A stretch of DNA of 34,994 nucleotides from an uncultured Clostridia bacterium (GTDB lineage: Bacteria; Bacillota; Clostridia; Christensenellales; UBA1242), in contig CAMLSW010000009.1 in assembly GCA_946484195.1 (NCBI GenBank), positions 1 through 34,994 on the forward strand, in the 5' to 3' direction. The position numbers and the translations under genes were made by a program. Below the pieces are notes generated by a model. It searched no databases. It saw nothing but the letters and a program-made list of their open reading frames with translations, and was not told where the DNA came from. Shown in pieces: positions 1 to 34,994 of this stretch (the stretch's first letter is position 1; each line of letters opens with the position of its first letter).

Positions 1-75
1 TCCCTGAAAATCGTCAGATTTTTAGGGTGATGGCTCCCACCGCCCGCACCAGAAAAGTAAAACAAAAGGTAAACT

Positions 76-98
76 AGTTGCGAAGAGCAACTTTTTTT
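76..98 (+). terminator. Intrinsic terminator, copy 1
   Basis: The stem AGTTGC/GCAACT (76-81 and 87-92) encloses the loop GAAGA and runs into seven T residues. It lies 25 bases after the CCA of the first tRNA-like tail, as expected for a terminator of a tRNA transcript. Confidence 0.75.
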
Positions 99-206
99 AT
101 TAAAGGAGTCGAACCCACGGGTTCGCCGGGTTCCCTGAAAATCGTCAGATTTTTAGGGTGATGGCTCCCACCGCCCGCACCAAAAAATCAAAACAAAAGA
201 GAAACT

Positions 207-229
207 AGTTGCGAAGAGCAACTTTTTTT
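207..229 (+). terminator. Intrinsic terminator, copy 2
   Basis: This is identical in stem, loop and T tract to the terminator 131 bp upstream. It belongs to the second repeat unit. Confidence 0.75.
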
Positions 230-263
230 ATTAAAGGGGTCGAACCCACGGGTTTCTGGGGCT

Positions 264-289
264 CCCCGCAAATTGTGAGATTTGTGGGG
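264..289. repeat. Variant hairpin of the left-edge array
   Basis: A 10-bp stem (264-273 with 280-289) has a G-T pair at the fifth position from the base, exactly as in the hairpins at 2-27, 133-158 and 303-328. Several base pairs differ, but both sides change together. Six T residues follow from 292, so it could also end transcription on the plus strand. Confidence 0.6.
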
Positions 290-330
290 CATTTTTTGGG
301 TTCCCTGAAAATCGTCAGATTTTTAGGGTG

Positions 331-591
331 TTTATCGCACCATATTTGACTTCTCGCAAAGCTGCAAACTGACGTGTGATTTAGAGATATAAAATTCAAA
401 TTTTTCTTGCCTTGCGGATTACAAATGGTAAAAACCTACAATGTATTATTTTGCTCAATTCAAAATATTAAATTTCTTTTGATTTTTAGTTTATTCATCT
501 AAAATGATTTCCCAAGTTTTAAATATGGTTATTTAAATAAATATAGTAAAAATACTATTAAATTTAACAAAAATATGTTAGAATATGATTT
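331..591. other. Non-coding stretch before the methyltransferase gene
   Basis: I see no convincing gene here. The stretch is AT-rich and has a small inverted repeat, ATAGTA-AAAA-TACTAT at 543-558. That could be an operator just upstream of the gene at 592, but six base pairs may be chance. Confidence 0.4.
576..584 (+). promoter_or_regulatory. Extended -10 promoter, probably leaderless start
   Basis: TGTTAGAAT fits an extended -10 element (TGnTAnAAT). Its end is 7 bp before the ATG at 592, so transcription would begin at or next to the start codon. There is no good -35 box and no Shine-Dalgarno sequence, both consistent with an extended -10, leaderless gene. This is inference from spacing. 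Confidence 0.45.
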
Positions 592-1398
592 ATGAAGAAA
601 ATTTATATTGGAAAAGAAAACGCCACTTATCAGCAAATATTGGCACTAAAAAATAATCGAGGTAAACGTAATCAATTGGGCTTATTTTTTGTTGAAGGAG
701 TACAAAATATTAAAGAGGCAATAGCGTATGGTTGGGATATTGATGCTTTTATTTTTTCGAGTGATAAAGAATTGTCGGACTGGGCAAAAAGCATACTATC
801 TTTAGCTGACAAAAATTATATTTTATCACAACAGTTAATGAATAATCTTAGTAGCAAAGATATTAAAAGCGAAATTTTGGCACTAGTAAAAAAGAATGTT
901 CAGTCAGCTATTATAGATAACGAAAATCCAGTCTATATTCTTTTAGACAGACCTTCCAAAAAAGGAAATATGGGTACAATAATTAGAAGTTGTGATGCAT
1001 TAAATGTGTCGCAAATATTTTATTCAGGTCATTCTATTGACATATATGATTGTGAAGTAATAACGGCATCAATGGGCTCATTTTTTAAAGTTCCAATTAC
1101 CTTTATAGACTCTAGCAATACTTTTAATGAAATTATTGATAACATTAAGACAAATCATTCTGATTTACAAATTGTAGCTACTTCATTGCAAGCAACTTGC
1201 CGATTACAGGACTGCGATTTTACAAAACCTACCTTGTTACTTATAGGTAACGAAACGGTTGGGTTAAGTAAATTTTATAATGATATTGCGAATCAAGCAG
1301 TAAAGATACCTATGAAAAAAGGAATAGACTCGCTAAATGTTGCTTGTGCAACTACCGCTTGCTTATACGAAATACAAAGACAAAGAGACTTCTTTTAA
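592..1398 (+). CDS. TrmH/SpoU-family RNA 2'-O-ribose methyltransferase
   Basis: This 268-residue protein is a SPOUT-class enzyme that would methylate a ribose in rRNA or tRNA using S-adenosylmethionine. An N-terminal substrate-binding domain (about 1-105, with FFVEG at 32-36) precedes the catalytic knot domain. All three family motifs are present: motif 1 around GNMGTIIRSCDA (125-136, Arg132), motif 2 IGNETVGLS (218-226, Glu221) and motif 3 IPMKKGIDSLNVACATT (239-255, Ser247 and Asn249). The overall plan is that of YsgA/RlmB-like rRNA methyltransferases; the exact target nucleotide cannot be read from the sequence. There is no ribosome-binding site and a -10 box lies directly upstream, so it may be leaderless. 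The stop codon sits in the loop of its own terminator. Confidence 0.9.
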   Translation: MKKIYIGKENATYQQILALKNNRGKRNQLGLFFVEGVQNIKEAIAYGWDIDAFIFSSDKELSDWAKSILSLADKNYILSQQLMNNLSSKDIKSEILALVKKNVQSAIIDNENPVYILLDRPSKKGNMGTIIRSCDALNVSQIFYSGHSIDIYDCEVITASMGSFFKVPITFIDSSNTFNEIIDNIKTNHSDLQIVATSLQATCRLQDCDFTKPTLLLIGNETVGLSKFYNDIANQAVKIPMKKGIDSLNVACATTACLYEIQRQRDFF

Positions 1399-1413
1399 AA
1401 GTCTCTTTTTTTT
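1382..1413 (+). terminator. Intrinsic terminator overlapping the methyltransferase stop
   Basis: The stem AAAGAGACTT/AAGTCTCTTT (1382-1391 and 1399-1408) is followed by a T tract to 1413. The TAA stop at 1396-1398 lies in the loop, so the last codons form half of the stem. Confidence 0.85.
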
Positions 1414-1622
1414 GTGGTTATGATAACATTTGAAAAGATAGCGGGTTAAAATATACCAAATTATTTTAAAAGGCAAAATACTAAATTTACTAAAATGCTA
1501 AAGCGAGATGTTGAAAAGTAGTATAATAACATAAAACAATCTCATTAAACGTTTCTAAATTTATCCTTAGATTTTTGTAAATTCGAGTCAAATTTTATGT
1601 AGTACAAATCACTTTTGCTGGA

Positions 1623-1904
1623 TTAATTTAAACTATTAAACTCATTTAAGCCCTTTTCAAATTGGATTTTTGACTCGGGGTCTAAACTGAAAAGAAGTCC
1701 AAATAATTGACCTACGTGAAGTTTCTCCTCTTTCACTATGTCTCTTAAGGTTTCTCTTGCCCTTTCATCATTTGTTTGAACTATATGGTTTTCATACTGA
1801 ATTATTGCGTCAAGTTCCCCTATGATATCCTCTCTTGTATTTTGTGCGGTGATAAAGTTATCACTCCTATTGTTATTGTCAAGTATATTAAAAAATCTTC
1901 GCAT
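1623..1904 (-). CDS. Half-size ferritin-like di-iron protein
   Basis: The start chosen is the ATG at 1904, preceded by AGGAGG, giving 93 residues; an in-frame upstream extension to 1949 runs through the -10 and -35 boxes and is unlikely. The protein looks like two helices. Glu30, Glu38 and His40 lie on the first; Glu60 and His63 (motif EEKLH) on the second. The E-x29-E-x2-H spacing is that of one half of a ferritin di-iron site, and of encapsulated ferritins (Glu32/Glu62/His65), which build a complete centre by dimerising. A second pair of ligand helices is absent, so a full-length rubrerythrin or ferritin is excluded. No encapsulin gene is in the window. The likely role is iron storage or oxidation, by inference; the exact family is uncertain. 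Confidence 0.65.
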   Translation of the reverse strand: MRRFFNILDNNNRSDNFITAQNTREDIIGELDAIIQYENHIVQTNDERARETLRDIVKEEKLHVGQLFGLLFSLDPESKIQFEKGLNEFNSLN

Positions 1905-1919
1905 ATATCCTCCTAAAAG

Positions 1920-1949
1920 TTTATATGCATTGCAAATTAATGTTGACAA
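1920..1949 (-). promoter_or_regulatory. Sigma-A-type promoter of the ferritin-like gene
   Basis: On the minus strand TTGTCA (1949-1944) and TATAAA (1925-1920) are separated by 18 bp. They lie just upstream of the AGGAGG site of the ferritin-like gene. Confidence 0.6.
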
Positions 1950-1975
1950 AATAATTACGCAAAAATGTATATAGC

Positions 1976-2013
1976 ACTATTATGTTAAAGTTATAAATTT
2001 ATAACATAATAGT
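1976..2013. repeat. CTATTATG-family palindrome, copy 1
   Basis: A perfect 12-bp inverted repeat ACTATTATGTTA/TAACATAATAGT encloses a 14-nt loop. Loop and flanks (AGTTATAAA inside, AGTCCT and T-rich after) match the terminator at 17521-17573, so the two are copies of one repeat. On the plus strand a CCTATTTTT tail follows. Confidence 0.7.
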
Positions 2014-2036
2014 CCTATTTTTGCTATGGATAAAGC

Positions 2037-2067
2037 AAAAAAGTCTAGCTTAATGCTAGACTTTTTT
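2037..2067 (-). terminator. Terminator of the tig-clpP-clpX operon
   Basis: GTCTAGC/GCTAGAC (2043-2049 and 2055-2061) with loop TTAAT is extended by A and T tracts on both sides. It can work on either strand and lies about 50 bp past the clpX stop. Confidence 0.85.
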
Positions 2068-2119
2068 AGTGCTTAATCAATTTGGAAAAGTTAATAAATA
2101 ACTTATGATTTTATTAAAT

Positions 2120-3376
2120 CTAACAAACCGCTTTACTATCAGACTTTCTAATTATCTCAGGTTGTGCGTTTTCAAGTTCTATAAAGTTTGAATTTACAAC
2201 AATCTTCTCTATATCCTTATAACTTGGAGCCTCATACATTAGTCTATTCATCTTGCCTTCAATAATTGTTCGTAATCCCCTAGCGCCTGTTTTAAGCTCC
2301 ATAGCCTTTTTAGCTATTGCTTGAATAGCATCCTCTGAAAACTCTATATTAATACCGTCAATCTTAAACATAAGGTTATATTGTTTTATTATAGAGTTCT
2401 TAGGCTCAGTTAAAATCTTAACAAGCGCATTTTCATCAAGCTCATCAAGACCTACAACTACCGGAAGTCTACCAACAAATTCTGGTATAAGCCCGAATTT
2501 GATAAGGTCATTTGGTTGAATATCTTTTATATAATTTTTCTTTTCTTTCTCCTCTTGAGACTCAATCTTTGCATTAAATCCAAGAGTTGTATCATTTTCT
2601 CTTGCCTCAATTATTTTATCTAGACCTACAAAAGCCCCTCCGCATATAAACAAGATATTTGTAGTATCGATTTGAAGCATCTCTTGATGAGGATGTTTTC
2701 TTCCGCCTTGTGGTGGAACAGAGGCAACAGTGCTTTCAAGAATTTTTAAAAGTGCCTGTTGAACACCCTCGCCCGCAACATCTCTTGTGATAGAAACATT
2801 TTGCGTTTTTCTGGCGATTTTGTCTATCTCGTCAATATATATAATTCCTCTTTGAGCTTTTTCTATATCATAGTCAGCATTTTGGATAAGTTTGAGTAAA
2901 ATATTTTCGACATCATCGCCGACATAACCAGCCTCTGTAAGCGTCGTTGCATCAGCGGAAGCAAAAGGGACCTTTAAAACCTTTGCAAGCGTTTTTGCAA
3001 GAAGAGTTTTCCCAGAACCAGTAGGTCCAACCATTAAAATATTACTTTTTTCTAGTTCGACATCGCTAGTATCGTTATCAGTTTTTGTGAGATTGTAATT
3101 AAGTCTTTTGTAGTGGTTATAAACAGCGACTGCAAGCACCTTCTTAACCTCGTCTTGCCCCACAATATACTCGTCAAGTTTCTCTTTTATCTCACTTGGC
3201 GTAGGCAATTCAATCTTTTCAAAAGTAGATTTTTTTGTAATATCTGTGATAATATCCTTACAAATTTCTATGCACTCATCACAAATAAATGCATCTCCGT
3301 TTGGACTTGCAACCAGTTTTTTTGCGTCTTTTTGACTTTTTCCACAAAAACTGCATTTACATTCTAATTCAGACAT
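2120..3376 (-). CDS. clpX: ClpX, ATP-dependent unfoldase of the ClpXP protease
   Basis: ClpX recognises tagged or native substrates, unfolds them with ATP and threads them into ClpP in the cytosol. The 418-residue length is normal. The N-terminal zinc-binding domain has Cys8, Cys11, Cys32 and Cys35. The AAA+ module shows Walker A GPTGSGKT (117-124), pore loop GYVG (150-153), Walker B IIYIDEID (178-185), the RKH loop (226-228) and sensor 2 TGARGLR (363-369). The ClpP-docking loop reads LGF (265-267) in place of the commoner IGF. Its ATG overlaps the clpP stop by one base (TAATG), so the two are translationally coupled. It is the last gene of tig-clpP-clpX, followed by a strong terminator. Confidence 0.98.
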
Positions 3377-3975
3377 TAAGCCTCCTTACTTTGTTTCTTT
3401 CTTGATACGAAAATCTCGTCTATTATTCCGTAATCTTTAGCCTCCTGTGCTGTCATATAGTTATCTCTATCTGTATCTTTTTCAACTATCTCAAGTGGTT
3501 TACCTGTGTTTTCGCTAAGCATTTTGTTCATTCTTTCTTTTATATATTGAATATGATTAGCCTGAATTTGTATATCACTCACTTGACCTTGAGCCCCACC
3601 TAGTGGCTGGTGTATCATAATTTCACTATTAGGAAGAGCAAAGCGTTTGCCTTTAGTTCCTCCCGCAAGCAAAAATGCACCCATTGATGCCGCTCTTCCA
3701 ACACAAATTGTTGAAACGTCGCATTTAATGTATTTCATTGTGTCATATATTGCAAGACCAGCAGAGACGCTCCCCCCTGGGCTATTAATATATATGAATA
3801 TATCTTTATTAGGGTTTTTGCCCTCTAGATAGATGAGTTGTGCAACAACAATGTTAGCAACATTATCGTCAATCTCCCCATTTAAAAATATAATTCTATC
3901 TTCTAGTAATCTTGAGTAAATATCATATGATCTTTCGCTATTTCCTGTTTGATCAACAACCATAGGAATTAACAT
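3376..3975 (-). CDS. clpP: ClpP, serine protease subunit
   Basis: ClpP forms the two-ring proteolytic chamber that degrades proteins delivered by ClpX or ClpC-type unfoldases. The protein has 199 residues. The catalytic triad is complete: Ser97 in GRAASMGA, His122 in MIHQP and Asp171 in DTDRDN, at the same numbers as in the E. coli enzyme. The oxyanion and substrate-strand region [15 protein letters not shown] (64-78) is intact. It lies between tig and clpX and shares one base with clpX. The clear AGGAT-containing site just upstream of its ATG supports the start. ClpP proteolysis links to the ywlE-like phosphatase elsewhere in the window, if that enzyme removes phosphoarginine tags. Confidence 0.98.
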
Positions 3976-4001
3976 AATTATCCTCCCAATTTTTATAGTT
4001 T

Positions 4002-5276
4002 TTATGCATTTTTAGATTTGATTAAGTCTAAAACTTTTGTCATAATGACATTGTTTTCAAAATAAGCATAGTCGTTTGGAGACATAGCCTTCTTGAAGTC
4101 TTCAAGTGTCATTTGATATCTTGATGCATATTCTTCAATGTTCTTATCTAATTCTTCACTACTTGCGGTAATATTATTCTGCGAAATTAATTTTTGTAAG
4201 ACAAGTCTTGTTTTAATATTTTTGTTTGCATCCTCTTCTCTTTCTTTTTTAAACTCGTCTAATGTCTTTCCAACATAGTCAAGATAAGCCTGCAAGGTCA
4301 TACCTTGGTGAGAAAGTCTGTGCTCAAAATCCTCAACCATATGATGAACTTCGTGGTCAATCATAGACTGTGGTACTTCAATATTGCACTTGTCTGCAAT
4401 TTCATCAAGAAGAGCTACTTCGTAGTCACGCTCAGCCCGCTCTTCTTCCATTTTAATGAGGTTTTCTTTGATGGATTTTTTATATTCTTCTACATTTTCA
4501 AACTCCGTAGTGTCTGAAATGTATTTGTCATCTATTGTAGGAAGTTCTTTTTTCTCAACTTTATTGAGCTTAATCTTAAATACAGCAGGTTTACCTTTTA
4601 AGTTCTCTGCGTGATAGTTTTCAGGGAAAGTTACTTTAATGTCCTTCTCTTCACCCTTTTTCATACCGATAATTTGCTCTTCAAAGCCCTCGATGAAGGT
4701 ATGTGAACCTATTTCAAGCCTATAATCTTTAGCTTCTCCGCCTTCAAAGGCAACATCATCAACAAAACCTTTAAAGTCGATAACAGCAAAGTCACCTTCC
4801 TCTACTTCCTTGTCGGTTTCTACATATCTAGCGTGAGAAAGTCTTTCTCTTTCAATTTCTTGTTCAACTTGCTCGTCTGTCACTTTAACATCAGCCTTTT
4901 TAGCTTTTAAGCCGCTTAAAGATGGAAGTTCAAAATCAGGTAAAAGGTCAAACTTCAAAGTCACTTCTAAACCCTTATCTGCTGTAAAAGTATTGTCTTC
5001 TACGTGAGGTTGCTCAACTGGTATAATATTTGTGTTTTCCTCTAAGAATTTTCTATATTCCTCTGAAACAGTTATATCAAAAGCGTCATCAAAAAAGATG
5101 GTGTCTCCATAATTTTGTTCGATAACCTTTCTTGGTGCCTTACCTTTTCTAAATCCTTGAATATTAAATTTACCTTTATTTTCTTCATAAGCTTTTTCTA
5201 AAGCCTTTTCCCAATCTTCACTTGAGATTGAAATTTTTAAAACGCCTTGTTTATCTTTTTTTTCGAATTTGTACAT
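4002..5276 (-). CDS. tig: Trigger factor, ribosome-bound chaperone and prolyl isomerase
   Basis: Trigger factor binds at the ribosomal exit tunnel and shields nascent chains. The 424-residue protein has all three domains: an N-terminal ribosome-binding domain with the signature GFRKGKAP (41-48), an FKBP-type peptidyl-prolyl isomerase domain (about 158-242, from [10 protein letters not shown]), and a helical C-terminal chaperone domain. The start has a good AAAGGAG site nine bases upstream. It is first in tig-clpP-clpX, the usual bacterial order coupling folding to degradation. An AT-rich region with TATTAT and TATAAT-like boxes lies 60-90 bp upstream, but I could not pick one promoter with confidence. 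Confidence 0.97.
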
Positions 5277-5411
5277 ATTTACTCCTTTGTTTTATTAACA
5301 ACCATATTAAGTTGTTTTTCCGACCGCCTCTTTGTATAATACCACATTATATTGATAAATGCAAACAAAAATTAATTAATTATAGCAGTAAAAATAGAGA
5401 ATAATAGCGAA

Positions 5412-5783
5412 TTAGACGTTTATCATACCTATTATGCAGGCTATCATAATAGATAAGGCAACTAATATTTTTGAAATATCAATAATCTTATCTCTTATAA
5501 TAGATTTTTTGTATTGCTTTTTATATAACTCTATATTTTCATTCACCTGCTCAGTTGTAACGCTTGTTGAATTGATTAAATGGATACAATATAATTTAAA
5601 ATCTTCATCAAATGTTTTATAGTAATCTATTATGTATTGCAAGATAAAAATAACCATCCAGTATATGCATAGGATAATCAAAAAACTGAGCGCAAAATAA
5701 ACTAGGCCTCCCCAATATGATTGGAGGCTAGCAAATAAAACTATTAAGACTAATAAAATTATAGTTACTAAAAAGTTTTTCAT
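5412..5783 (-). CDS. Small membrane protein, function unknown
   Basis: I do not recognise this protein. The best start is the ATG at 5783, which overlaps the stop of the preceding gene as ATGA; this gives 123 residues and implies translational coupling. A longer reading to 5849 would run 22 residues back into the upstream gene. Two transmembrane helices lie near 4-20 and 26-50, then a charged, probably helical cytosolic segment (55-103), and a third helix at 105-121. The end of the gene contains the palindrome CTATTATG-N8-CATAATAG (5429-5452). It is the last gene of the rsfS-to-gap run. Confidence 0.65.
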   Translation of the reverse strand: MKNFLVTIILLVLIVLFASLQSYWGGLVYFALSFLIILCIYWMVIFILQYIIDYYKTFDEDFKLYCIHLINSTSVTTEQVNENIELYKKQYKKSIIRDKIIDISKILVALSIMIACIIGMINV

Positions 5784-6139
5784 ATGTTTACTGTAAGTAT
5801 GAATAGAACAACTATAGTGACAACAAATACTACATATAAGACTATCCATACTATCGATTTTTTGTGTGCTTTAACCCAAGAGAAAGCTAGGATAATGCAT
5901 AAAATGTAAGCTATAACCTGCCCTATGGCACTGAAGGCATTGGATAGATTGCTATCACGTTCAAAGACTAGAGTTAAAAGAAGTGAAATCGCAATGCAAC
6001 CTATTCCAACAAAAGCTACTAGTGATAATATTAAGTTGAAATTAAAATTTTTACTTTGCTTTTGCTTTATTTTTTTAGGCTCTTTGTAATTTGCTGAGTT
6101 TTCTTCTTTGGCGACTTCTGTTTCTTTAAAATCTTCCAT
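5780..6139 (-). CDS. Small three-helix membrane protein, function unknown
   Basis: This 119-residue protein has a charged Lys/Glu-rich N-terminus (1-33) followed by hydrophobic helices near 35-60, 68-88 and 95-117. The ATG at 6139 is preceded by AAGGAG, eight bases after the gap stop codon. The stop is shared as ATGA with the next membrane protein, so the pair is probably made together and may interact. No family could be assigned; the positive N-terminus suggests a cytosolic N-terminal tail. Confidence 0.7.
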   Translation of the reverse strand: MEDFKETEVAKEENSANYKEPKKIKQKQSKNFNFNLILSLVAFVGIGCIAISLLLTLVFERDSNLSNAFSAIGQVIAYILCIILAFSWVKAHKKSIVWIVLYVVFVVTIVVLFILTVNI

Positions 6140-6147
6140 ACAACTCC

Positions 6148-8008
<1,861 letters not shown>

Positions 8009-8016
8009 TCTTCACC

Positions 8017-8439
8017 TCAATATTTTTTTATTCTTCTTGCGTGTCTACCGCCTTCGAAATCTGTAGTTAAAAATACTTTTACTATCTTTATTGCCTTTTT
8101 AGGCGAGGTATATTTACCAGATAAGCATAGCACATTTGCATCGTTATGCCTTCTTGCAAGTGATGCAAAATTTTCATTCATACAAAGTGCCGCTCTTATT
8201 TTAGGATTTCTATTAGCAACTATGCTCATCCCTATTCCTGTTCCGCAGATGTATATTCCAACATTACGAGGGTCCTCAATCACCTTTTGATTTGCAGCTT
8301 TTGCAAAGTCTGGATAATCGTCAGGCTGTTCTCTTGAGTAGCAACCAACATCTATAACTATGATGTTTTCTTTATTAAAGAATTTTTTAATTTCTTCTTT
8401 TAGTAAATATCCAGCGTGGTCACTTGCTAATATTATCAT
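8017..8439 (-). CDS. rpiB: Ribose-5-phosphate isomerase B
   Basis: RpiB interconverts ribose 5-phosphate and ribulose 5-phosphate in the pentose-phosphate pathway. The 140-residue protein has the family landmarks: SDHAG (6-10), catalytic Cys65 in CGTGIGMSI, His98 in ARRHND, and C-terminal Arg residues near 132-136 for phosphate binding. It begins four bases after the stop of the ywlE-like gene. B. subtilis also has these two genes adjacent, which supports both calls. Some RpiB/LacAB relatives act on other sugars; the short, classical sequence fits RpiB best. Confidence 0.95.
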   Translation of the reverse strand: MIILASDHAGYLLKEEIKKFFNKENIIVIDVGCYSREQPDDYPDFAKAANQKVIEDPRNVGIYICGTGIGMSIVANRNPKIRAALCMNENFASLARRHNDANVLCLSGKYTSPKKAIKIVKVFLTTDFEGGRHARRIKKY

Positions 8440-8443
8440 ATTT

Positions 8444-8866
8444 TCATCTCCATAACTCTAATTTTTCAATCAATATATTTATCCCCTGCATTAAATCTTT
8501 TGCGCACTTTTTATATACATCCAAACTTTGCCCGTATGGGTCTATAATCTCATATCCAAGTAGCTCTTTATAGGATATAACATTTTCTGAATTTAAGTAA
8601 TTCTTTTGCGCCTCTGTCATTGTCACATAGGTTGTATTTTTGTCGATTTTTCCAAGTTTTACTGACTTTCGATTTGACGAGGATGCTCCAAAAGCTTTTA
8701 AAGTTTGTTTTGCGTTGTCAGTTATGTTTTCGCCGTTTGCGTTTAAGCCACGAGAAGAAACCTTGACATCTTCAATCTTTCTATCCTTCAACATCTTTTT
8801 CATAAGTCGCTCTGCCATAATAGAACGGCAGGTGTTTCCTGTGCAAACAAAACAAATTTTAGTCAT
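8444..8866 (-). CDS. ywlE: Low-molecular-weight phosphatase, YwlE-like protein-arginine phosphatase
   Basis: The 140-residue protein has the P-loop CTGNTCRS (8-15, Cys8 nucleophile, Arg14) and the general-acid motif DPYG (109-112). The Thr in CTGNTCR (Thr12) matches the residue that in B. subtilis YwlE favours phosphoarginine over phosphotyrosine. Phosphoarginine, placed by McsB, targets proteins to ClpC-ClpP, and YwlE reverses this. Its position next to rpiB is as in B. subtilis. No mcsB or clpC is in the window, so the arginine specificity is inferred. A tyrosine phosphatase or arsenate-reductase-like role is the alternative. Confidence 0.85.
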   Translation of the reverse strand: MTKICFVCTGNTCRSIMAERLMKKMLKDRKIEDVKVSSRGLNANGENITDNAKQTLKAFGASSSNRKSVKLGKIDKNTTYVTMTEAQKNYLNSENVISYKELLGYEIIDPYGQSLDVYKKCAKDLMQGINILIEKLELWR

Positions 8867-8907
8867 ATTGCTCCTAACATTTCAATTTTAACATACAATA
8901 TAAAAAA

Positions 8908-8940
8908 AACAAAACAAATTTGTTTATTTTTTGTTTTGTT
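8908..8940 (-). terminator. A/T-rich terminator overlapping the rsfS stop
   Basis: AACAAAACAAA (8908-8918) pairs perfectly with TTTGTTTTGTT (8930-8940), and on the minus strand a run of T follows. The rsfS stop codon (8924-8926) lies in the loop. The stem is all weak pairs except two G-C, so efficiency is uncertain; read-through into ywlE is possible. Confidence 0.5.
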
Positions 8941-9265
8941 TATTAATTAAAACTTTTTTAGAGTGGTATAATTTGTCGAGGCTATATTTATCTCTCATTT
9001 GCGGAGTGAAAGCGTGAATTACTATTTGTCCAAAATCAAACACTATCCACTCACCCTTGTTGTAACCTTCTGGATATTCTTGCATTTGCATATCATTTAA
9101 AAATGTTAAAGCGAATTTTTTATTTGCCTGCTGATTTGCGTTTGTTAGCAAGATGATGTATCTGCAATTGCTGTCTTGTTTCAAGTCAAAAACAGCAATA
9201 TCTTTACATTTATTTTCTTTAAAATATTCAACAAGCTTCAATATTCTCTCATCAACTATGTCCAC
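8924..9265 (-). CDS. rsfS: Ribosome silencing factor RsfS (Iojap family)
   Basis: RsfS binds protein uL14 on the large ribosomal subunit and blocks subunit joining when nutrients are scarce. The 113-residue protein has the family core, including EWIVFDFGQIVIHAF (72-86) and the MRDKYSLDKLY stretch (90-100). The start is a GTG at 9265, with AAGGGG eight bases upstream; no in-frame ATG fits the conserved N-terminus. The C-terminal Lys/Asn tail is encoded by one arm of its terminator. In many Firmicutes it follows nadD and yqeK, which are not seen here. Confidence 0.92.
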   Translation of the reverse strand: MDIVDERILKLVEYFKENKCKDIAVFDLKQDSNCRYIILLTNANQQANKKFALTFLNDMQMQEYPEGYNKGEWIVFDFGQIVIHAFTPQMRDKYSLDKLYHSKKVLINKQNKK

Positions 9266-9352
9266 TAGGCATACCCCTTATATGATTTTTATTATAAACA
9301 AAAAAATAGTATATGTCAACTATTTATAATGTTTACATAACCAAAATTTGTC

Positions 9353-9358
9353 TATAAT
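9353..9358 (+). promoter_or_regulatory. -10 box directly in front of a start codon
   Basis: A consensus TATAAT ends six bases before the ATG at 9365. TTTACA lies 15 bp upstream (9332-9337), which is shorter than ideal. Transcription would start at about the ATG, and no Shine-Dalgarno sequence fits, so a leaderless mRNA is suggested. Confidence 0.5.
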
Positions 9359-9364
9359 TATTTT

Positions 9365-10162
9365 ATGAAAACTTTATCTATAATATTTCAAGTGCTTTTA
9401 AAGAGCTCTATCATATTTTTAATATTTTATATTTGGCTAAAATATATATTTCAGTCGACTTGGCTTGCGCTTGTTGTATCGTTTGTTATCACCCTTTTAC
9501 TAGAATTAATTTCAACATATGTTAAACGTAAAAAGGGCATTAAATCTAATTTAAAAGTTAAAGAAAAAGAGGATGCCGAGAATATGTTTTTCACCCTCTC
9601 GCGCGATGAAAATAGAGTGGATTTTTTCTTTAAACTGGCAAAGACGAGGCATAATAATGTAAACAAATTTAAGCGCTATATAATAGTTCATCACGAGGGC
9701 GGACAAGATGTTGTACTTTATCCTTTTATAAAATATCAAAACCTAAAATTAGACGATGTCATAGATGTATTGAATAGTTTTAAAAAGCCTATAAATAAGC
9801 TTGTCATATTATGCAACGACTATGATAAAGATTTGCCTGGTTTTGTTAAAAATTTTAATCAAGAAATAATCATTCTTAACAAATATCAAACCTATTTATC
9901 GCTATATAAAGAATACGACTATTACCCTGCTATTATAGAAAGGCAAAAAACAAAAAATAGCTATAAACAATATTTGGCGGTGGCATTTAATAGGTCGAAA
10001 ACAAAAGGATATTTGTTTGCTGCCGTCATTTTAGTGTTGTCAAGTTTTTTTGTGAAATTTAATATCTATTACTATATTATTTCAAGTTTGCTTTTAATAT
10101 TTGCACTCATTTCTTTTATAAATCCAATTTATAATAAAAAGATTATAAAGGAATTGTTGTAA
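9365..10162 (+). CDS. Four-helix membrane protein with central soluble domain, unknown
   Basis: I do not recognise this 265-residue protein. Helix pairs lie at both ends (about 5-25 and 32-52; 214-232 and 235-253), with a soluble domain between them (55-210). The soluble part has alternating strands and helices (for example KRYIIVHHEGGQDVVLYPF, 103-121, and KLVILCND, 145-152), and could be an alpha/beta fold such as a restriction-endonuclease-like domain, but no catalytic motif is certain. By the positive-inside rule the basic stretch after helix 2 (54-67) places the domain in the cytosol. The gene is alone on the plus strand and ends at a terminator. Confidence 0.7.
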   Translation: MKTLSIIFQVLLKSSIIFLIFYIWLKYIFQSTWLALVVSFVITLLLELISTYVKRKKGIKSNLKVKEKEDAENMFFTLSRDENRVDFFFKLAKTRHNNVNKFKRYIIVHHEGGQDVVLYPFIKYQNLKLDDVIDVLNSFKKPINKLVILCNDYDKDLPGFVKNFNQEIIILNKYQTYLSLYKEYDYYPAIIERQKTKNSYKQYLAVAFNRSKTKGYLFAAVILVLSSFFVKFNIYYYIISSLLLIFALISFINPIYNKKIIKELL

Positions 10163-10196
10163 TGCCTTTTTTATGTTTTATACAACAAAATAAAAT

Positions 10197-10233
10197 CTAT
10201 TATGTTATGAAATTATAACTGTAATAGTTTTTT
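10197..10233 (+). terminator. CTATTATG-family palindrome acting as terminator
   Basis: CTATTA-T-GTTAT pairs with ATAAC-TG-TAATAG, a stem of 11 bp with a small internal loop, followed by six T residues. Its reverse complement aligns with the palindromes at 1976-2013 and 17527-17566, so it is a third copy of that repeat, used here to end the membrane-protein gene. Confidence 0.6.
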
Positions 10234-10334
10234 CTATTATAAAACATTATTATAAAAGTTTGTAAGCAAAGTAAGCATATTTAGGCTGTTTACTTTTTGA
10301 TTGGAATTAATAGAAAAATACATTTTAAAATATC

Positions 10335-10505
10335 GTGTATATCAAACGTGAAAACAATTTAACATACAGCGAAATTGTTAGAAAATATCAAAGACAAGAG
10401 AATATTTTAAAAGTCAAATTTGACTTACCGCCTAACGAAATAGTTTTACACCCTATTCAAAATAAAATATATATAAAAAGAGTAGGTTGCCCTGCTCTTT
10501 TATAA
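10335..10505 (+). pseudogene. LysM-like domain fragment or tiny gene
   Basis: The reading frame, open from 10329 to the TAA at 10503-10505, encodes about 56 residues from a GTG at 10335. The start of the product (VYIKRENNLTYSEIVRKY) resembles the first half of a LysM peptidoglycan-binding domain, and the later NEIVLHPIQNKIYIKR resembles its last strand. There is no ATG, no ribosome-binding site, and the frame is closed by a stop at 10326. It may be the remnant of a longer gene or a small gene with a poor start. The last codons overlap a terminator. Confidence 0.45.
10476..10501. terminator. Bidirectional terminator between convergent frames
   Basis: AAAAGAGTAGG (10476-10486) pairs with CCTGCTCTTTT (10491-10501), 11 bp with one G-T pair and loop TTGC. 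T tracts lie on both strands. It would end the two-repeat gene on the minus strand and the LysM-like frame on the plus strand. Confidence 0.75.
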
Positions 10506-10519
10506 CTAGAATAATTAAT

Positions 10520-10909
10520 TTAATATTTATTATGATGATATTTATGATAAAAATCTAGTTTTTCCGCTTCAGTCATCGCGGTATCATACTTTGTTTTTTC
10601 TAAAAATTCTTCTTCACTCATAGTATTTGCCATAAGTTTATATCGCCACTCATTGGTTTCTCTTGTATACTCGGGGTTACAGTTTTTATAATAAAACTGT
10701 AACTTTTCTTCTATTGTCCAAGAACTATCAAACTCTACTAACAACATAAATTGTCTCTCAGACATTTGTTTACACGACTCTTCTAAAGACGCTTTTTTCT
10801 TAAGCGTTATCATTTTTTGTACAAACCGTTCTATTTCTTCTTGAGAACCATAATCTTTAAAAGTTTTTGTCAAGTTATCTCTCGTTTCTTTTATCTCTCT
10901 TTCATCCAT
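10520..10909 (-). CDS. Small charged protein with an internal duplication, unknown
   Basis: This 129-residue soluble protein has no recognised family. Two 27-residue segments, 49-75 and 97-123, share the pattern M-S-E-x2-F-x6-D-x3-T-x2-E-K-L-x-F-Y-x-K, with twelve identical positions at a spacing of exactly 48 residues. Both are predicted helical and rich in Glu, Lys and aromatic residues; the N-terminal 45 residues are a charged, probably coiled helix. The ribosome-binding site is weak (GGATGG, 12 bases upstream). It stands alone between terminators, with no partner gene. Confidence 0.65.
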   Translation of the reverse strand: MDEREIKETRDNLTKTFKDYGSQEEIERFVQKMITLKKKASLEESCKQMSERQFMLLVEFDSSWTIEEKLQFYYKNCNPEYTRETNEWRYKLMANTMSEEEFLEKTKYDTAMTEAEKLDFYHKYHHNKY

Positions 10910-11137
10910 ATTAATGCTCTACCATCCTTATTCTCTTTTGTCAAAATTATAAAAGTCTTATTAATGGAGTACAACGCCTCGGCTTCTTGGTATTAACTTT
11001 AGTTAATCAGTCGCTTTATTTTTTTATTATCAATTGCAATTAAATGATGTTATAAGTACTCAGCTCAGCTAACAATAGCATCTATCTTGTTTATAGTGAT
11101 ATAAAAAGATTTAATGCTTATTAGCATTAATGACAAA
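10910..11137. other. Intergenic region upstream of the two-repeat gene
   Basis: The region is AT-rich and contains only the yhbY terminator at its right end. I see no further gene. Confidence 0.4.
11103..11130 (-). terminator. Terminator of yhbY
   Basis: TTAATGC/GCATTAA (11111-11117 and 11124-11130) has a six-base loop and is followed on the minus strand by a CTTTTTAT tract. It begins eight bases past the yhbY stop. Confidence 0.75.
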
Positions 11138-11434
11138 TTATATAAGCTCTATGTGTTTAAAGTCTTTTTTAGACGACTTTCTGTAGATTATTATCATACT
11201 ACCTATTACTTGGACTGGTTCTGCATTAAGTTTTTCGCAGATTATTGCCATAATTTCTTTGGCTTTAAGCTCGCAAGTCTTTAAAACTTTGATTTTTATA
11301 AGCTCTCTAGCTTCGAGCAGTGCATCAATTGCCTCAAAAGAGTTTTCGCTAAGTCCGTCCTTACCTATTTGCATAACACTCTCAAGTGCGTTTCCTAGTC
11401 CTCTTAGATAAGCCCTCTGTTTTGTTGTAATCAT
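11138..11434 (-). CDS. yhbY: YhbY, CRM-domain ribosome-associated RNA-binding protein
   Basis: The 98-residue protein is a single CRM domain, which binds pre-50S ribosomal particles and helps large-subunit assembly. The family features are the N-terminal [20 protein letters not shown] region, the loop IGKDGLSEN (23-31) that corresponds to the RNA-binding GxxG motif, and a C-terminal [10 protein letters not shown] strand. A strong AAAGGAG site precedes the ATG. In many Firmicutes yhbY is found next to obgE, rsfS and nadD; here obgE is 230 bp upstream and rsfS is close, so the classical cluster is loosely kept. Confidence 0.93.
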
Positions 11435-11665
11435 AATATCTCCTTTTATAGATTATAAAATTTAATTATACAAATAAATTATACAAAAGAATTAATTAAA
11501 AATATAAGTCGTTAGTTTACCGAAAGAAATTTTAATCTTAATACAAAAATAATATTCGCGCTATTTTTAATTTTGCTTAGTTTGCAAGCAGTTTTAGAGC
11601 AGTAGAATTTGATAATAACTGATAGCGCAAACAAATTTTCAGTCCTATAAGTCAATTCACCATTT

Positions 11666-12934
11666 TTACTCGCTATATTCAAATGTAATATCCTTTATTT
11701 TTACAATGCCACCATTTTTGAGCCCTTTTTCTTTAAGCATATCAATAATACCCATTTCTTGCAAGCGTTTTTGAAAGTAAGCAAAAGAGCGAGTATCTGA
11801 AAGCACAACCCCTCTAATGAAGTTGTCTATTTTCCCACCGCTTACAACAAAAGCGCCTTCATCGTCTCTTGTAATCTCAATGGACTCATAGTCTCTTTTA
11901 TCAAAATTATTTTCTTCAACTTCAAGTGGTGGTTTCTTTGGCAACTTTGAAAGTAGTTCTATAGTTTTTAATTTCAATTCTTCAATGCCACTATAAGTAG
12001 CGCCAGATATACATAGATATTCACCGCCAATCTCTTTTTTAAACCTGCCTAATCTTTGATTTAATGTATCTTCAGAAATCAAATCAATTTTTGTAAACAC
12101 AATAATCTGTGGCGTCTTAGATAACTCTTCGCTATATTTTTTTAGTTCTTTATTTATAACTATATAGTCATCAATAAAATCTCTTCCGTCACTTTGAGAG
12201 ATGTCTACAAGATGAAGTATTAGTCTAACCCTTTCCACGTGCTTTAAAAAATAATGCCCAAGCCCTTGCCCTTCGCTTGCGCCTTCAATTAGCCCAGGAA
12301 TATCCGCAACAACAAATGTTTGTCCTTTAACCTGACATACGCCAAGATTAGGATATAGTGTCGTAAATGGATAGTTAGCTATTTTTGGATTGGCATTAGA
12401 AATGCACGAAAGTAAGGTTGATTTACCGGCATTTGGAAAACCTACAAGACCGACATCGGCAATTGTTTTGAGCTCAAGTATTACTTCGCGCTGAGCCGTT
12501 ATCTCACCTGTTTGAGAATAATGTGGCGACTGCTTAACTGACGACTTGTAATAGGCGTTTCCGTGCCCGCCTTTTCCACCTTTTAACGCGATAAACTCCA
12601 TATTATCTTCATAAAGGTCAGCTATTACCTTTTCAGACTCGGCATCTAATATAACTGTTCCGCAAGGCACTTTTATTATCAAGTCTTTACCATTTGCTCC
12701 TGCTTGCAATTTCTTTGCGCCATCTCCGCCGTTTTCTGCAAAAAACTTCTTGTGAAATCTAAAATCATATAGAGTATTTAACGATTGAGTCGCCTTAAAT
12801 ACTATATTTCCGCCTTTTCCGCCTTCTCCGCCGTCTGGACCACCCTTAGCAGTCATTTTATTTCTCAAAAAAGAGGTAGAACCATTTCCACCATTGCCAG
12901 CTTTTATAATAATCTTAACTCTATCTAAAAACAT
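11666..12934 (-). CDS. obgE: Obg GTPase, ribosome assembly and stress
   Basis: Obg is an essential GTPase in 50S ribosome maturation that also binds ppGpp. The 422-residue protein has the glycine-rich Obg fold (1-158), the GTPase domain with P-loop GFPNAGKST (165-173), switch motif DIPG (211-214), G4 TKID (281-284, in place of the usual NKxD) and G5 near SGATYSG (310-316), and the C-terminal OCT domain (about 348-421) found in Gram-positive Obg. AAAGGAGG precedes the ATG. The gene follows nth across a 63-bp gap filled by a short repeat. The window also encodes a RelA-type ppGpp synthetase. Confidence 0.97.
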   Translation of the reverse strand: MFLDRVKIIIKAGNGGNGSTSFLRNKMTAKGGPDGGEGGKGGNIVFKATQSLNTLYDFRFHKKFFAENGGDGAKKLQAGANGKDLIIKVPCGTVILDAESEKVIADLYEDNMEFIALKGGKGGHGNAYYKSSVKQSPHYSQTGEITAQREVILELKTIADVGLVGFPNAGKSTLLSCISNANPKIANYPFTTLYPNLGVCQVKGQTFVVADIPGLIEGASEGQGLGHYFLKHVERVRLILHLVDISQSDGRDFIDDYIVINKELKKYSEELSKTPQIIVFTKIDLISEDTLNQRLGRFKKEIGGEYLCISGATYSGIEELKLKTIELLSKLPKKPPLEVEENNFDKRDYESIEITRDDEGAFVVSGGKIDNFIRGVVLSDTRSFAYFQKRLQEMGIIDMLKEKGLKNGGIVKIKDITFEYSE

Positions 12935-12963
12935 TTCTACCTCCTTTTAAAATTGGATTACAC

Positions 12964-13025
12964 TATATATAGTATTATGTCTTGCATAAATCCTACATTA
13001 TATGCTATTATGCGTTGCATAATAG
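12964..13025. repeat. CTATTATG-family repeat overlapping the nth 3' end
   Basis: Two tandem half-units, ATATAGTATTATGTCTTGCA and ATATGCTATTATGCGTTGCA, lie about 31 bp apart. The second forms a perfect 9-bp hairpin CTATTATGC-GTT-GCATAATAG at 13005-13025. That hairpin encodes the last residues of nth, so the repeat supplies the end of the gene. A near copy lies at 31099-31136. Confidence 0.65.
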
Positions 13026-13633
13026 GTACATTGAGATGTAAACGGACAGTTTGCACATTCGGGTTTTATCGCTTTACAGATATAACGCCCAAAATGGACA
13101 AGTTGAAGATGAAGTTTCCCCCACTTATCTTCGTTAAATAGTTTCATTAGTGCAAGTTCACACTTAAGCGGGCTATCTGTTTTAACAAAGCCAAGCCTAT
13201 TCGATACTCTTAAAACGTGTGTATCAACTGCAATAGCATTTCCTTTAAATGCTTCTGAGTACACAACATTAGCGGTTTTCCGCCCTACACCAGCAAGCGT
13301 TTGCATTTTTTCTATATCGTTTGGAACTTCACCGTTAAATTTTTCTAGCAAGTCTTTCGACATTGAAAGTATGTTTTTTGCTTTATTATGATAAAATCCA
13401 CAGGAATGTATTTTGCTTTCAAGCTCCTCTTGTGATAACGTCAGCATTTTTTCTGGAGTATCATAATCTTTAAATAATTCCTTAGTTACGATATTAACTC
13501 TTTTATCTGTGCATTGAGCAGACAATATTACCGCAACTAGCAATTCGTAAACCGATTTATACTCAAGTTCACATTTTGGTTGTGGAAATAATGTGTCCAG
13601 TTTTTCATAAAATTCTTTTATATTTTTTTTCAT
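12998..13633 (-). CDS. nth: Endonuclease III, base-excision DNA glycosylase
   Basis: Nth removes oxidised pyrimidines and cuts the abasic site. The 211-residue protein has the helix-hairpin-helix LAGVGRKTANVV (113-124) with catalytic Lys119, the catalytic Asp137 in AVDTHV, and the C-terminal iron-sulfur cluster Cys186-x6-Cys193-x2-Cys196-x5-Cys202. The last ten residues come from a short repeat that overlaps the 3' end, so the tail differs from relatives. The ribosome-binding site is weak (AAAGG, 15 bases upstream). It lies between lysS and obgE on the same strand and is probably co-transcribed with lysS. Confidence 0.96.
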   Translation of the reverse strand: MKKNIKEFYEKLDTLFPQPKCELEYKSVYELLVAVILSAQCTDKRVNIVTKELFKDYDTPEKMLTLSQEELESKIHSCGFYHNKAKNILSMSKDLLEKFNGEVPNDIEKMQTLAGVGRKTANVVYSEAFKGNAIAVDTHVLRVSNRLGFVKTDSPLKCELALMKLFNEDKWGKLHLQLVHFGRYICKAIKPECANCPFTSQCTYYATHNSI

Positions 13634-13682
13634 TTTGTGTAAAAATAACCTTTAACTCCATTTATTTCAAATGGCTTATTTT

Positions 13683-15152
13683 TTAATTTAACTTTTTCAT
13701 TAATGGGAATAAAACTGTATCTCTAATATTTGGCAGGTCAAATATAAATTGTATAAATCTATCAATACCAAAACCTAAACCTGAAATTGGTGGCATACCG
13801 TGCTCCATTGAAAGCAAGAAATCTTCGTCAACATCCATTGTTTCATCATCGCCTAAAGCCTTTTCTTCCAGCTGTTTTTCAAGAAGTTTTCTTTGTGTGA
13901 TTGGGTCTACAAGCTCTGAATAAGCCTTTACAAGCTCTGCTCCACCTGCTACAACTTGGAACATATCTACAATCCTTGGGTCAGCATCGTTACGTCTTGC
14001 AAGTGGCACTAGAACTGCAGGATAATTATAAATAATTGTTGGGTTAACTATGTCCGCTCTTATTTTTCTCTTGTAAATATAGTCAATTAACGTTCTAATA
14101 GTTTTACATTCTTCAAGGTCATTATAAGTAAACAGTCCCTTCTCTACAACCTTTTTCTTAAATGCGTCGACGTCCTCTTCGTCAAGAAAATCAAATCCAA
14201 GTATCTCTCTCATTCTTTCAACATAATTTACTCTTGGCCAAACACTGTTAAACTCAATTTCCTGACCTTGATATACTGTTTTAGTTGTGCCAATAATTTC
14301 AACAAGCAGTTTATTTACCATCTCATAGAAGAATTTGATATTGTCCTCAAAATTCCAATATGATGCGTACCATTCAACTTGAGTGAATTCTTGTAGATGT
14401 GATGGGTCCATTCCTTCATTTCTAAAGTCTTTTCCCATTTCAAAAACTCTATCAAACCCAGCGCATATACATTGCTTAAGCCAAGTTTCTGTTGCAATTC
14501 TCAAGTTACACTCCATATCAAGTGCATTATGGTGAGTAAAAAATGGTTTAGCGCTAGCGCCAGATACATTTGTTTGAAGAACTGGTGTTTCAACCTCTAA
14601 AAATCCATTATCTTCAAGATATCTACGTATAAATGACTCAGCCTTGCTTCGAGCAATAAAAACCTGCCTTGATTTTTCGTTGGATATAAGGTCTAGATAT
14701 CTTTGTCTGTAAATAGTTTCCGAGTCTGTTAGTCCGTGAAATTTCTCTGGAAGTGGACGAAGAGTCTTTGAAAGCAAGGTTACTTTTTCAGCTCTCACTG
14801 TTATCTCTCCCGTTTGAGTTTGGTATACTTCGCCTTCAACGCCTACAAAGTCGGCAATATCTATCATCTTTTTATAAAAATCATAAGCCTGCTCGTCAAG
14901 TTCGTTTCTTCCTACAGATACCTGAATTTTTGCATTAATATCTCTTATTTGAATAAAGCCAAACTTACCCATCACACGTTTAAAGATTATTCGGCCGGCA
15001 ATTTTTACTCTTTCACCAAGTTTCTCACGAGCCTCTGCTATTGTACAAGTGCGCTCAAATTTATCTTTATATGGAATCTCTCCTGCAGAGATTAAATCTT
15101 CTATTTTCTTTCTTCTAATATCAACTTCATTTGATAACATTTGTTCTTGCAT
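13683..15152 (-). CDS. lysS: Lysyl-tRNA synthetase, class II, atypical catalytic domain
   Basis: The 489-residue enzyme charges tRNA(Lys). The N-terminal OB-fold anticodon domain (about 49-135) is followed by the class II core: motif 2 FRNEGMDPSHLQEFTQVEWY (243-262) and motif 3 GLGFGIDRF (458-466). AGGAGG precedes the ATG. Compared with common bacterial LysRS, the core is unusual: SHLQEFTQVEWY replaces the usual RHNPEFTxxELY, and the region ARRNDADPRIVDMFQV (385-400) to DEDFLLSMEHGMPP (442-455) resembles the variant I associate with candidate-phyla and some archaeal-like enzymes. The anticodon domain looks ordinary. Function is not in doubt; ancestry may be mixed. Confidence 0.95.
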   Translation of the reverse strand: MQEQMLSNEVDIRRKKIEDLISAGEIPYKDKFERTCTIAEAREKLGERVKIAGRIIFKRVMGKFGFIQIRDINAKIQVSVGRNELDEQAYDFYKKMIDIADFVGVEGEVYQTQTGEITVRAEKVTLLSKTLRPLPEKFHGLTDSETIYRQRYLDLISNEKSRQVFIARSKAESFIRRYLEDNGFLEVETPVLQTNVSGASAKPFFTHHNALDMECNLRIATETWLKQCICAGFDRVFEMGKDFRNEGMDPSHLQEFTQVEWYASYWNFEDNIKFFYEMVNKLLVEIIGTTKTVYQGQEIEFNSVWPRVNYVERMREILGFDFLDEEDVDAFKKKVVEKGLFTYNDLEECKTIRTLIDYIYKRKIRADIVNPTIIYNYPAVLVPLARRNDADPRIVDMFQVVAGGAELVKAYSELVDPITQRKLLEKQLEEKALGDDETMDVDEDFLLSMEHGMPPISGLGFGIDRFIQFIFDLPNIRDTVLFPLMKKLN

Positions 15153-15207
15153 AAATTCCTCCTAGATTAAACAATGTAAATTCTTTATAATAAAGTACCA
15201 TAAAAAT

Positions 15208-15238
15208 AAAAATAAGTCAATTATTTATACTTATTTTT
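15208..15238 (-). terminator. A/T-rich terminator overlapping the transglycosylase stop
   Basis: AAAAATAAGT (15208-15217) pairs with ACTTATTTTT (15229-15238); on the minus strand the second arm runs into ATTTTTA. The stop codon (15221-15223) lies in the loop. The stem is nearly all A-T, so strength is uncertain. This is the same layout as at 1382-1413 and 8908-8940. Confidence 0.5.
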
Positions 15239-15760
15239 ATAATAATGATAATTCTTATAAACTTTATTTACATAATTTTTAGTCTCGTTAAAAGGTATTT
15301 TTTCAAGGGTCTTACCATCCTGAGAATATTCCTTGTTTGCAAGCCAATTTTTAACATTGCTTGGCCCTGCATTGTATGCGCATAGCGCCACCTCTTCGTT
15401 ACCAAACATATCGATTAAGTAACCTATATAATAAGTTCCAATTTCAAGGTTGTACTCTGGTTTTGATAGGAGCTCGTCGCTGTATTCAACTCCAATTTTC
15501 TTAGCTATCCATTGTGCTGTCGATGGCATTAGTTGCATTAAACCAACCGCCCCTTTACTTGATTTTGCGTTCTCGTTAAAGTTACTTTCACTGTTAACAA
15601 TTGAGGCAACAAGCGCACTATTTACATCATACTTTTTGGATATACTTGTTATTTCCTGTGAATATGCCATTGGATAAAAATAAGCATAAAAACAGCCTAT
15701 AGAATACGTTAACAAAACTGCAAGAATAGCTAAAATTAAAATAGAAAATGACGTTCTCAT
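15221..15760 (-). CDS. Membrane-anchored lytic transglycosylase (SLT domain)
   Basis: The 179-residue protein starts with one transmembrane anchor (5-27) and carries an SLT-type lysozyme-like domain (about 34-170). Catalytic Glu58 lies in VNSESNF, followed by GAVGLMQLMPSTAQW (70-84) and AYNAGP (128-133), the classical family-1 motifs. It cleaves peptidoglycan between MurNAc and GlcNAc, forming 1,6-anhydro ends, on the outer face of the membrane. The length and anchor match the small SLT proteins of Firmicutes, some of which act in sporulation or wall turnover; the exact role here is open. Confidence 0.93.
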   Translation of the reverse strand: MRTSFSILILAILAVLLTYSIGCFYAYFYPMAYSQEITSISKKYDVNSALVASIVNSESNFNENAKSSKGAVGLMQLMPSTAQWIAKKIGVEYSDELLSKPEYNLEIGTYYIGYLIDMFGNEEVALCAYNAGPSNVKNWLANKEYSQDGKTLEKIPFNETKNYVNKVYKNYHYYKNKYK

Positions 15761-16054
15761 ATAGTTATTTTATTTAATATTTAAATATTAATACATTTAG
15801 GCTATATTATTAAACAAATTTATTTATTATTATTTATCATAGCTTTTGCAGATTTGCTTGTCTTTTCGGCGTGATTTTACGCTATTGTCAGACTTGACAT
15901 CAACGCAATGCTAACGAAAATATTTATAATTCTTTATGCTTTTAGCTACATTTGAAAAATTGTTTTAAAAGTGTATCACTTTATAAAATTTTGATTGATT
16001 AATATTTATATTTTGCCTCAACTTCAATGTTTGGCACCTTCAAATTGCATATTG
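15761..16054. other. Intergenic region, no gene seen
   Basis: This 294-bp AT-rich stretch separates the transglycosylase from the DUF3343 gene. A short palindrome, AAAGTG-TAT-CACTTT, around 15970-15985 may end the DUF3343 transcript. I see nothing else. Confidence 0.4.
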
Positions 16055-16312
16055 TTAAATAGCCTCGACAGTTCTACGCATCCCGTTAATCTGCACCATA
16101 AAAAATCCATAAAAGGAGCGGAAAGGTTTAATATTTAAAAAGTTTTTTGCAACTGGCAACAGCCTCTCTTCAAATCTTACAGATATACCGCAGGCTTGCC
16201 CTGCTTCTTTTGGAGTATTGATGATGTCGGCATAAAGTCCATTAGATTTGAACATATTTGCAAAATATAACGTTTCATTTCTCGAAGAAAAAACGGCAAT
16301 AACAAACTTCAT
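16055..16312 (-). CDS. DUF3343 protein, putative Se/S carrier
   Basis: The 85-residue protein matches the DUF3343 family (also named Se/S-carrier protein-like), with the conserved CG motif in AGQACGISVRFEERLLP (38-54, Cys41). Such proteins occur beside a cysteine desulfurase in sulfur or selenium trafficking gene sets, and this one lies back-to-back with a desulfurase, 70 bp apart. A clear GGAGG site precedes the ATG. A carrier role, receiving persulfide sulfur on the Cys, is inferred from context; no selenophosphate synthase or molybdenum hydroxylase gene is present nearby. Confidence 0.75.
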   Translation of the reverse strand: MKFVIAVFSSRNETLYFANMFKSNGLYADIINTPKEAGQACGISVRFEERLLPVAKNFLNIKPFRSFYGFFMVQINGMRRTVEAI

Positions 16313-16382
16313 AGAGCCTCCTTAACATTCACACAATCCCTTCTAAAACACTATATTGTAAATATAAAGGAATGTTTACAAA

Positions 16383-17516
16383 ATGATATATTTAGACAAT
16401 AGCGCAACAACATTTATCAAGCCTAAAGAAGTTATTAAAGCTGTATCTGACAGTCTCATTCATTATAGCGCAAACCCTGGCAGAAGCGGCCATAAGGCAA
16501 GCATAAGATGCGCTTTAAAAATTGAAGAAGTACGTGAAAAGTTAGCTTCACATTACAACGCATCAAGCAGTCAGAACGTGATATTTACTTTGAACTGTAC
16601 GCAAGCTTTAAATCTTGCAATATTAGGCTCTGCAAAAGATGGTGGCAATGTAATATGCACAGAAAACGAGCATAATTCGGTGCTAAGACCACTTGAGCAT
16701 TTAAAACAGATAGGAAAAATTGATTATTCAATTGCCTATCAATCAAATCCTATCGGGATAACTTTAAATGATATTTTGCCACTTGTTAAAAACAACACCT
16801 ATATGATTGTATGTAACCATATATCAAATGTAAATGGCAGTAAGACTGATATAAAGGAGATTGGAAGATTTTGCAGAGAAAAAGGTATCATATTTGTTGT
16901 AGATGGAGCGCAAAGTTGTGGGCACGAAAGAATTGACATAAAAGAGTTTGGTATTGATTATCTTGCCATAGCAGGACACAAAGGTTTTTACGCACCACAG
17001 AGCATTGGCGCGCTTATAATGAATGACAAGTTTATACCTGAGCCAATAACCTTTGGTGGCACAGGCACGAACTCTTTAGAGCTATTTCAGCCTGATGTAT
17101 TTCCTGAAAGATTGGAGAGCGGCACATTATCCACCCCTTTAATAATCGGACTTGGCGCTGGAGTCGAGTTTGTTGAAAATAATTTTGATAATATAAAGGC
17201 AAAGCTTGACGATTTGACCACCTACCTCAATTACGAACTAAATAAGATGGGAATAAAATCTTATACGCAGCCAGAAAATGCCAATGGCGTTGTAGCTTTC
17301 AATATAAAAGATGTGCACTCAAGCGTTATAGCAGATATTTTAAATGAAAAATATGATATTTGTGTTAGGAGCGGTTATCATTGTGCTCCTCTAAAGCATA
17401 AAGCACTAGGAACATTAGAACAAGGCGCTGTGCGAGTGTCAATATCATATTTTAATACATTTAGCGAAATACAAAGATTTTTGCACTATATAAAACAAAT
17501 TTATAAAAATAGTTAA
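16383..17516 (+). CDS. Cysteine desulfurase, class V aminotransferase (NifS/SufS-like)
   Basis: The 377-residue PLP enzyme takes sulfur from cysteine, giving alanine and an enzyme persulfide. Lys200 in AIAGHKGFY binds PLP, His97 in NEHNSV and Asp174 in VDGAQ contact the cofactor, and Cys334 in RSGYHCAPL is the sulfur-carrying residue. The RxGxHCA context is that of the SufS/CsdA group. It resembles the family paired with DUF3343, which lies divergently upstream. AAAGGA lies about 11 bases before the ATG, a long spacing. No iron-sulfur scaffold gene is nearby, so a specialised sulfur donor role is likely. Confidence 0.92.
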   Translation: MIYLDNSATTFIKPKEVIKAVSDSLIHYSANPGRSGHKASIRCALKIEEVREKLASHYNASSSQNVIFTLNCTQALNLAILGSAKDGGNVICTENEHNSVLRPLEHLKQIGKIDYSIAYQSNPIGITLNDILPLVKNNTYMIVCNHISNVNGSKTDIKEIGRFCREKGIIFVVDGAQSCGHERIDIKEFGIDYLAIAGHKGFYAPQSIGALIMNDKFIPEPITFGGTGTNSLELFQPDVFPERLESGTLSTPLIIGLGAGVEFVENNFDNIKAKLDDLTTYLNYELNKMGIKSYTQPENANGVVAFNIKDVHSSVIADILNEKYDICVRSGYHCAPLKHKALGTLEQGAVRVSISYFNTFSEIQRFLHYIKQIYKNS

Positions 17517-17520
17517 GAAT

Positions 17521-17573
17521 AAAAAAGACTATTATGTTTTAGTTATAAAATCATTACATAATAGTCCTTTTTT
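17521..17573. terminator. Bidirectional terminator, CTATTATG-family repeat
   Basis: GACTATTATGT (17527-17537) pairs perfectly with ACATAATAGTC (17556-17566), with A6 before and CT6 after. It lies between the convergent desulfurase and pnp genes and can end both. Its sequence, including AGTTATAAA in the loop, matches the palindrome at 1976-2013. Confidence 0.85.
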
Positions 17574-17593
17574 ATTATTGAATAAGCTAAAAT

Positions 17594-19699
17594 TTATTTA
17601 TCTTTTTCTTCTTTTGGAACAATTCTCTTTAAGTCAATTCTACCCTTGTCGTCTATCTTAATTACTTCAACTTCAACAGTGTCACCAATCTTTACAACAT
17701 CTTCAACCTTAGCAACACGTTTATTTGAAAGCTTAGATATGTGTATCATACCCTCTTTATTGCCACCAAATTCAACGAAGGCACCAAAGTTCATTATTCT
17801 TACAACTTTAGCATCATAGACATCGCCAACTTCTACATCTTCTACAATTCCAAGAATAATCTTCTTTGCCTTTTCGGCCATATCTAAATCTTGAGTTGCA
17901 ATGAAAACTTGTCCGTCGTCATCAATGTCAATCTTAACGCCAGTTTCATCAATAATCTTATTAATCATCTTGCCGCCGCTACCGATAACATCTTTAATCT
18001 TATCAGGGTCAATATTAAATGTGATAATCTTAGGTGCGTATTTAGAAAGTTCTTTCCTTGGCTCTTTAATTTCTTCAAGGAGTTTGTTCATAATAAACAT
18101 TCTGCCCTCTTTAGCCTGTTTTAAAGCTGTCGTGAGGATTTGTTTATCAATTCCTTTAATCTTAATATCCATTTGGATTGCAGTAACACCTTTTTCTGTT
18201 CCTGTAACCTTAAAGTCCATATCGCCTAAGAAATCTTCTAAGCCTTGAATATCAGAAAGTACTGCTACTTTGCCACTTTCATCATCTTTAATAAGCCCCA
18301 TAGCAATACCAGCAACTGGTCTTTTAATTGGAACGCCACCATCCATCAATGCAAGTGTTGAACCACAAACTGAAGCCATTGAAGATGAACCATTTGATGA
18401 GAGTACTTCTGAAACAAGTCTGAGTGCGTAAGGGAATTCTTCTTCAGTAGGTATAACTGGCTCAAGAGCTCGCTCAGCAAGCGCTCCGTGCCCAATTTCT
18501 CTTCTTCCTGGGCTCTTTATTCCCCTAGCCTCACCAGTTGCATAAGCTGGCATATTGTAGTGGTGAACATATCTGTTCACTTCTTCGTCATCAAGACCTT
18601 CAAGTTTTTGCATATCTGAAACAGTGCCAAGTGTTAAAGTTGTGAGAACTTGAGTTTGTCCTCTTGTAAATATTGCACTGCCGTGTGTTCTTGGAAGCAC
18701 TCCTGCTTCACACCATATAGGTCTGATTTCGGTAAGCTTACGACCATCTGGACGCACACCATAATTAAGAATTTTAGCTCTAACCTTCTCTTTGGTCATC
18801 TTGTAAAGAACATCACCTATTGCTTTTTCGCTTTCAGGGAAGATTTCAGCAAAATGCTCCTTTGTTTCAGCGTCAACAGCATCTTGTCTAGCCTGTCTAA
18901 CGCGCCTATCAAAGGTATCTAAAGCGTAGTCAAGTTTATCGCTTGCAAATTCTCGAACCGCTTTATCAATTTCTTCTGGAACTATGCTATAAACGAGGCC
19001 TTGCGCTACAGGCTTGCCTATCTCTTCTTTAACCTTTCTTTGGAATGCAACTATCTTCTTAATCTCGTCGTGAGCAAACATAATAGCATCAAGCATTGTC
19101 TCTTCTGGAACTTCAGCAGCACCTGCCTCAACCATTAGCACAGCCTCATCTGTACCAGAAACTGTCAAATGCATAAGAGATTTTTCGCGCTCCTCACTAT
19201 TAGGATTGATGATAAATTTGTCATCTACAAGCCCTACTTGAACAGAACCAGTAGGTCCCATAAAAGGTATATCAGATATAGTCAAGGCGAAGCTTGAGCC
19301 AAGCATTGCAAGTGGCTCTGGCGCAACGTCAGGGTCAACTGATAGTGCTGTTGCAACTACGCAAACATCGTGATAGAAACCCTTTGGGAATAATGGTCTT
19401 AAAGGTCTGTCAATAAGTCTTGATGTAAGTATTGCTTTATCTGAAGGCTTACCCTCTCTCTTCTTAAAACCGCCAGGTATTTTGCCTACTGAATACATCT
19501 TTTCTTCAAAATCAACTTGAAGTGGGAAAAAGTCAATGCCAGGTCTTGGCTCTTTTGACATAGTAACATTAACCATAACAACAGTTTCGCCACTTCTTAC
19601 AAGGCAGCTACCATTTGCTTGTTCACAAAGTCTGCCTGTTTCAAAAGTTACCTTTTTGCCACCAATTTCAATTTCATAAATTTTAGCGTCTTCTTTCAT
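17594..19699 (-). CDS. pnp: Polynucleotide phosphorylase
   Basis: PNPase degrades RNA from the 3' end with phosphate and forms a trimeric ring. The start is the ATG at 19699, with AAAGGAG just upstream; an earlier in-frame ATG at 19714 overlaps that site and is rejected. The 701-residue protein has two RNase PH domains, the second with the catalytic region DIQGLEDFLGDMDFKVTG, then a KH domain with VIGSGGKMINKI and an S1 domain (GDVYDAKVVRIMNFGAFVEF) near the C-terminus. It follows rpsO, the arrangement found in very many bacteria, with an intercistronic hairpin. Confidence 0.98.
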   Translation of the reverse strand: MKEDAKIYEIEIGGKKVTFETGRLCEQANGSCLVRSGETVVMVNVTMSKEPRPGIDFFPLQVDFEEKMYSVGKIPGGFKKREGKPSDKAILTSRLIDRPLRPLFPKGFYHDVCVVATALSVDPDVAPEPLAMLGSSFALTISDIPFMGPTGSVQVGLVDDKFIINPNSEEREKSLMHLTVSGTDEAVLMVEAGAAEVPEETMLDAIMFAHDEIKKIVAFQRKVKEEIGKPVAQGLVYSIVPEEIDKAVREFASDKLDYALDTFDRRVRQARQDAVDAETKEHFAEIFPESEKAIGDVLYKMTKEKVRAKILNYGVRPDGRKLTEIRPIWCEAGVLPRTHGSAIFTRGQTQVLTTLTLGTVSDMQKLEGLDDEEVNRYVHHYNMPAYATGEARGIKSPGRREIGHGALAERALEPVIPTEEEFPYALRLVSEVLSSNGSSSMASVCGSTLALMDGGVPIKRPVAGIAMGLIKDDESGKVAVLSDIQGLEDFLGDMDFKVTGTEKGVTAIQMDIKIKGIDKQILTTALKQAKEGRMFIMNKLLEEIKEPRKELSKYAPKIITFNIDPDKIKDVIGSGGKMINKIIDETGVKIDIDDDGQVFIATQDLDMAEKAKKIILGIVEDVEVGDVYDAKVVRIMNFGAFVEFGGNKEGMIHISKLSNKRVAKVEDVVKIGDTVEVEVIKIDDKGRIDLKRIVPKEEKDK

Positions 19700-19721
19700 A
19701 ATTACTCCTTTCAAAATGTAT

Positions 19722-19756
19722 AAAAAAAGGGATTGATAAAAACATATCTCCCCCTT
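19722..19756 (-). terminator. Intercistronic rpsO-pnp terminator or processing hairpin
   Basis: On the minus strand AAGGG pairs with CCCTT around an inner GAT/ATC match, followed by seven T residues. It lies between rpsO and pnp, where known operons have a partial terminator and RNA processing sites, so it probably lowers pnp expression relative to rpsO. Confidence 0.6.
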
Positions 19757-19764
19757 AATTTAAA

Positions 19765-20025
19765 TTATTTAACTTCACGAATGCCAAGTTCTTTGATAAG
19801 ATTTCTATAAGCTTCAATATCTCTTTCTTTAAGATAAAGCAAGAAACCTTTTCTTTTACCAACCATTTGAAGAAGTCCTCTACGTGAATGATTATCTTTT
19901 GGATTTGCCTTAAGGTGCTCATTCAAGTGATTAATTCTTGCTGTTAAAAGAGCGATTTGAACTTGGACAGAACCTGTATCATTCTCAGATTGTTTAAACT
20001 TTTCAATGATATCTTTCTTTTCCAT
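19765..20025 (-). CDS. rpsO: 30S ribosomal protein S15
   Basis: S15 (uS15) binds 16S rRNA early in 30S assembly. The 86-residue protein has the family core [22 protein letters not shown] (17-38) and [20 protein letters not shown] (46-65), and normal length. AGGAGG precedes the ATG. S15 represses its own synthesis in several phyla by binding its mRNA leader; this leader has a well-formed stem and a good promoter. It is the first gene of rpsO-pnp. Confidence 0.98.
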
Positions 20026-20055
20026 TTTATCCTCCTATTTTTCCTTTAACCCTTT

Positions 20056-20095
20056 TACGAAGTTTTGCGTCAGAAGGTCTCATCAAAACTGCGTA
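20056..20095 (-). promoter_or_regulatory. Structured rpsO leader, possible S15 autoregulatory RNA
   Basis: A stem of 4 + 7 bp with one mismatch (20056-20067 with 20084-20095) encloses a 16-nt loop, within the roughly 87-nt leader from the predicted start near 20112 to the ATG. Its position fits an S15 autoregulation element; the binding-site details are not provable by eye. Confidence 0.45.
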
Positions 20096-20118
20096 GTAAG
20101 GCATTTATCGACTTTTTA

Positions 20119-20147
20119 AGTATAACACATTGATTTGAATTTGTAAA
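20119..20147 (-). promoter_or_regulatory. Promoter of rpsO-pnp
   Basis: TTTACA (20147-20142) and TATACT (20124-20119) on the minus strand are 17 bp apart, the ideal sigma-A spacing. The start of transcription would be near 20112. Confidence 0.75.
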
Positions 20148-20171
20148 CAAATTTTTTAAATTTACATAAAA

Positions 20172-21566
20172 TTATTTGAAAAATTCTTTCTTTTTCTCTA
20201 TAGTGCTATCTATCCTTTCGATATAATCCTTTATAAATTTTACATTTGCCTGTCTTTCAAGGCGTTTTTCTAAGTTAAAGACGCGTTTACTTATAGCGTT
20301 TGCCCCTACTCCTATTATGGTGTTTGTTTCTTCCATACTATCTATATTAAAGACACAGACGTGGTTATCTCTAAAATATCCAACATTTTCAAGTCCACTC
20401 AATTGATGTTTTTGTCTGTAAATATAATATGGTTTATATCCATTTTTTACAAGTGTGCTTTCGGCATAGTCAACCATTTTTTCTATGTCTTTTTCTTGTA
20501 CAAGGTCCTTATTATCAAAAAGAACAGAGCCTCGCTTTAGCGAAAGTGTATGAATTGTTATGTTATCTGGATATAGCTCGAGTGCTGTATTGATTGTTCT
20601 TTTAAATATGCCTAGCTTTTCGCCCGGCAGACCTGCAATAAAGTCCATATTGACAACAAAATCTCGTGCAAGCGCCTTTTGATAGGCTTCAAGCACTTCA
20701 ATATTCTTTTGCTTGCGTCCTATTCGCTTTAATGTTGTCTCACAAAAGGTTTGAGGATTGATTGAAATTCTTGTAACACCGTTATTCTTTAGTACATCAA
20801 GTTTTTCATCTGTAATGGTGTCAGCTCGTCCACATTCTACAGTAAATTCGGTTGCTGGAAAGTTTATCTCTCTGAGAAGCTTGTCTAGCTGTTTCGCTGA
20901 TAGCACTGTTGGCGTTCCGCCACCTATATAGATAGTGCGCACAATATACGCCTTTTCTTTTACAATGTCTTTTATAGCCCTTATCTCTTTGATTAAGGCG
21001 TCGAGATAATCATCTACCATATCTTTGACTTTATCAAGCTCGCTTGAGATAAAAGAACAATAAATGCACCTAGTTGGACATATTGGAATATTTACATATA
21101 AGTCTACAAGGTTATCATTTCTTATTATGCATCTTTGATTTTTAAGAATATTTGCAACAAGCTCTGCCTTATCTTTTGAAACAAAATAATCACGCTGTAA
21201 AAGCTCTGCGACTAAATATTCTTTCATCTCGCCGTACTCAATTAGGTCTCTAGCAAGTTTAGTTGGTCTTACACCTGTAAGTGAGCCCCAAGGCAACGAT
21301 TTATTAAGCTCCTTTGATAAAATGCTATAAAACTGGTTTTTGGTTATTCGCTTTCGCAGGGACTTTTTATGTAAATCTGTAAGGCTAGCATCTATGTTAA
21401 ATGTATACTCATAAAAGTGAGTTACATCTTGCGACGTAAACCTAAATTTGTTAGTTATCTTATCGCCTTCCTCTATCTCCTCAAGCTCTACCGTTGCATC
21501 ACAGCCAAAAAAGTCAAGTAGCGACTGAAGTTCTAGGCGCATATCATCTTTAGCAGTGATTACCAT
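20172..21566 (-). CDS. hemZ: HemZ-like radical SAM oxidase (coproporphyrinogen dehydrogenase family)
   Basis: The 464-residue protein has a family-specific N-terminal domain ending in PWGSLTGVRPTKLARDLIE (92-110), then a radical SAM core with Cys163-x3-Cys167-x2-Cys170 (PICPTRCIYC) and GGGTPT (215-220). This architecture matches HemZ, an oxygen-independent coproporphyrinogen oxidase relative, rather than the shorter HemN or HemW. In Clostridia hemZ commonly lies near relA, as here. The gene overlaps relA by 7 bp. No other haem gene is in the window, and members of this group may have other substrates, so the reaction is uncertain. Confidence 0.85.
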   Translation of the reverse strand: MVITAKDDMRLELQSLLDFFGCDATVELEEIEEGDKITNKFRFTSQDVTHFYEYTFNIDASLTDLHKKSLRKRITKNQFYSILSKELNKSLPWGSLTGVRPTKLARDLIEYGEMKEYLVAELLQRDYFVSKDKAELVANILKNQRCIIRNDNLVDLYVNIPICPTRCIYCSFISSELDKVKDMVDDYLDALIKEIRAIKDIVKEKAYIVRTIYIGGGTPTVLSAKQLDKLLREINFPATEFTVECGRADTITDEKLDVLKNNGVTRISINPQTFCETTLKRIGRKQKNIEVLEAYQKALARDFVVNMDFIAGLPGEKLGIFKRTINTALELYPDNITIHTLSLKRGSVLFDNKDLVQEKDIEKMVDYAESTLVKNGYKPYYIYRQKHQLSGLENVGYFRDNHVCVFNIDSMEETNTIIGVGANAISKRVFNLEKRLERQANVKFIKDYIERIDSTIEKKKEFFK

Positions 21567-23680
21567 TTTTCGCTCCTTTGCACATTTGTGACATTTTTAA
21601 TATTCTTGATAGAGTTGATGGCGCTATCAAGCTCTCCTTTATTTTTAACTTCAATTCTTAGTGAGCAAACAAAAGTATCGCCAACATCCTTTGCATCAAA
21701 ACCTTTTATATTTATCTTTAACGATGTGATAAGGTTTGTAAGTTTAGCTATATTGTTATCAGCTTTATTAGCCGTTACTCTTATAGTTGCAGGGAAAGTT
21801 GTCCCTTCCTTTACAAGCCAAGTGGCATTGATTAGGCGCTCAGGCTCTAAATACTTTAAGTTTGGACAATTACTTCTATGCACTGTCACGCCCTTACCTC
21901 TTGATATATATCCAATTATATCGTCACCTTCAATTGGGCTACAACAGCCTGCAAACCTTACAAGCATACCACTGTCACCATCAACAAGCACGCCGTCTTT
22001 ATTTCTTTTAAGCTTAACTACATTGTCTTGTTTTGGCAGGATTAAATGGTCATTATTATATAGTGCGATAAACCTGCTTGCAACTTGTCCCGAGGTCATA
22101 GACCCAGAGCCGATTGAGGCGTAAAGCTCGTCAATATCGTCCATATTATAGCGCTTGAGTATTTCTTTAGTATAATCTTCTATAAAAAGTTGACTAGAAG
22201 TAAAACCTTTATCTTGAATAGACTGCAAAAGCATACTTTTGCCAAGTCTTATGTTTTCCTCTTTTAGTTCACTCTTAAAGAAAGATTTAATTTTACTTCT
22301 TGCTCCGCTTGTCTTTACATATTTCAGCCAGTCTCTAGATGGCCCTTTTGAATGGGATGAAGTTAAAATTTCAACGATGTCACCATTGCATAACAGCGTT
22401 GTAATAGGCTTCATCACGCCATTGATTTTTGCCCCTACACAGCTATTGCCAATGTCAGTGTGAATAGCATAGGCAAAATCTATCGCAGTTGCACCCTCTG
22501 GGAACTCAATCACCCTACCTTTTGGAGTTTGCACTATGATTACGCCGTCATAGAGGTCACTCTTAAGCGTTTCGATAAAGTCCTCATTTGACATATTTTT
22601 GGCATTTTCAATAGTCTGTCTAAACCAAGTAAGCCTATTATCAAAATCTGACTTTTTATCTTTCTTTTCTTTGTAGAGCCAGTGTGCGCAAACACCGCCA
22701 AACTCAGACTCTCTATGCATCTGTTTTGTTCGTATTTGAACTTCTAGTGGATGCTGATTTTCTACAATAATCGTAGTATGAAGTGATTTGTAGCCGTTTG
22801 GCTTTGGGTTTGCGATATAATCTTTAACTCTGCCAGTTATTGGTTTATATATTGAGTGTATACGCCCAAGCACAGCATAGCACTCTTCAACCGTATCCAC
22901 TATGACCCTCATAGCAAGTATGTCGTAGATTTGGTCTAAGGTTAGTTTTTTGTTATGAAGTTTATTGAATATTGATGATACGTGTTTTATTCGGCTGACT
23001 ATCTCGCCATCTATTTTTAAATCATCAAGTATTGCTTGAAGTTTTGCCTTAGTTATTTCAAGTTGTTGCTCATTTTCTTCACGTTTGCTTTCTATAGTCT
23101 CTTTTAGACGATTGTACTCTGATGGATGCTCTAGCCTAATAACATTGTCATAGAGATTTTGTTTGAGTTTGTCAAGCCCAAGTCTTTCGGCAAGTGGTAC
23201 GTGGACCTCTTCAACCTGCTTTACAAATCTCCACTCATTTTCATTTAAAGGAAGTTTAAGTACTGATATATCATAATAAATACCTGCAAGTTTTATCATA
23301 ACAACTCGCATATCATTGCTCATTACAAGAAACATACGTCTGATGTCTTCAATTTCCTCGCTGACGGTAAGCTGATTGATGTCCTTAATAGTCTTGTAGT
23401 CCTCGACCATTGCCTGCTCTTCCTTAGTGATGTTTTTGCAAAGTTGCTCAGCATCATCTGGATAAACTTTATATAGCTGATAGCATAAAAAGGCTATTAA
23501 AGATGCCTTATCAAGTTTTGTATCAATGATTAAACGTGTAATAACGCTTAGTCTATCTATGTTAAGGTCGTATGAAAGTATTTTATCAACCAATGTCTTA
23601 TCTTTTGCTGTTAAATTGAAGTTTTCATTTATTTTGTCTTTAAGATTTTTAATTTGCAACTCTTTTTCGCACATCCTCAT
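21560..23680 (-). CDS. relA: RelA/SpoT-type (p)ppGpp synthetase with degenerate hydrolase domain
   Basis: The 706-residue protein has the full long-RSH plan: N-terminal HD region, synthetase (about 225-340), TGS (378-440), CC zinc-finger domain (Cys579, Cys580, His601, Cys605) and ACT (about 633-703). The synthetase is intact: GRVKDYIANPKPNGYKSLHT (283-302) and EVQIRTKQMH (313-322), with the RxKD signature of bifunctional enzymes. The hydrolase metal motifs are lost. The usual HDxxED reads FLCYQLYKV (64-72), the usual KLADRLHNMRTL reads KLAGIYYDISVL (130-141), and no AHxGQ motif is found. It should therefore make but not break (p)ppGpp. The start at 23680 has AAAGGAG and overlaps recJ by 32 bp. 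Confidence 0.93.
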   Translation of the reverse strand: MRMCEKELQIKNLKDKINENFNLTAKDKTLVDKILSYDLNIDRLSVITRLIIDTKLDKASLIAFLCYQLYKVYPDDAEQLCKNITKEEQAMVEDYKTIKDINQLTVSEEIEDIRRMFLVMSNDMRVVMIKLAGIYYDISVLKLPLNENEWRFVKQVEEVHVPLAERLGLDKLKQNLYDNVIRLEHPSEYNRLKETIESKREENEQQLEITKAKLQAILDDLKIDGEIVSRIKHVSSIFNKLHNKKLTLDQIYDILAMRVIVDTVEECYAVLGRIHSIYKPITGRVKDYIANPKPNGYKSLHTTIIVENQHPLEVQIRTKQMHRESEFGGVCAHWLYKEKKDKKSDFDNRLTWFRQTIENAKNMSNEDFIETLKSDLYDGVIIVQTPKGRVIEFPEGATAIDFAYAIHTDIGNSCVGAKINGVMKPITTLLCNGDIVEILTSSHSKGPSRDWLKYVKTSGARSKIKSFFKSELKEENIRLGKSMLLQSIQDKGFTSSQLFIEDYTKEILKRYNMDDIDELYASIGSGSMTSGQVASRFIALYNNDHLILPKQDNVVKLKRNKDGVLVDGDSGMLVRFAGCCSPIEGDDIIGYISRGKGVTVHRSNCPNLKYLEPERLINATWLVKEGTTFPATIRVTANKADNNIAKLTNLITSLKINIKGFDAKDVGDTFVCSLRIEVKNKGELDSAINSIKNIKNVTNVQRSEKW

Positions 23681-26036
23681 TTTCTCCTTTAAAGGTGTTT
23701 TTTATAAGCGCTAATTCATTATATATGCTTGACTGAGTTAAATCTTTCTTAACCGATTTGTTAAGTTTTATTTTAATTAAGTCACCCTCTTCAATTTCAA
23801 TCAAGCTTAACTGATTAAACACCAAAAGTGCTAAGTAAAAGGTATTAAAAGATACTTGATTATATAAATCACATTTATCATACAAGTCAAACACATTGTA
23901 TACAGATTTGTTTTGTTTGCCAGAAAGAGCCTTATAAATTTTAGCATATGTTTGTCTTGATAGGTCTACGCCAGCAAACTTTCGCGGGTCACCAAAACTT
24001 TCTATAGGCAGATAAATTTCTGCATCTGTGATTTTATTGAGAGCGGATATAAAGTCTTTATCAATTACTGGCGACAAAAATATAATTTTATTAAAATTTT
24101 TAGCCCACTCTATGCCCTTAGGTGATAGTAGCACGCTGTTGTAACCAATCTCTCTATCTTCATAGATACCAAATTGATATATACACTCCGTGTTGTAGTT
24201 TTTAGTGAATTCAACATAGTCAAAACAAGAATAGGTCACAAAGCAAGTTCCAAACACCGAGGTTGTTGTACCGCCTACAAAAGATAGTAATTCCTCTTTT
24301 GGATAAAATTTAAATTTTGCCTCATCTCCGCCCGACACGGCAAGCTGATTAAGCTCGATTGAGTTAAGCTTTTTATAGGCATCCTCTTGAATAAAACTAC
24401 CACCATCAAAAACATCAACAACGCCTTTTGTAGAGTGAGGCTGAAATTCAAATATAAAAGATTTTTTTCTCGAAAATTCTATTTTTACTACGTCATCAAG
24501 AAAGTTGAAATAGGTCAAATTTAAGTTGCCAATCTTGATGTTTGCGTGCTGAGGAAACTTTTTCATAGGTTGCAGGTCAATCTCTTGGGCTGTAATTTTA
24601 AATTTAGGTCTAGGATTATCGCATCCATAAGGCTCAAGTAATGTGAGTTCTTTTAAAAATTGTGGGGTAAGCTCCTCTTCTGTTATCTCTTGGTCATAAT
24701 ACTTGATTGGAATAAAAACCTCATCACTAATATTATTTAGTGCAAAGGCGTTTATCTTGTTTGCAAACAGCTCATAATTGCTTCGTTTTAGTGTTAGTCC
24801 CGCCGCCATAGAGTGCCCGCCAAACGTTTCTAAAATGTCCTTTAAAGACGATAGAAGCTCGTGAATATTTATGTCGGTTATACTTCGCCCAGAACCAGAG
24901 AGCAAATCACCCTCTTGAGCAAACAAAAATACCGGTTTGTGATATTTTTCAACAAGCCTTGAACATACTATACCAAGCACGCCTTTATCCCAAGCTTTAG
25001 AGGCAAGAGTTATAACTCTTTGATTGCGCATATCCACCTTTTTTAAAGCCTTTTCGCAATCTTCATAAATTTTATTGCAAATTGCCTGTCTTTTGGTGTT
25101 ATGCTCTTTAATCTTTGCAAGGTCCTTTTTTATCATTACTGGGTCAGTCTCAAAATAAAGTTTAAGCGAGTCCTCCGCGTCGCCCATTCTGCCAGAAGCA
25201 TTGAGTTTTGGTCCTATCTTAAAGGATATATCGGTGGCATCTGGTTTGCTTAGTGGTATATCATATTCTTTAAACATTGTTTTTAATCCAAGTGGAAGAT
25301 ATCTTTCACAAAGCTTTAAACCGAGTGATACGATAGTTCTATTTTCGCCAAGTAGTGGCACTATATCTACAATAGTTGCAATCGCGGTGATTGGCAAAAA
25401 CTGCAGCGCCTCTTGTCTGCCAAGTAGTGCCTCGGCAAATTTATATGCAACGCCCGTGCCACAAAGTTCTCTAAATGGATAAGCCTGCCCGCTTAGTTTC
25501 GCGTTAACTACAATGGTGTCTGGAATAAGCTCTGGTATTTCGTGGTGGTCAGTTACAACTATCTCTATTCCCAAATTCTTGGCATACTCAATCTCGCTAT
25601 AACAAGATATTCCGCAGTCAACAGTTATAATTAAATTTGGTGCATAAACGCTGGCTATCTTATCAATAACCTTATTTGTAAGACCATATCCGTCTACATA
25701 TCTATTTGGCAGATAAAAGTCAGCCTTTATTCCAAATTGTTTTAATGCTTTCAACATAATTGATGTAGCACTTACGCCGTCTACATCATAGTCGCCAAAG
25801 ATAAGCACTTTGTCTTTTAGTTCTTTAGCTAGTTTAACTCTATCAACAAGTTCTTTCATTCCACTTAGCAAGAATGGGTCGTGTAAAATTTTAGGATTTA
25901 AATATTCTTCTATATCTTCACTTGTGTTCAATCCTCTAGATAATAAAAGTTCTGTTATTTTAGGTGTTAAATTAAATTCTTGAGCAAAATGCTGTACTTT
26001 ATCGGCGTCCTTATTAAAAAATTTCTTTAATATCAT
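23649..26036 (-). CDS. recJ: RecJ single-stranded-DNA 5'-3' exonuclease
   Basis: RecJ trims 5' single strands in recombination and repair. The 795-residue protein has the DHH phosphoesterase motifs: FGDYDVDGVSA (80-90), TVDCG (138-142), DHHE (163-166), and the DHHA1 motif GGHSMAAG (406-413). The OB region follows (about 440-550), and a long C-terminal extension (about 560-795) of the kind found in Firmicutes RecJ. Its end overlaps relA, and the start has AAGGCGGA seven bases upstream. The 379-bp gap upstream of recJ holds the cloverleaf element. Confidence 0.96.
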   Translation of the reverse strand: MILKKFFNKDADKVQHFAQEFNLTPKITELLLSRGLNTSEDIEEYLNPKILHDPFLLSGMKELVDRVKLAKELKDKVLIFGDYDVDGVSATSIMLKALKQFGIKADFYLPNRYVDGYGLTNKVIDKIASVYAPNLIITVDCGISCYSEIEYAKNLGIEIVVTDHHEIPELIPDTIVVNAKLSGQAYPFRELCGTGVAYKFAEALLGRQEALQFLPITAIATIVDIVPLLGENRTIVSLGLKLCERYLPLGLKTMFKEYDIPLSKPDATDISFKIGPKLNASGRMGDAEDSLKLYFETDPVMIKKDLAKIKEHNTKRQAICNKIYEDCEKALKKVDMRNQRVITLASKAWDKGVLGIVCSRLVEKYHKPVFLFAQEGDLLSGSGRSITDINIHELLSSLKDILETFGGHSMAAGLTLKRSNYELFANKINAFALNNISDEVFIPIKYYDQEITEEELTPQFLKELTLLEPYGCDNPRPKFKITAQEIDLQPMKKFPQHANIKIGNLNLTYFNFLDDVVKIEFSRKKSFIFEFQPHSTKGVVDVFDGGSFIQEDAYKKLNSIELNQLAVSGGDEAKFKFYPKEELLSFVGGTTTSVFGTCFVTYSCFDYVEFTKNYNTECIYQFGIYEDREIGYNSVLLSPKGIEWAKNFNKIIFLSPVIDKDFISALNKITDAEIYLPIESFGDPRKFAGVDLSRQTYAKIYKALSGKQNKSVYNVFDLYDKCDLYNQVSFNTFYLALLVFNQLSLIEIEEGDLIKIKLNKSVKKDLTQSSIYNELALIKNTFKGENEDVRKRVAN

Positions 26037-26415
26037 AGTTCCGCCTTTCTCTTTATAGTTCTATTATATTTGTTTTATTAAAAGATAGCAAGTAAAAAGC
26101 CCGAATTTTAAAAAGATTTTTACAAGTAGAAAATATTTGTTTGGATTTCGTTTATTGATTTGCTTTTTGACTTTGTTTTATCATCCTTAGAAAATGATTG
26201 GGTTTTAGATAAAGTTAAACGAAGATAAAGGAACAAGGGCGATTTTTAACAGTGTTAAAAATCAAGATAACCGCGTGGCGGTTATCTTCCAGACCTAAAA
26301 CTTTAGGTCTGGAGCCCTTGTTCCCTTATGTAGAATAAAATTTATACAGCACCAAATTAAGTTTATCTCAAGTTTTTATTATTCTGATGTTTTTTCACAT
26401 TATAATTTACAAAAT
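26037..26415. other. Intergenic gap between cdsZ and recJ
   Basis: This 379-bp gap interrupts an otherwise tight co-directional gene run. It holds the four-armed inverted-repeat element (26225-26329) and AT-rich flanks. I see no gene and no clear promoter or terminator with a T tract. Confidence 0.7.
26225..26329. repeat. Cloverleaf element: nearly perfect four-way inverted repeat
   Basis: A closing stem (26230-26240 with 26314-26324, 11 bp, extended by four more pairs beyond one A/C mismatch) encloses three hairpins: 26241-26263 (10 bp, loop AGT), 26264-26288 (11 bp, loop GTG) and 26289-26312 (11 bp, loop AC). In the core 95 bases 86 are paired, and the junction has only one free base, A26313. 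All pairs are Watson-Crick, so both DNA strands and both RNAs can fold the same way. It has no coding potential. It may be a structured RNA, a small mobile element of the MITE/REP kind, or a DNA cruciform site. Confidence 0.9.
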
Positions 26416-27114
26416 CTATTGCTTATAAATAATTCTATGGCAGTGCTCACAAGTCAGTATTCCATCATTTTCAAGTTTAGAGATATTGGCATATGGAAGT
26501 TCAATATGGCATCCACCACAAGAGTTGTTTACAATTGGAACAACGATAGGAAAGATATTTTCTTTTCTTCTCTTATTGTAGGCGTCCATAACCTTTGTAT
26601 CAATTCCTTTAGCAAGCGTAGCAAGCTTATCTTGTAACTCTTTTTGACTTGCCTCCACCGCTTTAACTTCGTTTTCATAGGCACTTTTGCTTTTAGCAAA
26701 CTGCTCTTTACAACTGTTAAAGATTTTTATAGTTTTGTTAAAGTCAGATAGAACCGCGTTTACACTTTCAGCAAGTGCCGTCAGGTTCCTGTCTAGTATA
26801 TTGAGGTTTTGAGCAAGCTTATCTTTAAGCCCGCTAAGTTTGTCGATTTCTTCTTTAGAAAGCGATGACAAATCTTTAGAAGTAAACTCCTTCATCTTAT
26901 CTTCTTGTACTTTGAATTGTTTCTTAACTTTATCTATTTCAGCTAAAAGTTGCCCTGCCTTTTCTTCAAGTTTGACAGACTTGTTCTGAGCCTCTTTCAT
27001 ATTTTCGTGCATTTTGTTGGCAGTTTTTTTGTTCTCGTTATTTTTGATTTGTCTTTCAATCTTTACAAGCTGACCATCTAGTTTTTGATATTCTAATATT
27101 TTGCTTAAATCCAT
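26416..27114 (-). CDS. Coiled-coil zinc-ribbon protein (CdsZ-like)
   Basis: The 232-residue protein is a long helical hairpin (about 5-165) followed by a C4 zinc ribbon: Cys199-x2-Cys202 (SCGGCHIELP) and Cys222-x2-Cys225 (CEHCHRIIY). This plan is that of the widespread zinc-ribbon family called CdsZ or YqfO-neighbour protein, for which roles in RNA or replication have been proposed, but the function is not settled. The ATG follows AAGGAG and lies 12 bp after the rpoD stop, so it is in the dnaG-rpoD operon. Confidence 0.85.
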   Translation of the reverse strand: MDLSKILEYQKLDGQLVKIERQIKNNENKKTANKMHENMKEAQNKSVKLEEKAGQLLAEIDKVKKQFKVQEDKMKEFTSKDLSSLSKEEIDKLSGLKDKLAQNLNILDRNLTALAESVNAVLSDFNKTIKIFNSCKEQFAKSKSAYENEVKAVEASQKELQDKLATLAKGIDTKVMDAYNKRRKENIFPIVVPIVNNSCGGCHIELPYANISKLENDGILTCEHCHRIIYKQ

Positions 27115-27125
27115 AAAATCTCCTT

Positions 27126-28187
27126 TTAGTTTATAAAGTCAACAAGCTTCTTACTACGATTTGGATGTTTTAATTTTCGTAGTGCCTTAGCCTCAATTTG
27201 ACGAATACGCTCTCTTGTGACGCTAAACTCTTTACCAACTTCTTCAAGAGTTTTAGCCTTACCATCAATAAGCCCATATCTTTCACGTATAACCTGTTGC
27301 TCTCTTGGTGTTAAGGTGTCAATGACTGACATCAATTGCTCGTGCAAAAGTTTTTGTGAGGCAACTTCCATAGGACTTTTTGCGCTTTCGTCCTCGATGA
27401 AGTCGCTCATCTTACTATCTTCCTCTTCACCTATTGGCGTTTCAAGAGAAACTGGGTCAAGAGCGCTCTTTTGTATTTCAACAACCTTGCTTTCGCTTAT
27501 TCCCATAGCCTCTGCAATTTCTTCAAGGGTCGGCTCTCTTGAAAGTTTTTGAGTGAGCTGTCTTACAGTTCTGCCATATCTATTTATTGTTTCTACCATA
27601 TGCACAGGAAGCCTTATCGTTCTTGACTGGTCGGCAATAGCTCTTGTGATAGCCTGTTTAATCCACCAAGTTGCATAGGTTGAAAATCTGAAACCTTTGG
27701 TATAGTCAAACTTTTCAACAGCTCTTAAAAGTCCCATATTGCCTTCTTGTATAAGGTCAAGAAAAGAAAGAGAATTTGTACTTGCCCAGCGCTTTGCAAT
27801 GGATACAACAAGACGTAAGTTAGATTGACATAATCTAGATTTTGCCTCTTCATCACCATCGAGGATTTTTTTAGCAAGTTCTATCTCTTCTTCAGGCGAC
27901 AAAAGAGGAACCTTGCCTATATCTTTAAGATACATTTTGACAGGGTCATCAACAACGGCAAAACCACTAATTCCAACGTCCATAATATCATCATCGTTCT
28001 CTTCAGTGTCTGTCTTTAGAATTTTGATTTTGCTACTTTCAAGTTTCTTAATAAACTTTTGAATTTCTTGTGCTGAAAGGTCAAACTTTAATAGTCTAAA
28101 ATAAACATCCTCTTCGTTTATAGAACCCTTTTTGGTAGCAACATCAAAAATACGTTTCATTTCTAATTCTAACTTACTATCTAACAT
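27126..28187 (-). CDS. rpoD: Primary sigma factor RpoD/SigA
   Basis: The housekeeping sigma factor directs RNA polymerase to -10/-35 promoters. The 353-residue protein has a short N-terminal region 1.1-like part, region 1.2 from [18 protein letters not shown] (80-97), region 2 with [16 protein letters not shown] (165-180), region 3 (about 200-275) and region 4 with the helix-turn-helix [20 protein letters not shown] (323-342). GGAGG precedes the ATG and lies inside the 3' end of dnaG, which overlaps by 11 bp. The dnaG-rpoD order is classical. The promoters I see in the window (TTGTCA, TTTACA, TATAAT) suit this factor. Confidence 0.98.
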
Positions 28188-29955
28188 AAAAATCCTCCAA
28201 TTTTTTCTCTCGTAGCGACTTACTTACATTGCTTAGTTCTTGCATTATCTCCATTCTCTGAGCGTTATCTTCGCACTGTTTATATTTTTCTGTAAGCTCT
28301 TGTTGTCTGTTAATAAGCTCTTGATTGGCTAGTAACCACAAGCACTCATCAAAATACCGTTTTCCGTTCTCTTCATACTCGGCAAAATTGATATTAATGC
28401 AATCTTTCAAAATAGGCATATTTTCTACATCAAAATAATCAAAATATGACGTAATCGGCAAATGCTCCTCTGCCTTTTCAATGACCTCGCTGTAACGAGG
28501 TAGTAGCTTTTTATAATCAATTTTTTTATTCACAAAATCTTTGTTATAAATAAGCGAACTCAAAATAAACTTTATAGCTTTAATATTGCCATTTTCTCTT
28601 GAAATTAAAACACTATCGGTTATATTTTTATCACTTTTAGTGTTCGCCTTTTCGCCCTTGATTTTGCTTATATCTCTTCGTAGTACATCTATTGGTATTC
28701 CAGTCAAATCTCGCAGTTTATCTAAGTACGGTTCTTCTTCACTATCAGATTTAAGTTTTGCAATATGTCTTAGCGCCTGAACTGCAAATTTACCTCGCTC
28801 GTCAGGCTTGTCCAGATTAAAGTTGCTTTGCTCATACTTAATTAAATAATCGGTTATTGGCAAGGCGTTGTTAATCAAATTTTCAAGGTATTCTTTGCCG
28901 TATTCTTTCAAAATTTCATCAGGGTCGTGCTTATCAGGCAGAGATACAATTGTCACATTAAAGCCTTCATCTTTCAGTATATCAATGCTTCGTAGTGTCG
29001 CCTTAACTCCCGCGCTATCGCCGTCAAAACAAAGGACAACATTATTTGAAAGTTTTTTAAGCTCGTGGGCGTTTTCTTTGGTAAGAGCAGTGCCCATACA
29101 AGCAACCGTTGATTTGAAGCCCGCTCTATGCATTGCTATGACATCAATCTGACCTTCAACTATGATTATTTTATCAAGCCCGCCATTTTGTTTTAGCGCT
29201 TTAACAAGGTTGATGGCAAATACCACTCTTCCCTTTTGAAAAACAAGGGTTTCGGCTGTGTTTTTATATTTTGCAAAGTCTGACTGCCCAAGCACCCTTG
29301 CACTAAAGCCGATACACTCGTTAAAGGAGTTAAAAATCGGAAATACAAGTCGCCCTGCCATTACATCGTAGTAGTGGTCGTCCTTTTTCTGAGCAACCCC
29401 AGCATCAACCATTTCTTGATATGTAAAACCTTGACCTTTTAAATAATCTAGAAGCTCTGTCCAGTTTATCGAATAACCCATTTTGAAGTCATTGAGTTCT
29501 TGCCTTGTGAAACCTCTTGTTTTTATGTAATCTTGTGCGGGCTTTGCAACTGGTAGGTAAAGATTTTCTTGATAATGTTTGTATGTCGCATCAAGTAATT
29601 TTAAAATTCTCTCTTTCTTATGTTTTTTCTCGACGATTTCCTTTTCGCCTGTAAACTCAGGGATTTCCATATTTGCATTTTTAGCAAGTATTTTAACAGC
29701 CTCAGCAAAATCGCAAGACTCATATTTCATTACAAAAGATATCACATCGCCAGACTCTTTGCATCCAAAGCAATAAAAAAAGCCTTCATCTCCGCTAACA
29801 GTAAAAGACGGGGTCTTTTCGTTATGAAATGGACAACACCCCCAAAATCTACCGCCTTTCTTTTCAAGATGAACATATCTTCCAATAATTGATACAATGT
29901 CGTTTCTTTGCTTTAACTGATAAAGCCAATCAGCAGGATAACCCTTATTTTGCAA
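28177..29955 (-). CDS. dnaG: DNA primase
   Basis: DnaG makes RNA primers at the replication fork. The 592-residue protein has the CHC2 zinc domain (Cys41, His44, Cys62, Cys65 in [11 protein letters not shown] and YCFGC), the catalytic core with GRLVFPI (201-207), the Toprim domain with VEGQID (266-271), DGDSAG (311-316) and DKHDPDE (341-347), and a helical C-terminal helicase-binding domain. The start is a TTG at 29955, with TAGGAG six bases upstream; there is no nearby in-frame ATG before the conserved N-terminus. It is translationally coupled to rpoD. Confidence 0.97.
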
Positions 29956-30373
29956 TATAAACTCCTAAACTATGCACTTTAGTCTTATTATACTACAAAG
30001 TTCTTAAAAATCCTTTTATTTTTTCAAAATTTATTTATTTTTTTATAACTTTTTATTATATTTTATTGAATTTTTTTATTGTATTCTTATATTTTAATAG
30101 GTTTAAGAGTAATGTATCAAGTTCTGTCAGCAATCTTTAATCATTTTTGTTCATAAAAAAGCAAATGTCAATATATAGATGTTTGTATACTAAGCATAAT
30201 ACTAAGGGTAGTTTTTTTAAATGTTAGTTACAAATGTTCTTATCACAATATTTTCATCACAAAAAATCATAAGAATAGTAGATACTATGTTTATAATGTT
30301 TATGGCACAAATTAGCAACCCCAATTTTTACTTTATCATTGATGATATAATTAAGTGCAAATAGTTTAACGCC
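29956..30373. other. AT-rich region upstream of dnaG, no gene
   Basis: This 418-bp region has long T tracts around 30010-30090. On the minus strand a perfect TATAAT lies at 29992-29987, about 30 bp before the dnaG start, without a clear -35. I see no further gene and no obvious terminator for yunB. Confidence 0.6.
29987..29992 (-). promoter_or_regulatory. -10 box of the dnaG-rpoD operon
   Basis: TATAAT on the minus strand lies about 32 bp upstream of the TTG start of dnaG. No good -35 could be found at 16-18 bp, so the promoter call rests on the -10 box. Confidence 0.45.
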
Positions 30374-31036
30374 TTAAATTATGCTTCCTTGCAAATAGAC
30401 GTTAGGAATTTCCCCTACGATTACGTTTTCACATAAAAGCACCTCTAGTTCTGTTGTAAAATTTTGAGTTAAAGCAGGAAGAACCATTCCGATATTTGAT
30501 TGAACTACAAAATAAAGCCTATGCAAAGTTTGATTTATTCCAGCCTCATTAAAGACCGAACTTACCTTGGTGTTGACCGTGCCAACAGGGACAAGTTTAA
30601 CTGAAATGTCAGGACCAAGCCCAAAGAAAAAAGGTATGCCGGTAAATGTTCCGAGCGATATGTTAAGACCTTCCTCTCCCAAAGTGTTGAACTCTTCTTG
30701 CACCCTCTTAGTTATCTCACGAATGATTATATTGATTTGCACAGTGTCAATCTCAATGAGCTCAACTTTATTTTCAGATGAATAGGTTATATTGACAAGA
30801 TTGTTATAAGATATGCCTTCATCTATCATAACATCACCAACAACCGTGCTTATTGTACTGGTAGCCACCGACCTAACCCTTTCCTCACTCAGTTTTACAA
30901 TTATTGGGCAGACCACTTTAAAATAATAGACACAAAAAAGGATTATGATAGCAAGCAAAATTAAAAGCAAAATCCTAAATTTCGCTTTAATTGAAAGTTT
31001 TCTTTTCTTCTTTTTGGTTACCACATAATCAATCAT
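30374..31036 (-). CDS. yunB: Sporulation protein YunB
   Basis: YunB is a sporulation protein of the mother-cell programme in B. subtilis; its biochemical role is unknown. From the ATG at 31036 the product has 220 residues, with a Lys-rich N-terminus (KKKKRK), one transmembrane helix (about 19-40) and an external domain carrying the family segment GPDISVKLVPVGTVNTKV and EAGINQTLHRLYFVV. A longer version from a TTG at 31063 is possible; neither start has a good ribosome-binding site. The gene follows spoVAE across a gap holding a CTATTATG repeat. Confidence 0.88.
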   Translation of the reverse strand: MIDYVVTKKKKRKLSIKAKFRILLLILLAIIILFCVYYFKVVCPIIVKLSEERVRSVATSTISTVVGDVMIDEGISYNNLVNITYSSENKVELIEIDTVQINIIIREITKRVQEEFNTLGEEGLNISLGTFTGIPFFFGLGPDISVKLVPVGTVNTKVSSVFNEAGINQTLHRLYFVVQSNIGMVLPALTQNFTTELEVLLCENVIVGEIPNVYLQGSII

Positions 31037-31098
31037 ATAATAATATATGACAAATAGCTTCAAAATTTGACATATGTTGGATGATGATTAAAAAACAC

Positions 31099-31136
31099 AA
31101 TATATGCTATTATGTCTTGCATACATTATACTACAT
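31099..31136. repeat. CTATTATG-family repeat between spoVAE and yunB
   Basis: The unit ATATATGCTATTATGTCTTG is almost the same as units at 12966-13020, and its right part (ACATTATACTACATAT) is an imperfect inverted copy. It lies just past the spoVAE stop, so it may end that transcript. Confidence 0.55.
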
Positions 31137-31142
31137 ATAGTA

Positions 31143-31499
31143 TCAGCTTTTCGTTTTAGACTTAAAAATCAAACTAAACACAAAGGCAAAAAATATGGCA
31201 GCGACAATGCCACCAGCTGTTGCTTCAAGCCCTCCAGTAAAAGCTCCAAGAAGTCCTTTTGACTGCACGCCAGATATAGCACCTTTTGCAAGTGACGCAC
31301 CAAAACCTATGATTGGCACATTGATACCTGCCCTAGCAAATTCAGATATTGGGTCAAAAATACCAAACGCTTGAAGTAGCACTCCGATAATAACAAAGGT
31401 TACTAGTATTCTAGCCGACGTTATATTTGTATAAATTATTAGCACCTGCCCAAGCATACAGATAAACCCACCTATTAAAAACACCCATAAATAATACAT
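31143..31499 (-). CDS. spoVAE: SpoVAE, dipicolinic-acid channel component
   Basis: SpoVAE (the Eb form) is a small membrane protein of the SpoVA complex that moves calcium-dipicolinate in and out of spores. The start at 31499 follows GAGGTG; an earlier in-frame GTG at 31505 overlaps that site. The 118-residue product has hydrophobic helices across most of its length, and the family stretches GGFICMLGQVLI and VPIIGFGASLAKGA, then GLLGAFTGGLEATAGGI. It is the third gene of spoVAC-AD-AE but 287 bp from spoVAD. Confidence 0.95.
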   Translation of the reverse strand: MYYLWVFLIGGFICMLGQVLIIYTNITSARILVTFVIIGVLLQAFGIFDPISEFARAGINVPIIGFGASLAKGAISGVQSKGLLGAFTGGLEATAGGIVAAIFFAFVFSLIFKSKTKS

Positions 31500-31505
31500 A
31501 CTCAC

Positions 31506-31792
31506 CTCTACTTTTTATTTAAAATTAAAATACTCTTTTAACTTTTTCACTTGCCGTATTTAAAACCCTTGCCTGCAATTTTTTTATTAAAGCTTACTCA
31601 CACTTTTTGCCTAATACGACTTCGCTTTTTGGTTAACGCAGTCTTTACATTAGGTCTTTCGATTAAATGATTGTAAAACAAAACGCAATATCATCAATAC
31701 TCTCACTCTCATTCAAATCGCAAGTTCCACTCAAGTGTTAAGTATTAACAATTCATTTCTTTGTAATATTTTTTAAAAACTTTAAGGCTAAT
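31506..31792. other. Gap between spoVAD and spoVAE
   Basis: This 287-bp AT-rich spacer is unusually long for a spoVA operon. I found no gene, no strong hairpin and no clear promoter. Confidence 0.4.
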
Positions 31793-32899
31793 CTACAAAA
31801 TCTCTTGATTTTTCTTGCTTATTGACTGCCTCACTGTTTTTTTCTTAACATTCTTCACATTTTTATTTGAAGTTGTTGAGGTTTTAACCTCTTTTACACT
31901 TTCATCACATTCAAGAACAATTGCGTGACATACTCCTGGGATAGTCTCGCCCTGCTGTGATGCTGTAGTTGACATTAATGCACCCGTTGGCATAAACAAC
32001 ACCTTTTTATACTCACCCGTTCTTAGTTTTTTCATTATAAATGAGTTCAAAACGGTTGCACTGCATCCGCACCCACTTCCACCTGAAAGCGTATTTTGAT
32101 TTCGCGTAAAATACATTTGTCCGCAGTCGTTATAATTCAACCCAAGCTTTATGCCCTTATCTTCCATAAGGTCAATAAGTATTTCACTGCCAAGTTTACC
32201 TAGATCGCCAGTTACGATTAAGTCGTAATCATCTGGCGTCGTCTTAGTATCCCGAAAGTGGGCAAGCATCGTATCCATTGCTGCAGGTGCCATTGCGGCG
32301 CCCATATCATTTACATCGTTGATTCCATAATCTATAACCTTTCCAAAGGTTGCCATCGTGATTTTGGGTCCCTTGCCTTTAGACGATATCACGCAAGCTC
32401 CCGCACCTGTAACAGTCCACTGAGATGTGGGTGGGCGCTGATTCCCAAGTTCTAGTGGAAAGCGAAACTGTCTCTCTGCAGTAGAAAAGTGCGAGCCTGT
32501 GGAGCAGACAATTGTATCAAATTCCCTGCCGTCTATGATAGATGCAGCTATTGCCATACTTTCAGCCATAGTAGAACAAGCGCCAAAGAGTCCTAAGAAG
32601 GCAAAATCAAAATCACGAGCAGCGTAAGAGGACGATATGATTTGATTTAAAAGGTCGCCCGCTAACAACAAATTTACATCGCTAGCCTGCAACTTTGCAT
32701 CTTCAATTGCACCTACTATGGCTGTCTTTAACATTTTCATTTCAGCTTTCTCATAGGACTTTTCGCCAAAGCTGTCATCTTTCATAACATAATTAAAATA
32801 AGGACCAAAATTGCCCTTGCCCTCCTTTGGTCCTACTATTGAATAGCTACCTATGATTACTGGTTTGTTTTTAAATATGACCGTCTGATTTGTGTACAT
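31793..32899 (-). CDS. spoVAD: SpoVAD, dipicolinic-acid-binding protein
   Basis: SpoVAD has a thiolase-like fold and binds dipicolinic acid on the outer face of the inner spore membrane. The 368-residue protein shows family segments such as FLGLFGACSTMAESMAIA, STGSHFSTAERQFRFPLELG and QWTVTGAGACV. AGGAG precedes the ATG at 32899. The C-terminus has a Lys/Ser/Thr/Asn-rich extension of about 30 residues (337-368) after the usual end of the family. Its neighbours spoVAC and spoVAE complete the minimal channel set. Confidence 0.96.
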   Translation of the reverse strand: MYTNQTVIFKNKPVIIGSYSIVGPKEGKGNFGPYFNYVMKDDSFGEKSYEKAEMKMLKTAIVGAIEDAKLQASDVNLLLAGDLLNQIISSSYAARDFDFAFLGLFGACSTMAESMAIAASIIDGREFDTIVCSTGSHFSTAERQFRFPLELGNQRPPTSQWTVTGAGACVISSKGKGPKITMATFGKVIDYGINDVNDMGAAMAPAAMDTMLAHFRDTKTTPDDYDLIVTGDLGKLGSEILIDLMEDKGIKLGLNYNDCGQMYFTRNQNTLSGGSGCGCSATVLNSFIMKKLRTGEYKKVLFMPTGALMSTTASQQGETIPGVCHAIVLECDESVKEVKTSTTSNKNVKNVKKKTVRQSISKKNQEIL

Positions 32900-33041
32900 A
32901 CTTCTCCTATTTTCTTGTTTGACTTTAAATTCACAATTGTATAAATTCCATTATTTAATTTCATAGGCTATTTGTTTTAGTTATTCAAATATAACTAAAA
33001 TGCCTTTTTTAAATTATATTGTGATTAATGTATATTCATTT

Positions 33042-33500
33042 TTAAATAAATAGATATACCACTCCCACCAAAAAGCTTGCAACAACGCCAACAACTATAA
33101 CAGGTCCTGCAATGGTAAACATCTTTACACAAATGCCATAAATTACACCCTCGTGTTTAAACTCAAGCGCTGGCGAGGTTATCGAGTTTGAAAACCCTGT
33201 TATTGGAACGATGGAGCCTCCGCCTGCAAATTTGCCTATCTTATCATAAACACCTATGCCTGTTAAAAATGAGGCAATAAAAATCAATACAATAAGCGTG
33301 TATGCCCAGGCACTTTGCTCTGCCATATTAGGAAACCAAAGCAAAATCAAATCGTTTATCCCCTGCCCTATGCAACATATAATTCCGCCCACTAAAAATG
33401 AATTAAAAAGACTTGGCCACGCCTTTGTTTTTGGTATTTTGGCTTGAACATACTTAGCATACGCCTCATTGCGTTTTTTCTCTTCCATCATCTTATCCAT
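33042..33500 (-). CDS. spoVAC: SpoVAC, mechanosensitive dipicolinic-acid channel
   Basis: SpoVAC is the channel subunit through which dipicolinic acid leaves the germinating spore. The 152-residue protein has a short charged N-terminus, then helices near 31-55, 64-84 and 117-152, with family segments FLVGGIICCIGQGINDL, GIGVYDKIGKFAGGGS and VPITGFSNSITSPALEF. AGGAG precedes the ATG at 33500. It is the first gene of the set and is divergent from the lipoprotein gene at 33602. A forespore (sigma-G) promoter is expected upstream, but no box is clear enough to call. Confidence 0.96.
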   Translation of the reverse strand: MDKMMEEKKRNEAYAKYVQAKIPKTKAWPSLFNSFLVGGIICCIGQGINDLILLWFPNMAEQSAWAYTLIVLIFIASFLTGIGVYDKIGKFAGGGSIVPITGFSNSITSPALEFKHEGVIYGICVKMFTIAGPVIVVGVVASFLVGVVYLFI

Positions 33501-33601
33501 ACTTTTCTCCTATAACTTTATTGACAATGAAAAAGAAGTTTAAACATATAGCTTGCATAATTTAACAAATTTTTCACAAACTAAAGCAAACGGAGGACTA
33601 A

Positions 33602-34994
33602 ATGAAAAAGATTATATTATCATCATTACTTCTATTGCCACTAAGCTTATACGGCTGTTCAAATGGAAGTGATGCGCAGGCGGTAAAAAATCTAAATGCA
33701 CAACTAGATGAAGTTGAGAGCGTTGTTACCTTGAATGACAACTCGCTCGGTGAAAGTGGCAACTATTATAATGAAAACAGCTCAGAAAAATTCAATTACT
33801 TAAGAGATAGAGCCTACAATAGTCAAATGGAAGAACAATATTTAAAAGGACAAATATTAACCTTAAGTAGTTACCTAAAAGCAAACCAGAATAAAAAATA
33901 TAAGCTTAGCAGGACCGATAGCCAAGCACTTAGAACGCTAACACAAGATATAGAGAGAAATATAACCTATCTTAGCAAAACAGATAGGGATATCAAATCG
34001 TCCATAAGGAAAATCAATAAGATAAACCAAAAGAATTCGCAAACCTTGGATAATTCCGCAAGCAGTGAATATCAAGCTTTGAACAGCCTTATGAATGCAA
34101 GAAAAGCATATCTAAATAATCTCTTTAGCACAATGAATGAAGTTTCTCAAATACTAAGCGAGAATAATGTTATAACAACTCCTAATTACAGCTATAACAA
34201 TGACAATTTGACAAACAACTATACAAATAACTACTCAAACTTCGATAACTCAAACTTTAATAACTCTTCCTACAATAACGCTAACAATAATATTATAAAT
34301 GGCAATCAAGTTTATAACGAAGAAAACTTGCAAAATACAGAAAATGATAATCAAAGTAATGCCAATAATCAAATTAACTCCAACGAAAAGAAAGGTATAA
34401 CTAAAAATATTGATACATACCAAAATCAAAATATGACAAACAATGTTCAAAACGATAACTTGACCTTACCTAACAATTCACAAACTTATAACAATTATAA
34501 CTACCCTTATAATGCACCTTATAACAATTACAATTATAGAAATGGTTATAACTACAATAACTATAATAATTATCCGTACAACTCGTATGGCTATAACTAT
34601 GGTGGATATAATAGTCCTTACAACAATAATTATAGATATTACCAGAATAATCCATATGGATTTAACCCAAATAGGAACACTGACACTTATTACCCTTTAA
34701 ATAAAAATATAGACACCTATAGATTTAATCCTAAACAAGTTAGAAATACGCCAATTGCAAGCACAACAGCTACAACTCAAGATGACTTACCAGAAAAGCA
34801 AGACAATCAGCTGATTGGCAAAATAAAACATATTTTCAAAAATAGAGAACAAAAAGAGGGTCAAAATATAGAACAAAATCAAAATGTAAAACAAGATAAT
34901 AAGTCTTTACTTGAAAAGACTAAGAAAAATGAACAAATAATAAACAGTATTTTAAGTCAAGAGGATGATGTGGTACGAGAAGATGCATCTAAAA
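33602..34994 (+). CDS. Asn/Tyr-rich lipoprotein, partial (3' end outside the window)
   Basis: The frame is open from the ATG at 33602, with GGAGG five bases upstream, to the window edge: at least 464 residues. It starts with a lipoprotein signal peptide, lipobox LYGC with Cys19. Residues about 20-190 are polar and helical, perhaps a coiled coil. Residues about 193-290 are Asn-rich and about 294-367 are an Asn/Tyr low-complexity region with repeated YNNYNY-like units, resembling prion-like segments. A charged Gln/Lys-rich part follows. I do not know the family. It is 101 bp from the divergent spoVAC gene, so a spore-envelope role is a guess. Confidence 0.8.
   Translation, partial: MKKIILSSLLLLPLSLYGCSNGSDAQAVKNLNAQLDEVESVVTLNDNSLGESGNYYNENSSEKFNYLRDRAYNSQMEEQYLKGQILTLSSYLKANQNKKYKLSRTDSQALRTLTQDIERNITYLSKTDRDIKSSIRKINKINQKNSQTLDNSASSEYQALNSLMNARKAYLNNLFSTMNEVSQILSENNVITTPNYSYNNDNLTNNYTNNYSNFDNSNFNNSSYNNANNNIINGNQVYNEENLQNTENDNQSNANNQINSNEKKGITKNIDTYQNQNMTNNVQNDNLTLPNNSQTYNNYNYPYNAPYNNYNYRNGYNYNNYNNYPYNSYGYNYGGYNSPYNNNYRYYQNNPYGFNPNRNTDTYYPLNKNIDTYRFNPKQVRNTPIASTTATTQDDLPEKQDNQLIGKIKHIFKNREQKEGQNIEQNQNVKQDNKSLLEKTKKNEQIINSILSQEDDVVREDASK

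Follow-up and report, generated by a model that had tools for sequence, protein, structure and literature searches.

A family of four-armed palindromic repeats in a Clostridia genus, with a copy between recJ and a cdsZ-like gene

MITEs and the RUP, Correia, ERIC and bcr elements are small non-coding interspersed repeats with a narrow host range. The attC sites of integrons are recognised as folded single-stranded DNA, their structure is more conserved than their sequence, and they may form arrays; each consists of a single imperfect hairpin, carries R and L boxes and lies beside cassette genes. REP and REPIN sequences are mobilised as folded single strands by the RAYT (TnpA-REP) transposases. 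REPs are described as 20-40-bp palindromes tagged GTAG or CGTC (PMC3733652), and REPs and REPINs as short interspersed intergenic palindromes that are maybe non-autonomous transposable elements (PMC3116915; PMC8266576). A systematic search for repeated foldable sequence has defined families of bacterial stem-loop sequences, some of which are predicted to be more complex, e.g., paired adjacent stem-loops (PMC2267715); the main text of that report contains neither "cloverleaf" nor "branched".

Here we describe a four-armed inverted repeat from a 34,994-nucleotide stretch of DNA (hereafter the window) of an uncultured Clostridia bacterium (genome G000), and a family of such repeats in its genus. 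Like REPs and REPINs, the family consists of short interspersed palindromic repeats in intergenic places, but its members have four arms, measure roughly 75-105 bp and carry no GTAG or CGTC tag as a rule (GTAG/CTAC lies near an end in 7 of 108 matches, CGTC/GACG in 2 of 108); in contrast to the REP-RAYT pairing, no Y1 transposase was found in G000 itself. As with MITEs and similar repeats, the members are non-coding, small, interspersed and narrow in host range, and one type (B) is polymorphic between genomes, whereas the B unit has, as judged by eye, no terminal inverted repeats, and the other type (A) shares shape far more than sequence. Structure kept more than sequence and the occurrence of arrays recall attC, and recognition as folded DNA may be a further likeness; unlike attC, the family shows a perfect four-way junction without genes. 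The place after cdsZ and an outer stem with a T-rich tail on the minus strand, weakened in G000, make the window element resemble an intrinsic terminator, from which it differs by three further hairpins in the loop. Short palindromes interspersed in genomes are well known as repeats, and four-armed ones, apparently kept in shape at the DNA level, are, as far as we searched, a new variant; the literature consulted, mostly at the level of abstracts, yielded no account of such a cloverleaf repeat.

The cloverleaf between recJ and the cdsZ-like gene

The window element (Table 1) is a four-way inverted repeat in which an outer stem of 11 bp encloses hairpins of 10, 10 and 11 bp; all pairs are Watson-Crick and one junction base is unpaired. 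The 125-nt stretch that contains it has a minimum free energy of -61.9 kcal/mol in RNAfold (z -10.6), and none of 200 dinucleotide shuffles folds as well, so that the four-armed cloverleaf of the original prediction was borne out. The 86 paired bases given there for the 95-base element are slightly more than RNAfold returns, namely 88% of the 95 bases with loops of 3, 3 and 4 bases; closing the third loop to 2 bases would give about 86. The element had also been placed in a tight operon gap, whereas the gap between recJ and cdsZ is 379 bp long and contains a promoter-like site for recJ. Stretches resembling TTGCT..TATAAT, likewise matched by consensus only, precede recJ in many relatives.

Table 1. 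Features of the recJ-cdsZ region in the window
Feature	Position	Strand	Basis or remark
recJ (DHH, DHHA1, RecJ_OB), downstream in transcription	23649..26036	-	ORF, domain matches
recJ promoter-like site TTGCTA-17-TATAAT	26063..26091	-	Consensus match only
Cloverleaf element, order outer - h1 - h2 - h3 - outer	26230..26324	+	Folds; models R1, R2
Outer stem 5' arm GGAACAAGGGC	26230..26240	.	Resembles cdsZ terminator stem of G094, G008, G082 (short similarity)
h1, AT-rich hairpin GATTTTTAAC..GTTAAAAATC	26241..26263	.	Least variable arm across the family
Single unpaired junction base	26264..26264	.	Fold
h2 hairpin	26265..26287	.	In sister genome G032, G-U at one pair (minus strand)
h3 hairpin	26288..26313	.	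Fold
Outer stem 3' arm GCCCTTGTTCC	26314..26324	.	Sequence and fold
cdsZ-like zinc-ribbon protein (Zn_ribbon_9), upstream in transcription	26416..27114	-	ORF, domain match

The surrounding genes, all on the minus strand, are those for DnaG, a sigma-70 factor, the cdsZ-like zinc-ribbon protein, RecJ and RelA/SpoT. The element has its family orientation on the plus strand, that is, antisense to cdsZ and recJ. That it has no T tract, as originally stated, is true of the plus strand and not of the minus strand, on which both genes are read and where the outer 3' arm continues into TTGTTCCTTTATC in G000 and into TTGTTTTTCTTC in the sister genome G032.

Among 60 relatives compared by plain similarity, a homologue was found in one, G032, at the same place and with 92% identity over 125 nt. 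Together with the further copies, structure-preserving variants and compensatory changes described below, this excludes a one-off palindrome or an assembly artefact. At E 0.01, plain similarity gave matches to the window element in four of 112 genomes of the genus, two of which were rejected: that of G013 is AT-rich and chance-like, and that of G123 is a plain terminator whose 20-nt hairpin is identical. The latter (L040 1501-1520) is bidirectional and shares the hairpin with h3 of the window element, likely by chance. Among 30 cdsZ loci of the genus, in 28 of which recJ was found downstream, a cloverleaf lies beside cdsZ only in G000 and G032, and the remaining 28 loci (100,905 bases), when scanned by folding, yielded no four-way structure. 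The covariance model R2 (see below), run without filters on 15 cdsZ loci of nearer relatives, gave two weak matches adjoining cdsZ, L023 2195-2302 (E 0.015) and L021 1417-1493 (E 0.089), which are degenerate copies, terminators or chance.

At the element's place, three relatives carry plain terminators with ACAAG-type stems: AAACAAGGAC..GTCCTTGTTTTTT in G094, which has 84% identity in cdsZ, GACAAGGG..CCCTTGTTTTTT in G008 and AACAAGAGA..TCTCTTGTTTTTTT in G082. The outer arms of the window element read ACAAGGGC..GCCCTTGTT on the same strand, and TACATAA precedes the stem in G094 and G008, as in the window. On these short matches, the outer arm would thus resemble the terminator stem of the relatives, with the three inner hairpins filling the terminator loop. 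The T tract after the stem on the transcribed strand is good in G032, where TTGTTTTTC is retained 3' of the outer arm, and weakened in G000, which has lost most of it. The copy seems to have arisen at the cdsZ terminator in the ancestor of G000 and G032, and the terminator stem seems, to judge from the short similarities, to have been taken over as its outer arm. Because the outer arm would be the former terminator stem, the copy in the minus-strand transcript probably retains a role in ending or protecting the cdsZ message. Among six other four-way members of G000, a T run closely follows the outer arm in at most two (by eye).

Detection and distribution of the family

Genomes were scanned with RNAfold in 150-base windows for multiloops in which nearly all bases are paired. 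Sixteen four-way structures (11 + 5) were detected in 722,824 bases of G000 and 21 (10 + 11, the second scan at slightly stricter energy) in 793,819 bases of G032; by eye, two of the former (L065 14190 and L083 17389) and four of the latter are unlike the family. The same scan found none in 722,824 bases of dinucleotide-shuffled DNA. Twenty other genomes of the genus (at most 20 kb each; 366,312 bases) contained four, three of them clear, and 20 from other families within the order (332,248 bases) contained one weak structure.

A covariance model built from three members (R1) gave 29 matches at E 0.1 in 1.52 Mb, including its own three and three wrong-strand duplicates, and it reached E 7e-12 on members outside its building set; the window copy scored 40.7 bits on the plus strand and 24.7 bits on the minus strand. 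A second model, R2, was built from 18 matches with the window copy excluded. The window element is missed under the default model filters and scores well with the filters off: over the whole window, its R2 scores are then 48.9 bits (E 2.2e-8) for the plus strand and 34.8 bits for the minus strand, and no other place in the window does better than E 0.016. The common layout is an outer stem, h1 (AAATTTTAAAC..GTTTAAAATTT or similar), h2 (often GTTTTGC..GCAAAAC), h3 (mostly starting with GC) and the returning outer stem.

A MAFFT alignment of 16 members failed to follow the structure, and model-fitted alignments were used instead. In alignment A5 (18 matches, 17 distinct rows), 96.6% of 565 cells are paired, both sides have changed in 34 of 35 pairs, and covariation is 0.813 against 0.196 in shuffled and 0.098-0.206 in slid controls; these values lean upward because A5 is fitted to the model, a bias from which the RNAfold scans are free. 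Multiple copies, structure-preserving variants and compensatory changes, which the original prediction had proposed as a check, were thus found by the fold scans, the covariance models and A5. Palindromic repeats are normally found by sequence similarity, and a family kept mainly by shape evades such searches: plain similarity found one homologue only, and the family emerged from the fold scan and the covariance model.

Of the 112 genomes of the genus, R2 matches 43 at E 0.001 with strict filters, and the other 69 give no match at this threshold; the richest are G082 (25 matches), G000 (24), G032 (20), G127 (16) and G079 (16). A draw of 396 genomes from 142 genera of the order gave matches at E 0.0001 in six genomes of two genera, namely five of the same genus and G351 from another genus of the same family; since few candidates per genome were scored (11), this draw does not prove absence elsewhere in the order. 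Neither the window element nor a B copy matched phages or plasmids, and an A member had no match in phages. The window had no Rfam match at gathering score, and in five member loci Rfam matched only tRNA and SRP RNA.

Change in place, mobility and candidate partner proteins

The A-type copies, to which the window element belongs, persist at their places. Sixteen were listed in G000, and all 14 that have a flank in the G032 stretches compared (all but L062 1651 and L070) have a cloverleaf in G032; the flanks are two-sided at 11 of them and one-sided at L076, L216 and L217, where the G032 copy was found by R2. The reverse comparison, from G032 to G000, covers only places with a G000 flank (not, e.g., L110 or L160). 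Across 13 orthologous G000/G032 pairs (L065 excluded), the elements have 28 mismatches in 1218 positions and the 60-bp flanks 197 in 1457, so that the flanks are about six times more diverged. The h3-side flank has 155 mismatches and 96 gap columns in these pairs and the h1 side 42 and 12, an excess that amounts to one-sided turnover at the element border.

Five pairs with the more distant species G094 and G079 lie at the same place, often with flanks that cannot be aligned. They show 34 double and one single pair change and eight non-standard cells, with one pair (L070/L232) accounting for 17 of the doubles; 11 G000/G032 pairs show three double and two single changes and five non-standard cells. 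The excess of double over single changes, in 35 changes from five pairs, hints at arm-to-arm copying; it could also stem from strict selection over long times. At one orthologous place, the copies have opposite orientation (L213 3673-3763, minus; L225 6563-6649, plus), which implies either a flip at the outer inverted arms or a separate arrival. L065 and its counterpart L106 share their flanks and the outer stem AGCTCCAG, which overlaps a tRNA 3' end, but all three inner hairpins differ.

Several copies have a particular setting. At L065 8705-8878 and L106 277-498, 64-bp tandem repeats directly follow a tRNA-like gene; their units form a AGCTCCAG..CTGGAGCT stem with a plain loop, and the first unit holds the cloverleaf, the inner hairpins of which differ between G000 and G032. 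Tandem CCCCAATTGCACCACTTCGCTTAGC units immediately follow a cloverleaf at L070 10160-10300. Cloverleafs at L225 5252-5342, L225 6563-6649 and L213 3670-3768 lie a short distance upstream of a gene's ribosome-binding site, and by eye a TTGAC..TAT-type promoter-like stretch precedes those at L225 6563 and L213 3670, which may therefore be located in a 5' leader.

The B copies have an outer stem ACTATGTGATG and a tail of about 45-60 bp ending in GGCTTCCGATAA, so that the unit, by eye, extends for about 125-145 bp from ACTATG to GGCTTCCGATAA; behind the same outer stem and tail, the inner hairpins occur in different versions. No terminal inverted repeats were seen at the unit ends, only the outer arms of the cloverleaf being inverted. 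B copies form tandem arrays and are mostly flanked by TATA-like tetramers: in 13 captured copies, TATA or near-TATA stands beside most ends, in AT-rich sites and partly within arrays. The B copy at L214 5234 of G000 has TATA on both sides, and the corresponding site in G032 is empty, with one TATAA instead of two. At L219/L223, G000 has a single B copy and G032 has one followed, where the contig ends, by the beginning of another. The B subfamily is thus mobile or recently duplicated, as the empty site and the difference in array length show. Arrays or units at contig ends occur at L058, L062, L097, L109 and L223 and at the ends of several other contigs in G000 and G032, so that B units seem to interrupt assembly and their copy number is probably underestimated. 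For the A copies, no target-site duplication could be defined, and past mobility is inferred from their kinship in layout with B. Of the earlier proposal of a small non-autonomous mobile element, mobility is therefore supported for B only (one empty site, arrays), and A copies show no recent movement.

As to possible partner proteins, Y1 transposases (PF01797) occur in 13 of 112 genomes, including G032, and none was found in G000 (80% complete), G082, G127 or G079; all the richest cloverleaf genomes except G032 thus have none. Cloverleaf matches are present in 11 of the 13 genomes with a Y1 transposase and in 32 of the 99 without (Fisher p 0.0004, uncorrected for relatedness). In G065, no more than about 60 bp separate an IS200-type element (L236, about 1360-2200) from a B copy. 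Mobilisation by IS200 was rejected: that element has end hairpins of its own, and three further Y1 loci compared (L233-L235, from among the 13 genomes with Y1) have no B copy, R2 without filters giving there one weak place (L234 1255-1330, E 0.025). IS110 was rejected because PF01548 is present in none of the 112 genomes, and XerCD/dif because the B junction has 7-8 mismatches in 28 positions from a Firmicutes dif, like unrelated matches; G000 has no dif-like site within three mismatches. Tyrosine recombinases occur in 111 of 112 genomes, and their number correlates weakly with that of cloverleaf matches (rho 0.31), as does genome size (rho 0.36) and as recombinase number does with genome size (rho 0.56). 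Comparison of Y1, IS110 and tyrosine recombinases pointed to no partner protein, and a junction-binding protein, for which the original prediction had also proposed the element as a target, was not found.

The selected form and rival explanations

If RNA were the selected form, G-U pairs should much exceed A-C mismatches. In alignment A6 (108 matches, 93 distinct, a few of them places taken on both strands: L110, L231 4094 and L181), 2887 of 3066 cells are Watson-Crick, 27 G-U (0.9%) and 18 A-C (0.6%), the remaining cells being partly register shifts; G-U does not clearly exceed A-C, and the tRNAs in the same loci, as a control, have 70 G-U among 1297 pairs (5.4%). Of the A copies between tandem genes, 20 are sense and 18 antisense (n = 38), and the 1261 Watson-Crick cells of these 38 are accompanied by no internal G-U and no internal A-C. 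The 38 are a subset of 47 tandem A-type places: the window copy, L007, L091 13113 and L101 7696 are absent from A6, and L220 10077, L231 4094, L096 5705, L091 2265 and L230 4593 were also left out. Since G-U is about as rare as A-C and there is no strand preference, the four-armed shape appears to be kept as DNA and not as RNA. A structured RNA acting on the cdsZ/recJ mRNA had been offered, and the same two results speak against it. The comparison of G-U with A-C, together with strand balance, is a simple test that can be used on other "structured RNA" candidates resting on covariation only.

The reading that we favour, as the probable one, is that the window feature is a copy of a genus-level family of cloverleaf folded DNA that formerly spread as a non-autonomous mobile element. 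The recognised feature would be a strand-symmetric DNA fold, either a cloverleaf in a single strand or a four-way junction extruded as a cruciform from the duplex, and its user may be a recombinase, a transposase or a junction-binding protein. The family would have spread as a small element, and the A-type copies, including that of the window, would be older, fixed and now constrained. We more tentatively suggest that the element is inherited as a shape, with arms that change together and leave scarcely a one-sided intermediate, one being copied from the other in the folded state, and a protein that recognises the fold. Arm copying and recognition would then occur during passage through a folded single-stranded or cruciform state, the sequence could drift freely, whole sets of inner hairpins could be replaced (L065 versus L106) and copies could flip in place, all without loss of the cloverleaf.

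A cis-acting structured RNA, i.e., a leader or 3' UTR element whose fold forms on the transcribed strand, whichever that is, is a doubtful alternative. The very stable fold would suit it, as would the copies shortly before a start codon (L213, L225) and the window element, in which every difference between G000 and G032 is G-U on the transcribed strand. Divergent gaps also seem to be avoided by A-type copies: they hold 2 of 66, although 18% of intergenic bases are divergent (p 0.0005, with orthologous copies counted apart, a few B-like ones filed as A by the simple letter test used for the A/B split, and eight places inside ORF calls and places with a gene on one side only set aside). This avoidance could mean that transcription matters or only that promoters are spared. 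However, 17 of the 66 lie in convergent gaps, G-U pairs stay far below those of the tRNAs, the orientation is balanced, Rfam gave no match at gathering score, and the neighbouring genes are unrelated: cdsZ and recJ by domain matches, and groEL, rlmH, rpsL and hslU as read from translations. Quasi-palindrome correction, in which template switching copies one arm onto the other, might make and keep perfect arms with no selection on the fold. The 34 double changes against one single change in five pairs (17 in one pair), the 38 copies without internal mismatches and the orthologous copies that face opposite ways (L213 3673 versus L225 6563) all fit such a process, yet it is unlikely to act alone, for it leaves unexplained the one family layout with a little-varying h1, the near-restriction to one genus, and the persistence at orthologous places with six-fold lower divergence than the flanks. 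Template switching may act together with the folded-DNA family that we favour.

The strand symmetry, the intergenic places and the conservation in place would equally be expected of a host-useful, non-mobile DNA signal of the REP/BIME kind, such as a site for a nucleoid or junction-binding protein or for supercoil relief; this we judge quite unlikely, as species of the one genus differ widely in their number of matches (25 to 0) and the related B subfamily behaves as mobile. For the window only, the feature could be read as an elaborated intrinsic terminator of cdsZ, given the ACAAG-type terminator stems of G094, G008 and G082 at this place and the TTGTTTTTC after the outer arm in G032. This is very improbable, because the three inner hairpins and the family remain unexplained and most of the T tract is gone in G000.

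With its many naturally occurring four-way junctions, whose arms have changed in concert, the family allows tests of arm-to-arm copying, of folded-DNA recognition by recombinases and of the boundary between DNA- and RNA-level covariation. Another intergenic repeat region, upstream of rpsL at L055 (about 16190-16860), has many matches to other places in G032 and does not belong to the cloverleaf family.
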